From: Cyanobium sp. NIES-981
GTDB taxonomy: Bacteria > Cyanobacteriota > Cyanobacteriia > PCC-6307 > Cyanobiaceae
Assembly (NCBI GenBank): GCA_945896675.1
Contig: CAMDEM010000002.1
Span: 62,001-126,000 of the forward strand
Length of the DNA stretch: 64,000 nucleotides
Direction: 5' to 3'
Numbering within the stretch: the stretch's first letter is position 1; each line of letters begins with the position of its first letter. The translations under genes were made by a program, and so were the position numbers. Of the stretch, positions 1 through 64,000 are shown in pieces. The notes under the pieces are model-generated. The model made no database searches. It had not been told where the DNA came from and saw only the letters and a list, made by a program, of their open reading frames with translations.

Positions 1-1703
<1,703 letters not shown>

Positions 1704-1813
1704 TGCGGTTGCTGCTGCTCTGTGAGCTTCGGAGTCTGACTGACCACGTTCGCGAATTGGGGCTTCTTTGCAAAGGCCGCCACAATGCGCCGATCCGCTG
1801 GCTTGCCCCCATC

Positions 1814-2353
1814 GTGCCCCTGGAGCCCCTGCTGCCCCTGTTTCACCGCTTGGACCGGGAGCATTTCGAAAGCGCCCTGGCGCCCGGGGGCATCGCCATG
1901 GTGGAGGTGCGCTGGAGTGATGGCCGCATGCGCCGTACGGCGGGGTTATACCGAAGCGGGCGCTACCCGGATGGGCGCGATCTCTGCGAAATCGTGCTGT
2001 CGCGGCCCCTGCTGGAACCCCTGCCCAGGGAGGCCACCCTCAGCACCCTCTGCCACGAAATGATCCATGCCTGGCTGGATCGGGTGGCGGGAGTTCGGGA
2101 AGTGCACGGCCCCCAATTCCGGGCCCGCATGGCCGCCATCAACGGCAGCCAAACCGGTTTTGAGGTGAGCCTGCGCCACCGCTATCCGGTGCCCGCCAAT
2201 GCCAGCCGCTGGCTTGCCCGCTGCCCCACCTGTGGAATCTCAGCGTCCTATCAACGGCGCATGAAAGGCCTGGCCTGCAAGGTCTGTTGCCTGCGTTTCC
2301 ATGGCGGCCGCTGGAACGCCAGTTGCCTGTTGGAATTTGAGCAGGCGGCTTAG
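1814..2353 (+). CDS. SprT-like zinc metallopeptidase-family protein
   Basis: SprT-family proteins carry a zincin HExxH site and a C-terminal zinc ribbon. The eukaryotic relative SPRTN cleaves DNA-protein crosslinks, but the bacterial role is unsettled. Here HEMIH lies at about residues 81-85 (CHEMIHAWLD) and two CxxC pairs at about 137/140 and 155/158 form the ribbon. The open frame extends back to a TTG at 1703, but that codon overlaps the start codon of the divergent gene and the extra 37 residues do not look like the family. The GTG at 1814, just before PLEPLLPLFHRLDREHF, is preferred (179 residues). No good Shine-Dalgarno sequence is seen. Confidence 0.85.
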   Translation: MPLEPLLPLFHRLDREHFESALAPGGIAMVEVRWSDGRMRRTAGLYRSGRYPDGRDLCEIVLSRPLLEPLPREATLSTLCHEMIHAWLDRVAGVREVHGPQFRARMAAINGSQTGFEVSLRHRYPVPANASRWLARCPTCGISASYQRRMKGLACKVCCLRFHGGRWNASCLLEFEQAA

Positions 2354-2392
2354 GGTCGGATCCATCTGTGGGGGCATAGGGGGTCAAGGCCG

Positions 2393-2506
2393 ATGGATGT
2401 GTTCCTTTGGACCCTGGAATTCGGGGGCCTCTCGATTGCCCTGGTGGGCATGGCTCGGGAGCAATGGTTGGCAGCCCAGCGCCGATTGGCGACCCAGCGT
2501 CGATAG
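2393..2506 (+). CDS. Possible 37-residue small protein
   Basis: An ATG-to-TAG frame lies between the SprT-like gene and the 193-residue unknown gene, 9 bases before the ATG of the latter. The predicted peptide begins MDVFLWTLEFGGLSIALVGM and ends in a basic tail (QRRLATQRR), so it has a short hydrophobic stretch then positive charge, like small membrane peptides. Its compact position suggests a real gene in an operon with its neighbour. No family is recognised. Confidence 0.35.
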   Translation: MDVFLWTLEFGGLSIALVGMAREQWLAAQRRLATQRR

Positions 2507-2515
2507 GTTTGGTTG

Positions 2516-3097
2516 ATGGGCGAATCCTGGTCTGAGTACGACAGCACCCCTCCCCGCGAACGCCCCAGGCGCGGCCCTGACCCCCTGGAGCAGGGCTTTG
2601 ATCGCTTGGTGAGCGCAGGGCGCCAGCTGGTGGATGGGGTTTCTGGGGCCCGCCCGGGATCACGCACCGCCGCGAGGGGGGCTCAACCGGGGGGAGAAGA
2701 CCGCAGGCCAGGGCTGGATCGGTTGGGCCGCTGGGTGGAGGACAAACTCGATTGGATCCTCGATGAGGACGAGGATTGGCGCGAACCGTGGCAGGAGCCT
2801 GCACCGCGGCAAAGCGTGCCCCGGGAACCTGTTCAGCGAGAAAATGTTCGGCAGGTGAAACCGGCTGGGCGTCGCCCCCTGGAGGCGATCTCCCGCCGGG
2901 GGAGGCCTGGAGATGGTGGGGCTCCCCTAGAGGATTGGCCCGACGACGCCAGTTTTTCAATCCCCCGTTGGCAGCGCCAGCCAGCCGCGCCCCAACCCCC
3001 AGCGCTTCAGCCGCCAACGGTTGATGCTCCCGACCCCCAGCCGTCAGCTACCGGTGGTCGCCCCTTGCCCCGTTCCACCCGACGCCGCAGGGCCTAG
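2516..3097 (+). CDS. Unknown protein, Arg/Pro-rich with charged amphipathic segments
   Basis: A 193-residue protein of low complexity. Two similar amphipathic pieces are visible, GFDRLVSAGRQLVDG (about 25-40) and GLDRLGRWVEDKLDWILDEDED (about 68-88). They are followed by Arg/Pro-rich disordered sequence ending in RSTRRRRA. ATG 2516 is preferred over the TTG three bases earlier. Its 3' end overlaps the convergent chorismate lyase gene by 54 bases. I do not recognise a family; the repeated 'DRL...V/L' segments could be helices that bind a membrane or a partner. Confidence 0.6.
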   Translation: MGESWSEYDSTPPRERPRRGPDPLEQGFDRLVSAGRQLVDGVSGARPGSRTAARGAQPGGEDRRPGLDRLGRWVEDKLDWILDEDEDWREPWQEPAPRQSVPREPVQRENVRQVKPAGRRPLEAISRRGRPGDGGAPLEDWPDDASFSIPRWQRQPAAPQPPALQPPTVDAPDPQPSATGGRPLPRSTRRRRA

Positions 3098-3673
3098 CCA
3101 GGTTTCAAGTGCTGGCGAAAAAACCTCACGAATCACGGTGAGCTCTTTTCCGCCGCGAAAAAAGCGGTAATGGCGGCTCCAAAACGGTCCTGGATAGCCA
3201 AATCGCTCCGCCAGCCAAGGGGCCTCCACCTGGGCAAGCCCATCCACCTCGCGAAACAGCTCGGCGCGCTTGCTCGTGAGGCTCCGCCAGATGGGTTGGT
3301 CCTTTTGGCGCAGGTGCTCTTCTGCCTGCGCTTGGTTCCACCAACTTTCGGCCCAGGCCAAGGTTTGCTCGCCGCAGCGCAGCCACACCTGGCGGCGGAG
3401 CAAGGGTGGCTCCAGTTCGGAGATTTCTTCCGGGGGTGGGCTAGCTAGGCCGCCTGAGCCCTCCGGGCAGACGATCGAATCGGGCCCCATGGCAATCAAT
3501 TCGATTTCCACGGGAATGCCGCTCAGGCATTCGAGGTGGCGGGTGGGGCTGCCATCGCCCAAGAGCAGCAGGCGCCAGGGGCCCCGCAGGCCATTGCCGG
3601 CCTGGCCTTGCAAGACATCTGCTTTGCTGGCTTGCCAGCAGGTCTGGGGGGACTTGATCGGGCCAGCCGTCAC
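3044..3673 (-). CDS. Chorismate lyase, DUF98/cyanobacterial type
   Basis: Predicted to split chorismate into 4-hydroxybenzoate and pyruvate, the first committed step toward the plastoquinone head group in cyanobacteria. The 209-residue length and the motifs PWRLLLLGDGSPTRHLECL near residue 32 and EAPWLAERFGYPGPFWSRHYRF near 150 resemble the cyanobacterial DUF98 chorismate lyase family. That family is distinct in sequence from enterobacterial UbiC. Translation starts at GTG 3673. It is divergent from the glycosyltransferase run and convergent with the unknown gene at 2516, with overlapping 3' ends. Confidence 0.8.
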   Translation of the reverse strand: MTAGPIKSPQTCWQASKADVLQGQAGNGLRGPWRLLLLGDGSPTRHLECLSGIPVEIELIAMGPDSIVCPEGSGGLASPPPEEISELEPPLLRRQVWLRCGEQTLAWAESWWNQAQAEEHLRQKDQPIWRSLTSKRAELFREVDGLAQVEAPWLAERFGYPGPFWSRHYRFFRGGKELTVIREVFSPALETWLGPAASGGTGQGATTGS

Positions 3674-3679
3674 CAGTTC

Positions 3680-3701
3680 GCCTATCCCGAAACGGATAGG
3701 C
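3680..3701. promoter_or_regulatory. 8-bp perfect inverted repeat in a divergent promoter region
   Basis: GCCTATCC, a six-base spacer, then GGATAGGC, lying between the divergent starts of chorismate lyase (3673) and the first glycosyltransferase (3718). There is no T-tract on either side, so it is not an intrinsic terminator. It could be an operator or a 5'-UTR hairpin of the glycan transcript. Confidence 0.35.
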
Positions 3702-3717
3702 CAAGCCTAGAAACCCT

Positions 3718-4839
3718 ATGGTGCTGCCAGGCGGTAGGAGCTGCGTTTTGGCTTGGAAGCGCCCCTTGCGCTGGCCTGGAAGCCGGAAGCCATCGCAGGG
3801 TGGTTTGGCCGATGTCGTTGTTCCCAATTTTCACCGCCGTTACACGGGCGTTTCGGCCACCATTCAGGCCCTCGTGCCCTGCCAACGCCGGAGCCGTCAG
3901 GTTGGCCTCTGGGATTGGGGCGGCCTGCCGCTGCTGGCTGAGTTCAGCTGGATCGATCTGCTGCGCCATGGTTGGGATAGGCCCCTTCTTGGCAGGCATC
4001 GCATTTGGCATGCCAGGCGCGATCTTGAGATCGTGATGGGCTTGGTCCTCAAGCATGGGCTTCGTCAGCCATGGAAGGTGGTCTTCACCTCGGCAGCTCC
4101 CAAGCGTCCTGGGGTGTGGCTGCAATGGTTGCTTGGAGCCTGTGATGCGGTGATTGCCACGTCCGAACGGTCGGCGGCGTTTTTGCCGAGGTGCACCACC
4201 GTCATCTACCACGGAGTGGATACCCACTTCTATTGCCCCGGTGAGCGCTCGATGGGGGTACCCCAGAATTCTTATCTGATTGGTGCTTTTGGCCGCATTC
4301 GGCCCAGCAAGGGGACTGACTTGCTGGTCAGCGCCTTGGTTGAGGTGTTGCCCGAGTATCCACAGTTCTCGGCTTTTTTTACAGGCCTATGCAAGCCTAG
4401 GGAGCAGGCCTACCTTGAATCTATGCAGGCCAAGATCAACAAGGCTGGCCTGGCAGAAAGAATCAAGTTTTTGGGTGATCTTGACCGGGAATCGGTAAGG
4501 AAGCTTTATCAGCAGGCCACTCTCTGTGTGGCAGCCTCGAGGAGTGAGGGCTTTGGGCTCACTCCCCTCGAGGCCATGGCATCGGGTTGTGCCGTGCTCA
4601 CATCCGATGCAGGAGTTTGGCCCAGGGTGGTGGATTCGGTTGTCGGTCTTCGCTTTGAAACGGGTCGATTGGATGATTTGATTGACAAACTGCGCGTGCT
4701 CTTGGCTGAGCCTGGGAAGCTCTTGGAGTTGGGAAGGAAGGGGCGCGAGCGCGCAGTTGCGAAGCATTCTTTGGAGCAAGAAGCTGATGCCATTCATCGC
4801 CTCTATTTGGATTTGGGAGGGGCTGCTATTTCGCCATGA
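3718..4839 (+). CDS. GT4-family glycosyltransferase
   Basis: A retaining GT-B sugar transferase, probably acting in lipopolysaccharide or other surface glycan assembly at the cytoplasmic face of the inner membrane. The C-terminal nucleotide-sugar domain shows AFGRIRPSKGTDLL (about residue 190) and the EX7E-type motif SEGFGLTPLEAMASG (about 276-290). The N-terminal domain begins with VVVPNFHRRYTGVSATI. The ATG at 3718 is used, but the first 30 or so residues are Arg/Pro-rich and may be untranslated; a TTG at 3805 would give a more family-like start. It overlaps the next gene by 4 nt (ATGA). Confidence 0.85.
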   Translation: MVLPGGRSCVLAWKRPLRWPGSRKPSQGGLADVVVPNFHRRYTGVSATIQALVPCQRRSRQVGLWDWGGLPLLAEFSWIDLLRHGWDRPLLGRHRIWHARRDLEIVMGLVLKHGLRQPWKVVFTSAAPKRPGVWLQWLLGACDAVIATSERSAAFLPRCTTVIYHGVDTHFYCPGERSMGVPQNSYLIGAFGRIRPSKGTDLLVSALVEVLPEYPQFSAFFTGLCKPREQAYLESMQAKINKAGLAERIKFLGDLDRESVRKLYQQATLCVAASRSEGFGLTPLEAMASGCAVLTSDAGVWPRVVDSVVGLRFETGRLDDLIDKLRVLLAEPGKLLELGRKGRERAVAKHSLEQEADAIHRLYLDLGGAAISP

Positions 4840-6128
4840 AAGAGACCCCAAGGCTTTACTGTGACATCACTGAGCTTTACGCCGGATCCCTGGGTCGCGG
4901 CGGATTTTATGGCATCGCGCGGGTTGTTGCTGAAATCGCCCTGGAGCTTGATGTACTGGTTCCAGATACCTACTATGTGGTCTTTTCGGCCTCGTTAAAT
5001 CGCTTTTTTCGTGTCCAGTTCCAGCGTCAGCAGCTGCTTCTCGGGCGGCCAGCCAGTTTTGGCTTCAATCTTGATCGACTTGTTTTTGCCTTCGATCAGC
5101 AGTGCAGCCGCTGGTTGGAGTCGTTGCCAGCTGGTGTTGCCGCCTGGCTGAAGGCCCGCCTGCGTTGGCTGGCAACCCGTCTGAACAGGGGCTCGTTTGC
5201 CCCATTGGCCCCTGGCCTTGTCTTCTCTGCAGCCAGGCCAAAGTTCATTTCGCGCTATTCCAGGGCTTTACAAGCGCAACAGTTGGAATTGGCCAGCTTG
5301 TTGCATGATTTTTTCCCCTTACTTGATGGAAACGATCGACCGCGGCAAGCCTTTGTGGATGGCTTTGCAGTAGATAATCGCTTGGTTTTGGAGTCGTCTG
5401 CTGTTGTGATAGCCAACTCCCATTTCACCCGGGATTGCTTGTTGCAGCTTCAGGATGCAGGTCAATTGCCCATGCATCGCAAGTTGGCCGTTGCCCAGCT
5501 TGCCCATGAATGCCGATCACCCCAGGTTTTGTCAGGTCACGGCCAAGTAGGGCTAGAAGCCGCCCCGTTGGCCAAGGAAGCTTCTCCCTTTCTCCTGGCG
5601 GTGGGTTGTCGCCCAGGGCGTAAAAATCTTCAGTTGATTTTGGAGGCCCTCTTGCTCGTCCACCAGGGGAACGGGGCGGCAGGGAGTTCCGCCGTCATGC
5701 CCAGGCTTGTGCTGGCTGGAGCGGTGCGGGGTTCGATCAATCGCTCGATCGACAATCCACGCTTCGCATCAGTGCGCTCCTCCATTCAACTGATTGCCAG
5801 TCCTCGTCAAGATGAGTTGATTCGCCTGTATCAACGGGCCAGGGCCACAGTGTTGCCAAGTTTTAGTGAGGGCTGGGGTTTGCCCGCATCGGAATCCCTG
5901 TGGTTTGGAACACCGGTACTGGTTTCTGATACACCTGTCATGCGGGAGGTTTGCGGAAATCTTGGCTTGTATTTCTCGCCTGAACGGCCCGAGGAGTTGG
6001 CCCAATGCATCATCCAGATTTGTCGTGATCAAGTCTTTTATGAGGCGCAACAACAGTTGATTGTTGCTGCGAAGCCAACCCTGCGACGGTGGGCAGATAC
6101 CGCCAGGGATGTATACAGCGCCTTTTGA
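4836..6128 (+). CDS. GT4-family glycosyltransferase
   Basis: A 430-residue GT-B transferase. The C-terminal half carries FLLAVGCRPGRKNLQLILEA (about 250) and LPSFSEGWGLPASESLWFG (about 340-358), the donor-binding E..E motif. The N-terminal half (LYCDITELYAGSLGRGGFYGIARVV) resembles mannosyl/fucosyl-type GT4 proteins that start from 'D.T.L......GI.RV'. The start overlaps the previous stop by ATGA, implying translational coupling. Base composition is more AT-rich than in the housekeeping genes of the window. Confidence 0.85.
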   Translation: MKETPRLYCDITELYAGSLGRGGFYGIARVVAEIALELDVLVPDTYYVVFSASLNRFFRVQFQRQQLLLGRPASFGFNLDRLVFAFDQQCSRWLESLPAGVAAWLKARLRWLATRLNRGSFAPLAPGLVFSAARPKFISRYSRALQAQQLELASLLHDFFPLLDGNDRPRQAFVDGFAVDNRLVLESSAVVIANSHFTRDCLLQLQDAGQLPMHRKLAVAQLAHECRSPQVLSGHGQVGLEAAPLAKEASPFLLAVGCRPGRKNLQLILEALLLVHQGNGAAGSSAVMPRLVLAGAVRGSINRSIDNPRFASVRSSIQLIASPRQDELIRLYQRARATVLPSFSEGWGLPASESLWFGTPVLVSDTPVMREVCGNLGLYFSPERPEELAQCIIQICRDQVFYEAQQQLIVAAKPTLRRWADTARDVYSAF

Positions 6129-6132
6129 TGCT

Positions 6133-7278
6133 ATGACAATTTCTCTCGCCATTGTGAAACAGAAGTATTCAGCATTCGGTGGGGCTGAAAAGGTCATTAG
6201 TGCTGCTGTTGAGGCCTTTGAGAAGAGTGAAGATGTCCGTGTTTCCATCCTTGCTCGATCATGGTCTGACGGCACGGTGGCTGCATTTCCTCGTTGTGAG
6301 GTTGTCCGGTGTAACCCTCCCTATGTTGGTAGGGCATGGCGGGAGCGTTCTTTTGTTTGGTCAGTCTCCAGGTATTTGAAGCACTACGATCTTGTTCAGG
6401 CCCATGAATCGTTGCCTGGAGCCCATATTTACCGTGCAGGATCTGGCTTGCATCAGCAGTGGTTGAAGCAAATGACCCGTGGTCTTCCGGAGAAGCAGTG
6501 TCAGCGCGTATTTTCAGCGAAGAAAAATCGTGTCACGATGCAACTCGAACGCTCCATGTTTGAGCATTCGGCCCTAAGGGCTGTGATTGCGAATTCCCCA
6601 ATGGTGGTTAGAGATATTGCTGAAATCTACCCAGATTTTGATCAGTCACGGGTTCATTTGATTTGGAATGGGGTTAACCATGCCAAGTTCTCACCCGAGT
6701 TGCGGTTGAGTAGGCGAGTGGTTAATCGCCAGGTCCTTCAGCTTGGAACCAATGATAGGGCGTTGTTGTTATTGGGATCTGGCTGGCAGCGCAAGGGTGT
6801 TGAAATTGCCCTTCGAGCCTTGGTTCAACTTCCATCTAACGTTTGCCTCTTGGTCGCGGGTAAGGAATCGAGACCAGGGCGCTACCAGCAACTGGCCCAT
6901 GAGCTTGGTATTGATGATGGGCGGCTTCGTTGGATTGGCCCCACGAGTGAGCCTTTGAATCTCTATGCAGCAGCGGATGTTTTTCTTTTGCCCTCTCTGT
7001 ACGACCAAATGCCCAATGCTTCCTTGGAAGCAATGGCGTGTGGATTGCCCCTGGTGGTGAGTTCTACCTCAGGCACCCGTGACTTGATTCATGATGGTGA
7101 AGAGGGTTTCGTCAGGGATTGGTGGCAGCCGGATGATTGGGTCGATCCCATTCTTCAGTGCTTGGACTCTGCAGAGTCCATGGGCCTGCGCGCCCACCAG
7201 GCTGTACTTCCCCTCAGCTTTGAACGTATGATCCAAGAATGGCGCCATCTTTATGGCACCTTGTTAGAGCCTGGTTGA
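6133..7278 (+). CDS. GT4-family glycosyltransferase, WaaG/RfaG-like
   Basis: The N-terminus (LAIVKQKYSAFGGAEKVISAA) has the K-Y-x-x-x-GGAE pattern of LPS-core glucosyltransferase WaaG and relatives, which add hexose to the heptose or inner core. The central LLGSGWQRKGVEIALRAL (about residue 214) and LPSLYDQMPNASLEAMACG (about 286-304) are the donor-domain motifs. The open frame reaches back to 6061, but the ATG at 6133, four bases after the preceding stop, gives the expected N-terminus (381 residues). It is part of the same run as the genes before and after it. Confidence 0.87.
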   Translation: MTISLAIVKQKYSAFGGAEKVISAAVEAFEKSEDVRVSILARSWSDGTVAAFPRCEVVRCNPPYVGRAWRERSFVWSVSRYLKHYDLVQAHESLPGAHIYRAGSGLHQQWLKQMTRGLPEKQCQRVFSAKKNRVTMQLERSMFEHSALRAVIANSPMVVRDIAEIYPDFDQSRVHLIWNGVNHAKFSPELRLSRRVVNRQVLQLGTNDRALLLLGSGWQRKGVEIALRALVQLPSNVCLLVAGKESRPGRYQQLAHELGIDDGRLRWIGPTSEPLNLYAAADVFLLPSLYDQMPNASLEAMACGLPLVVSSTSGTRDLIHDGEEGFVRDWWQPDDWVDPILQCLDSAESMGLRAHQAVLPLSFERMIQEWRHLYGTLLEPG

Positions 7279-7303
7279 AGTCTTTGCCACCCTCTGCCTG
7301 TTG

Positions 7304-8404
7304 ATGCCCTATTCCATCGTTCACACGGAATCGTCTGTTGGTTGGGGAGGGCAGGAAATTCGCGTATTACGTGAATCCAAAGCTTTTTTAGACAGGGGCC
7401 ACCAGGTCACAGTTCTAGCGCCTGCCGAAGCGGAGATTGCCAAGCGCGCTTCCGACTTTGGGGTCCCAATTTGCCGGGTTCCAATTTTTCACCGTAATTT
7501 TCATGCCTTCTGGTCGTTGCGGAAAGCGCTGAAACGACTTAAGCCAGATCTTGTTAATACCCATAGTTCGACCGATAGCTGGCTTGTGGCGGCTGTTTGT
7601 TTTTCGATAAGACATCCACCAAAGGTAGTCAGAACCCGCCATATTTGCTCCCAGCCCAGTCGAAGTATCACGACACGCTGGCTGTATAACAAGGCTGCCC
7701 AGAAGGTTGTAACCACGGGCGAGGCGATTCGTGCTCAGATCTTGAAACTTGGAATTCCTGCAGACCACGTTGTATCAATTCCTACGGGCATTAATCCTGA
7801 TTCCTATCCTCCAGGGTCCAAGAATGAGGCTAAGTTGTGTTTGGAGCTATCTGGTCTCACTGTTATTGGTGTTGTTGCCACCATCCGATCATGGAAAGGA
7901 CATCGGGTGTTGATTGAGGCTCTCAAGGACCTTCCTTCAAGTGACTATCGACTGCTCTTTGTGGGCGATGGACCGATTCGTAGAGCGCTTCAAGAGGAGT
8001 TGCATGCTGCCGGCTTAGCAGATTTGGTGTTGTTTGCGGGCCATCAAAATGATGTTCTTCCTTGGTTACATGCTATGGATATCTTCGTCTTACCATCCTA
8101 TGCAAATGAGGGTATCTCCCAGGCCCTGGTTCAGGCGATGATGGCCGGCATACCTGTGGTGACGACGACGGCAGGGGCTATTACCGAGGTTGCAAAGCAT
8201 GGCGAGACAGCTCTTGTTGTAGAGCCAAACGACTGCCAGGCCCTGCGCAAGGCTATTGCGACACTTCTGGACGATCCACAATTGGCACGAAAACTTGCAA
8301 CATCAGCCAGGCAGTTCGTGCTTGAGCACCATAGTGAAGCTGCCATGGTGGAGAGGATGGATGCGGTCTTCCAGCAACTTCAACCCCTATCCGGCAAGCG
8401 CTAA
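7304..8404 (+). CDS. GT4-family glycosyltransferase
   Basis: A 366-residue GT-B enzyme. The N-terminal HTESSVGWGGQEIRVLRESKAF is the acceptor-side GGQE motif of LPS-core heptosyl/hexosyl transferases. The C-terminal part has GVVATIRSWKGHRVLIEAL and LPSYANEGISQALVQAMMAG. In the latter the second Glu of EX7E is Gln, a variant also common among LPS GT4 proteins. ATG 7304 is chosen over the adjacent TTG 7301. The stop TAA shares one base with the ATG of the next gene. Confidence 0.86.
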   Translation: MPYSIVHTESSVGWGGQEIRVLRESKAFLDRGHQVTVLAPAEAEIAKRASDFGVPICRVPIFHRNFHAFWSLRKALKRLKPDLVNTHSSTDSWLVAAVCFSIRHPPKVVRTRHICSQPSRSITTRWLYNKAAQKVVTTGEAIRAQILKLGIPADHVVSIPTGINPDSYPPGSKNEAKLCLELSGLTVIGVVATIRSWKGHRVLIEALKDLPSSDYRLLFVGDGPIRRALQEELHAAGLADLVLFAGHQNDVLPWLHAMDIFVLPSYANEGISQALVQAMMAGIPVVTTTAGAITEVAKHGETALVVEPNDCQALRKAIATLLDDPQLARKLATSARQFVLEHHSEAAMVERMDAVFQQLQPLSGKR

Positions 8405-9144
8405 TGGCACAGCATGATGGCTTGTCGGCAATCTTAATTGCTAAAAACGCCTCAAAGACGATTGTAGAGACTCTCGCATCGCTTGGATTTTGCGATGCGA
8501 TTATTGTGCTTGATTCAGGAAGTCAGGATGACACCGTCTCTATCGCGCGCGCTCTTGGAGCCAAGGTTGTCGAAACAGATTGGTTAGGTTACGGCATTCA
8601 AAAACAGCGTGCACTCAGTTTTGTTGAGACAACCTGGGCTCTTTCCATTGACTGTGATGAGGTGATTTCGGGCGATTTAAGAGCTGAAATCTTGAAGACA
8701 CTTCAGTATCCTGAGTTTAGTGTTTATCGCATGCCTCGACTTAATCACCTTTGCCGCAGACCTGTGCGATGTGCTGGTTGGTATCCCGATTATGTGGAAC
8801 GGCTTTTTCGGGTTGGTGCTGCACAATTTTGTGATTCCTTGGTGCATGAGGCTTTAAATCATTCGTGCCCTAGTGGAACCTTGAGGGCCCCTTTGTTGCA
8901 TTATACTTATGATAGTTTAGATTCTGCGATCGATAAGCTCAATCGCTATTCAACTTTGGCAGCAGTTGGGATGGGAAGGCGTGGCCGTAAAGTTGGGAGC
9001 TGGACCCCTCCTGCGCGCCTGCTATATCGCTTTTTTTCTGCATATGTGCTGCGGGGTGGGTGGCTCGGTGGTCTCGATGGTTTTACCGTTTCGCTACTTC
9101 AGGCAGTAGAGGTTTATTTTAAGTACTTGAAGGCTCTTGATTAG
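8404..9144 (+). CDS. GT2-family glycosyltransferase, WaaE/KdtX-like
   Basis: A 246-residue GT-A fold transferase resembling the beta-1,4-glucosyltransferases of LPS inner core (WaaE/KdtX). Visible motifs are LSAILIAKNASKTIVETLASL at the N-terminus, IIVLDSGSQDDTV, the metal-binding SIDCDEVIS at about residue 80, and VERLFR followed by VHEAL near 140-150. It ends the five-gene glycosyltransferase run and faces the convergent gene that stops at 9173. Confidence 0.87.
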   Translation: MAQHDGLSAILIAKNASKTIVETLASLGFCDAIIVLDSGSQDDTVSIARALGAKVVETDWLGYGIQKQRALSFVETTWALSIDCDEVISGDLRAEILKTLQYPEFSVYRMPRLNHLCRRPVRCAGWYPDYVERLFRVGAAQFCDSLVHEALNHSCPSGTLRAPLLHYTYDSLDSAIDKLNRYSTLAAVGMGRRGRKVGSWTPPARLLYRFFSAYVLRGGWLGGLDGFTVSLLQAVEVYFKYLKALD

Positions 9145-9172
9145 CTTCTATCCTTTTTGAGAACAAACCTAA

Positions 9173-9901
9173 TTAGTTGTTGTCGTCGATCGAGAGTCGT
9201 TGTTGCTGGCCACTTCGCTCGATTATGGCGCTATTCCCATTAACCGCTTTAAGTCGCCAGTTGCTTGTACCGATAGTTTCCCCGGAATTTACGCTCGTTG
9301 AGCTCCCTCCCCATTGAAAAATAGCCGATCCGATTGTTCCTGCTCCCTGGATCACTCCCACCAGCTTTGGTAGTGGTTTGTCTCCGATTTTGGACGGTTT
9401 TAAGACCGTTGTGCTTGCTGTGCTGATTGGCATGCTGGATGAGGATGCTCCAATCAGCGGAACTTTTAGGAGTTCTGGTCTATTTCCCGTCGATTGGGGG
9501 AGTTTGGCAAGTTCCTCGATCCATTCTTCGCGTGGGGGAGGGGGAGGATTGGTGCTGGTTGTCCGGTTTCCGCTTTCTGATATGTTTTCTCCGTTTGATT
9601 GAGTTGGCTGTTCCTTTTGTCGCAATAGGCTTAGGAGCCTAAGATTGCTTTCCTGTCCTACTTGGTAGTGTTGTTTGTTGCTTAGTAGGATTGTTGACAG
9701 CATGAGAGTCGTCAGGCTTCCTGCTGCAAGGGCAAGCCATATCTTGATTGTCAGCCTTGTGGTCCACTCAATTTTGTGCGTATTTTCTTTGCTCCGATCT
9801 TGTCCGAGAGTTATACAGTCGACAAATTCTACATCTGTAAAAGGTTTTGAGCTTTGAGTGCTCCTATTCCTGTGCTGCTGATCAAAAATCCTGTTTAGCA
9901 T
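9173..9901 (-). CDS. One-TM protein with a PilP/GspC-like C-terminal domain
   Basis: The N-terminal cytoplasmic part is followed by one transmembrane helix (about IKIWLALAAGSLTTLMLSTILL). Next come a Ser/Thr/Pro-rich periplasmic linker containing PPPPPREEWIEEL and a C-terminal beta-rich module (PKLVGVIQGAGTIGSAIFQWG, then GETIGTSNWRLKAVNGNSA). That module reads like the small periplasmic domain of type IV pilus PilP or type II secretion GspC proteins; this is an inference from pattern. The start is uncertain: ATG 9901 is given, TTG 9928 has a good AAGGAG upstream, and ATG 10069 would overlap mnmG by 64 bases. It lies downstream of mnmG on the same strand. Confidence 0.65.
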   Translation of the reverse strand: MLNRIFDQQHRNRSTQSSKPFTDVEFVDCITLGQDRSKENTHKIEWTTRLTIKIWLALAAGSLTTLMLSTILLSNKQHYQVGQESNLRLLSLLRQKEQPTQSNGENISESGNRTTSTNPPPPPREEWIEELAKLPQSTGNRPELLKVPLIGASSSSMPISTASTTVLKPSKIGDKPLPKLVGVIQGAGTIGSAIFQWGGSSTSVNSGETIGTSNWRLKAVNGNSAIIERSGQQQRLSIDDNN

Positions 9902-10005
9902 CTGTTCTGCTTTAAGTTCCCAGAACAAACGCGATTTTGCTCCTTGCTTGGGATTTCTTATGGGTTCGCTATCTCTCTGAGCTTGCACGGCTGCTCTTTT
10001 GGCTT

Positions 10006-11961
10006 TCAGCCAAGGGTATCGCTTGTTTGCCTTGCTGAGGAGGTGCGCCTGCGATCCAATTCCATCCAAAGAAGCAAGGCCGCTGAATCGGCTTTGCTGA
10101 CGCCTGGGATTCGGCTTGCTTGACCCAGGGTTTGGGGCTGTACCTTGGAAAGCTTTTCTCTAGCTTCTTTTGATAGTGTGGTGATTGACTCGTAGTCAAC
10201 AAACGCTGGCATTTGGCGGTTTGTTTCTTTTTTTATGCGTTCTACCTGTTGCCTTTGCCTTGCTAGATAGCCGCTGTATTTGATGTCAATTTCAACAGCT
10301 TCGCGTACGTCTTTTGGCATGGCGCTATCAATTAAACCATGGCAAGCTAAATCGGCACTGTGTATTCCTGGCCTGCGTAGTAGTTCGGTTAACGTGATTG
10401 ATCCTTTTATGCCTGCATTTTTTTCTGCCAACACTTTTTTTGCTACGGGATCACTTTCCTTTAGCCTCGTATTATTTAGCCGATTTTTTTCTGCTTCAAT
10501 CGCTTCTTGTTTGGCGCTATAGGTTAACCAGCGGGTGTCGTCGATTAGGCCGAGTTCTCGTCCTAAGGGTGTTAATCGTCTGTCTGCATTGTCCCCTCTG
10601 AGGAGCAGCCTGTATTCGCTTCGACTCGTTAATACCCGATAGGGTTCCCGAAGATCCTGGTTCACCAGATCATCGATCATCGTTCCAATATAGCTGTCTT
10701 CCCTGGGAAAGTAAACAGCTTTTTCTCCCTTGATATAGCGGACTGCGTTGAGTCCGGCCACTAAGCCTTGGGCAGCTGCCTCTTCGTAGCCGGTGGTTCC
10801 ATTCAGTTGACCAGCTGAAAATAGGCCAGCAACCCTTTTTGTTTCCAGGTTTGGTTTGAGTTGGGTGGCCGGGAGATAGTCGTAGTCAACGGCATAGGCT
10901 GGCCGCAGCATCACACATTTTTCTAATCCTGGGAGTGTTCGCAGTAGTTCTAGTTGTAATTGTTCTGGTAGCCCCGTAGAAAATCCCTGCACGTAGATTT
11001 CAGGTGTATCTCGTCCTTCCGGCTCGAGGAAGATCTGATGGCTATTTTTGTCGCTAAAACGAACTACTTTGTCTTCGATTGATGGGCAATAGCGTGGGCC
11101 TGCGCTATCGACAAAACCTCCGTAAATTGGTGTTAGGTGAAGGTTTTCCTTGATCAGTGCATGGGTCGCCAGGGTTGTACGGGTGATGTGGCATGCCATC
11201 TGTTCGCCGCTCACCCAAGCCGAAGGATCAAAGGAGAAGAACCGATCGGCCGCATCACTGGGTTGTTCTTCTAGTTGGTCGAGAGCGATGCTGCGCCGGT
11301 CCACCCGGGCAGGGGTTCCCGTTTTCAGGCGTCCCATTGTAAATCCAAGTTCTCGTAGCGCTTTGGTTAAGCCCTCTGCTGCTTGCTCACCTGCGCGCCC
11401 GGCGGCCATCGAGCGTGATCCTACCCAGATCTTTCCTCCTAGGAATGTGCCAGCGGTCAGGATCACTGCCAACGCGCCATAGGTGCTGCCAAAGTAGGTG
11501 TGGATGCCTGTGACCGTTGCTTGAGCTTGGCCGTTGTTTGGTCCTTTGGATTCTCCTTCGATCTTGAGGCCAGTGACCATGGCTTCACGCAGGGCCAGAT
11601 TGGGGGTCCCTTGTAGAAGTTGCAGCATCTGCCGTGCGTATTGGCGCTTGTCCGTTTGGGCGCGTAGCGCCCAAACGGCAGGACCTCGGCTGCCATTCAG
11701 TAAGCGTTTCTGCAGGGCGGTGGCGTCGGCGAGCCGGCCGATCACGCCTCCAAGGGCATCGACCTCATGGACTAATTGGCTTTTGGCGGGGCCCCCAACG
11801 GCTGGGTTGCAGGGCTGCCAGGCAATCCGATCAAGGTTGAGCGTAAACAGGCCCGTTGAAAGCCCAAGCCGCGCGCTCGTCAAAGCAGCTTCGCAGCCGG
11901 CGTGCCCCCCCCCGACGACGATCACGTCGAAGGATTCTGTGGGGAGTGTCACTGATTTCAT
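10006..11961 (-). CDS. mnmG: tRNA uridine 5-carboxymethylaminomethyl modification enzyme MnmG (GidA)
   Basis: With MnmE it installs the carboxymethylaminomethyl group on wobble U34 of several tRNAs, using FAD, NADH, methylene-tetrahydrofolate and glycine. The 651 residues begin with the FAD-binding [17 protein letters not shown] and contain the family signature [20 protein letters not shown], the CPSIEDK motif, and [17 protein letters not shown]. The C-terminal helical domain is complete. It starts with ATG at 11961, 67 bases from the divergent O-antigen-ligase-like gene. Confidence 0.97.
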
Positions 11962-12028
11962 GGTTTTAATCTATTGCCTAGGTGGACGGTGGTTGTTGGT
12001 ATAAGATTAGAATACTATTTGCCCCATT

Positions 12029-13258
12029 ATGCGGAAAAGCTTTTATTTCCCGTTTCTTGTATTTTGCTTCTATTGTTTTCTCTTAATTTTGCCGGGAGCG
12101 TATAGCTTATTGGCTGTCTTGCTTGGGACAGTTTCGATCGCAGTTTTGCTTTTCTTAAGGCCGCTAGCTTTTCCCAGTTCAGATCGTCTTTTTGCTTTAT
12201 TTCTAGCTCTCTATCCATTGTTGATGATTCCCTCCTTGCTGTTCAAGGGAGGCACTTGGGATTTCTTTGATTATCCGGTAAGGGCTTTGCTGTTCATACC
12301 CTTGATTATTGCTTTACGTTCTTTGGCTAATGCAGGTGAATTTCAAAAAGCCTTGCTTCTTGGATGTAACGTTGGTGGAATCCTTTCGGCTTTGTTCTGT
12401 TTAAAGCTTGTTTTGCTTGACAATGTAGTGGGGGTGGGCTTACCTGTTGCGGCTTCGATTGCCTATGGGCAGATTGCAGCTATTATGGGGTTAATTTCCT
12501 TTTCTTTCTTGTTCAAGGAGGCTCTGCCGGTAAGAAGGGTTATTGCATGGCTTGGTTTTTTCGGATCGGTCTTCACAGTAACTGCATCCAGCTCTACGGG
12601 TGCCCTCCTGGGTTTTGTCTTTGGGTTAATGGCTCTTGTGCTATTCCACTTGAAAGACCATCTGAATCGCTTTCACATCTTTGGAGTTTTTGTAGCTGCT
12701 TTGTTGGCAGTAGTAGTTTTGTTACCGCTGGTCTTTGTTGATCTACCGAGAATTATTTCTGAAGTCCAGAGCTATAAAACTGGAGCTCAGGTGTTCACGA
12801 GTCAGGGTCAGCGTCTTCTTCTCTGGGGCATGGCAATTAAAGAAATCTTTATGTCACCTGTTTTTGGTATTGGACCTGGGAATTTCGATGCCGTGATGCA
12901 TCGATACTGTGCAGTTAATCCATGTACGAGTGATTTCAGTGGTTTTCATGGTGTTCACAATCAATTCCTTGATAGTGGAATGAATGCTGGCATGGTTGGC
13001 CTTTTGGGACTAATGCTGTCTTACTTGGGACCTGTGTTTCTCTTTGTTAGACGCATTTCAAGCCCACTCTCTTCTTGTTGTTCATCGGAAGCTGCAAGAG
13101 CCGGGGTGGCTGTGATTCTTGCTGGTATGGTTTCTGGCCTTTCCCAAGTTTTGTATGGACACAATATTTCAGTGCTCTCCTATTTTCTGACGATTACTTT
13201 TTTGTGGTATTTGGCAAGCCAACCACCGTTTTCATCGACTAGATTTGGCAAGGGTTAA
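12029..13258 (+). CDS. O-antigen ligase/polymerase-family membrane protein (WaaL/Wzy-like)
   Basis: A 409-residue polytopic protein with about ten to twelve hydrophobic segments. The periplasmic loop before the last membrane segments has the RLLLWGMAIKEIFMSPVFGIGPGNF motif, followed by HGVHNQFLDSGMNAG. The R-x4-W, GxGxxxF and catalytic-type His of this pattern are typical of Wzy_C/WaaL proteins, which transfer or polymerise undecaprenyl-linked glycans. It sits between mnmG and dnaB and is AT-rich relative to them. Its last 20 bases overlap the convergent gene at 13239. Ligase and polymerase cannot be told apart from sequence alone. Confidence 0.85.
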   Translation: MRKSFYFPFLVFCFYCFLLILPGAYSLLAVLLGTVSIAVLLFLRPLAFPSSDRLFALFLALYPLLMIPSLLFKGGTWDFFDYPVRALLFIPLIIALRSLANAGEFQKALLLGCNVGGILSALFCLKLVLLDNVVGVGLPVAASIAYGQIAAIMGLISFSFLFKEALPVRRVIAWLGFFGSVFTVTASSSTGALLGFVFGLMALVLFHLKDHLNRFHIFGVFVAALLAVVVLLPLVFVDLPRIISEVQSYKTGAQVFTSQGQRLLLWGMAIKEIFMSPVFGIGPGNFDAVMHRYCAVNPCTSDFSGFHGVHNQFLDSGMNAGMVGLLGLMLSYLGPVFLFVRRISSPLSSCCSSEAARAGVAVILAGMVSGLSQVLYGHNISVLSYFLTITFLWYLASQPPFSSTRFGKG

Positions 13259-14126
13259 TACGTTCTTGAAGTAATCTGCAAATATCGATCCGCCCAAACG
13301 ATTCGAAGTCGCGTTTGTGGGAGACCCCGGAAATATGGATGAAGGTTTCTTCGATTAATTGCAATGACCACCTTGAGTCTATCGTGTTAGTTTTAAAAAA
13401 TTCTTGAGCACTTATTGTTCGATATTTTGTCTCGGCGATGTCAGAAGCGGCCAGGTGCTTGTAGACGCTTGCCCAATTCTTGCCTCCGGTGTCGAGTCCA
13501 TGGAGTGCATCGGGTAAAAAGTTGAAGTTGAAGCTGTCAAGCCCTTGGCCTGAACGGCTCGCGAAAAAAACAAAGCCTGCCCAGATATTCATCGCTAGAC
13601 TATTTTCAATCCAGGATGATTTTGGAATGCCGAATGCAAATGCGTCCGACATGTGATTGGGACGACAGGGTTTTATCGGATAGCAGTCATGGTCGATAAA
13701 TCCTACTCTTTCAAGGTGATTTAGCTTTGCGACGACGTTTCTCCACGTCCAGTTGAGTGCGAGTCCATGGGAACGGCTCGGGTGGTTGACCGGGTTCTTG
13801 GGAAGTTTAATGTAAGCGATGTTTTTTGTTTCACAGGTTCTGCGGATTTCCTTGGAAGCCACGGGATTGTTGCTGTTGTCTGCTACTAGTAGGCTTGTTT
13901 CTGCGCAATAGTGCCCCCAGCTGTCGATTAGTAAATCGATGGTCCACGGTGTATTAAAGGCTATGGTGATGCACAATTCTTTTTCGGCTGAACTGTTTAA
14001 ATACTCTACAGTTGGCCTTGCTGAATGGGTTGCCTTGCGTGCATAGAAATAATTTCTGGCTTGATTTCTGGCTTCTTTGAGTTTGTAGTATAGGGTTCTC
14101 GTTTTAGTCTGTTTTATTTTTCCCAT
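13239..14126 (-). CDS. Glycosyltransferase-like (GT-A) protein
   Basis: A 295-residue protein. The segment ITIAFNTPWTIDLLIDSWGHYC...LLVADNSNNP has the 'interacting beta-strand then D-N-S' layout of GT2-type nucleotide-binding cores. RVGFIDHDCYPIKP at about residue 145 looks like a DxD-type metal site (DHDCYP). The N-terminus is very basic. No close family name is recognised; a surface-glycan role is inferred from the adjacent ligase-like gene. The gene is among the most AT-rich in the window, which may indicate transfer. It starts 50 bases from the dnaB stop codon. Confidence 0.7.
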   Translation of the reverse strand: MGKIKQTKTRTLYYKLKEARNQARNYFYARKATHSARPTVEYLNSSAEKELCITIAFNTPWTIDLLIDSWGHYCAETSLLVADNSNNPVASKEIRRTCETKNIAYIKLPKNPVNHPSRSHGLALNWTWRNVVAKLNHLERVGFIDHDCYPIKPCRPNHMSDAFAFGIPKSSWIENSLAMNIWAGFVFFASRSGQGLDSFNFNFLPDALHGLDTGGKNWASVYKHLAASDIAETKYRTISAQEFFKTNTIDSRWSLQLIEETFIHISGVSHKRDFESFGRIDICRLLQERINPCQI

Positions 14127-14175
14127 GGGAGTGAATCGGCCAAGCCTTTCCGGTGTGATTGATTTGTTCTTCCGG

Positions 14176-15594
14176 CTAGGGAGCCGCTAGGTTCCTAAAC
14201 CTGGTGAACTGTGGCTCAAATAGTAGCTTTACGGTGCCCACGGGTCCATTGCGGTGTTTGGTCACAATCACCTCAGTGATTCCGCGATCAGGGGTTTCGG
14301 GGTTGTAGTACTCGTCCCTGTAAATCATCAGAACCAGGTCGGCGTCTTGTTCGATCGAGCCCGATTCCCTCAGGTCGCTGAGCATGGGCCGTTTGTTCGT
14401 GCGGGATTCCACGCCGCGGCTGAGCTGGGAGAGGGCAATGACGGGAACGTTGAGCTCGCGGGCCATGCCCTTGAGGCCCCTCGTGATCCTGGATAGTTCC
14501 TGGACCCGGTTGTCAGGTGTCGTGCCCTCCATCAGTTGGAGGTAGTCGATCACGATTAGCCCCAGCTCCTTGCCCTGTTCAGCCATTAGGCGCCGGCAGA
14601 GGGAGCGCATTTCTAGGACGCCTGAGTTGGGTTTGTCATCGATGAAAAGTGGCAGTTGGCCGAGGCTATTGATGCCTTGACCCAGCAATGGCCATTCCTC
14701 TTGTTGCAGCCTGCCCGTGCGGAGCCGGCCGCTTTCAATTCCCACTTCCATGGAGAGCAGGCGGTAGGTGAGCTGTTCCTTGCTCATCTCCAGGCTGAAT
14801 ACACAGACCGGCAGTTGGTGGAGCTGGGCCACGTTCTTGGCAATGTTCAACACGATCGATGTCTTCCCCATCGCCGGCCGGCCGGCCACGATGATTAGAT
14901 CGCTGCGCTGGAGCCCCTGGGTGATGGCATCGAGGTCATAAAAGTTGCAGGGAATGCCTGCTACGGCGGTTCCAAGCGACCGGCTCTCGATTTCGTTGAA
15001 GGTGCTGGTGAGGATTTCAGCGGTGGGCGTCAGGCCCACAATCGGCTTTTCCTGGCTAATGGCAAAGATCTTTTGCTCTGCTTCATCCAGTACCTGCTCC
15101 ATAGGCTTGGCTTGATCAAAGCCGAGCTGAATCACTTCGTTGCCCGATTTGATCAGTTGACGCCGTAAAAACTTGTCCATCACCAGCCGTGCCACCTGGT
15201 CGATGGCTGCGGTGGAGAGGGTGCGTTCCACCAATTCCATCAGCCGGCTGCTGCCGCCCACCTTCTCCAGTTGACCGGTATCGGCCAGCCAGGCACACAT
15301 GGCGGTGAGATCGGTCGGCTTGCCCTGGCTGTGCAGCATCAGGGCAGTGCGATAGATCTCGCGGTGGGCTCCGAGGTAAAAGGCGTCCGGCTGCAGCACA
15401 TCCGCCACCCGGCCGATGGCGTCAGGATCCAGCAGGATCCCCCCGAGTACGGCCTCTTCCGCCTCCAGATTCTGGGGCGGAACCGAATCCGGTAGTGCCT
15501 CAAAAGAGGCCTCGTCTCTCCGACCCCGCTGGTTGGAGCGTTGCTTGGAGCGGTCCTCGATGGGCTCGTCCTGGGGGCGGGGCGTGCTCACCAT
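14176..15594 (-). CDS. dnaB: Replicative DNA helicase DnaB
   Basis: The hexameric 5'-3' helicase that unwinds the fork and recruits primase. The 472 residues show the N-terminal domain (PPQNLEAEEAVLGGILLDP), Walker A GRPAMGKTS at about 240, Walker B LIVIDYLQLM and the C-terminal QLSRGVESR and SDLRESGSIEQDADLV motifs. It is full length and carries no intein, unlike DnaB of several other cyanobacteria. It lies downstream of rplI on the same strand. Confidence 0.97.
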   Translation of the reverse strand: MVSTPRPQDEPIEDRSKQRSNQRGRRDEASFEALPDSVPPQNLEAEEAVLGGILLDPDAIGRVADVLQPDAFYLGAHREIYRTALMLHSQGKPTDLTAMCAWLADTGQLEKVGGSSRLMELVERTLSTAAIDQVARLVMDKFLRRQLIKSGNEVIQLGFDQAKPMEQVLDEAEQKIFAISQEKPIVGLTPTAEILTSTFNEIESRSLGTAVAGIPCNFYDLDAITQGLQRSDLIIVAGRPAMGKTSIVLNIAKNVAQLHQLPVCVFSLEMSKEQLTYRLLSMEVGIESGRLRTGRLQQEEWPLLGQGINSLGQLPLFIDDKPNSGVLEMRSLCRRLMAEQGKELGLIVIDYLQLMEGTTPDNRVQELSRITRGLKGMARELNVPVIALSQLSRGVESRTNKRPMLSDLRESGSIEQDADLVLMIYRDEYYNPETPDRGITEVIVTKHRNGPVGTVKLLFEPQFTRFRNLAAP

Positions 15595-15708
15595 GGCTTG
15601 GGGGTGGTCATGGTGATTGGGCCAACCCCTTTCAAGCGGGCTGCGTCAGTGTGAGGCTAATCAGCGGGGCTTTCCTAGGAATGGGGCCCGCTTTCGCAGC
15701 TGGCGAAT

Positions 15709-16167
15709 TTAGTGGCTGGTGACTTCGAGGTTGATTTCGGCAGTCACTTCGGGGTGCAGTTTGACCTGAACCTTGTAGGAGCCGGTGCGGTGAATTTCGG
15801 GAACGGTGATGTTGCGGCGATCGACCTCTTTCTTGGTGGCAGCTTCAATGGCTTCGGCCACGTCTCCGTTGGTCACCGTGCCGAACAGCACGTCGTCGCC
15901 ACCGGTTTGCTTCTTAACGGTGAAGCGGCCAATGGTGTCGAGGGCGGTGCGGAAGGCCACGGCCTCTGCCTTGAGAGCAGCCTGGCGCTCGGCCTCTTTG
16001 GCGCGCCGTGCCTCCACTTGGCGCAGAACAGCCGATGTGACTGCTTGGGCCTTGCCTGTAGGGAGCAGGAAGTTCCGGGCGTAACCAGGGGCGACTTCGA
16101 TGAGGTCGCCGTCCTTGCCCAGGCTGAGAACGTCTTCGTTGAGGACGACTTGTACGCGCTTCGCCAT
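15709..16167 (-). CDS. rplI: 50S ribosomal protein L9
   Basis: A 152-residue L9 with the typical N-terminal domain ([32 protein letters not shown]), a long connecting helix rich in A/E/R and the C-terminal domain ending in [10 protein letters not shown]. It binds 23S rRNA near the L1 stalk base. It is followed by dnaB after 114 bases. The start ATG is at 16167. Confidence 0.97.
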
Positions 16168-16201
16168 GGCTTAAGGGGGGGACGACGTCGAAAGGGATCT
16201 A

Positions 16202-16236
16202 AAAGGATGGGCGGGGCACCGATTCAGGGCGCCCAT
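16202..16236 (-). terminator. Hairpin between desaturase and rplI, possible terminator
   Basis: A 7-bp perfect inverted repeat (ATGGGCG/CGCCCAT at 16207-16213 and 16230-16236), followed on the minus strand by CCTTTT. It could end the desaturase transcript or be part of the rplI leader. The loop is long (16 bases), so termination strength is doubtful. Confidence 0.35.
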
Positions 16237-16256
16237 TTCACAACCGATCTGCAACC

Positions 16257-17267
16257 TTACGCCACGGCCTTTGCAGAGAGAGCCTTGGCCCGTCTGGGGC
16301 TGCGACGGCCGTTGGGATTGGCTGCGGCCGGTAGTCGCACTTGGGTGGCAAGGCCCAGGGCGTGCATCAATTGGATGTGCATCCAGGTGAGATCGATTTG
16401 GCGCCCAAAGCCATGGCGGGCCGAATGGGGGAAGGCGTGGTGGTTGTTGTGCCAGCCCTCGCCGAAGGTTAGGGCTGCAACCCAGGCGTTATTGCGGGAG
16501 CTATCGCCGCTGTTGTGGGGCGCATCACCCCAGTAGTGCGTTACCGAATTCACCAGCCAGGTGCAGTGGTAGACGAGCATCAGGCGCAGGGGGATACCCC
16601 AGAGCACCAGGGCCCAGCCGCCGGCTCCAGTCACCGTTCCAATCCAGAACAGCAGTCCGGCTAGCGGCACTTGCAGCAGCAGGAAGTTGTTGTTCAACCA
16701 GCGGTAGTAGGGGTCTTTGGCCAGGTCACCGGTCAGCTGGGGTACCGCTTGCATGGCGGGGATGTCTTCAAACATCCAGCCCATGTGGGACCACCACAGG
16801 CCTTTGAGGCTGGTGTGATGATCAACATCCGTATCGGAAAACTTGTGGTGATGGCGGTGCAGGCCCACCCAGTCGAGGGGGCCTTGCTGGCAGCTGATCG
16901 CGCCACAGGTGGCGAAAAACCGTTCCAGCCAATGGGGGACCTGGAAGGACCGATGGCTCAGTAGCCGGTGATAGCCGATGGTCACGCCCAGGCAGGCGGT
17001 GACCCAATAGAGCACCAAGACGGTAACGATCGCTTGCCAGCTCCAGAACTGGGGCAACAAGGCAATCAGGGCGAGTCCATGGATGGCGGCCATGAAGCCA
17101 AGGGTTGCCCAATTGACGCTCTTGCGGCCTGGATGGACCGGGCCGCCGCCGCTGGGGTTGCCATGCAGGGCCTCGGCCCGGCGTTTGCCGCGTTCGCCGC
17201 CGTTGATGAAGGCGGGGCGGCGGGTGCCAGCACTGGCCGGCCGAACTGGATTGGCTGTAGCGGCCAT
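16257..17267 (-). CDS. Membrane fatty-acid desaturase (delta-9 type)
   Basis: An acyl-lipid desaturase of the diiron membrane family, introducing a double bond in lipid-bound fatty acids. The three histidine boxes are present: HRLLSH (about 100), HRHHH (about 137) and HNNHH (about 275). Hydrophobic pairs separate them. Length is 336 residues from ATG 17267, preferred to an upstream GTG because MAATANPVRP is a normal start. The N-terminal 50 residues are basic and disordered. It pairs with the second desaturase at 18138; the two share their core motifs but differ clearly at both ends. Confidence 0.93.
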   Translation of the reverse strand: MAATANPVRPASAGTRRPAFINGGERGKRRAEALHGNPSGGGPVHPGRKSVNWATLGFMAAIHGLALIALLPQFWSWQAIVTVLVLYWVTACLGVTIGYHRLLSHRSFQVPHWLERFFATCGAISCQQGPLDWVGLHRHHHKFSDTDVDHHTSLKGLWWSHMGWMFEDIPAMQAVPQLTGDLAKDPYYRWLNNNFLLLQVPLAGLLFWIGTVTGAGGWALVLWGIPLRLMLVYHCTWLVNSVTHYWGDAPHNSGDSSRNNAWVAALTFGEGWHNNHHAFPHSARHGFGRQIDLTWMHIQLMHALGLATQVRLPAAANPNGRRSPRRAKALSAKAVA

Positions 17268-17322
17268 GGCGGACCGACTCCTGATTGATCGATAGAATAG
17301 TACCAATACGGATGCTGATCGG

Positions 17323-18141
17323 GTGGGTTATCGGGAAGAAATCGCATCGGGTCGGGTTGCGTTTGCCCATCTGATCAAGGTGTGGCATGAGCGCAATGGC
17401 TGGAGCCATCGGGTGTTGCCAGCCCTGGCCGAGGCCCTTGATTTGGGCCGGGTGCACAACTCCCAGCTCTCGATGCTGCGCAACGGCAAGCTCGCGGCGC
17501 CAGGGCCTGAGGTGTTTTTGGCCCTGGGGCGCATCAATCAGCTGCTGGCAGCTGAGGTCCGGGCGGGTTCCGTGGGTGACGGGTTGCGGCGTCGACTAGC
17601 CAGTCAGCCCGAGTTGATTGCGGCCCTTGAGGCCTCGGCCCAGCCGGTGCAGGACGAGGGCTCTCCCGTGCTGGGACCTGGCGACCTGATGGAGGTGTTT
17701 GTCGGCCTGCGTCTCCCCCCGGTTGCGTTTGATTTACGCATTGCCGATGGTGAGGCTGGTTGCTTGAGCGCTGCCCTGGCGATGGTATTCACGGCTGGCC
17801 GGCCCTGGCGGCTCTGCAGGGACCAGGTGCTTGCGGCCTATCCCCCAGAGAAACGCCAGCGGCGGGAGCGTTTTGCCGACGTGATGGCGGGTCAGGCGGA
17901 TTACTCCGGCTCTGAATTGGATAGTGAATTGCCGGATCTCAGGCGCACTTTGGCGGCCCTTGGCGCTGCAGGAGAGGGCGAATTGGAAGCGGATCAGTTT
18001 CTCGATCTGCTGCGGCAGAGGGCGCGGCTGCTAGGCATGGCCAGTGGGTCCACAGGAAGCGACGATTTGGCGGCGGCGATACGCCAGGAGCTGGGCCGGC
18101 CGTTCAACAGCATCGAGGGGCCAGGGAGCCCCAGCAGCTAG
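17323..18141 (+). CDS. Protein with N-terminal helix-turn-helix-like region, unknown function
   Basis: A 272-residue protein starting with GTG at 17323. Residues about 12-70 (AHLIKVWHERNGWSHRVLPALAE ... VHNSQLSMLRNGKL) look like an XRE-type DNA-binding fold, with SQLSMLRNGK in the recognition-helix position. The rest is Leu/Ala-rich and helical without a known motif. It is divergent from one desaturase (55 bases apart) and its 3' end overlaps the other by 4 bases. A role in controlling desaturase expression is a guess from this placement. Confidence 0.7.
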   Translation: MGYREEIASGRVAFAHLIKVWHERNGWSHRVLPALAEALDLGRVHNSQLSMLRNGKLAAPGPEVFLALGRINQLLAAEVRAGSVGDGLRRRLASQPELIAALEASAQPVQDEGSPVLGPGDLMEVFVGLRLPPVAFDLRIADGEAGCLSAALAMVFTAGRPWRLCRDQVLAAYPPEKRQRRERFADVMAGQADYSGSELDSELPDLRRTLAALGAAGEGELEADQFLDLLRQRARLLGMASGSTGSDDLAAAIRQELGRPFNSIEGPGSPSS

Positions 18142-19007
18142 GCCCCAGCTTTGTAGCTCGCAACCCTCACCTTTTTGGCCAGGCCCAGGGCCCGCAGCAC
18201 TTTGATGTGTTGCCAGGTGATGTCGAACTCAAACCAGCGCAGGCCGTGGCGAGCCGAATGGGGGAAGGCATGGTGGTTGTTATGCCACCCCTCCCCAAAG
18301 GCCAGGAGCCCCACCCACCAGCAATTGCGGGAGAGGTCTGGGGAGTCGAAATTGCGGTAACCAACGGCGTGGGTGGCCGAATTCACCAGCCAGGTCACGT
18401 GATACACGATCACCAGGCGTAGGGGGATTGCCCAGAGCACCAGGCCCAGGCCACCGCCATGCACTCCGGCCGCTTCGCCATACCAGTAGAGGCCCAGGGC
18501 CAGGGGCAGCTGCACCAGCAGGAACCACCGATCCAGCCAGCGATAGAGGGGATCTTTTTGCAGATCCCCGGTCAGCCGGCCCACGTGTTGGAGGGCAGGG
18601 ATCTCGTGGAGCATCCAGCCGCTATGGGCCCACCACAGACCCCGCCCAGCATCGTGGTGATCGTTGGGTTGGTCTGAAAACTTGTGGTGATGGCGGTGGA
18701 GACCGACCCACTCGATGGGTCCGCTCTGGCAGGCCAGGGCCCCCATCAGCACCAAGATCCGCTCCACCCACTTGGGGGCGACAAAGCTGCGGTGGGTGAC
18801 GAGGCGGTGCAGCCCCAGGGTGACGCCCAACACCGTGATCCAGTAGAGAACTGCCAGGGCTACCACCGCTTGCCAGCTCCAAAAGCGGGGCAAGAGGGCA
18901 AACACAGCGCCCACATGCATCACAAGCATGAAGGTGGTGGTGCCGAATTTGAATTTGCGCTGCCGGGGCGGAAGCGGGGTTCTGCGCTCCTGGACAGCAT
19001 CCCGCAT
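18138..19007 (-). CDS. Second membrane fatty-acid desaturase
   Basis: A 289-residue acyl-lipid desaturase with the same three histidine boxes: HRLVTH, HRHHH and HNNHH. The open frame extends to GTG 19142, but ATG 19007 is preceded by AGGAG at a six-base spacing, so the shorter protein (MRDAVQERRTPLPPRQ...) is chosen. It is close to the desaturase at 16257 and probably has a different positional or chain-length preference. Its 3' end overlaps the HTH-like gene by 4 bases on the opposite strand. Confidence 0.92.
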   Translation of the reverse strand: MRDAVQERRTPLPPRQRKFKFGTTTFMLVMHVGAVFALLPRFWSWQAVVALAVLYWITVLGVTLGLHRLVTHRSFVAPKWVERILVLMGALACQSGPIEWVGLHRHHHKFSDQPNDHHDAGRGLWWAHSGWMLHEIPALQHVGRLTGDLQKDPLYRWLDRWFLLVQLPLALGLYWYGEAAGVHGGGLGLVLWAIPLRLVIVYHVTWLVNSATHAVGYRNFDSPDLSRNCWWVGLLAFGEGWHNNHHAFPHSARHGLRWFEFDITWQHIKVLRALGLAKKVRVASYKAGA

Positions 19008-19222
19008 GCGGGACTCCTGGGATGCGTTGGGCCGATCGACCCTCAGTAGTTGGGCCTGTAGGTCGGACGCAGGGCTTTTGGAGCTCAAAACCAAGGAATC
19101 TCCGGTGGCGCGTTTGCCAAGGTCGATGCCTTGGGCCAGCACTCAGTAACGGCAAAAAATCTAGGTGGAACCGGGTCGACTTCGCCTGAAGGGCACCATG
19201 GGGCCAGCTGGGCGGCCTCGCC

Positions 19223-20482
19223 ATGACCGTTTCCGCTTGGGCGGCTGATCAGGTGGCAGCTGCCACAGGGCGGATTCAGCACCTTGCCGAGGGGCATACG
19301 GCCCAGGTGCGCCATCGGTTAGCGCGGGTGTTGGATGCCTTTGCGGCGGAACGGTTGGGCACCCAACACTTCGCCTCGGTGAGTGGCTACGGCCACGGGG
19401 ATCAGGGCCGCGAGGTCTTGGATCGGGTGTTTGCCCGGGTGCTCCAGGCCGAGGCGGCCGCCGTGCGGCTCCAATTTGTGAGCGGAACCCATGCCATCGC
19501 CTCGGCCATGTTTGGGGTGCTGCGCCCCGGGGATCGGCTGTTGGCCATTACCGGCCGCCCCTACGACACCCTGGAAGAGGTGATTGGGATCCGGGGCAGC
19601 GGCCAGGGCTCGTTGGCCGAGTTTGGCGTTGCCTATGCCGAGCTTCCCCTCGATGCCCAGGGTCTTGTCGATCGCCCTGCCCTGAAGGAGGCCCTAGCCC
19701 AGCCAACCCGCATGGTGTTGATCCAGCGCAGCTGTGGCTACAGCTGGCGGCCCTCCCTGGGGGTGGATGACATTGGGGAGCTCTGCGAGCTCGTCAAAGC
19801 CATCCAGCCGGGTTGTGTGTGTTTTGTCGACAATTGCTACGGAGAGTTGGTGCAGGCCCAGGAGCCCCCGGCGGTGGGCGCTGATCTGATTGCCGGCTCC
19901 CTGATCAAAAACCTGGGCGGCACCATTGCGCCAACGGGCGGTTATGTGGCGGGCCGGGCCGATTTGGTGGAGATGGCCTGCTGCCGGCTCACGGCCCCTG
20001 GCATTGGCTCGGAGGGTGGTACCGGTTTTGATTTGCACCGGTTGCTCTTCCAAGGGCTGTTTTTGGCGCCCCAGATGGTGGCGGAAGCCTTGATCAGTGC
20101 GGAGTTGCTGGCAGAGGTGTTTGCCAATTTGGGTTTTGCGGTGCATCCCCAGGCCGGTGCGGTGCGCAGTGATGTGATTCAGGCCATTCGCTTGGGGGCC
20201 CCTGAGCCCTTGAAGGCGGTGTGCCGGGCGTTTCAAGCGGCGTCCCCCGTGGGGGCCTATCTCGATCCTGTGCCAGCTCCGATGCCTGGTTATGCCAGTG
20301 AATTGGTGATGGCGGGGGGCACGTTCATCGATGGCAGCACCAGTGAATTTTCGGCCGATGCCCCCCTGCGGGAGCCCTACGTGCTTTATGCCCAAGGCGG
20401 CACCCACCACGCCCATGCGGAGCTGGCCCTGGAGCGGGCGCTGGTGGCCTTGGAGGAAACGGGAGCAATTCAGGCAAACTGA
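19223..20482 (+). CDS. PLP-dependent enzyme, methionine gamma-lyase-like ('aluminium resistance protein') family
   Basis: A fold-type I PLP enzyme of 419 residues. The family is annotated as methionine gamma-lyase-like or aluminium resistance, but the natural substrate is not settled. Motifs are GYGHGDQGREVLDRVFA (about 52), the cofactor-binding FVSGTHAIASAMFGVLRPGD (about 90), CFVDNCYGELV, and the lysine motif SLIKNLGGTIAPTGGYVAG (about 226-244). It precedes gcvH by only 20 bases, so the three genes 19223-23819 probably form one transcript. Confidence 0.88.
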   Translation: MTVSAWAADQVAAATGRIQHLAEGHTAQVRHRLARVLDAFAAERLGTQHFASVSGYGHGDQGREVLDRVFARVLQAEAAAVRLQFVSGTHAIASAMFGVLRPGDRLLAITGRPYDTLEEVIGIRGSGQGSLAEFGVAYAELPLDAQGLVDRPALKEALAQPTRMVLIQRSCGYSWRPSLGVDDIGELCELVKAIQPGCVCFVDNCYGELVQAQEPPAVGADLIAGSLIKNLGGTIAPTGGYVAGRADLVEMACCRLTAPGIGSEGGTGFDLHRLLFQGLFLAPQMVAEALISAELLAEVFANLGFAVHPQAGAVRSDVIQAIRLGAPEPLKAVCRAFQAASPVGAYLDPVPAPMPGYASELVMAGGTFIDGSTSEFSADAPLREPYVLYAQGGTHHAHAELALERALVALEETGAIQAN

Positions 20483-20502
20483 GTCCACCCAGTGGCTGGC
20501 CG

Positions 20503-20892
20503 ATGGCGTCCAATTTCCCGAGCGACTGCCGCTACGCCGATAGCCATGAATATGTGCGGCCTGAGGGTGGCCGGCTGCGGTTGGGCCTGAGTTCCTTTGC
20601 CATTGATCAGCTCGGCGACATCGTTTTTGTGGAGTTGCCCGAGGTGGGATCCCGGCTCACTGCGGGCCAGAGCTTTGGCAGTGTCGAATCGGTGAAAGCG
20701 GTGGAAGATCTGCTGTCGCCGATCACAGGGGTTGTCGAGGCCAGGAACGCGTCGGTGTTGGCGAGTCCCGAAGAACTGCAAAACGACCCCTATGGGGAAG
20801 GTTGGTTGTTGGTGATTCAGCCCAGCGATCCAGCGGAGCTGGACGGCTTGATGGATGCGGAGCGTTATGGCGCCAAGGTGCAAGGCGCTTGA
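20503..20892 (+). CDS. gcvH: Glycine cleavage system H protein
   Basis: The lipoyl-carrying shuttle protein of glycine decarboxylase. It has 129 residues, with the lipoylated lysine in [18 protein letters not shown] at about residue 66. Other family motifs are [19 protein letters not shown] and [12 protein letters not shown]. The stop codon overlaps the ATG of gcvP by one base, so translation is coupled. In cyanobacteria this system recycles photorespiratory glycine and supplies one-carbon units. Confidence 0.97.
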
Positions 20893-23819
20893 TGTCAGCT
20901 GCTCCCCCCACATTTGAGGCCCGTCACCTGGGGCCTTCCCAGGATGACCAGCGTCAGATGCTGGCTGAGTTGGGTGCGACCAGCCTCGAGGATTTGGCCA
21001 GCCAAATTGTGCCGGCTGAGATCTTGCTTCCCCCTGGGGAGGCGCTGGCTGGCTTGCCCGAGCCCTGCGGGGAAGCCCAGGCTTTGGCCGAATTAGCCCA
21101 GATTGGGGCCCAAAACCAGGTGGTGCGCAGCCTGATTGGCCAGGGCTACTACGGCACCGCAACCCCGGCGGTGATCCAGCGCCATGTGTTCGAGAACCCT
21201 GCCTGGTACACGGCCTACACCCCCTACCAAGCTGAAATTGCCCAGGGCCGGCTGGAGGCCCTGCTCAATTTTCAAACCCTGATCAGCGAGCTGACCGGGC
21301 TGCCGATTGCCAATGCTTCGTTGCTCGATGAGGCCACCGCCGCCGCTGAGGCGATGGCCATGGCCCGGTCGGTGGGCAAGCGGCCCCAGGCCCATCGTTT
21401 TTTGGTGGATCGGGCCGTGTTCCCCCAAACCCTGGCGGTGCTCCAGACCCGCGCCGAGCCCCTGGGGATTGCGCTGGAGTTGATCGATGCCCAGGCCCTG
21501 GCGGCCTCGGGGACTGCAGCCAGGACGTTGGCTGGGGATGTTTTTGGGCTGTTGCTGCAGCTGCCTGGGGTTGGGGGCGCTTTGTGGGATCCCTCATCGC
21601 TCCTGGCTGCGGCGCGGGCAGCTGGGGTGATCACAGCTGTGGCGATCGATCCATTGGCCCAGGTGTTGCTCCAGCCGGTGGGGGAGCTGGGGGCGGATAT
21701 CGCCGTGGGCAGCACCCAGCGCTTTGGGGTGCCCATGGGTTTTGGGGGCCCCCACGCGGCGTTCTTTGCCACCACCGAGGCCTTTAAGCGCCAGATTCCC
21801 GGCCGCCTGGTGGGTCAGTCCCTCGATGCGGAAGGTCAGGGCGCCCTGCGCTTGGCCCTCCAGACCCGCGAGCAGCACATCCGCCGCGACAAGGCCACCA
21901 GCAACATCTGTACGGCCCAGGTGCTCCTGGCTGTGATGGCCGGTTTCTATGCGGTGCACCACGGCCCCGATGGTTTGACCGCCATCGCCCAGCGGTTGCT
22001 GGCCCTGCGCTGCGCCTTGGCCGCGGGCCTGGGGGCTTTGGGCCTGGCGGTGGAGCCTGGACCTGGTTTTGACACCCTCAGCCTGCCCACGGCCCATCCC
22101 AATGAGCTCGTGGCCAGGGCCTTGGCCGGTGGTTTCAATCTCCGCCCAGGGGACGCGGCCGTGGGCATCAGCCTCGATGAGCTGAGTTCCCTTGAGGAGT
22201 TGCAAGCCCTGTTGGCGGCCTTGGCCGATGGTCCAGGCCAGGCAGCCCAAGCCCAAGGTGTCTGCATGGAGGCCTGGCATCAGGTGAGCCTGGAAGAGGC
22301 TTGGTCGGAGCTGCCGTTGCGCCAGGGGCCATGGCTGGGCCAGGCCGTGTTTCACCACTACCGCAGTGAAACCGAACTTCTGCGCTACATCCAACGGCTG
22401 GTCAGCAAGGACCTCTCCTTGGTGCACGGCATGATCCCGCTGGGCAGCTGCACGATGAAGCTGAACGCGGCGGCGGAACTGGCGCCCGTGAGTTGGCCGG
22501 TGTTTAGCCAGTTGCATCCCTTTGCCCCCCCGGCCCAGGCGGCCGGTTTCCAGCGGTTGGCGGCTGATTTGGAGCGCTGGCTTGCGGCGATCACCGGCTT
22601 TGCAGCCGTGTCGCTCCAGCCCAATGCCGGATCCCAAGGGGAATACGCCGGGCTTTTGGCGATTCGGGCCTGGCATCGCAGCCGCAATCAGGCGCACCGT
22701 CGGGTGTGCCTGATCCCCACCAGTGCCCATGGCACCAACCCCGCCAGTGCGGTGATGGCGGGCATGCAAGTGGTGCCGGTTGCCTGTGATGGGGACGGCA
22801 ACATCGATTGGGCTGATCTCGAAGCCCAGGCCCAGGCCCACGCCGAGCATTTGGCGGCCCTGATGGTCACCTATCCCTCCACCCACGGGGTCTTTGAGGC
22901 TGGAATCACCAGAATTTGTGCCCTGGTGCACGGCCATGGCGGCCAGGTGTATCTCGATGGGGCCAACCTCAATGCCCAGGTTGGCTTGTGCAAGCCGGGT
23001 TTGTATGGCGCCGATGTCTGCCACCTCAACCTGCACAAGACCTTCTGTATTCCCCATGGCGGTGGCGGTCCGGGGGTGGGACCGATTGCGGTGGCTGAGC
23101 ACTTGGTGCCCTTCTTGCCTGGATCGGTTGGTGATCCCCTCGGAGATGGGGCAGGTCAGGTGTCGGCGGCCCCCTTGGGCAGCGCCAGCATCCTGCCGAT
23201 CAGTTGGATGTACATCCGCATGATGGGCGGCAGGGGCTTGCGCACGGCCAGTCAGGTGGCCTTGCTGGCGGCCAACCTGATTGCCCAGCGCCTCGATCCC
23301 CATTTCCCGGTGCTGTTTCGCGGCGCCCATGGCCGGGTGGCCCACGAGTGCATCCTTGATTTGCGGCCGTTGAAGCGGGCCGTGGGCCTGGAGGTCGACG
23401 ACCTGGCCAAACGGTTGATGGATTTTGGTTTCCATGCCCCCACCGTCAGCTGGCCGGTGGCCGGCACGGTGATGGTCGAGCCCACCGAGAGTGAGTCCTT
23501 GGCGGAGATTGATCGCTTTTGTGCAGCGATGGTGGCGATTCGGGCCGAGGCGGCTGCGATCGAGGCAGGGGAGCTGGATCCCGTCAACAACCCGCTGAAG
23601 CGAGCTCCCCATACCCTGGCTGCGGTGACGGCCGATGGTTGGGATCGGCCCTACAGCCGGAGCCAAGCCGCATTCCCGGCCGGTGATGGTCAAAGAAGCA
23701 ACAAGTTTTGGCCTGCAGTTGCCCGCATTGACAATGCTTACGGCGATCGCAATTTGGTGTGCACATGTCCCTCAGTTGGGGAACTGGCCCAGCAAAGCCT
23801 TGCGCCGACTGCCAATTAG
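20892..23819 (+). CDS. gcvP: Glycine dehydrogenase (decarboxylating), P protein
   Basis: The PLP-dependent decarboxylase of the glycine cleavage system; it passes the aminomethyl group to GcvH. It is a single long chain of 975 residues (fused P1+P2), beginning [17 protein letters not shown]. The PLP lysine lies in [18 protein letters not shown] at about residue 712. The Gly-rich motif and [21 protein letters not shown] are also present. The frame is open farther upstream to 20802, but the ATG overlapping the gcvH stop gives the correct N-terminus. Confidence 0.97.
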
Positions 23820-23861
23820 GCAGTTTGTGACGCACAATGGGGTGAGATTCAAATAGGTAAA

Positions 23862-23893
23862 GCCCAGCATTTTTGCTTCGGGCCTTGCTTTTT
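23862..23893 (+). terminator. Probable terminator after gcvP
   Basis: Nested stem GCCC-AGCA / TGCT-(TC bulge)-GGGC with a TTTT loop, then a T-run at 23889-23893. It lies 42 bases after the gcvP stop codon. Confidence 0.5.
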
Positions 23894-23977
23894 AAATCCA
23901 AATTGCTTCAAAGGTTGTCCATGGGCGATTGCTTTTGGCACCATTCCAGCAGCTTCGCCATTCATCGTTTGGGGATC

Positions 23978-24208
23978 ATGAACGGCACCAACAACGGCTC
24001 TGGTAGCAAGGGTTCTGCCACCAAGGGGCCTGACCAATCCGTCAAGACCACGTCTACCGTTCGGGTCGAAGGCACCAATGTGGTGCGGGTGCCCTTCGGT
24101 GTCCGCCAATCGCGCCGGGTGAAGCCCCAGCGCCCGGACCATTGGGCCACCCTGGTGCTGCCTTTCCACCTTGGTGGCCAGCCAACCCCTCCACCGCAGG
24201 CGGCCTAG
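23978..24208 (+). CDS. Small unknown protein (76 residues)
   Basis: Starts at ATG 23978 (MNGTNNGSGSKGS). A disordered Gly/Ser/Thr-rich N-terminus is followed by a denser segment, TVRVEGTNVVRVPFGVRQSRR and DHWATLVLPFHLGG, and a Pro/Gln tail. The basic RQSRRVKPQRP patch could bind nucleic acid. An in-frame ATG at 23921 is possible but adds atypical sequence. It is separated from gcvP by a hairpin terminator and is convergent with rubrerythrin. No family is recognised. Confidence 0.6.
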   Translation: MNGTNNGSGSKGSATKGPDQSVKTTSTVRVEGTNVVRVPFGVRQSRRVKPQRPDHWATLVLPFHLGGQPTPPPQAA

Positions 24209-24221
24209 GGCTTGGCGCCGC

Positions 24222-24935
24222 TCAGGCGGCCAGCAGGGCTGGCGGGCAATAGGGAATGAAGTTGGCCTTGCGGGTTTGGCAAATCGGACAAATCCACGAC
24301 TCCGGAATGGATTCAAAAGGAGTGCCGGCGGCGATTCCTGAATCTGGATCCCCCTTGGTGGGGTCGTAAATCATCGAGCAAACTCTGCAAATCCACAGCC
24401 CCGGGGTGGGTGTGGCGGCATCGCCAGCGCTGCCTTTGCCTTGGAGGGCCTCCAGGGCGACGCCGTAGCGATCGGCGTGGTGGTGCTCAATGGGTACGAG
24501 GAAGCCGAAGTTGCTGGCGGCTTTGCGGAAGATCCCTGCGTGGGCTTTGGATTCGGAGATTTGCTCCTGGAATTCGGCGCTGGCCCCGGTGTCGCGATCG
24601 CGCTCGGCCTGGTCTGCAAAGTCCGGATACATGGTTGTGTATTCGTAGGTCTCCCCTTCGATCGCCAGCTCCAGACAGCGGCTCAAGATCGCCGCTTTTT
24701 CTGCCTCAGAGAGTGCCTCGGGATCGCTGATCACCAAGTCAGGGTGCAGCAGGCGGAAGTGGGCAAAGGCGTGCTCCGTTTCCTGGTGGGCGGTCTCTTT
24801 GAACAGGCGGGCCAGGTCCTTGTTGCCGAGCTGTTGGGCGACGTCAGCAAAAAAAAGATATTTGCGGTTGGCCATGCTTTCCCCGCCAAACGCGGCTTCG
24901 AGGTTGGCGGCGGTGTTGGGCTTGGAGAGGTCCAT
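24222..24935 (-). CDS. Rubrerythrin
   Basis: A diiron peroxidase that reduces hydrogen peroxide, usually with electrons from rubredoxin or NAD(P)H-linked partners. The 237-residue chain has the four-helix ferritin-like domain (NLEAAFGGESMANRKYLFFA, ETEHAFAH, then SKAHAGIFRK). A C-terminal rubredoxin-like domain has two CxxC pairs, CRVCSMIYDPTKGD and CPICQTRKANF. ATG 24935 is preferred to the TTG at 24950. It lies immediately downstream of the flv3-flv1 pair, forming an oxygen-detoxification block. Confidence 0.94.
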   Translation of the reverse strand: MDLSKPNTAANLEAAFGGESMANRKYLFFADVAQQLGNKDLARLFKETAHQETEHAFAHFRLLHPDLVISDPEALSEAEKAAILSRCLELAIEGETYEYTTMYPDFADQAERDRDTGASAEFQEQISESKAHAGIFRKAASNFGFLVPIEHHHADRYGVALEALQGKGSAGDAATPTPGLWICRVCSMIYDPTKGDPDSGIAAGTPFESIPESWICPICQTRKANFIPYCPPALLAA

Positions 24936-24986
24936 GGCAGCGGTGGTCAACCCGGAAACTATAGGCTAAGTCGGAGTGGGTATGAG

Positions 24987-26843
24987 TTAGTAGTTGGCGC
25001 CGCTGCGGCGCTGGTGCACGGCGGTGGCTCCGCTGGCATCCAGGACCCCGCCAGCATCCACCTGGGCATAGATCAGCCAGTGGTCGCCGCACTCCATGCG
25101 CTGTTTCACCGTGCACTCCAGCCACGCCAGGCCTTCGGAAAGGATCGGTTGACCCCCTGGGGTCGACTCCAGCTCCAGGCCAGCAAAGCGATCGGCCCCT
25201 GGGGCAAAGGGTTGGAGGAATTGCTTCATCGCCCCGGTTTCTCGACCTGCCGCCAGCACGTTGAGGGCGAAGCCATCGCCGATGTGCAGAAGCGCTTCCA
25301 CGGCCCGATCTTTGGCCACCGCCACGGTGAGCCCAGGTGGGGCAAAGCTGGCCTGGCTGACCCAGCTGGCCACCATGGCGCCACTGAGGCGGGATTCAGG
25401 CTCTCCTTTGCAGGTGGTGAGTACGCAGAGGGATCCCAAGACGCGGCCCAGGGCTTGAATGGCGGGGTTGCTGCGGCTTTCGCTGAGGCCGCCACCGGCG
25501 CTGCGGCGCTGTTGTTTGCGCTGGTCTGCTAGCAGGCTGCGGCCCAGGGACGTGCCGGTTTCCTCAATGGTTTTGAGGGTGGTGGCGTCCGGGCTGAACT
25601 TCACCTTGATGGGTTCAAAGGCAAAGCGGAAGCCGCCATCGCGCAATTTGCTCTCGAGCAGGTCGAGGGCTTCACCGCTCCAGCCAAAGCTGCCAAACAC
25701 GCCCACCGGCTTGCTGCGATCCCCTTCAGCCAGAAGGGTACCCAGGGCTGACACGATCGGTGTGGGGGCATGGCCCCCCAGGGTTGGCGATCCAATCAAG
25801 ATGGCATCACAGCTGCGAATGGCGGTGAGCAGTTGCTCTGCGCCACTGAATTCGCAGTTGATGCTCTCTACCCTTACGCCCGTGCGCGAAACGCCTTGGG
25901 CCAGGCCATCGGCAATGGCGGCCGTGTTGCCGTAGGCGCTGGCAAACAGCAACGCCACCGAGAGCTTTGAGCGCTGCTGGCCTTCACCCCAGCGGCGGTA
26001 GTCGTTGAGCAGGCTGCGCCAGCTGTCGGCGATGGCCGGACCATGGCCCGGTGCGATGGTGCGGATGTCGAGCTCCTCGAGCCGCTCCACCACCGTTTCC
26101 ACCTGCCGTGCCATCGGGGCCATCAGGCAGTCGTAGAAATAGCGGCGGTCTTCTTCGGTGCTGCTGCGGTTGGCTTCGGCGAAGGCTTCGCTGCAGAGGT
26201 GGGCGGAGAAAAACTTGCCGCTCATCAACAGGCCCGTGCTCTCCTCAAACGCCATCAGGCCCCCAGGCCAGCGCGGGGTGGGGGTGGGCAACAGGGTGAT
26301 CCTGTGGCCATCGCCCAGCTGGCGGCTCACTTCCTGCTTCACCACATCGAGGGGCGGCAAGGCGGGCACCGGTGGGGTTGGGGCTTCGTTTGCCTCGCTG
26401 CCAGGGGGGGCGGGTTTGCGTTGGCTCCAAAGCTCGCCGAGCAGCTTGGCTCCCGTATTGGAGGCCACCAGCATCAGGGCTGGCCAATGGCTGGCGAGTT
26501 GGCGCAGCATCGCCACCCGGTTGGGATTGACATGGCCCACCACCACCTTCAGGGCCGCGGTGGCGGGCACCAATGCTTTGAGCTGATCGAGAAAGGGTGC
26601 TGCAAACGATTCCCCGGGGGGAAAGAGCAGCACCGGCGGCACGGCCTGGCCCGCCGGCGTGACCCCTTCGCTGAACAGGAAGCTGTTGGCGCTCGTGCCC
26701 CGCTCGAGGCCGTACTCGAGCTCGAAGCGCAGGCGGTTGGGGCTCAGGCAGCGCAGACAGATCAGCCCTGGCTCGATCGGCAGCACAACCACCCGGCGCC
26801 CAAGGGCGGCGGCATCGCTGGCTTCTGAAGCGAGCACGGCCAT
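24987..26843 (-). CDS. flv1: Flavodiiron protein Flv1-type (non-canonical metal site)
   Basis: Partner of Flv3 in the Mehler-like reaction, which passes photosynthetic electrons from photosystem I to O2, giving water. The 618 residues contain a metallo-beta-lactamase-like domain, a flavodoxin domain (VALLFASAYGNTAAIADGLAQG) and a C-terminal flavin reductase domain typical of cyanobacterial enzymes. The diiron ligands are degenerate: the HxExDH site reads GHVNPNR, the next His is Arg (TPRWPG) and the Asp is Lys (SGKFF), as in Flv1-type proteins. It shares one base with the flv3 stop codon. An insertion of Pro/Glu-rich sequence is seen near residue 150. Confidence 0.9.
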   Translation of the reverse strand: MAVLASEASDAAALGRRVVVLPIEPGLICLRCLSPNRLRFELEYGLERGTSANSFLFSEGVTPAGQAVPPVLLFPPGESFAAPFLDQLKALVPATAALKVVVGHVNPNRVAMLRQLASHWPALMLVASNTGAKLLGELWSQRKPAPPGSEANEAPTPPVPALPPLDVVKQEVSRQLGDGHRITLLPTPTPRWPGGLMAFEESTGLLMSGKFFSAHLCSEAFAEANRSSTEEDRRYFYDCLMAPMARQVETVVERLEELDIRTIAPGHGPAIADSWRSLLNDYRRWGEGQQRSKLSVALLFASAYGNTAAIADGLAQGVSRTGVRVESINCEFSGAEQLLTAIRSCDAILIGSPTLGGHAPTPIVSALGTLLAEGDRSKPVGVFGSFGWSGEALDLLESKLRDGGFRFAFEPIKVKFSPDATTLKTIEETGTSLGRSLLADQRKQQRRSAGGGLSESRSNPAIQALGRVLGSLCVLTTCKGEPESRLSGAMVASWVSQASFAPPGLTVAVAKDRAVEALLHIGDGFALNVLAAGRETGAMKQFLQPFAPGADRFAGLELESTPGGQPILSEGLAWLECTVKQRMECGDHWLIYAQVDAGGVLDASGATAVHQRRSGANY

Positions 26844-28606
26844 TAGTAGTGGTTGCCTACCTTGCGGTGGTGTACGGCGGTAGACGACTCGGTGTCGGAG
26901 ACGTTGCCCTGCTCCACCTCGGCATAGATGATCCAGTGGTCGGGCCCTTCCAGCCGCTGAACCACGCGGCAGCCCAGGAAGGCCAGGGCATCCCCAAGCA
27001 CGGGGCCACCGCTGGCAGCCCCATCGAGGGTGGTCACCCCGGCGAAACGGTCGGCGCCGGGGGGGAAGCGCTTGAGGAAATGGCGCATCAGGTCTTGGTG
27101 GTTGTCTTCCCGCAGGATGTTCAGCACGAAGCGATCATCCACTTGCATCAGGGCCTCAATGGCCCGGTCTTTGGCGACGGCCACGGTGATGCCAGGGGGA
27201 TTGAAGCTGGCCTGACTGACCCAGCTGGCCACCATGGCGCTGCTGCGGGTGCCGTCGTCGTCGGTTTGGCGCGCCGTCACCACATACAGCCCGCCGGATA
27301 GGCGCCCAAGGGCCCGATCGAGATCGCCATCGAGGGCCTTCATCGCGGCAATGGTTTTGGCTTTGGTCAGCAATTGGCCCAGATCGGTGCCGGCTTCGTC
27401 GCAGCGTTGGTAGTCGCTGCCTGCGGGTACTTGGCGAATGCGGAGCGGTTCAAAGGCTTCTTTCTGACCCAGGCCGCGCAGTTGGGAGGCCACGGTGTCG
27501 ATCGGTTCGTCATTGCCCCCAAAGGCGTCGTAGCAAGCCACCCATTGCTTGGGCTTGAGGGCGGCGAGCAAGGTGCCAACGGACGCTTGCATGTCGGCAT
27601 CGGCCTTGGCCGGCCAGGTGGGCACCACCACAGCATCGGCCTCGCCAATTAAGGCGCTGAGTTCCTGGGCATCGGTGGCCCGCAGATCCACCAACTGCAC
27701 CTGGGCCCCGGCCTTACTGATGCCGCGGGCGATGGCCTGGCTGAGGCGGTCGCAGAATCCGTATTGGCTCACGTAGCAAACGGCTGCGTAGCTCTCGCCT
27801 TTGCTGCGATCACTGCTCCAGGTTCGGTAGTCCTCCACCCATAGGCCCAGGTGATGGCGCAGCAGGGGGCCGTGGCCCACGGCAATGGTGTTGATCTCAG
27901 GCAGCCCATCCATGCGTTTGAGGGCCTGCAGCACGCTGCGGGCGTTGGGACCCATCAAACAGTCGTAGTAGAAACGGTAGTCCGGGGCGATCGCCCCTGG
28001 ATCGCTGTCAAACAGCTCATCGCTGCAGTAATGCAGGCCGAAGGCATCACAGGTGTAGAGGATGCCGGTGCCGTGGTCGAAGGAAAAGATGGTGTCGGGC
28101 CAGTGGAGATTTGGCGCGCTCAGAAACTCAAAGCGGTGCTCCACGCCGCTGTCTGGATTGACGCCCAGCTCTAGGGTGTCGCCGCTTTTTACCGCCCTTG
28201 ATTGGAAGGGCCGGTGCACCTGGTCCTCCAGGAACTGGATGGCCACCTTGGAACCCACAATCTCCATGGCGGGGTTCAGGTCGATCAGATGGCCAATCAA
28301 CCCCGAGTGGTCGGGTTCGGTGTGGGAAACGATCAAATAATCGATCGCCACCGGGTCGATCTGGCTTTGCAGAAGCGGTAGCCAGGTGGTTTCAAATTTG
28401 AGATGGCTGGTGTCGATCAGCGCTGTCTTGGCTCCCCTGATCAAAAAGGCGTTGTAGGTGGTGCCGTTGCGCAGGCCAAATTCGATGTCGAAGCGGCTGC
28501 GGTCCCAGTCGAGGGAGCGGATTGTGGTGGTGTCGGTGGCAATCGACTCGCACTGAAGGCCCAGGCGCGGGCTAGGGAGTTGCGGGTTTGGGTTGGCGCT
28601 GGCCAT
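26843..28606 (-). CDS. flv3: Flavodiiron protein Flv3-type (canonical diiron site)
   Basis: The canonical member of the Flv1/Flv3 heterodimer for light-dependent O2 reduction. It has 587 residues. Diiron ligands are intact: VSHTEPDHSGLIGHL (about 93-107), NLHWPD, TCDAFGLHYC and VGHGPLL. It is followed by a flavodoxin domain (CYVSQYGFCDRLSQAIARG) and a flavin reductase domain (SAMVASWVSQASFNPPGITVAV). Its stop overlaps the start of the flv1-type gene, so the pair is translationally coupled and made in equal amounts, as expected for a heterodimer. Confidence 0.93.
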   Translation of the reverse strand: MASANPNPQLPSPRLGLQCESIATDTTTIRSLDWDRSRFDIEFGLRNGTTYNAFLIRGAKTALIDTSHLKFETTWLPLLQSQIDPVAIDYLIVSHTEPDHSGLIGHLIDLNPAMEIVGSKVAIQFLEDQVHRPFQSRAVKSGDTLELGVNPDSGVEHRFEFLSAPNLHWPDTIFSFDHGTGILYTCDAFGLHYCSDELFDSDPGAIAPDYRFYYDCLMGPNARSVLQALKRMDGLPEINTIAVGHGPLLRHHLGLWVEDYRTWSSDRSKGESYAAVCYVSQYGFCDRLSQAIARGISKAGAQVQLVDLRATDAQELSALIGEADAVVVPTWPAKADADMQASVGTLLAALKPKQWVACYDAFGGNDEPIDTVASQLRGLGQKEAFEPLRIRQVPAGSDYQRCDEAGTDLGQLLTKAKTIAAMKALDGDLDRALGRLSGGLYVVTARQTDDDGTRSSAMVASWVSQASFNPPGITVAVAKDRAIEALMQVDDRFVLNILREDNHQDLMRHFLKRFPPGADRFAGVTTLDGAASGGPVLGDALAFLGCRVVQRLEGPDHWIIYAEVEQGNVSDTESSTAVHHRKVGNHY

Positions 28607-28658
28607 GGCACCCCATCAGGGACCCTGACTGTAGGTAGGACCGGTGCTGGGTTGGTAC

Positions 28659-28685
28659 AAAAAAGCCCGGCTCCATGGCCGGGCT
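28659..28685 (-). terminator. Intrinsic terminator of hsp20
   Basis: On the minus strand a perfect 8-bp stem AGCCCGGC/GCCGGGCT with a six-base loop is followed by a run of six T. It lies 22 bases after the hsp20 stop codon and isolates that gene from flv3. Confidence 0.88.
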
Positions 28686-28707
28686 CTGACTCTCGTGTCT
28701 CAGCTGC

Positions 28708-29124
28708 TCAGCCTTCGACCTGCACCTGAACGGTGGTGAGGGTTTGGGCTTTGGCGGCGCTCACCGTGAGGAGGCCGTCGCGGTAGTGGGCCTCGATGGC
28801 ATCGCGGTTGATGCCAGCGGGGAAGCGGAAGCTGCGGCTCCAGGTGCCGTAGCGGAACTCACTGAGCAAGGGGCTCGAGTCGCCGGGGGCGGGTTCGGCC
28901 TGGGGGTTGGGGCGTTCGGCACTGATCACCAGGGAGCGATCGGTGGCTTTGACATCGATGCTGGATTTGTCGACGCCGGGCAGCTCGAGGGCAATGGTGT
29001 AAGCCTCGGCTGTTTCCCGCACTTCGGCGCTGGGCACGCGCTCGGCCGTTTGCAATTGCTGCTCGAGTTTGCGGAATAGATCCGACTGCAGTTGATCGAA
29101 AGAGGATTGGCGCAGGGTCAGCAT
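28708..29124 (-). CDS. Small heat-shock protein, Hsp20/alpha-crystallin family
   Basis: An ATP-independent holdase that binds unfolding proteins and, in cyanobacteria, also membranes. It has 138 residues. The alpha-crystallin domain runs from about 48 to 135 with EAYTIALELPGVDKSSIDVK, SLVISAERP and FRFPAGINRDAIEAHYRDGLLTV (the A-x-x-x-x-G-x-L motif). The 5' UTR can form a hairpin covering the GGAG ribosome-binding site (see the regulatory entry at 29131-29165). The gene stands alone, with a strong terminator behind it. Confidence 0.95.
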   Translation of the reverse strand: MLTLRQSSFDQLQSDLFRKLEQQLQTAERVPSAEVRETAEAYTIALELPGVDKSSIDVKATDRSLVISAERPNPQAEPAPGDSSPLLSEFRYGTWSRSFRFPAGINRDAIEAHYRDGLLTVSAAKAQTLTTVQVQVEG

Positions 29125-29130
29125 GGTGAG

Positions 29131-29165
29131 AACTCCGGTTGGAAGTTGCGGGAGTCACCCGCAAC
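29131..29165 (-). promoter_or_regulatory. Structured hsp20 5' UTR, possible RNA thermometer
   Basis: Reading toward the ATG on the minus strand, an 8-bp perfect hairpin (GTTGCGGG-loop-CCCGCAAC) is followed by AACTTCC-AACC-GGAGTT. The GGAG of the latter is the Shine-Dalgarno sequence, 8 bases before ATG. The second hairpin (six pairs, one bulged T) shares the bases AAC with the first, so the two compete. A short leaky stem over the SD is how the Synechocystis hsp17 thermometer works; the analogy is inferred. Confidence 0.35.
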
Positions 29166-29297
29166 GCCAATGTGCTGCGGCTTTTGGATGGCGTGCAGGG
29201 CGAGAACCGGCCGTTTTGGTACGGCCCTTACGGCCGAGTTCGGTTGCTACGACAGGGATGGTGGGAGAACCGAAGGGAGCTCTGATTTGTCAATTGT

Positions 29298-29993
29298 TCA
29301 TTTGGTAATGGCTGTAAGCCCAAATCTCAGCCCAAGGACTACGGCGTGAAGGCGATTCTTTGCGCCCAGGTTGCCGAGTAGGCGCTTGGTATAGGTCTTG
29401 GCAGTTTCTTCGCTAATCTGCAATGTGGCCGAGATCTCGCGATTGTTCATGCCATCGGCAAGACAGTTGAGAATTTGATAATCTCTTTCCTTGAGCTGGA
29501 GATCAGAGCTTGTTTCGCATTGGGCGCGAATCCGCTCGCTGCGGTAGCGATGACCTCCGGCGGCTGCGATCACGGCTTGTTGTAATACGCCTTTGCCTTC
29601 GAAGGCCTCTTGAATATAAAAGATGCCATCGATCCAATCGGCGTTCGTTACGCGCGCATCGGCCTGGGGGCCAGTGCAAAACAGTAATATTTTCGTGCGG
29701 GGGTGTTTTGTTTTGAATGCTTTTGCCAGGCTGAAGCCATCGCTATCGACAAGTTCGTCACTGCAGACCAGAAAGCCTGGAGACTTGGTCGGAAAGGCCT
29801 CAAGGCAGCTTTTAGCGTCAGTGCCGATATAATGAAGGCACGATGGATTGGTGAAACTATAGATAAGTGGCAGCAGATTGGTTTCTTTGCCGATGGCAAG
29901 GGCAATGCTGAGATCAAGTCCGCTCGACAGGATCGCCCTGCGCATGATCCTGCGGCGTTCCAGCAGAATAGGCATCCTGTCGGTGAGATTCAT
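29298..29993 (-). CDS. LuxR-family transcription regulator with receiver-like N-terminus
   Basis: A 231-residue protein. The C-terminal residues about 165-228 form a LuxR/GerE helix-turn-helix (LKERDYQILNCLADGMNNREISATLQISEETAKTYTKRLL). The N-terminal 130 residues have a response-regulator-like alternation (CLEAFPTKSPGFLVCSDELVDSDGFSLAKAFK), but I cannot assign a clear phosphoacceptor Asp pair, so it may be a pseudo-receiver. It is divergent from the large cellulase gene 198 bases away, which makes it a candidate regulator of that gene. Moderately AT-rich. Confidence 0.85.
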   Translation of the reverse strand: MNLTDRMPILLERRRIMRRAILSSGLDLSIALAIGKETNLLPLIYSFTNPSCLHYIGTDAKSCLEAFPTKSPGFLVCSDELVDSDGFSLAKAFKTKHPRTKILLFCTGPQADARVTNADWIDGIFYIQEAFEGKGVLQQAVIAAAGGHRYRSERIRAQCETSSDLQLKERDYQILNCLADGMNNREISATLQISEETAKTYTKRLLGNLGAKNRLHAVVLGLRFGLTAITK

Positions 29994-30191
29994 GCCGCTT
30001 CTGCTGTTCGTGGGATCGTAGGAAGTTTTCTTCTTTCTTGAAGGAGTTTTGACGGCGTCTTCCCAAGGGCGGGATGGTGCGCGACAACCCCTTCCGGCAC
30101 TTTCGGGCAGGCGAGTTCACCAGGTATCCCCTTTTTGGGATTGGTGGAGAGGGGTTGCCGCTTGTAAAACCTTTTCACTTGATTCTGCGCA

Positions 30192-33100
30192 GTGGCTACG
30201 TCTGTTCTGATTGGTGGTAATTCCGCACTGAAGTTGCTGCTCGGTGGTTCAACCTGGGCAGGGGGCTTAACGGCCAACCTCACGATCACCAATAGCGGCA
30301 CGGCGCCCTTGGCCGACTGGAGCCTGTCGTTTGAAAGTGACGTACAGATCACAGGAGCACCCTGGGGGCTCAGCTTCACGGTGGGCAAGTTGCCCAACGG
30401 GCACTACGCCTACACCTTGACCGGTAGGGATTGGGGAGCAGCTCTGGCTCCTGGTGCCAGTGTGACCGTGGGGTTCAATGCAACCCAGGCATCCACAGCA
30501 AGCACGGGAACGCTGCAGCCCTCCACCCTGTTTGCCACGAGCCCGCTTGCGCTCGTGGTTCAGTCAGGCCCGAGTAATCCCGTTGCGCCGACTGCTCCCG
30601 TGCTGGCCCCGGTGGTTGCGCCGGTGGTTGTTCCGGTGGCTGTGCCGCCTGGAGCGGGCCAAGGTTCTGTTGTGTCAGGTTCTGTTGGCTCAGGGTCTGC
30701 TGGCTCAGGTGAGGTGAACCCCATCGCCTTTGCCGTGAAGGGAGGTGGACAGAATTATGCGGAAGCGTTGCAGAAGTCGTTTCTCTTCTATGAAGCACAG
30801 CGCTCCGGCAACCTCGATGAAGCCACGAATCGAATTGATTGGCGCGGAGATTCAGGGCTGAATGATGGTGCCGATGGTGTTTGTTTTGGTGATAACACCA
30901 CGGCAAATCTTCAGGCCGGTTTAAAGCTTGATCTCACTGGGGGCTATCACGATGCAGGTGATTACGGCAAATTCGGGCTCCCCTTGGCCTCCAGTCTCAC
31001 GAATCTGGCCTGGGGAGGCTTGCAATTTTCCAAGGGCTATGGGGCGGCCGCTCAAACGGATGAACTGCTGGCCGCTGTCAAATGGGGTACGGATTATCTC
31101 CTGAAATGCAATGTGCTCGATGCTTCTGGTAAAACAGCATTTTTTGTGGCTCAGGTTGGGGATCCCAATGCGGACCATGAGCTTTGGAAATCCGCTGAGT
31201 CGGAAACAATTCTGCGACCAGTCTTGGCTGTGACTGCTGCTAAGCCGGGTTCTGATGTGGCGGGTGGTAGCGCTGCTGCCTTGGCTTCCGCATCGATTCT
31301 GTTTCGTCAAAATGGCGACAAAGTGTATGCGGATCAACTGCTCAAGAGCGCTGTAGCCCTATACGACTTTGCCGATCGGAACCGCGGTAAATACTCCGAT
31401 TCGATTCCCTCAATCCAAAACTTCTATAACTCCTACAGCGGCTATTACGATGAATTGGCGAATGGGGCGGTGTGGCTTTCAAAGGCGGTGACTGCCGGTG
31501 GGGGTGATGGGTCTGGCTATCTTGCCAAGGCCCTCAATCTATACAATACGAACATTGGCGGTTTGAATAAGGGTTGGACAGGTAATTGGGACGATGCTTC
31601 CTATGCAACGGCCGTCTTGCTCGCTCAGCAGACGGGATCCAGTGCGATTAAGCAGCAGGTGGAGGGCTGGCTGAATAACTGGGTATCGGGCGGTAACGGA
31701 GTCTCGATTACGAGCGGTGGCTTGCGCTGGGTCAGCCAGTGGGGTTCGCTGCGGTATGCAGCTAACACGGCATTTTTGGCTGACGTCTATGCGGCAAGTG
31801 TCAATGATCCCAATGGAGCCTATACGGCTCTTGCCCAGGGCACCCTCGACTACATCCTTGGTGCCAATCCACGCAATTCGAGCTATTTGGTTGGCTACGG
31901 AAACAATTTTCCCCAGCAGCCCCATAGCCGCGAGGCTTCTGGTGTGGGCTGGGATGGATTCAACAATGGCTTGCCAAATGCCCACATCAATTTTGGCGCT
32001 TTGGTGGGTGGTCCAGGTAAGGCGGATGACACTGCGTATACGGATCTTCGCAGTGATTATGTTTCCAACGAAGTGGCCTTGGATTACAACGCCGGACTCG
32101 CGGGTGCCTTTGCCCGAAGTGTGGAGCTGAAAGGCGGCGTGGCCCTGACGGACCAGGAGTTGGATGCACTGCCTGGCATCACCGTGCGTTCGTCTTCTGG
32201 TGTTACGCCAGCACCAACACCTTCACCAACACCGGTAACGCCTGCCGTCGTTGTGAACCAAGGTGCAGCTGTCGCGGCGATCAGCGGTTCAGCAGCTGTG
32301 GGCACCGCATTGAAGGCATTGATCTCTAGCGCCGACCCCGATGGCAACGGCAGTGGCGGTTTTGTTTACCAATGGCAGGCCTCCAGTGATGGGGGAAAAG
32401 CATGGAGCTCGATTGCAGGTGCGACTGCTTCCACCTACGCCGTGGACCATGGGCAGGAGGGGAAGGCGATTCAGGTGAAGGTGGCCTACACCGATGCCAA
32501 AAACTTTGCCGAATCCATCTCCTCGGCGTCGGTTTTGGTTCCCTTTGTAAATGATGGGAAGGCTGGATTTGGCATTGGCGGAACCCCTGCTGTTGGCCAG
32601 ATCCTCTCCCCGATTCTGACGTCGTCGGATCCTGATGGGGACGGAGTCTTTGCCTACCAATGGCAGTCGCAGGTGGGAGGTACCTCAACGTGGTTGGCGA
32701 TTAATGGAGCAACGGCAGCCAACTTTCAAGCGACGACTGCCCAGCAGGGCCAAAGCCTGCGGCTTCAGGTTGCTTACCAGGACCGGCAGGGTTTTGCCGA
32801 AACCGTCACCACCGGCTCAGTGGCGATACCCGTGCCAGCCCAAGGGCCAACCACCCTTCCGGGTAAGGCTGCTGCGATTTTTGACCCGGGTGGGTCGATC
32901 AAGCCGTCGATTCCAATCCCCAGCTCTGCCGATCTCAAGGTGGGGGTGTCTGGCTCCATTTGGTACCAAGGGTTGACGGCCCAGATCACTGTGACCAATA
33001 CAGGAGCATCAGCCTTAAACACCTGGAGCCTCAGTTTTGAAACCACCCATGTGCTCAGTGGTTCGCCATGGGGCTGCACGGTGACGCAAACCAATCTGGG

Positions 33101-33713
33101 CGGAGGGGTCTATCGCACCACCTTGAGTGGGGCTGGCTGGGGCGCGAGTTTGGCGGCTGGGGCCTCTGTCTCCGTGGGCTTTAACGCCACCCAGGGCATC
33201 AGCTTGGGAGAGAACGGCAGTCTCACGGGCCCTGGGTTGTTTTCCACGAGCTCCGCCCAATTGGGAGCCACAGCAGGCAATCCCAACTACATCAGCGGGA
33301 ATGGCACGGCCAATGTGCTCAAAAGTGGCAGTGGTGCCGACCTCTTGACGGGGCTTGGGGGACCTGATGTGTTCCAGGTGTTGAGCCGCCCCGCTTCTCT
33401 TTTAGCCAGCCCCGATCGGATCACTGACTTCGCCATTGGTATTGACAGTTTGGATGGCCCTACTTCGGTAGCGGCTGCTCAAGTTGCCAACCTCGGAGCC
33501 GTCACCTCCTTGAACGAGGCGGGTGTGGCTGGCCAGCTCACTGGATCCACATTCCTGGCCCAGCAGGCGGCCACTTTCTCCTTCGGGGTTGGTCCCACGG
33601 CCCGCACCTTCGTTGCGTTCAACGACGGGGTGGCGGGCTTCCAAGCGGCCACCGATGGGGTGCTGGAGATCACCGGCTACAGCGGTGATCTGAGGAATCT
33701 CTCGGTTCTTTAA
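30192..33713 (+). CDS. Secreted modular cellulase: CBM2 - GH9 - two repeats - CBM2 - RTX/bluetail C-terminus
   Basis: Predicted endoglucanase of 1173 residues from GTG 30192. The order is as follows. A CBM2-like cellulose-binding module lies at about 5-115 (GTAPLADWSLSFESD ... GFNATQAS), then a Val/Pro linker. The GH9 catalytic domain spans about 175-650, with GGYHDAGDYGKFGLP near 252, QPHSREASG near 577 and NEVALDYNAGLAGAF near 626, which holds the usual acid. A PTPSPTPVTP linker is followed by two related beta repeats (DPDGNG..GFVYQWQ and DPDGDGVFAYQWQ) and a second CBM2 near 905-1010. An RTX-like GNGTANVLKSGSGADLLTGLGG leads into the bluetail-type end (DRITDFAIGIDSLDGP ... EITGYSGDLRNLSVL). 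No N-terminal signal peptide is present, which fits type I secretion from the C-terminus. Confidence 0.88.
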   Translation: MATSVLIGGNSALKLLLGGSTWAGGLTANLTITNSGTAPLADWSLSFESDVQITGAPWGLSFTVGKLPNGHYAYTLTGRDWGAALAPGASVTVGFNATQASTASTGTLQPSTLFATSPLALVVQSGPSNPVAPTAPVLAPVVAPVVVPVAVPPGAGQGSVVSGSVGSGSAGSGEVNPIAFAVKGGGQNYAEALQKSFLFYEAQRSGNLDEATNRIDWRGDSGLNDGADGVCFGDNTTANLQAGLKLDLTGGYHDAGDYGKFGLPLASSLTNLAWGGLQFSKGYGAAAQTDELLAAVKWGTDYLLKCNVLDASGKTAFFVAQVGDPNADHELWKSAESETILRPVLAVTAAKPGSDVAGGSAAALASASILFRQNGDKVYADQLLKSAVALYDFADRNRGKYSDSIPSIQNFYNSYSGYYDELANGAVWLSKAVTAGGGDGSGYLAKALNLYNTNIGGLNKGWTGNWDDASYATAVLLAQQTGSSAIKQQVEGWLNNWVSGGNGVSITSGGLRWVSQWGSLRYAANTAFLADVYAASVNDPNGAYTALAQGTLDYILGANPRNSSYLVGYGNNFPQQPHSREASGVGWDGFNNGLPNAHINFGALVGGPGKADDTAYTDLRSDYVSNEVALDYNAGLAGAFARSVELKGGVALTDQELDALPGITVRSSSGVTPAPTPSPTPVTPAVVVNQGAAVAAISGSAAVGTALKALISSADPDGNGSGGFVYQWQASSDGGKAWSSIAGATASTYAVDHGQEGKAIQVKVAYTDAKNFAESISSASVLVPFVNDGKAGFGIGGTPAVGQILSPILTSSDPDGDGVFAYQWQSQVGGTSTWLAINGATAANFQATTAQQGQSLRLQVAYQDRQGFAETVTTGSVAIPVPAQGPTTLPGKAAAIFDPGGSIKPSIPIPSSADLKVGVSGSIWYQGLTAQITVTNTGASALNTWSLSFETTHVLSGSPWGCTVTQTNLGGGVYRTTLSGAGWGASLAAGASVSVGFNATQGISLGENGSLTGPGLFSTSSAQLGATAGNPNYISGNGTANVLKSGSGADLLTGLGGPDVFQVLSRPASLLASPDRITDFAIGIDSLDGPTSVAAAQVANLGAVTSLNEAGVAGQLTGSTFLAQQAATFSFGVGPTARTFVAFNDGVAGFQAATDGVLEITGYSGDLRNLSVL

Positions 33714-33718
33714 TCGGG

Positions 33719-33737
33719 GGCGCCGGCGTGGGGCGCC
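33719..33737. terminator. GC-rich hairpin between convergent genes
   Basis: GGCGCC, a seven-base loop, GGCGCC, six bases after the cellulase stop codon and ten bases before the 3' end of the MEKHLA gene. Only a weak TTAA follows, so termination is possible but unproven in either direction. Confidence 0.35.
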
Positions 33738-33746
33738 TTAATCGAT

Positions 33747-34238
33747 CTATAACCACCACCAGCTGCTGAAGCAGGCGGCTTGGCCGCAGGCTTGGCCCGC
33801 TGGCTCTACGAGGGTCCAGAGGCGGGCGTTGTTGATCTGGAAGCGGCGGCCATGGCGGTTGATGCGGATGCCGCGGTAGCCCTTGAAGGAGGTTTCTTGT
33901 TGGGCTGCGGTCAGGGCGGTTTGGCGGCTCGCTCGCTCGCTGGGCTCGGCGGTGAGCTGGGAGGGCATGCCCACCATCTCGCCCCAGCGGCGGTCCCAGA
34001 GGTTGAGGGCGGCCCGATTGGCATAGATCAGCCGGGGCCCGTCGCCTTGATCGAGGGGGCTGCCGTCATGGGCCAGCACCACAATTGGCGCTGCAAAGAG
34101 CTCCTTGGCCCATTGCTCGCCGTTGGCATCGCCGGCGAGCCCGGTGACGAGAGGCTGCCCGAAGCCTGTCTGGTAAGAGCTGATGAGTCGCGATGCGACC
34201 GCTTGCGCGTCGCCAGTCAGCCAGGGCTCAGGCCCCAT
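33747..34238 (-). CDS. MEKHLA-domain (PAS-like) protein
   Basis: A 163-residue protein matching the MEKHLA domain, a PAS-related module first noted in plant HD-ZIP III factors and common as stand-alone proteins in cyanobacteria. Motifs are KELFAAPIVVLAHD, RLIYANRAALNLWDRRWGEM, PSQLTAEPSERASR and GYRGIRINRHGRRFQINNARLW, ending with GQAACFSSWWWL. A ligand is unknown. Its ATG overlaps the stop of the SWIM gene by one base, so it is the last gene of the five-gene run. Confidence 0.88.
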   Translation of the reverse strand: MGPEPWLTGDAQAVASRLISSYQTGFGQPLVTGLAGDANGEQWAKELFAAPIVVLAHDGSPLDQGDGPRLIYANRAALNLWDRRWGEMVGMPSQLTAEPSERASRQTALTAAQQETSFKGYRGIRINRHGRRFQINNARLWTLVEPAGQACGQAACFSSWWWL

Positions 34239-35155
34239 CAGCTCGGGCTGTCGTCGTCAGCACCAGTGCCATTCCCCGTGCCCATGGCCTTGGCCATGGC
34301 CAGGGTGGCCATGAGCTGGCCGTGGCCCTTGAGCTGGTCAAGAAAGCGGCCATTGGCCTCCGGGAAGCGCCCGTCTTCGGCGAGGGGGATGGGGCCGGCC
34401 GCATCGAGGCCCGTATCGCCCTCCATGGCTGGCGCGATCACCACCAGCTCCGGATCAAGGGCTGCCCCATAACGCCACCACCGGTTCGGATCCTTGATGG
34501 CGGGATGCACCGGTTGGGGGGGCTCTGGGGCGTCCGCTATGGCTCCTTTTTTGGCGGCAGCCTTCTTGGCCAGGGCTTGCTTCGCCAAGGCCTGGCGGCG
34601 GCGCACGGCGAGATCGGCCAGCAGTTGGGCCCGGGTGCGGCCCCGCATTTGGAACAGCACGAAGGGGTCTTCGCTGAAGCGATCGCCCATCAGGTAGTAG
34701 ACGGCGCTGATGTGCTTGCAGGGGTTGGCCTTATCCGGGCAGCTGCATTCGCTGCGCACCTCTTGCAATTTGAACGGAAACAGCCGTTTGCCGCTCGCGG
34801 CGAAGGCCCGTTCGATGTCTTGGGGCATCACCCCCGCCAGCAGTTGGGCCGACCAACGGGCCTTTTGGGTGAGGGCGTCAAGCACGTAGCCCCAGTCGTC
34901 GTCGTTGAGCACATCGAGCCAGAGCTTCACCTTGTAGGGATCGGGGTCGGTGCCCTGCACCCGCGCATGCACCCGGCGCCCTTCAAAACGAATCGAGGTG
35001 ACGTTGCCGGAACGGGCGTAATCCCAGGCGCGTTCGAGCCGTTTTTTGAAGTGGTAGCCATTGATCAGCTCCATCCACTGCTCGACCCACCAGGGCTGCT
35101 GGCCCAGGCCCTGGTCGCCCAATTGGGTGGTGATCGGGTTGGAGAGGCTGTTCAT
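34238..35155 (-). CDS. SWIM zinc-finger protein
   Basis: A 305-residue protein with the SWIM zinc motif CxCx6CxH (CSCPDKANPCKHISAVYYLMG) at about 138-158. Upstream is a domain containing RVHARVQGTDPDPYKVKLWLD. SWIM proteins often neighbour SNF2 helicases in bacteria, and the motif is thought to bind DNA or protein. The C-terminal third is Lys/Ala-rich (KQALAKKAAAKKGAI) and probably flexible. It overlaps the upstream MNT gene by 4 bases (ATGA). Confidence 0.9.
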   Translation of the reverse strand: MNSLSNPITTQLGDQGLGQQPWWVEQWMELINGYHFKKRLERAWDYARSGNVTSIRFEGRRVHARVQGTDPDPYKVKLWLDVLNDDDWGYVLDALTQKARWSAQLLAGVMPQDIERAFAASGKRLFPFKLQEVRSECSCPDKANPCKHISAVYYLMGDRFSEDPFVLFQMRGRTRAQLLADLAVRRRQALAKQALAKKAAAKKGAIADAPEPPQPVHPAIKDPNRWWRYGAALDPELVVIAPAMEGDTGLDAAGPIPLAEDGRFPEANGRFLDQLKGHGQLMATLAMAKAMGTGNGTGADDDSPS

Positions 35156-35448
35156 GGAAAGGGGGAGCCAACGCGCTCGATGTGATCCTTGAGCCCCTGG
35201 TGCCGCAGCGATTCCCAGTGGGTCACATCGAACTGATAGGGGGTGGGTAGCTGGTCGAGGGCCTCGAGCAGTTGCCCACTGCAGTCGTCTGATGCACTGA
35301 AGGCTAGATCGATGTCGGAGCCGCGCCAGTGGCGGCCCATGGCCCGGGAGCCGTAGAGCTTGACCCAGCGGATCTGGGGAAAGTGCCCGAGACAGCCGCG
35401 GATGTCGCTCACCGTGCGCTCTGGCAGGCCGTGGTTGGTGGGGGTCAT
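35152..35448 (-). CDS. MNT-type nucleotidyltransferase (MntA-like antitoxin)
   Basis: A 98-residue minimal nucleotidyltransferase. The motif GSRAMGRHWRGSDID fits GSx10DxD exactly, the signature of MntA enzymes that AMPylate and silence a HEPN toxin (type VII toxin-antitoxin). ATG 35448 overlaps the HEPN stop by 4 bases; the longer frame to 35508 would lie inside the HEPN gene. Its own stop overlaps the SWIM gene by 4 bases. Translational coupling on both sides ties antitoxin supply to its neighbours. Confidence 0.9.
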   Translation of the reverse strand: MTPTNHGLPERTVSDIRGCLGHFPQIRWVKLYGSRAMGRHWRGSDIDLAFSASDDCSGQLLEALDQLPTPYQFDVTHWESLRHQGLKDHIERVGSPFP

Positions 35449-35870
35449 GGCTGGCGCTCTTGCAGGCTCTGCTGCAGCCATTGCAATTCCTGCCAGTAGT
35501 GCAGGCAAATCAAGTCGGCGGCCTGCCTCGCCCGGGCCTGGTCGTAGGTGTGGGCCATCAGGTTGCGCTGCTCGAGCATGTCGATCCAGAGCTGGCCGTT
35601 TTCAATTAGGCCTGTGGCAAAGGCCTGTTTGAGCACCTCCCGCGGCAGTTTCACGTCGAGGCCATTCCAGGCCAGCAGATCCTTGAGGGTTTTCCAACTG
35701 AGCTCGAAACTGAATTCGTAGGCCTTGATCAGGGCAATCACGATCAGCTCGTTGGCCGGGTCGCGCCGATGTTCGGCAATGGCGGCCTGGAGCTGGCCCA
35801 AGGCCTTTTGCAGGTTGGCGAAGCGCTGCTGCCAGCGGATGTCTGAAGAGCTGGCTGGATTGGTCGCCAT
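35445..35870 (-). CDS. HEPN-domain protein (HepT-like toxin; HI0074 family)
   Basis: A 141-residue, all-helical protein of the 'nucleotidyltransferase substrate-binding' family. The catalytic signature RNLMAHTY at about residues 101-108 fits Rx4HxY exactly. In characterised HepT this is the RNase site, with the Tyr AMPylated by MntA. It comes just before the MNT gene, the usual hepT-mntA order. It starts 3 bases after the SNF2 helicase stop codon, so it appears inserted within the SNF2-SWIM operon. Confidence 0.9.
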   Translation of the reverse strand: MATNPASSSDIRWQQRFANLQKALGQLQAAIAEHRRDPANELIVIALIKAYEFSFELSWKTLKDLLAWNGLDVKLPREVLKQAFATGLIENGQLWIDMLEQRNLMAHTYDQARARQAADLICLHYWQELQWLQQSLQERQP

Positions 35871-35873
35871 GGC

Positions 35874-38800
35874 CTAGTCCTCCTCGAGGGCGACCAGGTC
35901 GCGCAGTTGGCTCACTTCCAGGCCGCCGAGCCACTCCTCTCCCGAGCCCACGATTTCAGCAGCGAGCTTGGATTTTTCGCGGATCATGCGGTCGATCTTC
36001 TCTTCGACCGAACCGCTGGTGATGAATTTGTGCACCATCACCCGATTTTGTTGGCCAATCCGATAGGCCCGGTCGGTGGCCTGGTTTTCCACGGCGGGGT
36101 TCCACCAGCGATCGATGTGGAACACATGGCTGGCCCGGGTGAGGTTGAGGCCCACGCCACCGGCCTTGAGCGACAGCAGGAACAGCTGGGGGCCGCGGGG
36201 GTCATCCTGGAAGCGATCGACCATGGCCTGGCGCTCGTTTTTGCTGGTGCTGCCGTAGAGGAACGGCACCTCCTGGCGCCACTTGCGCTCCAGGTAGGCC
36301 TTGAGCAGGTGGCCCCATTCGGCGAATTGGGTGAACAGCAGGGCCCGATCCCCCGCCTCGATCACCTCTTCGAGAATTTCCTCCAGCCGCTGCACCTTGG
36401 CGCTGCGACTGGAAAAGCCGGTGGCGCTATGGGCGGCAGCGTCGGCGTCTTCCTTGAGGGCGAGGGCGGGATGGTTGCAGATTTGTTTGAGCTTGGTGAG
36501 CAAGGCCAGCACTTGGCCATGGCTTTGACCCAGGGGTGCCCGGGCAATCGCATCGAGGCTGGCTTCGACCGTCTTGTTGTAGAGCTTTTTCTGCTCGGGG
36601 CTGAGGCCCACCCATTCGCTCAATTCCACCTTCTCGGGCAGGTCGGAAATGATCGATTTGTCGGTTTTGAGACGCCGCAGGATGAAGGGCCCCACCCGGG
36701 CCTTGAGGTCGCGCAGGGAGGCCATATCGCCATAGCGCTCAATGGGCAGGCGATAGCGCTGGCGGAAGAACGGTTCATCGCCAAGCACCTTGGGATTGAG
36801 GAAATCCATCAGGGCCCAGAGCTCGCTGACGCGGTTCTCCACCGGGGTGCCGGTGAGGGCAATCCGAAAACGGCTGAGTTTGCCGGGCCGGGCCAGATCC
36901 CTCGCGGCCATGGATTGCTTGGCGGTTGGGGTCTTGATGGCCTGGGCTTCATCAATCACCACCCCCTGCCAATCAACGCTTTCGAGCAGCTCGCTATCGC
37001 GCTGCAGTAGGCCGTAGCTGGTGAGCATCAGATCCACACCTTTCAGGGCTTTTTTGAGCGCTTCTGGGCTGGAGGGCCGCCTCGGGCCGTAGTGCTCGTG
37101 CACGCCGAGTTCGGGGGTGAAGCCCGCCGCTTCCCGTTTCCAGTTGGTGAGTACGGAGGTGGGAGCCACCAACAACACCGGCCGTTTGAGTTCGTCTTCG
37201 GCCTTGAGGTGCTGCAGGAAGGCCAGCAGTTGGATGGTTTTGCCCAGGCCCATGTCATCGGCCAGGCACGCCCCCTGATCAAAGCGGTGCAGGAAGGCCA
37301 GCCAGCCCAGGCCCCGCTCCTGGTAGGGCCGCAATTGGCCGGAAAAGCCTTCGGGTGCGGGTAGGGGGTCAGGGGCTTTTTGCTGGTGGTACTGCTCCAG
37401 CACGGCCTGGAGGCGGGGGCCGCCTTCAAAGCGGTGCACCGGCAGGCGCATCAGGGTGTCGCCACCGGTGGCGGTGAGCCGCAGGGCGTCATCGAGGCTC
37501 AGGCCAGGTTTGGCGCTGCAGAAGCGCTCGGCATATTTGAGGTCGGCGGGCCGCAGTTCGATCCAGGCCCCTTTATGTTGCACCAGGGGGCTGCGCTTGG
37601 CCGAGAGCCGCTCGAGGTCCTTGAGGCTCAAGGTGACGCCGCCGATCATGAACTCCCACTTCCAATCCAGGCTTTCGCCGAGGGTGAAACCGCGGGATTT
37701 GGTGGGCAGTTCGGCTTCGATGGCCAGGCCCAGGCGACTGGCCAGGCCGCCGCCGAGGCTGGGGGGCAGCACCACACCCACGCCCACGTCCCGGAGTTGG
37801 CTGGCGGCGGTGCGCACCAGCACAAAGGCTTCAGCTGGGGTGAGTTGCATGGCCTCCGGGGTGGAGGCATCAATCCCCCGGGCAATCGGTTCAAACACTG
37901 TGAGGGCCCGGCCCATGCCTTCGAGAAACAGTTCGCTGGGGATGGCTACGGCCACTTCACCCATTTGCAGGCCCCGATCTCCCACCGCCCAAACGGCACT
38001 GGCTGGCACCCGCAGGCTGGGATCGGCTTCGGCTTGCAGGCCAAAGCGCAACTCCCAGAGCTCTTCGCCTTCAGCCGGGGTGAACAGTTCGAGATAGGCC
38101 CTGGCGGGGGCCACCTTGCCGGCCACTGCTTCGCGCCAATGGTGGGTGGCGATGGAAAGACGCTCGCTGTCTTCTTCGCTGAGGCTGAGGTTGCCATCGC
38201 CCTTGCCCAGGGCTTTTTGCCAGGCCGCCAGGAGGGGATCGAGGCCGTCGTTCGACGGCTGATAGCCCGCCCGGAGCTGGCCATCGAGCAGGGCCTCCAG
38301 CAGGCTTGCGACCCGCAGGCGGCCGCTGCCAGGCCGGCGGCAGGCCAGGGATGGATCGCCCGTGAGGCCCGCTGCCAGGGCACAGGTGGCCACCTGGGGC
38401 AGGCCGGTGGCCAGCTCCTCAAGACGGCGCCTGTCGTCTTCCCGGTTGACCAGCGGTAGCCAGCGGGCCTTGCCAGCTTCGATTTGGGGCAGCCAACGGC
38501 CCCGGGCAATCAGGCTCAGGGCCCAGCGCTGCAGGTGGGTCCACCAGCGCAGGTCATCGGCCATTTCGGGATGGTCGCCGGCCAGGGGCAGTCCACTGAG
38601 CCATTCAGCGGCGCTGGCCGGATCGAGGGCCCAGCCATCCACTTGCCAGGGCCACCACTCCGGTTCCTTGGGGATGGGTTCACCGGCTTGCAGGGGCAAG
38701 CCGGTCCACTGGCCAGCTTGTTTGGTTTTGCCTTTGGCGGCCTGGTGGCGACTGGGCAAACTGAGGGTGGCCCGGGCAGGCCTGAGGGCCTCCGACCACA

Positions 38801-38975
38801 GGTGGTTGTCGTCCAACCAGGTGGCGAGGTCGTCCTCGTTGAGGGCGAGCGGGTGTTCGGGGGCTTCGCGTTCCGGTGTGGCGGGGGTGGCAACGCGCCA
38901 GGTGTCAGCCCATAGAAAAAGCCTGCCTCCCGAGCCTTCGGGGGGAAACAGCCAAGTGGCATGCAACAGGCTCAT
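35874..38975 (-). CDS. SNF2-family helicase-like ATPase
   Basis: A 1033-residue protein. The C-terminal half holds the SNF2/superfamily 2 motor: [20 protein letters not shown] (motif I, about 570), VIDEAQAIK (II, DEAQ), [21 protein letters not shown], then [25 protein letters not shown] (V/VI). The N-terminal half is the variable region seen in bacterial SNF2 proteins that pair with SWIM proteins. ATG 38975 ([14 protein letters not shown]) is preferred to ATG 39056. It is the first gene of the five-gene run. Bacterial members may remodel RNA polymerase or nucleoprotein; exact function is unknown. Confidence 0.93.
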   Translation of the reverse strand: [1033 protein letters not shown]

Positions 38976-38985
38976 GAAGCCGGCG

Positions 38986-39414
38986 TCAGGGCCGTGGTGC
39001 GGGGAGGAGGCGTGGGGCCAGGTGCTGCAAGGAATGCAGTGCCAAAGCACTGCCAATGAGCGGCAACCAGAGCGGCAACCAAAACGGCAGCCACCCGCGG
39101 ATCGACACCATCATCACTGTTAATGGGTTTTGGGCCAGGTCACCGGCCCAGCCTGGGGGCAGTTCGCTGGCTGCCCCCAGGCTGCGGATCCCGCAGACGG
39201 CGCCCACCAAGCCCGCTTGCAGATGGCCGTCGTCGGGATCCACCCGCTGCAGGTGGAACGCCAAAAGGCCATAGAAAAACCCGCATCCACCGGAGCGCAG
39301 GGCTGGCTCCAGCCCAGCAACGAACGATCCCGATGCCAGCCAGGTCCAGCCCGCTTGGAGGCCTAGGGCCGTGACTCCAGCGGTGAGGGCCCAGCTGATC
39401 GATTGCAACCGCAT
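38986..39414 (-). CDS. Small membrane protein of unknown function
   Basis: About 142 residues from ATG 39414 (MRLQSISWALTAGVTALGL); the frame also allows a TTG at 39516, but that would overlap the divergent alaS start. Three or four hydrophobic segments are visible, with GCGFFYGLLAFHLQRV between them. It ends with IRGWLPFWLPLWLPLIGSALALHSL. The stop is 10 bases before the SNF2 start, so it may lead that operon. No family is recognised. Confidence 0.6.
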   Translation of the reverse strand: MRLQSISWALTAGVTALGLQAGWTWLASGSFVAGLEPALRSGGCGFFYGLLAFHLQRVDPDDGHLQAGLVGAVCGIRSLGAASELPPGWAGDLAQNPLTVMMVSIRGWLPFWLPLWLPLIGSALALHSLQHLAPRLLPAPRP

Positions 39415-39491
39415 CTCGGTGCTGGTAACGGCCAGCGAGGCCTGTGCTGGGCGATCATGCCCTTTCCAGGGTTGTTCTGCTGCATCGGGCC

Positions 39492-42230
39492 ATGGCTGCT
39501 GACTTTTCTTCGACAAACCAGCCTGCCCCTCGCCCCGTAGCTGGGCCCCGGAGTGGGGCCGAGATCCGAGCCGCCTTTCTGCGCTTTTACGAGGAGCGGG
39601 GCCACCGGCCCATGGCCAGCGCTTCGCTGGTGCCGGAGGACCCCACGGTGCTGCTCACCATTGCCGGCATGTTGCCGTTTAAGCCGGTGTTCCTGGGGCA
39701 GGTGGAACGGCCCGCTCCCCGGGCCACCAGCTCCCAGAAGTGCATCCGAACCAACGACATCGAGAACGTGGGCCGCACGGCGCGCCATCACACGTTTTTT
39801 GAGATGCTCGGCAACTTTTCCTTTGGCGATTACTTCAAGGAGCAGGCCATCCAGTGGGCTTGGGAGCTAAGCACCGGTGTCTTTGGCTTGAGCCCCCAAA
39901 ACCTGGTAGTGAGTGTCTTCCGCGACGACGACGAGGCCGCCTTGATTTGGCGCGACACCGTGGGGGTGACCCCCAAGCGGATCATCCGGATGGATGAGGC
40001 CGACAACTTTTGGGCTTCGGGGCCCACGGGCCCCTGTGGTCCCTGCTCGGAGATCTATTACGACTTCAAGCCGGAACTGGGCGATGACGGCATTGATCTG
40101 GAGGACGACAGCCGTTTTATCGAGTTCTACAACCTCGTTTTTATGCAGTACAACCGCGACGCCGGGGGCAACCTCACGCCGTTGGCGAACCGCAATATCG
40201 ATACCGGCATGGGCCTGGAGCGGATGGCCCAGATCGTCCAGGCCGTGCCGAATAACTACGAGACCGATCTCATCTACCCGCTGATTGAAACGGCGGGGGC
40301 GCTGGCGGGGGTCGACTACCGGAGCCTCGACGACAAGGGCAAGACCTCACTGAAGGTGATTGGCGACCACAGCCGGGCCATCACCCAACTGATTTGCGAT
40401 GGTGTGACCGCCAGCAACCTGGGTCGCGGTTACATCCTGAGGCGGCTGTTGCGGCGGGTGGTGCGCCATGGCCGGCTCCTGGGCATCGACAAGCCGTTTT
40501 TGCCCGCCATGGGTGAGGCGTCGATTGCCCTGATGGCTTCGGCCTATCCCCAGTTGCTGGAGCGCCGGGACGTGATCCTGGCCGAGCTGGAGCGCGAGGA
40601 AGCGCGCTTCCTGGAAACCCTGGAGCGGGGTGAAAAGCTGCTGGCCGATGTGCTGGCCGCCAAGCCAGAGCAAATTTCCGGCGAGCAGGCCTTCGAGCTT
40701 TACGACACCTACGGTTTCCCCCTGGAGCTCACCGAGGAGATCGCCGAGGAGCATGGCTTGGGTGTTGACCTGGCTGGCTTTGGGGCGGCGATGGAGGCCC
40801 AGCGCCAGCGGGCCAAGGCGGCGGCGGTGAGCATTGATCTCACCCTGCAGGGGGCGATTGAGCAGATGGCCTCGGAGCTTGGGGCCACGGCTTTTAAGGG
40901 CTATGGGGCGCTTGAGCACCCCAGCTGCGTGCTGGCCCTGGTGGTGAATGGGGAGCCGGCTGGGCGCGCTGAAGCTGGTGATTTGGTGCAGTTGGTGCTG
41001 GATTCCACCCCCTTTTATGGGGAAGGCGGCGGCCAGGTGGGCGATCGGGGCGTGCTCTCTGGGGCGGGCTCGGGGGCGCAAGGCGACGGGCTGCTTGTTG
41101 AGATTGCCTCGGTGAGCCGCAACCGCAGCGTGTTTGTGCACAACGGCCGGGTGGAGCGCGGCAGCCTGGCGGTTGGGGATGTGCTGCAGGCCCAGGTGGA
41201 CCGGGCATGCCGGCGCCGGGCCCAGGCGAACCACACCGCAACCCACCTGCTCCAATCGGCCCTGAAGCAGGTGGTGGATCCCGGGATTGGCCAGGCCGGT
41301 TCGCTAGTGGATTTTGATCGTTTGCGCTTCGACTTCCACTGCCCCCGGGCGGTGACTGCGGCCGAGATCGGCCAGATCGAAGCCTTGATCAATGGTTGGA
41401 TCGGCGATGCCCATGCCCTGGAGGTCCAGGAGATGGCGATCGACCAGGCCAAGGCTGCTGGTGCTGTGGCCATGTTTGGCGAGAAGTACGACGAGGTGGT
41501 GCGGGTGGTGGATGTGCCGGGCGTTTCGATGGAGCTCTGCGGCGGCACCCATGTGGCCAACACCGCTGAGATCGGCCTGTTCAAGATCATTGGCGAATCA
41601 GGGGTGGCGGCTGGCATTCGCCGCATTGAGGCGGTGGCAGGACCCGCCGTGCTCGCCTATCTCAACGAACGCGATGCGGTGGTGAAGGTGCTGGGCGATC
41701 GCTTCAAGGCCCAGCCCGCGGAAATCCTCGATCGCGTCAGTGCCCTGCAGGACGAACTCAAGGCCACCAGTAAGGCCTTGGCCTCCGCCCGGGAAGAGTT
41801 GGCTTTGGCGAAATCTGCGGCGTTGGCGTCCCAGGCCGAGTCGATTGGCTCTGGCGAAGGCGCCTTTGCCCTGTTGGTGGCTCGCCTGGATGGGGTAGAC
41901 GGTGGGGGCCTCCAGAGTGCGGCCCAGCAACTCGCGGATCAGTTGGGAGCTGGTGCTGCGGTAGTGCTGGGCGGCCTGCCCGACCCCGCTGATTTGGCCA
42001 AGGTGATCCTGGTGGCGGCTTTCGGTAAGGCCGTGATCGCCAAGGGCCTCAAGGCCGGGACGTTCATCGGTGGGGTGGCGAAGGCCTGCGGCGGCGGCGG
42101 CGGCGGCCGGCCCAACCTGGCCCAGGCGGGCGGGCGCGATGGGGCAGCCCTCGATGGGGCCCTCGAAGCTGCAAACCAAGATTTGAAAGTGTCACTCGCG
42201 TCACCGAGCCCTGGGGCCGCCGGTAATTGA
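39492..42230 (+). CDS. alaS: Alanine-tRNA ligase
   Basis: Charges tRNA-Ala and hydrolyses mischarged Ser/Gly in its editing domain. The 912 residues contain the class II catalytic core ([64 protein letters not shown]). The editing-domain zinc ligands are HTATHLL and CGGTHVA, and the C-terminal DHHA1-type domain has [18 protein letters not shown] 39492 is chosen over ATG 39444 because MAADFSST then reads directly into the core. Confidence 0.97.
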
Positions 42231-42339
42231 GGGTTGGTTGATGTGTTGTTTTGTTTAGGGCTTAGGCATGCTGTCGATGAAGTGTTGCCTTGGGCAATGG
42301 CTTCAATTCGAGTAATGTTTGGCAACTTCTCATCGTTTC

Positions 42340-42891
42340 ATGGCAATCACTCCCCGGGCATCCAAAAGGTTTTTGCATCTTCTGGAGTCTCGATTTGAGG
42401 GAGCCTTGTGGAGACTGCGATTGATCGCAATCTTGCCTGTCGTGATGACGGCGATCAGTAGCTTTGCGACCTTTATTTTGGGCACAAAGGAAACGCTTTA
42501 CTCGCTGAATTTGATGGTGCATGGTGGCAGCGATAAGCAATATGTCGCAAAAGTGCTAGGTGGTTTTGTGGGTGGAGTTGATTTGTATTTGGTTGGCATT
42601 GCCCTATTGATTTTCAGCTATGGAACCTATGAGTTGTTGATTTCTGCGATTGATCCTGCCAGGGAGGGGGAGCACGCAAGGTTTACGGGGGTGCTTGATG
42701 TTGATAATCTTGATGATTTAAAAGAAAAGCTTGTCAAGGTTCTTGTAGTTGCTTTATTGGTCTTTGCGTTTAAATCAATGATTGCTTTGCCTATCACTGA
42801 TGGGTTGAGCTTGCTCTATTACAGCCTGTCGCTTTTGTTGCTCTCTTCATGTGCCTTCTTGATGGGTAAGTTGGGCCATGAAAAGGGTTGA
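42340..42891 (+). CDS. YqhA-family (UPF0114) membrane protein
   Basis: A 183-residue protein with about four hydrophobic segments. Motifs of the family are visible: RLIAILPVVMTAISSFATFILG near residue 30, DLYLVGIALLIFSYGTYELLIS near 80, and DLKEKLVKVLVVALLVFAFK near 130. Function is unknown. ATG 42340 is used; a TTG at 42319 is also open. It is downstream of alaS by 109 bases and AT-richer than its neighbours. Confidence 0.88.
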   Translation: MAITPRASKRFLHLLESRFEGALWRLRLIAILPVVMTAISSFATFILGTKETLYSLNLMVHGGSDKQYVAKVLGGFVGGVDLYLVGIALLIFSYGTYELLISAIDPAREGEHARFTGVLDVDNLDDLKEKLVKVLVVALLVFAFKSMIALPITDGLSLLYYSLSLLLLSSCAFLMGKLGHEKG

Positions 42892-42949
42892 GTCTTAAGC
42901 GTCTTCAGTTTCTGACAGTATCTTCTTTCTGGCTCTATTTAGCCCCGCA

Positions 42950-43006
42950 GGCATGGCTTAGCCCTGGAGACCTGGCTTAGGCCTGCAGACCTGGCTTAGG
43001 CCTGCA
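42950..43006. repeat. Three tandem 19-bp repeats at the speA stop codon
   Basis: Two identical 19-bp copies (42969-42987 and 42988-43006, beginning GACCTGGCTTAGGCC) follow a degenerate copy at 42950-42968 (14 of 19 identical). Each copy contains a TTA that reads as stop codon TAA on the minus strand, so the speA stop region has been duplicated downstream. Confidence 0.85.
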
Positions 43007-44960
43007 GATACGTGGTTTGCCGGAGACTGGTCTCCAGGTGGTCCATCAGCCTGCGGGCATCGCTGATCTTGAGGTCACCCCTTTGGATGGCGGCTTCACT
43101 GGCGACCCGGAGGCGTTCCAGCAGGAGCTCGGGGTTGTGTTCCATGGCTTCCAGCACCTCTGCATTGGTGTTGCCCCGCACTACGTGGTCCAGCTGGTAA
43201 CCGCCGTCATGGGTGAGCCGAATGTGCACGGCGTTGGTCGTACCAAACAGGTTGTGCAGGTTGCCCATCACTTCCTGGTAGGCCCCGCCGAGGAACATGC
43301 CGATCCAGTAGGGCTCGCCTGGTTGAAGCGGATGGAGTTCTAAGAGGGGTTTGGCCTGGCCCTGGCCAATGAACCGGGCCAGTTTGCCGTCGGAGTCGCA
43401 GGTGAGGTCAGCAAAGTGGCCCAGTTGGGTGGGCGCTTCATCCAGCCGGTGGATGGGCATCACGGGAAACAGCTGTTCGATCGCCCAGGTGTCGGGGGCG
43501 GAGCGGAACACCGAGAGATTGGCGTAATAGGTGCTGGCTAGGGCAGCGCTGAGGGCCTTGAGTTCCTCGGCGATGGGCCCTGTTGCTGGTAGCCGCTCCA
43601 CGATGGCTTCGGCGCAGGCCCAGGTGAGCTGTTCGGCCACAGCCCGATCCGGGAGGCTGAGGTAGCCCAAGCGGAAGGCGGAGAGGGCGTCGTCCTTGAA
43701 CTTGATGGCGTCGTTCCACGCTTCCTGCAGCCCTTCGCTGGTGCGTTCCGGCGCTTTGGTGTCGCCGTTGGCGCCATGGCCCAGGGCCGTAATCCCCGCC
43801 AAGGTCTCGCGCAGGTTGCGAACGATCAGGGGTTCGCTGTCGCGGGTTGGGGGAACGGCACCGGGTACCGAGCTGCTGCCCAGCACATCGAACACCAAAA
43901 CCGAAAAGTGGCTGGCGATGGCGCGGCCGCTTTCGCTCACCAGGGTTGGCACGGTGATGCCATTGGGTTCACAACATTCCCGCACCGTGGCCACGACGTC
44001 GTTGGCGTAGTTCTGGAGGGAGTAGTTGGTGGAGGCTGCTGTGGCGGTGCGGCTGCCGTCGTAGTCGATGCCCAGGCCGCCGCCCACATCCAAGTAACCC
44101 ATGGGCGCGCCGAGTTGGGCCAGTTGGACATAGATCTGTCCGGCTTCCTGCAGGGCGTCCTTGAGCACCGCGATGTCGTTGATTTGACTGCCCACGTGGA
44201 AGTGGAGCAGGCGTAGATCGCCCAAGAGATCGGCCTCGCGCAGGGCCTCCACCGTGGCGAGCACGTCGGGAATCGACAGGCCAAATTTGGCCTTGTCGCC
44301 CACGGAGCTGCCCCAGCGGCCGGTGCTGCGCGCGGAGAGCTTGGCGCGGATGCCAATGAAGGGTGCTGCCCCGAGTTCGCGGCTGGCCCTGATGATGCGC
44401 TCCACCTCATCGGCTTGTTCGATCACCACCACCGGTTGGCGGCCGAGGCGGCGGGCCAGGATTGCGGTTTCGATGTAGCGCTGGTCTTTGTAGCCGTTGC
44501 AGATCAGGAGGGCTTCGGGGTCTTCGATCAGCGAGAGGGCAATCAGCAATTCGGCTTTGCTGCCGGCTTCGAGGCCGAAATGCCAGCGCTTGCCGCTTTC
44601 CACCAGCTCTTCCACCACGTGGCGCTGCTGGTTGCACTTCACCGGGAACACGCCCTGGTAGTTGCCGCTGTAGCCGTAGTGCTCCATGGCCCGTTCAAAG
44701 GCCCCATGCAGGCGCTCGAGCCGGTCTTCGAGGATGTCGTCGAAGCGGAGCAGGAGCGGTAGGCCGAGGTTGCGCCCCTGCAGGCCCTGCACCAACTCCA
44801 CCAGATCGAGGCCGGTTGTCCCCTTCCCCTCGGGGTGAACGACCACATGGCCGCGCCCGTTCACCGTGAAATAGGGATCGCCCCAGCGGTCCAATCCATA
44901 GAGGGCCGCACTGTCGGCCACGCTCCAGGAGCCCCGGGTGGTGGGTTGGGCGAGCACCAT
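42996..44960 (-). CDS. speA: Biosynthetic arginine decarboxylase
   Basis: PLP-dependent conversion of arginine to agmatine, first step of polyamine synthesis. The 654 residues include the PLP lysine motif GVFPVKCNQQRHVVEEL at about 100-116, ALLICNGYKDQRYIETA, LHFHVGSQINDIAVL and GGGLGIDYDGS, all typical of the fold-III SpeA family. The frame is open to 45800 but the long extension overlaps ndk antisense; ATG 44960 (MVLAQPTTRGSWSV) is the family-like start. It is divergent from ndk. Confidence 0.96.
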   Translation of the reverse strand: MVLAQPTTRGSWSVADSAALYGLDRWGDPYFTVNGRGHVVVHPEGKGTTGLDLVELVQGLQGRNLGLPLLLRFDDILEDRLERLHGAFERAMEHYGYSGNYQGVFPVKCNQQRHVVEELVESGKRWHFGLEAGSKAELLIALSLIEDPEALLICNGYKDQRYIETAILARRLGRQPVVVIEQADEVERIIRASRELGAAPFIGIRAKLSARSTGRWGSSVGDKAKFGLSIPDVLATVEALREADLLGDLRLLHFHVGSQINDIAVLKDALQEAGQIYVQLAQLGAPMGYLDVGGGLGIDYDGSRTATAASTNYSLQNYANDVVATVRECCEPNGITVPTLVSESGRAIASHFSVLVFDVLGSSSVPGAVPPTRDSEPLIVRNLRETLAGITALGHGANGDTKAPERTSEGLQEAWNDAIKFKDDALSAFRLGYLSLPDRAVAEQLTWACAEAIVERLPATGPIAEELKALSAALASTYYANLSVFRSAPDTWAIEQLFPVMPIHRLDEAPTQLGHFADLTCDSDGKLARFIGQGQAKPLLELHPLQPGEPYWIGMFLGGAYQEVMGNLHNLFGTTNAVHIRLTHDGGYQLDHVVRGNTNAEVLEAMEHNPELLLERLRVASEAAIQRGDLKISDARRLMDHLETSLRQTTYLQA

Positions 44961-45009
44961 CGGGCCTGGTGAGAAGAAGCGCAAATCTAAGGAAGCCTGG
45001 CCTGTTAGC

Positions 45010-45043
45010 CGGCGGCTGTGCTTGCCAACCGGCAGGGCCGCCG
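45010..45043. promoter_or_regulatory. Structured element between divergent speA and ndk
   Basis: CGGCGGC at 45010-45016 pairs with GCCGCCG at 45037-45043, enclosing a second stem TGCC/GGCA with AACC loop. No T-tract follows on either strand. It lies 41 bases before the ndk ATG and 50 bases from the speA ATG, so it would be in a 5' UTR or overlap a promoter. Confidence 0.35.
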
Positions 45044-45083
45044 CTGACGATGGTCGCGATGAACTGTTTGTTGCTTTCTCTTC

Positions 45084-45542
45084 ATGGCTGCTGAACGCTC
45101 GTTTATTGCCATCAAGCCCGACGGTGTTCAGCGCGGTTTGGTGGGAGAAATCCTCGGCCGCTTTGAGCGCAAGGGCTTCAAGCTCGTGGGCCTCAAGCAG
45201 CTCACACCCAGCCGGGAGCTCGCCGAAAACCACTACGGGGTGCACAGCGAGCGTCCCTTCTTTGCCGGCCTGGTGGACTTCATCACCAGTGGCCCCGTGG
45301 TGGCGATGGTGTGGGAAGGGGATGGCGTGATTGCCAGCGCCCGCAAGCTGATCGGAGCCACCAAACCCCTGGAAGCTGAACCCGGCACGATCCGTGGTGA
45401 TTTGGCGGTGAACATCGGCCGCAACGTGATCCACGGCTCCGATGCTCCTGAAACCGCCGAGTTCGAGATCGGCCTCTGGTTCCAGGCCTCCGAGCTGAGC
45501 GATTGGGCCCCTGCCGACCAGGCCTGGCGCAGCGAAGGCTGA
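45084..45542 (+). CDS. ndk: Nucleoside diphosphate kinase
   Basis: Transfers the gamma-phosphate of ATP to other nucleoside diphosphates through a phosphohistidine. The 152-residue protein is full length, with [19 protein letters not shown] at the N-terminus and the active-site His in [18 protein letters not shown] at about residue 117. It is a single-gene unit: a strong terminator follows at 45603-45627. Confidence 0.98.
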
Positions 45543-45553
45543 GTCGCTACGGC

Positions 45554-46699
45554 CTAGCCAGCGCGAAACCTGGTCCAGCGAAAGGCGTTGAGCCATCGCT
45601 CTGCCTCCCCAGCGGGGAGGCTTTTTTGTGGGTTGTTCCCCTGTGGATTGTTCACCGTGATGGCATCGGCCACCAGCTCGGCGGTGATGGCGGCGAGCAG
45701 CACCCCATTGCGGTGGTGGCCGCAGGCCAGCCATAGCCCTGGGATCGGCCCTGGCCCGAGCAGGGGTCCTTCGTCGGGGGTGCAGGGCCGAAAGCCCCAC
45801 CAGCGTTCCATGGGGGGCCAGTGGCTTGCCTCTGGCAACAGGGCGGCGATGCCTGCTTGTAATTGGCGTTGGCCGTCGGGGGTGAGGCCCTCGGCAAAGC
45901 CCGCGTGGGCCTCACTGGTGGCCCCGACCACCAGGAGCCCGTCTTCCCGGGGCACCAGGTAGGTGCCGGGGCCAAAGATCACCCGTTGGAGGGCCTGCCT
46001 GGGCCCCTGCAGGGAGAGCATCTGGCCCTTTACCGGCTTAATGGGCAGCTCGGGCAATAGCTGGCTGCTCCAGGCGCCACAGGTGAGTACGGCCCGCTGG
46101 CAGTCGAGCAGGTGCTCCTCGCCCTCCGCCGTTTGCAGCCGCACGCCGCTGAGGGCGCCAACGGCGTCCCGCCCCAGGGAGTGCACCTCGGTTCCCTCTT
46201 GGAATTGCACGCCCAGGGCGGTGCAGGCCCGTTCCAGGGCTCGCATCAATTGCCGTCGGTTGTCGATTTGGCCGTCCTGGCGAAACAGCAGCCCGGCGGT
46301 CCAGGTCGGACCAATGCCGGGTACCTCCCGCTCCAGGCCCATCCGATCGAGCCGATCGCCAAAGCCGGCGGTGGGATAGGCATCCCGATCGGCTGCTGAG
46401 GCGAAAGGCACAACGATGCCGCAGGCCCTGAGGCCACAGCTCAAACCGCTGTCGGTTTCGATTTGCCCCACCCAGGCGGGGATGCGCTCCAGGCTGCGCT
46501 GCCCCAGGTGCAGCAGGTTGCCGCTGAGCCCTTCTGCGTGGGGGGCGAGCATGCCGGCGGCCACAAACCCGGCGGCTTCATTGCGGCGCCGGCTGAGCAC
46601 CGTCACCGCTTCGCCGCGGCGCGCCAGCTGGTGGGCGATCGCCAGGCCCATCAGCCCGCCACCCAGGATGAAGACAGGTTGGGTGGCTGTTGCCGCCAT
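45554..46699 (-). CDS. thiO: Glycine oxidase / FAD-dependent amino-acid oxidase (ThiO-like)
   Basis: Oxidises glycine to iminoacetate or glyoxylate for thiazole formation in thiamin synthesis. It has 381 residues from ATG 46699. The FAD-binding motif is FILGGGLMGLAIAHQLARRG at about 10-28, then AAGFVAAGMLAPHAEG (substrate side), the AVLTCGAWSSQLL motif, and a C-terminal GPGPIPGLWLACGHHRNGVLLA loop. The last coding bases form the ndk terminator on the opposite strand. The TTG at 46723 is a less likely start. Confidence 0.88.
   Translation of the reverse strand: MAATATQPVFILGGGLMGLAIAHQLARRGEAVTVLSRRRNEAAGFVAAGMLAPHAEGLSGNLLHLGQRSLERIPAWVGQIETDSGLSCGLRACGIVVPFASAADRDAYPTAGFGDRLDRMGLEREVPGIGPTWTAGLLFRQDGQIDNRRQLMRALERACTALGVQFQEGTEVHSLGRDAVGALSGVRLQTAEGEEHLLDCQRAVLTCGAWSSQLLPELPIKPVKGQMLSLQGPRQALQRVIFGPGTYLVPREDGLLVVGATSEAHAGFAEGLTPDGQRQLQAGIAALLPEASHWPPMERWWGFRPCTPDEGPLLGPGPIPGLWLACGHHRNGVLLAAITAELVADAITVNNPQGNNPQKSLPAGEAERWLNAFRWTRFRAG
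45603..45627 (+). terminator. Intrinsic terminator of ndk inside the thiO reading frame
   Basis: Perfect 8-bp stem GCCTCCCC/GGGGAGGC with a three-base loop (AGC), followed by six T (45622-45627), 61 bases after the ndk stop codon. The same bases encode LPAGEAER of the thiO C-terminus on the other strand. Confidence 0.9.
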
Positions 46700-46840
46700 G
46701 GCCCGGGGGGATTGCTGCGTCAATGACTCAGTGTTTCAGCTCGGGAGACGCCGTCCCAGCCCAGGAAGCGCTGTTTCGGCGAAGAGAAGCGGGCCCTTGT
46801 CCATAGGATCAGGCCACGCAACGGCGATTGGAGATCTCAA

Positions 46841-48325
46841 ATGGCGGGCGCAGCACCAGCTCAGGCGGCATGGGAGGCCGTGATTGGCCTCGAAACCCAC
46901 GTGCAGCTGGGCACCGACAGCAAGATTTTTACCAACGCGTCCACCACTTTCGGTGACCAGCCCAACACCCACATTGACCCGGTGGTGTGTGGCTTGCCGG
47001 GCACCTTGCCGGTGCTGAACCAAAAGGTGCTCGAGTATGCGGTGAAGGCCGCCATGGCCTTGAACTTGAAGGTTGCTGAGCACAGCAAGTTCGACCGCAA
47101 GCAGTACTTCTATCCCGACCTGCCCAAGAACTACCAGATCTCCCAGTTCGACGAACCGATCGCCGAGGACGGCTGGATTGAGGTGGAGGTGGCCGAAAAA
47201 GGCAAGGAGACTTACCTCAAAACCATCGGCATTGAGCGGCTCCACATGGAGGAGGACGCCGGCAAGCTTGTGCATGCCGGCAGCGATCGCCTGGCCGGTT
47301 CCACCCATTCGCTGGTGGATTACAACCGCGCCGGCGTGGCCCTGGCCGAGATCGTGTCCAAGCCTGATTTGCGCACCGGCCGCGAAGCGGCCGAGTACGC
47401 CTCAGAGATCCGGCGGATCATGCGGTATCTGGGCGTGAGCGACGGAAACATGCAGGAGGGCTCCCTGCGCTGCGACGTGAACATCTCCGTGCGCCGGGGC
47501 CCCGATGCCCCCTTCGGCACCAAGGTAGAGATCAAGAACATGAACTCCTTCTCGGCGATCCAGAAGGCGTGCGACTACGAAATCCATCGCCAAATCAAGG
47601 CCTATGAGGCCGGCGAGCCGATTGTTCAAGAAACCCGCCTCTGGGATGAGGGCAAGCAGCTCACCAAGAGCATGCGCAGCAAGGAGGGCGCCAGCGATTA
47701 CCGCTATTTCCCCGATCCCGATTTGGGCCCCATTGAGGTGAGTGAGGAGCAACGGGAGGGTTGGCGCGCCCAGCTGCCCGAGCTGCCCGCCGCCAAGCGG
47801 CACCGCTATGCCGAGGAACTGGGCCTTTCGATCTACGACGCCCGGGTGCTCACCGATGAGCGGGCCATGGCCGAGTATTTCGAAGCCACCATTGCCGCCG
47901 GCGCCGATGCCAAGGCTGCGGCCAACTGGGTGCAGGGCGACATCGCCGCCTACGTGAATGCCAACAGGCTTTCGATCGCAGACTTGCCCCTCAAGCCCAC
48001 CCAGCTCGCCGAGATGGTGCAGCTGATCGAAGGCGGCAAGATCAGCGGCAAGATCGCTAAGGAGATCCTGCCCGAGCTGCTGGAGCAGGGCGGGTCACCC
48101 GCCGCGATCGTGGAGGCCAAGGGTCTCGGCATGATCAGCGATCCGGCCGCGATCACGGCCATCGTGGAGGCGTTGCTCGCTGCCCACCCCGAGGAGGTGG
48201 AAGCCTTCAGGGGCGGCAAAACCAAGCTGCAGGGCTTCTTCGTGGGCCAGCTGATGAAGCAGACCGGCGGCAAGGCCGACCCCAAATTGGCCAACCAGAT
48301 CCTGATCCAGAAGCTCAACGGCTAG
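46841..48325 (+). CDS. gatB: Asp-tRNA(Asn)/Glu-tRNA(Gln) amidotransferase subunit B
   Basis: GatB of the GatCAB complex that makes Gln-tRNA(Gln), and Asn-tRNA where required, by transamidation; cyanobacteria lack glutaminyl-tRNA synthetase. The 494 residues contain WEAVIGLETHVQLGT, YPDLPKNYQISQFD, ERLHMEEDAGKLVH, SLVDYNRAGVALAEIVSKPD and the C-terminal YqeY-like tail. Its stop overlaps coaE on the opposite strand by 4 bases. Confidence 0.98.
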   Translation: MAGAAPAQAAWEAVIGLETHVQLGTDSKIFTNASTTFGDQPNTHIDPVVCGLPGTLPVLNQKVLEYAVKAAMALNLKVAEHSKFDRKQYFYPDLPKNYQISQFDEPIAEDGWIEVEVAEKGKETYLKTIGIERLHMEEDAGKLVHAGSDRLAGSTHSLVDYNRAGVALAEIVSKPDLRTGREAAEYASEIRRIMRYLGVSDGNMQEGSLRCDVNISVRRGPDAPFGTKVEIKNMNSFSAIQKACDYEIHRQIKAYEAGEPIVQETRLWDEGKQLTKSMRSKEGASDYRYFPDPDLGPIEVSEEQREGWRAQLPELPAAKRHRYAEELGLSIYDARVLTDERAMAEYFEATIAAGADAKAAANWVQGDIAAYVNANRLSIADLPLKPTQLAEMVQLIEGGKISGKIAKEILPELLEQGGSPAAIVEAKGLGMISDPAAITAIVEALLAAHPEEVEAFRGGKTKLQGFFVGQLMKQTGGKADPKLANQILIQKLNG

Positions 48326-48990
48326 GGGCTAGGGGCTTTCTGGGGTGCGGTTGCTGCTGTGTCTCCTTCAACGGCTTCCGCAGCAGCCGCAACGGCCTGC
48401 TTGAGCTCTTCAGGATTGCCCCGGTTGCTGATCGTTCGATCAGCCAGCAGCCGTTTGCGCCCCAGGGGCCACTGGGCGTTGATGCGCCCCTGGGCCTCGA
48501 CTTGGGTGAGCCCATTGCGGGCCATCAGCCGCGCCAGCTGTTGATGCTCGTCGCAGTCGACGAGCCAGACCTCGCTGCAGAGGCCTTCAAGGCCGGCCTC
48601 AAACAGCAGCGGAATCATTAAGACCACCGCTGGGGGGCTGGCCCCCACCGGCTGTGCGGCCAGGGTTGTGAGCTCTTGTTCAAAGCGCTGGCGCACCAGC
48701 GGATGCACCAGTTGCTCGAGCCAGTGGCGTTCGGCTGAATCGCCAAACACGATGTGCCCCAGGGCGGGTCGATCGAGGGTTCCATAGCGCTCGAGCACCA
48801 ACCGGGCCCCTTCCGTGCCTGGGGCCAGGGCCTGGCGGGCAAACAGATCCGCATCCAGCACGGGCAAGCCATGGTGTTCCTGCAGCAGCTGTCCCACCGT
48901 GCTTTTGCCTGTGGCAATGCCGCCGGTCAGGCCGATGCGCCGTTGGGGCCCTTGCCAGCGGGACCCTGGCCAGCTGGGCGATTCAGCCAT
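48322..48990 (-). CDS. coaE: Dephospho-CoA kinase
   Basis: Last step of coenzyme A synthesis (phosphorylates the 3'-OH of the ribose). The 222 residues include the P-loop GLTGGIATGKSTVGQLL at about 20-36, DADLFARQAL, HPLVRQRFEQEL and VLMIPLLFEAG. The C-terminus has a short Ala/Thr/Pro-rich tail. It is divergent from argJ and convergent with gatB. Confidence 0.96.
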   Translation of the reverse strand: MAESPSWPGSRWQGPQRRIGLTGGIATGKSTVGQLLQEHHGLPVLDADLFARQALAPGTEGARLVLERYGTLDRPALGHIVFGDSAERHWLEQLVHPLVRQRFEQELTTLAAQPVGASPPAVVLMIPLLFEAGLEGLCSEVWLVDCDEHQQLARLMARNGLTQVEAQGRINAQWPLGRKRLLADRTISNRGNPEELKQAVAAAAEAVEGDTAATAPQKAPSP

Positions 48991-49040
48991 GGGGTGTGGT
49001 CTGGGGGGCAGGCGTTATCCGATGCTCAGGTTCGCAGCAT

Positions 49041-50279
49041 GTGCGTCCTGTGACCCATCCCTGGCTTCCAATTTCCGGTGGGGTGAGCGCCCCCGAGGGG
49101 TTCCTCGCCGCAGGCACCACGGCCGGCCTCAAGGCTTCGGGCAAGCCGGATTTGGCGTTGATCGTGGCTCCGGAAGGTGCCGTCTGCGCCGGCACGTTCA
49201 CCACCTCGGTGGTGCGGGCCGCCTGCGTGGATCTCTGTGCCGAGCGGCTGCAATCTGCGGGCGGCCGGGCCCGGGCGGTGCTCACTAACTCCGGCCAGGC
49301 CAATGCCTGCACGGGCGATCGGGGCCTGATCGACAGCCTGCGGGCCACCCAGGCCGTGGCCGATTTATTGGGGCTGGCGGCCGAGGAGGTGCTGATTTGC
49401 TCCACCGGGGTGATTGGCGTGCCCATCCCCATGGACACCCTGATTGGCGGGTTGGATCCGTTGGTGGAATCCCTCAGCTCCGAAGGGGGGCAGGCGGCTG
49501 CCACCGCCATCCTCACCACGGATTTGGTCGACAAACAAATCGCCCTGGAAGCGGAGCTGGGCGGCCGCCGGGTGCGGATTGGCGGCATTGCCAAGGGCTC
49601 GGGAATGATCCACCCGGATATGGCCACGATGCTCGGCTACTTGAGCTGTGATGCCGGTGTGCCCGCTGATCTTTGGCAGGCCATGGTGCGGCGGGCGGTG
49701 CAGCGCTCCTTCAATGCGATCACGGTGGACGGCGACACCAGCACCAACGACTGCTACCTGGCCTTTGCAGCTGGCGAGCCCCTGGGCCCCGAGCACTTTG
49801 AAGCGTTGGAGCTCGGCCTGACGGCGGTGTCGCAACACCTGGCCAAGGCGATCGCCCGCGATGGCGAGGGAGCCACCTGCCTGATCGAGGTGCAGGTGGA
49901 AGGTGCAACGAGCGAGGCCGAAGCGATCAGCATCGCCCGCACGATCTGCGGCTCCTCCCTGGTGAAATGCGCCATCCATGGCTGCGATCCCAACTGGGGC
50001 CGGATTGTGGCGGCGGCGGGCCGGGCTGGGGTGGCCTTTGATCCAGAAGCTGTGGCCCTTTGGCTCGGGGGTTTTCAGTTGATGCAGGGCGGCGAACCCC
50101 TGGCCTTTGATCGCGCCGGCGCATCCAGCTACCTGCGGGGGCGTCAGGCCGGGGCCTATCTCCAGGACGACACCGTGGCGATTCGCCTGGCGGTGGGCGA
50201 TGGGCCGGGCCGTGGCCGCGCCTGGGGGTGCGACCTCTCGGATCGATACATCCGCATCAACGCCGATTACACGACGTAG
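49041..50279 (+). CDS. argJ: Bifunctional ornithine acetyltransferase / N-acetylglutamate synthase
   Basis: ArgJ recycles the acetyl group between ornithine and glutamate in arginine synthesis. It is made as a precursor that cleaves itself before a Thr. The cleavage site is seen in KGSGMIHPDMATMLGYLSCDA at about residue 190. Other motifs are GFLAAGTTAGLKASGK at the start, LTNSGQANACTG, and VNCAIHGCDPNWGRI-like VKCAIHGCDPNWGRI. The start is one of two in-frame GTG codons, 49041 or 49050; 49041 is given (412 residues). Confidence 0.95.
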   Translation: MRPVTHPWLPISGGVSAPEGFLAAGTTAGLKASGKPDLALIVAPEGAVCAGTFTTSVVRAACVDLCAERLQSAGGRARAVLTNSGQANACTGDRGLIDSLRATQAVADLLGLAAEEVLICSTGVIGVPIPMDTLIGGLDPLVESLSSEGGQAAATAILTTDLVDKQIALEAELGGRRVRIGGIAKGSGMIHPDMATMLGYLSCDAGVPADLWQAMVRRAVQRSFNAITVDGDTSTNDCYLAFAAGEPLGPEHFEALELGLTAVSQHLAKAIARDGEGATCLIEVQVEGATSEAEAISIARTICGSSLVKCAIHGCDPNWGRIVAAAGRAGVAFDPEAVALWLGGFQLMQGGEPLAFDRAGASSYLRGRQAGAYLQDDTVAIRLAVGDGPGRGRAWGCDLSDRYIRINADYTT

Positions 50280-50290
50280 CCTCCAGGTCG

Positions 50291-50767
50291 ATGGCCAAAT
50301 CCCAATCCAAAGCTTCGGGCCCACCTCAGCCTGGGGCCAAGATCCAGTCGATCCCCAGGTTCCGTTGGCAGGGACCTGTGGTGGCAGGGCTGTGCTTTGG
50401 CTTGGGCTATGGGATCACCCAGCGGCTGCTGAGCTTGCAGCTGCCCACCTTTGTGCAATTGGGCCAGGGTTTCGAGCTCCGCGCCTTTCCCGGTACGGCG
50501 TTGCAGAGTCTCAGGCTGAAGTTCGGAACCGAGGCCCAGCCGATTCGAGGCGATCTGGAAGGGGAGCCGCTGGATCCGGAATCCAAGGCCCCAGACCCCA
50601 GTGGTGAGCTTGCTAAAGATGGCCTAGCAGAAGCGGAGACCCCTCCACAGAACGGGCCGAAGTCCGCCAACCTGGAACCAATGGATGGCCTGGCCCCGCC
50701 CGAACCCCTGCTCCCGCCGCCGCCTGCGTCTCCGCGCCCTGCCCCCGCTCCTGCCCCCAAGCCCTAA
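50291..50767 (+). CDS. Unknown one-TM protein with Pro-rich tail
   Basis: A 158-residue protein from ATG 50291. A basic N-terminus and one hydrophobic stretch (WQGPVVAGLCFGLGYGITQRLL at about 26-47) are followed by a small soluble part containing LQSLRLKFGTEAQPIRGDLEG. A long Pro/Ala tail ends PAPAPAPKP. The stop overlaps the next ATG by one base. It may be an envelope-spanning anchor; no family is recognised. Confidence 0.7.
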   Translation: MAKSQSKASGPPQPGAKIQSIPRFRWQGPVVAGLCFGLGYGITQRLLSLQLPTFVQLGQGFELRAFPGTALQSLRLKFGTEAQPIRGDLEGEPLDPESKAPDPSGELAKDGLAEAETPPQNGPKSANLEPMDGLAPPEPLLPPPPASPRPAPAPAPKP

Positions 50768-51131
50768 TGCCTGCGCCCCAAATCCTTGTTCAGGCTGTCC
50801 TGCAGAGACTCGGTGTTCGGGTCGGCAGTGGTTTGGCGGATGCAGCCGCCCAGCTTTCGCTTTTGGCCCAGGATGCGCCTGAAAAGTTGGTCCAGGAGAT
50901 CCAGCTCTTTTGGGAGGAAGTGGAGCTCGAAGCTGATCGCCTGGAGCACGGCGACGACGGCAGCGTTGCCGATGTGGTGATGACCCATCCGTCAGCGCCA
51001 GAGGGTGCCCCCAACACGGCTGATCCCCAAGTTCAGATTGATGCGCTTAGGGCCCAGGTGGCCTCCCTGGTCAGCCGCTTAGATCAGGCTTCCCAGGCTT
51101 CCCAGTCGTCTTCTCCGCTCCAGTCGTCGTG

Positions 51132-51132
<1 letters not shown>
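50767..51132 (+). CDS. Unknown 121-residue protein
   Basis: Helical, acidic protein: APQILVQAVLQRLGVRVGSGLADAA near the start, ELVQEIQLFW-type segment EKLVQEIQLFWEEVELEAD, and a C-terminal coiled-coil-like stretch QIDALRAQVASLVSRLDQA. It is joined to the gene before by a one-base overlap and to the UbiB-like kinase after it by a one-base overlap, so the three 50291-52793 form an operon. No family is recognised. Confidence 0.7.
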
Positions 51133-54609
<3,477 letters not shown>

Positions 54610-54621
54610 GGTTGGACAGCG

Positions 54622-57459
54622 ATGGTTTTTGAGCAAGCAGCCCGGGCAACCCCCTCAGCCAGCCTCACCAGCAACCCAGAGCACTTCAGCGAGGACGCCT
54701 GGGAGCTCCTGTTGGCCTCCCAGGACATAGCCCGCCGCTGGCGGCACGGGGCCATGGATGTGGAGCACCTGTTGCAAACGTTCCTCGGGGATCGGCGCTT
54801 CGGCCCATGGGTTCAGTCCTTACCCATCGATACCGATCGCCTCCTGGATCGGTTGGAGGCCTTCTGCGTCGAGCAGCCCCCAAGCACCAGTCACGACCTC
54901 TACATCGGAGATGCCCTGGAGGATCTGCTGGAGGATGCGGATCGACGCCGGGCAGCCTGGGGATCTCGGTTGCTCGATATTCCCCACCTGCTGGTGGCGT
55001 TGCTCGATGAACCCAGGATCGGTGCAGCCCTGTTGCAAGGGGAGGGCTTGACCGAGGCGGCGTTGCTCCAAGCTGTGCGCCGCCCAGCCCAACCCCAACC
55101 CCAATCCCAATCCCAGCCCAAACCCCAAACCGAGGCCCCTGCCCCTGCCATCGAGGCGGCGGCCAGCCCCAGCCCAGCAGCGCCCAGCCCAAGGGCTGTC
55201 AGGGGGCCATCGTTGGGAGCCTCTCGGACGGCATCCAGGGAGCCGGAGGCGGAAGCGTTCCGTTTGGAACCCGAGCCCGATCAAGACGGTGCGTTGAGCA
55301 CCTACGGCCGCGATCTCACCGCCGCGGCCAGGGCCGGGGAGCTCGATCCCGTGGTGGGTCGTGATCAGGAGATTCGCCTGCTAATTCAGGTGCTCTCGCG
55401 CCGCAGCAAAAACAATCCGGTTCTGATCGGCGAGCCGGGCGTGGGCAAAACGGCCGTGGCGGAGTTGTTGGCCCAGCGCATGGTGGCCGGCGAAGTGCCC
55501 GATTCCCTCAAGGGTTTGCGGCTGGTGGCCCTGGATCTGGGAGCGCTGGTAGCAGGGGCAAAATTTCGCGGCCAATTCGAAGAGCGGCTGCGGGGGGTGC
55601 TGCAGGAGGTGCGGGAGGCCGAGACCGGTGTGGTGCTGTTTATCGATGAACTCCACACCGTGGTCAACAGCGAGCGTTCCGGAGCTGATGCCAGCAGCGT
55701 GCTCAAGCCGGCCCTGGCCCGGGGCGATCTGCGCTGCATTGGGGCTACGACCCCTGAGGATTACCGCCGCACGGTGGAAAAGGATCCCGCCCTGGAGCGC
55801 CGCTTCCAGCAGGTGCTGATCAAGGAGCCGGGCCCCGACACCAGTGTCGAAATCCTGAGGGGCCTCAAGGAGCGCTACGAGTTGCACCACGGCGTGGCGA
55901 TTACCGACCAAGCCCTGGTGGCGGCCGCTCGCCTGGCGGATCGCTACATCACCGACCGCTGTCTGCCCGATTCCGCCATTGATCTGGTGGACCAGGCCGC
56001 GGCGAATCTGCGCATGGAGGCCACCTCCAAGCCCCAGCGGATTGAAACGGCAGAAGCCGATCTGCGTCGGGTGGAATTGGCCCTGCTATCGGCGGAGGCG
56101 GCCCCTGAAGCCGAACGGGTGCAACTCCAGGAGCAACGCCGTCAGGCCACCGACGCCTTGCACCAGTTGCAGGCCCGCTGGCAGGTGGAGCGGGACCGCT
56201 TGGCTGAGTTGCGCAGTTTGCTGCAACAGGACGAAGACCTGCGCCATGCCATCGCGGAGGCGGAGCGGGAGGGCGATTTGGAGCAGGCGGCCCAACTCCA
56301 ATACGACCAACTGCATGGCCTGCAGGAGCGGCGCGACGCCCTGGAAGCGGAGCTGCGCGCTGATGAGCAAAGCCGGGAATCCCTGCTGCGGGAGCAGGTG
56401 GAAGCTGGCGACATCGCCGATGTGGTGGCCCGCTGGACGGGCATTCCCGTGCAGCGGCTGTTGGCGGGTGAGCGGCAAAAGCTGCTGGAGCTCGAAGCCC
56501 GGCTTTCTGAGCGGGTGATTGGCCAGCCGGAGGCGGTGGCTGCCGTGGCAGCGGCGATTCGGCGGGCCCGGGCGGGGATGCAGTCGCCGCGCCGGCCCGT
56601 GGGGTCCTTCTTGTTTTTGGGTCCTACCGGAGTCGGTAAAACCGAGTTGGCGAAGGCCTTGGCGGGCTCGCTCTTTGATGAGGAAGACGCCCTGGTGCGT
56701 CTCGACATGAGCGAATACATGGAGCGCAATGCCGTGGCCCGGTTGGTGGGGGCACCTCCTGGCTATGTGGGCTACGAGGAGGGCGGCCAGCTCACCGAGG
56801 CAGTGCGGCGCCGGCCCTATGCCGTGGTGCTGCTCGATGAGGTGGAGAAGGCCCACCCCGAGGTGTTCAACCTGCTGCTGCAGGTGCTCGATGACGGCCG
56901 ACTCACCGATTCCCAAGGCCGCACCGTGGACTTCCGCCACACGGTGGTGATCATGACCAGCAACCTGGCCAGCCGCGCCATTCTCGACAGGGCGCGGGCC
57001 GCCCACGGGGCGCCGGATGGGGCCTCTGGCATGAAAGATTCACCCCCAGATTCACCCCCAGTTGATGCCGACAAGGTTCTGGACCAGGCCTTGGATCAGG
57101 CGATTGAACGGGCCCTGGCCTCCCACTTCAGACCCGAATTCCTCAACCGCATCGACGAGGTGATTCGCTTCCGGCCCCTAGAGCTCGCGGATCTCCAGCG
57201 GATTGTGCGCTTGCAATTGGCCGAGCTGGGTGGGCTTTTGGCCGAGCAACACCTGGTGCTTGAGGTGGATGAGGCGGTGGTTCAGTCCCTGGTGGAACAG
57301 GGGTACGAGCCGGAATACGGGGCCCGGCCCCTGCGCCGGGTGGTGCGCCGTCAAATTGAAAATCCCCTGGCCACCGAGCTCCTGGCCGAGCACTTCAGTG
57401 GCGCCAAGGGCGTGCGGGTTGAGCTGGCCGAGCCGCTGCGCTTTGTTCCCGTTCTTTGA
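54622..57459 (+). CDS. clpB: ClpB2-type AAA+ disaggregase
   Basis: A Hsp100 protein of 945 residues resembling the second, constitutive ClpB of cyanobacteria. Domain order: divergent Clp-N domain (about 18-150), a Pro/Gln-rich linker (about 155-215), AAA1 with [16 protein letters not shown] (about 270) and [10 protein letters not shown], a middle coiled-coil (about 430-560), AAA2 with [17 protein letters not shown] (about 667), and a C-terminal D2 domain ([15 protein letters not shown]). The middle domain supports ClpB rather than ClpC. An unusual DSPPDSPP insert lies in AAA2 near residue 808. It starts the block leading to secE-nusG. Confidence 0.9.
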
Positions 57460-57525
57460 GCGGGTAACGACGTCCGGTAGGGTGTTCGTTTGCAGGTGCG
57501 CGGACGCCCCCGTGCGCGAGCGCTA

Positions 57526-57774
57526 GTGGACACCGATCTCCCTTCTGGGGGCCCATCCGACGGGTCCCCATCCGACGAGCCAGCTCCCCAATCCCAAGCC
57601 CAGCTGGGCTTTGCGGCCGCCACGATGGCGGAATTGCGCAAAGTGGTTTGGCCCAGCCGCCAACAACTCTTCAGTGAGTCGGTGGCTGTAATCCTGATGG
57701 TGAGCCTCTCGGCTGCTGCCATTGCCGCCGTTGATCGTTTCTACCGCTGGGGTGCCTCCCAGGTGTTCCGCTGA
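57526..57774 (+). CDS. secE: Preprotein translocase subunit SecE
   Basis: A single-TM subunit of the SecYEG channel. About 82 residues from GTG 57526: a disordered Ser/Pro/Asp-rich N-terminus, then the conserved amphipathic stretch AELRKVVWPSRQQLFSESVAV and one membrane segment ILMVSLSAAAIAAVDRF. TTG 57490 and other upstream codons are open but add only Arg-rich sequence. It is followed by nusG after 13 bases, the usual order. Confidence 0.92.
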   Translation: MDTDLPSGGPSDGSPSDEPAPQSQAQLGFAAATMAELRKVVWPSRQQLFSESVAVILMVSLSAAAIAAVDRFYRWGASQVFR

Positions 57775-57787
57775 GTCTTTCCTTTCT

Positions 57788-58504
57788 GTGAGCCCCGTGT
57801 CCGAGACCCCAACCGACCTTTCCCTGGACTCTGCGGAAGTGCTGGATCTAGCCGCCGCCGATGGGGATTCCCCTTTGGAGGATGGCGATGCCCCCTTGGC
57901 GGATCCGGTCGCAGCCGCAGCCGAAGCAGGGGAGAAGCGCCAGGTGGCCCGCTGGTATGCCGTGCAGGTGGCGTCCAGCTGTGAGAAGAAGGTGAAGGCC
58001 ACCTTGGAGCAGCGGGCCGTGACCCTGGGCGTGGATAGCAAGATTTTGGATATCGAGATCCCCCAGACTCCTGGGGTGAAACTCAAAAAAGATGGCTCCC
58101 GCCAATCCACGGAAGAAAAGGTCTTCCCGGGTTACGTGCTGGTGCGGATGGTCCTCGACGAGGACACGATGATGGCGGTGCGCAGCACCCCCAACGTCAT
58201 CAACTTTGTGGGCGCTGAGGAGCGCCGGGCCACGGCCAAGGCCCGCGGCCATATCAAGCCCCGCCCCCTGAGCCGCCAGGAAGTGGACCGCATCTTCAAG
58301 CGGGCCGCCGAGAAGAAGGCCGTCGTTAAGGTCGACCTTGCTGAAGGTGACCAGATCATGGTGACCGCTGGACCCTTCAAGGATTTCCAGGGCGAAGTGA
58401 TCGAAGTGTCCGGCGAGCGCAACAAGCTCAAGGCCTTGCTTTCAATTTTTGGCCGGGAAACCCCGGTCGAATTGGAGTTTTCCCAGATCAGCAAACAGAG
58501 CTAG
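57788..58504 (+). CDS. nusG: Transcription termination/antitermination factor NusG
   Basis: Binds the RNA polymerase clamp and modulates pausing and termination. The 238 residues start at GTG 57788. A cyanobacterial acidic N-terminal extension of about 55 residues precedes the NGN domain (RWYAVQVASSCEKKVKATLEQRA ... KVFPGYVLVRMVLDED), and the KOW domain has EGDQIMVTAGPFKDFQGEVIEVSGERNKLK. It is immediately downstream of secE. Confidence 0.97.
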   Translation: MSPVSETPTDLSLDSAEVLDLAAADGDSPLEDGDAPLADPVAAAAEAGEKRQVARWYAVQVASSCEKKVKATLEQRAVTLGVDSKILDIEIPQTPGVKLKKDGSRQSTEEKVFPGYVLVRMVLDEDTMMAVRSTPNVINFVGAEERRATAKARGHIKPRPLSRQEVDRIFKRAAEKKAVVKVDLAEGDQIMVTAGPFKDFQGEVIEVSGERNKLKALLSIFGRETPVELEFSQISKQS

Positions 58505-58520
58505 GCCAGGGCCTTGCTCA

Positions 58521-58548
58521 GCGGCCGTCTCCCTGCGGAGGGCGGCCG
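58521..58548 (+). promoter_or_regulatory. Hairpin in the nusG-rplK gap, possible L1-type leader site
   Basis: CGGCCG (58522-58527) pairs with CGGCCG (58543-58548), with an inner stem CTCC/GGAG and a four-base loop, 17 bases after the nusG stop and 60 bases before the rplK ATG. Two or three T follow, so it is a weak terminator at best. In many bacteria L1 represses the L11-L1 operon by binding such a leader; that role here is inferred. Confidence 0.35.
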
Positions 58549-58607
58549 TTTCCTGAACGTTCCTTCCCCAAGGGACGATCCGCAGTCCCGCCCAGTAGCC
58601 CGAGACG

Positions 58608-59033
58608 ATGGCCAAGAAAGTCGTTGCTGTTATCAAGCTGGCCCTCAATGCCGGCAAAGCCAACCCCGCACCTCCCGTGGGCCCTGCCCTCGGTCAGCAC
58701 GGGGTCAACATCATGGCGTTCTGCAAGGAGTACAACGCTCGGACGCAGGACAAGGCTGGCTATGTGATCCCGGTAGAGATTTCGGTCTTTGAAGACCGCA
58801 GCTTTACCTTCATCACCAAAACCCCTCCCGCATCCGTGCTGATTTCCAAAGCAGCCGGTATCGAGAAGGGTGCCGCCACCTCCTCCAAGGGATCTGTTGG
58901 CGCCATCAGCCGCGCCCAGCTCGAGGAGATCGCCAAGACCAAGCTGCCCGATCTCAACTGCTCAAGCATTGATTCGGCCATGCGCATCATCGAAGGCACC
59001 GCCCGCAACATGGGCGTCGCCGTTAACGATTAG
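58608..59033 (+). CDS. rplK: 50S ribosomal protein L11
   Basis: A 141-residue L11 with the N-terminal [40 protein letters not shown] and C-terminal [28 protein letters not shown]. It forms the GTPase-associated centre with 23S rRNA. It starts the L11-L1 pair. The stop is 84 bases before rplA. Confidence 0.98.
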
Positions 59034-59117
59034 TCCATTTCCTGTCCACCCCGCTGGGGGAGATCACAGCGGCCCTGAACCGGCCCTTCCCTGATCGCTT
59101 GCACCCCATTCCTAACC

Positions 59118-59825
59118 ATGCCAAAAATTTCCAAGCGTTTCTCTGCCCTGGTCACCAAGGTCGAGGACCGCGTCTACGCCCCTACCGAGGCCATTGAGTT
59201 GGTCAAGGCCAACGCCAACGCCAAGTTCGATGAAACGATCGAGGCCCACGTGCGTCTCGGCATTGATCCGAAGTACACCGACCAGCAACTGCGCACGACC
59301 GTGGCCCTTCCCCACGGAACAGGCCAGGCGATCCGTATCGCTGTGATCGCCCGTGGTGAAGCCGTTGCCGCTGCAAAAGCGGCCGGTGCCGACCTCGCCG
59401 GTGACGACGACCTGGTGGATCAGATCGCCAAGGGTGAGATGGAATTCGATCTCCTGATTGCCACCCCCGACATGATGCCCAAGGTGGCCAAGTTGGGCCG
59501 GGTGCTCGGTCCCCGCGGTTTGATGCCCAACCCCAAGGCGGGCACCGTGACCACCGACTTGGCTGGGGCCATCAACGAATTCAAGGCCGGCAAACTGGAA
59601 TTCCGGGCCGATCGCACCGGCATCGTCCACGTGCGTTTTGGTAAAGCCAGCTTCGATGAAGCCAAGCTGCTGGACAACCTCAAGGCCCTGCAAGAAACCA
59701 TCGACCGCAACAAGCCCAGTGGTGCCAAAGGGCGTTACTGGAGGAGCCTGTATGTGACTTCCACCATGGGTCCGTCGGTCCAGGTTGATTTCTCTGCCCT
59801 GCAAGACATCAAGCAGGACTCCTGA
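59118..59825 (+). CDS. rplA: 50S ribosomal protein L1
   Basis: A 235-residue L1, part of the L1 stalk and a likely autoregulator of its own operon. Motifs are [29 protein letters not shown] at the N-terminus, [20 protein letters not shown] at about 125-144 and the C-terminal [20 protein letters not shown]. Confidence 0.98.
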
Positions 59826-60140
59826 TCCAGGTTCTCTACACCACGGTTTCCCACAGTGGTGTAAATTGGTCGACTGGCTAACGCCAGAAGGGCACGCGCC
59901 CAACCCAAGACAGCAGGTTGTCTCGGTGATCCGGTTTCCGGAACGCCATGTACATAAGCCCTGCCGAGGTCCACGCGACAGGTTTTAGCTCCCTCGGACT
60001 TCCCTAACGGATGGCCGATCGGGTGCGGAGCATGCAGCGGCCTCGAAGCACGGTCGAAGGCTGTCCCCCCGGGACTGTCCCCAAGACTGGGTTTGTTGGG
60101 GCCGCGTTCCCGGCTTGTTCCCCCGATCCGTTCCAAACCT
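59826..60140 (+). promoter_or_regulatory. Long structured leader before rplJ (L10-leader candidate)
   Basis: A 315-base stretch without a credible gene. Visible stems: TACACCAC/GTGGTGTA (59837-59863), GGGC/GCCC near 59890-59901, AGACA/TGTCT (59908-59923), TCCGG/CCGGA near 59930-59942, and CCCCAA/TTGGGG (60079-60101). None is followed by a clear T-run. In other bacteria L10-L12 complexes bind the rplJ leader to repress translation; a similar role fits the length and structure but is not shown by a known consensus here. Confidence 0.45.
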
Positions 60141-60668
60141 ATGGGCCGCACGCTGGAGAACAAGCAACAGATCGTCGAAGAGCTCAAAGGGCTTCTCGGC
60201 GAGGCCGAAATGGCACTGGTTCTTGATTTCAAGGGCCTTTCCATCAAGGAAATGACTGATCTGCGGACCCGTCTGCAGGCCAGCAACGGTGTGTGCAAGG
60301 TGACCAAAAACACCTTGATGCGCCGTGCCATTGATGGCAACAGTGCCTGGGCGAATCTCGATTCCCTGCTCACCGGTACCAACGCTTTCGTCCTTGTTAA
60401 GGGCGATGTCGGTGGTGCGGTGAAAGCCGTGCAGTCCTTCCAGAAGGACACGAAGAAATCGGAAGTCAAGGGTGGTCTTTTCGAAGGCCAACTCCTGTCC
60501 CAATCCGATATCAAGGCCATCGGGGATCTGCCCTCCAAGGAGGTGCTCATGGCGCAGATCGCAGGTGCGATCAACGCCGTGGCTACCAAGCTGGCCGTGG
60601 GCATCAACGAGGTTCCGTCCGGTCTTGCCCGGGCTCTTAAGCAGCACGCCGAAGGCGGTGCTAACTGA
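60141..60668 (+). CDS. rplJ: 50S ribosomal protein L10
   Basis: Anchors the L7/L12 stalk to the ribosome. It has 175 residues from ATG 60141 ([33 protein letters not shown]). The [10 protein letters not shown] motif and the C-terminal L12-binding helix (ALKQHAEGG) are present. The frame is open to 60093 but the extra residues are not L10-like. rplL follows after 69 bases. Confidence 0.98.
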
Positions 60669-60737
60669 TCGCTTTAGGCGATTTCGAGCTCCCTCGATCC
60701 GACTGTCTCCCAACAGATCTGTTGCTGATTCCCAACC

Positions 60738-61121
60738 ATGTCTGCTACTACCGACCAAATTCTCGAGTCACTGAAGACTCTCTCCCTGCTTGAAGCTTCC
60801 GAGCTTGTGAAGCAGATCGAAGAGGCCTTCGGTGTGTCCGCTGCTGCTTCTGCTGGCGTGATGATGGCGGCTGCCCCTGCGGCTGCCGCTGAAGCCGTCG
60901 AAGAGAAGACCGAATTCGATGTCATCCTCGATGGCTTCGACCCTACGGCCAAGATCAAGGTGCTGAAGGCTGTCCGCGAGGCCACTGGCCTCGGCCTGGG
61001 CGAAGCCAAAGCTCTTGTGGAAGCTGCTCCCACCCCAATCAAGGAAGGCATCCCCAAAGGCGATGCCGAAGCCATCAAGAAGGCCGTGGAAGAAGTGGGC
61101 GGCAAGGTCTCCATCAAATGA
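60738..61121 (+). CDS. rplL: 50S ribosomal protein L7/L12
   Basis: Flexible stalk protein that recruits translation factors. It has 127 residues: N-terminal dimerisation part ([26 protein letters not shown]), Ala-rich hinge ([13 protein letters not shown]), and C-terminal domain ([24 protein letters not shown] ... [21 protein letters not shown]). Last gene of the ribosomal block; a terminator follows. Confidence 0.98.
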
Positions 61122-61163
61122 TGGCCCTGGTCAGGCTTCGGCCTGGCCGCCCCCCTTCAAGTC

Positions 61164-61192
61164 AGCCGGTTCCCGCGGGGACCGGCTTTTTT
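61164..61192 (+). terminator. Intrinsic terminator of the ribosomal block after rplL
   Basis: Stem AGCCGGT/ACCGGCT (extendable by G-C and one wobble pair) followed by six T, 42 bases after the rplL stop. Confidence 0.88.
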
Positions 61193-61202
61193 ACTGGCCA
61201 AT

Positions 61203-61228
61203 AAAAAAGCCCCGCCAAAGGCAGGGCT
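61203..61228 (-). terminator. Intrinsic terminator of the candidate sRNA
   Basis: Minus strand: AGCCCTGCC, TTT loop, GGCGGGGCT (nine pairs with one G-U) and six T. It lies back-to-back with the rplL terminator on the other strand. Confidence 0.85.
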
Positions 61229-61299
61229 CGAGAGTTAGAACGGTTTCCGGGAGTCTGTCCTCGTTTCGACCCCAGAAAGTCGTTCTGCACTCCTCACAC
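61203..61299 (-). ncRNA. Candidate small RNA, Yfr2-like, with its own terminator
   Basis: A minus-strand transcript of about 97 nt is suggested by four features. First, a -10-like TAGATT at 61306-61311 lies before GTGTGAGGAGT at 61289-61299. Second, a long hairpin follows at 61237-61286: AGAACG/CGTTCT, TTTC/GAAA, GGG/CCC, GTC/GAC, with loop GAAACGAGGACA. Third, a terminator hairpin at 61208-61228 has a T-run to 61203; its stem has a G-U pair on this strand but a C-A mismatch on the other, supporting this orientation. Fourth, the 5' element is the exact complement of ACUCCUCACAC, the invariant motif of cyanobacterial sRNA Yfr1. Yfr2-family RNAs (about 63-95 nt) are described as nearly complementary to that motif. 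Family membership is inferred. Confidence 0.55.
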
Positions 61300-61360
61300 A
61301 AATAAAATCTAAAGGGTGGGGTAAGGGGCTAACCCGGGAGCGGGACCTGTCTGGCAACTG

Positions 61361-61633
61361 TCACTCCCGGTAGGGAATCACCTGGAGGGCAACAACGTCG
61401 CCCGGTCGCAGGCGGCTGGTTTGCTCGGGGCCGGTTTGCAGGGGGACTGGCTGCACCGGTGGTGGCGGCAGGGGCGTGGGGTCCCAGCTGGCGGCCTTGG
61501 CGAGGGGCACCAGGGCGCCAACCCCGATGGTCAGGGCAGCGACAACTCGACTGGCCAAGACGCTGTGGGTACCGACTCGCCACGGGCCGACTCGGTAAGT
61601 TCGGGGGGCGCAGGGTTCAGTGGCTCCGGCCAT
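61361..61633 (-). CDS. Small exported protein of unknown function
   Basis: A 90-residue protein. A basic N-terminus and a hydrophobic stretch (about 28-47, VVAALTIGVGALVPLAKAAS) look like a signal peptide with an A-x-A-type cleavage site. A Pro-rich segment (DPTPLPPPPVQPVPLQ) follows, then SRLRPGDVVALQVIPYRE at the C-terminus. The gene is divergent from rnhA and upstream of the candidate sRNA on the same strand. No family is recognised. Confidence 0.6.
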   Translation of the reverse strand: MAGATEPCAPRTYRVGPWRVGTHSVLASRVVAALTIGVGALVPLAKAASWDPTPLPPPPVQPVPLQTGPEQTSRLRPGDVVALQVIPYRE

Positions 61634-61704
61634 GGTTCCGGCTCCAGGCCCGGCTGGGCTTCGGGGTTTGCAGTGTTATCTAACGAACCTTGGGGGGTTG
61701 TCCA

Positions 61705-62478
61705 GTGGCCGCTGAGCCGGTGAGGGTTGTGGCAGCGGCCTGTGATGGGGCCTGCAGTGGCAATCCGGGCCCAGGGGGCTGGGGTGCCTTGCTGCGTTTT
61801 GAAGATGGTTCGGTGCAGGAGTTTGGTGGGGCCGATCCAGCGACCACCAACAACCGCATGGAGCTCACGGCGGCGCTAGCGCTATTGGAGGCCCTCAAGG
61901 CCATGCCGCGCCACCCCGATTTAGCGATTCGGACCGACAGCAAATATCTGATCGATGGCTTTAGCAAGTGGATTCAGGGCTGGAAACGCAAGGGCTGGCG
62001 TACCGCTTCCGGGAGTCCGGTGCTGAACCGCGATCTCTGGGAGCTGCTCGACCAAGCCCGATTGGGCGGCGTGCCCCTCATCCATGTGAAGGGCCATAGC
62101 GGTGATCCCGATAACGACCGTTGTGACGTGATTGCGGTGGCCTTCTCTAGGGGTCAGAAGCCTTCCCTGGCGGCAGGAGGTGTTGGTTCTATCGCTCGCC
62201 CTGGTGATGCGGCTCCGCCTGCTGATCCAGCTCCCGGGTCTGATTTGGCACCGGCTTCCCTGCGGCAGTTGCTCACCCGCCTGGAGCTGGCTGATCGGCT
62301 AGCGGAGCGCGACTATGGCTTGAGCCTGGTGGAACTGGCCCAGCTGGTGGAGATGCCCTTGAAGCAACTGGAGGGCAAAACCGAGGCCTGGACTTGGCGG
62401 GATTGGTTGGTGCAGCCCGCCGATGGGGGGCGTTGGCGTTTGGCCCGTGCCGCGGGAGGATTGGGGCTAAGGGAGTAG
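61705..62478 (+). CDS. rnhA: Ribonuclease HI with C-terminal extension
   Basis: Cleaves the RNA strand of RNA-DNA hybrids. Catalytic residues are intact: D in [17 protein letters not shown] in [17 protein letters not shown] in [11 protein letters not shown], and H/D in [14 protein letters not shown]. The core ends near residue 145. A further 110 residues form a Pro/Ala linker and a helical region ([20 protein letters not shown] and [19 protein letters not shown]) that looks like a small helix-turn-helix. GTG 61705 is chosen over TTG 61690 (257 residues). Confidence 0.92.
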
Positions 62479-62487
62479 GTCGGCGAG

Positions 62488-63657
62488 ATGGCCAACGGCG
62501 CGCGTTCAACCGGCATGCTCTACGAGCGTTTTGTGGGCCCCCTCTTGGCGTCCGATGGGGGCGCCGATGCGGAGCAGCTCAGCCAGCTCACCCTCACGGC
62601 CTTGGGCCAGGCCTCCTTGCGGCGGAGCTGGCCCCTGGTCAGTGGTTCCCTGGCGGGCCTGGCCGCGGAGTTGCAACGGCCCGATCCCCGGCTGGAGCAA
62701 ACCCTGTTTGGCTGTCGGTTCAGCAATCCGGTGGGCTTGGCAGCTGGGTTCGATAAGAACGCCGTGGCGGCTGGGATTTGGCATTGCTTTGGTTTTGGCT
62801 TTGCCGAGCTGGGCACGGTCACTTGGCACGCCCAGGCGGGCAATCCCAAGCCGCGGCTGTTTCGCTTGGCGGCCGAGCGGGCAGCGCTCAACCGGATGGG
62901 CTTTAACAACACCGGTGCCCAGGCGGTCAAGCGCACCTTGGAGCGCCAGCACTTGGCGCCCCCGGGCCAGCGGCCGGCGGTGCTTGGCATCAATCTCGGC
63001 AAATCCAAGATCACCAGCCTTGATCTCGCCCCAGACGACTACGCCTCATCGCTCGAACTCTTGGCCCCCCTGGCCGATTACGCGGTGATCAATGTGAGTT
63101 CGCCGAACACGCCCGGGCTGCGGGACCTGCAGGAGGAGGTGCTGCTGCGCCGGCTTGTGGAGCGCCTCAGGCGGCTTACGGCGTGCCCTCCCCTGCTGGT
63201 GAAGATCGCCCCCGATCTCGAAGATGACGCCATTGACGCGATCGCGCGGATGGCCTACGAGGAGGGGCTTGCCGGGGTGATTGCTGTCAATACCAGCATC
63301 AATCGCTTCGGTTTGGAGAACCGCCCCATTGTTCAAACGGGCGGCACGTTGGCCACGGAGGCCGGTGGCCTCAGTGGTGCTCCGCTGCGCGGCAGGGCCC
63401 TGGAAGTGCTGCGCCGCTTGCGGGCCACGGCTGGCCCCGCCCTGCCCTTGATCGGGGTGGGCGGGATTGATTCGCCCCAGAGCGCCTGGGAGCGGATCAC
63501 GGCGGGGGCTTCCTTGGTGCAGCTCTACACCGGTTGGATTTACCAGGGCCCGGTTTTAGTGCCCCAGATCCTCGAAGCTTTCAGCCGCCAACTGGATCGC
63601 CATGGGCTTGCCCACATCGGTGAGGCCGTGGGCTCTGGATTGCCATGGCGGGATTGA
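62488..63657 (+). CDS. pyrD: Dihydroorotate dehydrogenase (quinone), class 2
   Basis: Membrane-associated FMN enzyme that oxidises dihydroorotate to orotate in pyrimidine synthesis, passing electrons to quinone. The 389 residues include [17 protein letters not shown] at about 80, [24 protein letters not shown], the catalytic serine motif [21 protein letters not shown], and the C-terminal [30 protein letters not shown] 62488 is given; ATG 62515 is also possible. It is 9 bases after rnhA. Confidence 0.97.
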
Positions 63658-63682
63658 GAGTCGCCGTGTGGGCCCCCCTGCG

Positions 63683-64000
63683 ATGACGTCCGCGATCCAA
63701 GTGGGGGAGATTCCAGCCCTGATCCAGGAACGGCTTCGCCAGCTGCGGCACCAACTCTTTCCCCAGAGGCTGCGCCTGCAGATTGACGACCATGGGCTCA
63801 GCGCCCAGCTGCTGACTAGGGGCAAGACCCCCCTGCCCCCTCCCGTGCAGGTGCCCTTGCCGGCTGGGATTTGCCGTCAAGGGATTCCCCAGAACGGAGC
63901 CGCCTTGGGAGATTTCATCGGGGATTGGCTGCTGGAGCTGGGGCTGGTCGCTTGCCAGGTGGAGGCGGTTTTGCCCGGGGCTGTTTGCCAATGGCGCGTT
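63683..64000 (+). CDS. Unknown protein, possibly PilM-like (cut by right edge)
   Basis: An open frame from ATG 63683 to the end of the window (106 residues, no stop). The N-terminus has IQERLRQLRHQLFPQRLRLQ and DDHGLSAQLL. Later GAALGDFIGDWLLELGLVACQVEAVLPGAVCQWRV has the spacing of the actin-like PilM type IV pilus assembly protein, where a helix precedes 'v..alP...v..R.v'. Only a fragment is visible, so the family call is weak. It begins 25 bases after pyrD. Confidence 0.5.
   Translation, partial: MTSAIQVGEIPALIQERLRQLRHQLFPQRLRLQIDDHGLSAQLLTRGKTPLPPPVQVPLPAGICRQGIPQNGAALGDFIGDWLLELGLVACQVEAVLPGAVCQWRV

Follow-up and report, generated by a model that had tools for sequence, protein, structure and literature searches.

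A Yfr2 small RNA gene at a conserved place between rplL and rnhA in a Cyanobium-like genome, with exact complementarity to the Yfr1 encoded there

The window, that is, the whole 64,000-nt stretch of DNA that was analyzed, carries on its plus strand at 61289-61299 the 11-mer ACTCCTCACAC, the core motif of the small RNA Yfr1, which reads GTGTGAGGAGT on the minus strand. The question raised by this locus is what the motif belongs to: a Yfr2 small RNA complementary to Yfr1, an RNA bearing the Yfr1 motif itself, the end of a neighboring transcript, or chance. The initial annotation had held that such an 11-mer is not expected by chance. The match is exact, and simple arithmetic gives an expectation of approximately 0.03 occurrences in the window, but the 11-mer by itself is suggestive rather than decisive. 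It was the sole match to ACTCCTCACAC in the window at up to one mismatch, where shuffled windows gave an expectation of 0.60, and the 10-mer CTCCTCACAC occurred three times genome-wide, the same number as its reversed control. The loop-stem sequence GTCGAAACGAGGACAGAC had one exact occurrence in the window, with 0.03 chance matches expected at up to three mismatches. Since the improbability of the 11-mer by itself is moderate, the decision on identity was based on the whole element.

Both strands were searched with the Rfam covariance models of Cyano-1 and Yfr1. RF01701 (Cyano-1) matched the minus strand at 61303-61233 with 54.5 bits (gathering score 41) over the entire model, positions 1-69, and no Yfr1 match was found on the plus strand. 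RNAs of the Yfr2 family are characterized by the Cyano-1 motif (PMC8400943). This match settles the identity, and what had been called a candidate Yfr2-like RNA can be raised to Yfr2. Judged from its sequence, the minus strand from 61299 to 61203 is a Yfr2 gene (Cyano-1, RF01701) with a predicted transcript of 97 nt, an ordinary further member of an already known family of cyanobacterial regulatory small RNAs. The features of the locus are as follows.

61203..61299, minus strand: Yfr2 (Cyano-1) sRNA gene (RF01701; conserved in 26 syntenic relatives)
61306..61311, minus strand: -10 box TAGATT (TANNNT), 6 nt ahead of the putative first transcribed G (offset counts, 26 relatives)
61289..61299, minus strand: 5' motif GUGUGAGGAGU, complement of the Yfr1 core (sequence, 26 relatives, co-fold)
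61237..61286, minus strand: 50-nt main hairpin; one bulged base interrupts the stem three pairs beneath the loop (fold, pair counts)
61256..61267, minus strand: conserved 12-nt loop GAAACGAGGACA (fold; nearly invariant among relatives)
61231..61235, minus strand: ACUCU segment, predicted partner of the 3' half of the motif (61293-61289), forming a closing stem (fold)
61203..61229, minus strand: intrinsic terminator, GAGCCCUGCCUUUGGCGGGGCUUUUUU, in which a U-G pair is conserved (terminator scan; U-G in 19 of 24 distinct relatives)
60738..61121, plus strand: rplL (ribosomal protein L7/L12), convergent neighbor (Pfam PF00542, PF16320)
61164-61187, plus strand: rplL's own terminator (terminator scan)
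61690..62478, plus strand: rnhA (RNase H), neighbor on the other side (Pfam PF00075)

The Yfr2 RNA is predicted to start at about 61299 with the 5' end GUGUGAGGAGUG, its putative first G being that of GUGUGAGG. In the minus-strand fold, three pairs separate the loop from a bulge of one base in the 3' arm, and the T-run of the terminator ends at 61203. The TAGATT box at 61311-61306, the 50-nt hairpin at 61286-61237, and the terminator at 61229-61203 all lie where the initial annotation had placed them, and the GAGG element that it had noticed in the loop is part of the conserved loop of the Yfr2 family. According to Voss and colleagues, Yfr2 is marked by its long stem, its loop of 12 nt, and a bulge that is the fourth position counted from the loop (PMC2662882). 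An abundant, discrete RNA of about 80-100 nt is a further trait of the family. Nearly all the testable family marks can be recognized in the window copy, namely the 5' motif, the loop, the bulge, the T-tailed terminator, and the -10 box; the family's own promoter, here the conserved -10 box, and its intrinsic terminator are identified by sequence only. The window copy thus has in common with the family (RF01701) the 5' GUGUGAGGAG motif, the 12-nt loop, the bulge, the terminator, and its own promoter, as well as the presence of several copies per genome and of Yfr1 in the same genome.

Cyano-1 matches were obtained in 57 of the 60 relatives searched. One copy adjoins rplL on the rnhA side, in the opposite orientation to rplL, in 14/15 same-genus and 11/21 same-family relatives; the exception within the genus (G002) is a fragmented genome with no Cyano-1 match at all. 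A model (R1) was built from the 26 syntenic sequences, 24 of them distinct, and then run on 80 rplL loci of named genomes. The same arrangement was found in 29 of these loci, four of the sequences being identical to ones in the first set. R1-positive loci came from Cyanobium, from freshwater and marine Synechococcus (including WH 5701), and from five Prochlorococcus single-cell genomes; among the 80 loci, the arrangement was not detected in those of Nostocales or in most of the other Prochlorococcus loci. Lambrecht and colleagues described yfr2 genes as lying at unconserved loci (PMC6778093), whereas the window copy occupies a conserved place between rplL and rnhA. One yfr2 copy in the Cyanobiaceae is, on the gene order of the genomes compared, an exception to that description. 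Nothing that mentions Yfr2 together with rplL was found in the literature searched, the coverage of which was partial, and the conserved rplL-yfr2-rnhA place, seen in almost every same-genus relative and in many further Cyanobiaceae, is a detail beyond the literature covered.

The structure is conserved along with the place. Across the 24 distinct sequences from the 26 syntenic relatives, 98.1% of the cells held standard pairs in the minus-strand reading, and 10 pairs showed changes on both sides. The covariation score was 0.228 compared to 0.144 in shuffles, 0/500 shuffles were as high on any pairing or covariation measure, and the pairing was broken when partners were slid by one column. Covariation with family members, the lack of which had been named in advance as an argument against a Yfr2 gene, is therefore present. 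The 5' motif and the 12-nt loop are both nearly invariant among the 26 relatives and equally conserved.

A partner RNA is encoded elsewhere in the genome. A single Yfr1 (RF01116, 65 bits), a distinct RNA that carries the complementary motif, was found at G000:C3:42436-42492, and Yfr1 was found in 53 of the 60 relatives. A thioredoxin-like reading frame was recognized downstream of the Yfr1 on C3. The usual place of Yfr1 is guaB-trxA, and the neighboring frame, as far as its sequence goes, fits that place. The Yfr1 core ACACUCCUCACACC is exactly complementary to the first 12 nt of the window Yfr2. The expectation that Yfr2 is nearly complementary to Yfr1 thus held as to complementarity, but the word nearly did not, as the match to the genome's own Yfr1 is exact. 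Co-folding of Yfr1 with the window Yfr2 gave -13.4 kcal/mol net of unfolding, and when the first 14 nt were shuffled the mean was -6.7 kcal/mol, with only 2/200 shuffles as low as -13.4.

A second Yfr2-like copy lies on the minus strand at G000:C8:64720-64819 (L002 1474-1573). It scored 34.4 bits with Rfam, which is below the gathering score, but 62.7 bits with R1, and its co-fold with Yfr1 reached -14.6 kcal/mol. Its loop is identical to that of the window copy and its terminator is nearly identical. An opposing terminator, AGCCGGTTCC...GGCTTTTT, stands a few bases from both copies, and there is no rplL at the C8 locus; the C8 copy may be a duplication that took in the neighboring terminator. 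The genome also contains a gene for a GntR-family regulator at G000:C4:7171-7356 (L075; PF00392, 52.7 bits). In Prochlorococcus, Yfr2 is said to be under the control of a GntR protein, as reported in a 2018 study.

A target site for Yfr1 was sought at porin genes. One porin mRNA of this genome carries the Yfr1-binding sequence GGUGUGAGGA just ahead of the start codon. At G000:C32:4019-4034 (L192, L215), GGTGTGAGGACCCG directly precedes the ATG of an OprB-family porin gene and is, by its sequence, a likely target site of Yfr1; porin genes of many relatives have this site as well. Because this porin start reads GGUGUGAGGACCCGAUG, the UCCUCACACC of Yfr1 can pair over the porin ribosome site. The predicted interaction of Yfr1 with this site was -8.8 kcal/mol, which was equaled by 0/200 shuffled sites. 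A site just before the start codon was seen in one of seven porin genes (the start codons of the others being only roughly placed), which would mean that Yfr1 does not target every porin. In 24 Cyanobiaceae genomes, GTGTGAGGA occurred 2-9 nt ahead of an ATG 48 times, compared to 4 times for the reversed control, and 17 of the 23 Cyanobiaceae GTGTGAGGA-ATG loci that were read encode relatives of the C32 porin. The 5' end of Yfr2 resembles the porin site as a copy would, in agreement with a decoy role.

The element between rplL and rnhA is thus very probably a Yfr2 sRNA gene equipped with a promoter and a terminator of its own, the product of which, in line with the published model, imitates a Yfr1 target and sequesters Yfr1. 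The minus strand would be transcribed from its own promoter at about 61299, and the 5' stretch of the RNA, the exact complement of the single-stranded Yfr1 core, would mimic the Yfr1-binding ribosome-site sequence of the porin mRNA. Yfr2 would pair with Yfr1 and draw it off its mRNA targets; with less free Yfr1, repression would be relieved and, for example, the outer-membrane porin message would be freed. These steps have been published for Prochlorococcus, where the relief of repression was assayed in E. coli: a porin reporter was repressed by Yfr1, and its expression was restored by Yfr2 (PMC6778093). Nostoc Yfr2 bound Yfr1 in gel shifts (PMC6974561). Yfr2 of Prochlorococcus is also increased under high light and nitrogen shortage (PMC6778093). 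Family membership, strand, promoter box, terminator, the presence of Yfr1, the 12-nt complementarity, and the porin site are the parts of this scheme read from the genome itself; by analogy with the studied systems, this organism would be expected to transcribe the gene, to form a physical complex of Yfr1 with Yfr2, and to show an effect on porin and other targets.

Sequestration may not be the sole task of Yfr2, since pull-downs suggest many targets other than Yfr1 (PMC6778093). The nearly invariant loop is unexplained by pairing with Yfr1, and its likeness to RsmA-binding motifs has been remarked on (PMC2662882), so Yfr2 could mainly bind a protein, its GGA loop motifs serving as they do in RsmX, RsmY, and RsmZ, or else pair with mRNAs via the loop, the pairing with Yfr1 being secondary. 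We regard this as improbable: an RsmA homologue was not found in cyanobacteria by the same authors (PMC2662882), and the 5' motif, an exact match to Yfr1, is conserved as much as the loop.

An independent gene also has to be weighed against read-through from the gene upstream. In several relatives, a same-strand DUF3747 gene ends 68-107 nt ahead of the RNA, and co-transcription with a neighboring gene occurs for some Yfr2 copies of Synechocystis, so the element might be the 3' end, the terminator region, or a processed 3' UTR fragment of that gene rather than an independent gene. However, a TANNNT box ends at exactly -6 from the first G in 23/26 syntenic relatives, while no other offset was found in more than 2/26, and the box keeps its distance also in G013 (L015), where no upstream DUF3747 gene was found. 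Neither a sigma-70 promoter scan nor the comparison of relatives brought out a -35 element, and only the -10 box is claimed here. Published Yfr2 copies have their own mapped start sites (PMC2662882), and an origin as part of the upstream transcript is very unlikely. At the place that the DUF3747 gene (PF12565) takes in several relatives, the window holds a 90-aa reading frame at 61361-61633 on the minus strand. This frame had no Pfam or NCBIfam match and no significant BLASTP similarity. Its start region still reads RTY and its end VIPYRE (compare VIPFRD), and by these residues it may be the DUF3747 gene after a large internal deletion.

The independent gene is best read on the minus strand. 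The minus-strand fold reached -45.7 kcal/mol (z of -4.45 compared to shuffles) and the plus-strand fold, which pairs less well, -38.7 kcal/mol. On the plus strand, the same pairs held in 91.5% of cells instead of 98.1%, because G-U pairs turn into A-C mismatches. The terminator U-G pair, kept in 19/24 distinct relatives, also helps to fix the strand. From these wobble pairs and the terminator U-G, it follows that the RNA is the minus-strand one. A Yfr10-like RNA on the plus strand, which does hold the ACTCCTCACAC shared with Yfr10-type RNAs and can form a hairpin, is hardly credible and was rejected, as it has no Yfr1 covariance match, promoter, terminator, or conserved pairing of its own, the promoter box and T-tail are positioned for the minus strand, and rplL transcription has its own terminator ahead of the Yfr2 element.

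The accessibility of the Yfr1-binding motif was predicted from the folds. In the minimum free energy structure of the window Yfr2, the first 6 nt are unpaired and nt 7-11 are paired in the closing stem. In Synechocystis, the first 8-13 nt of Yfr2 have been described as single-stranded (PMC2662882), whereas the window copy has a predicted pairing over the 3' half of its motif. The second half of the motif was predicted to be paired in all 24 distinct rplL-linked sequences of the model, with a mean unpaired probability of 0.03, the partner usually being an ACUC or CACCUC segment farther downstream. The mean unpaired probability was 0.56 in 30 other Yfr2 copies, of which 3 had the closing stem in their predicted folds, and 0.18 in 25 further rplL-linked sequences outside the model, of which 18 were predicted to have it. 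Shuffled linkers often reached equal sequestration of the motif, other segments taking over. For these two reasons, 18/25 in the further set and the linker shuffles, the closing stem was dropped as a defining mark of the rplL-linked copy; in the predictions it is nevertheless a real tendency of this copy. The half-folded motif, as predicted, is a second detail beyond the literature covered. Such pairing of the 3' half would slow or weaken Yfr1 binding. It is conceivable, though on balance unlikely, that the rplL-linked Yfr2 forms a distinct orthologous line with a half-closed motif that, unlike the open copies, binds Yfr1 only above a threshold or with help.

In one group of relatives, Prochlorococcus loci included (L009, L028, L029, L044, L048, L051, L087, L092, L093, L096, and L098), the motif variant GUGUGAGGGGU replaces GUGUGAGGAGU. 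The partner segment is usually altered as well, from ACUC to CACCU, and pairing with Yfr1 would need a G-U.

Known so far chiefly from Prochlorococcus, Synechocystis, and Nostoc, the pair of Yfr1 and Yfr2 is now placed in a Cyanobium-like genome, where the complementarity is exact and the sequence imitated by Yfr2 stands at a porin start site. The rplL-yfr2-rnhA place lets one Yfr2 copy be named an orthologue across the Cyanobiaceae and thereby allows comparison of copies within a multi-copy family. If the rplL-linked line is indeed distinct, half-closed and open Yfr2 copies in the same genomes would respond differently.
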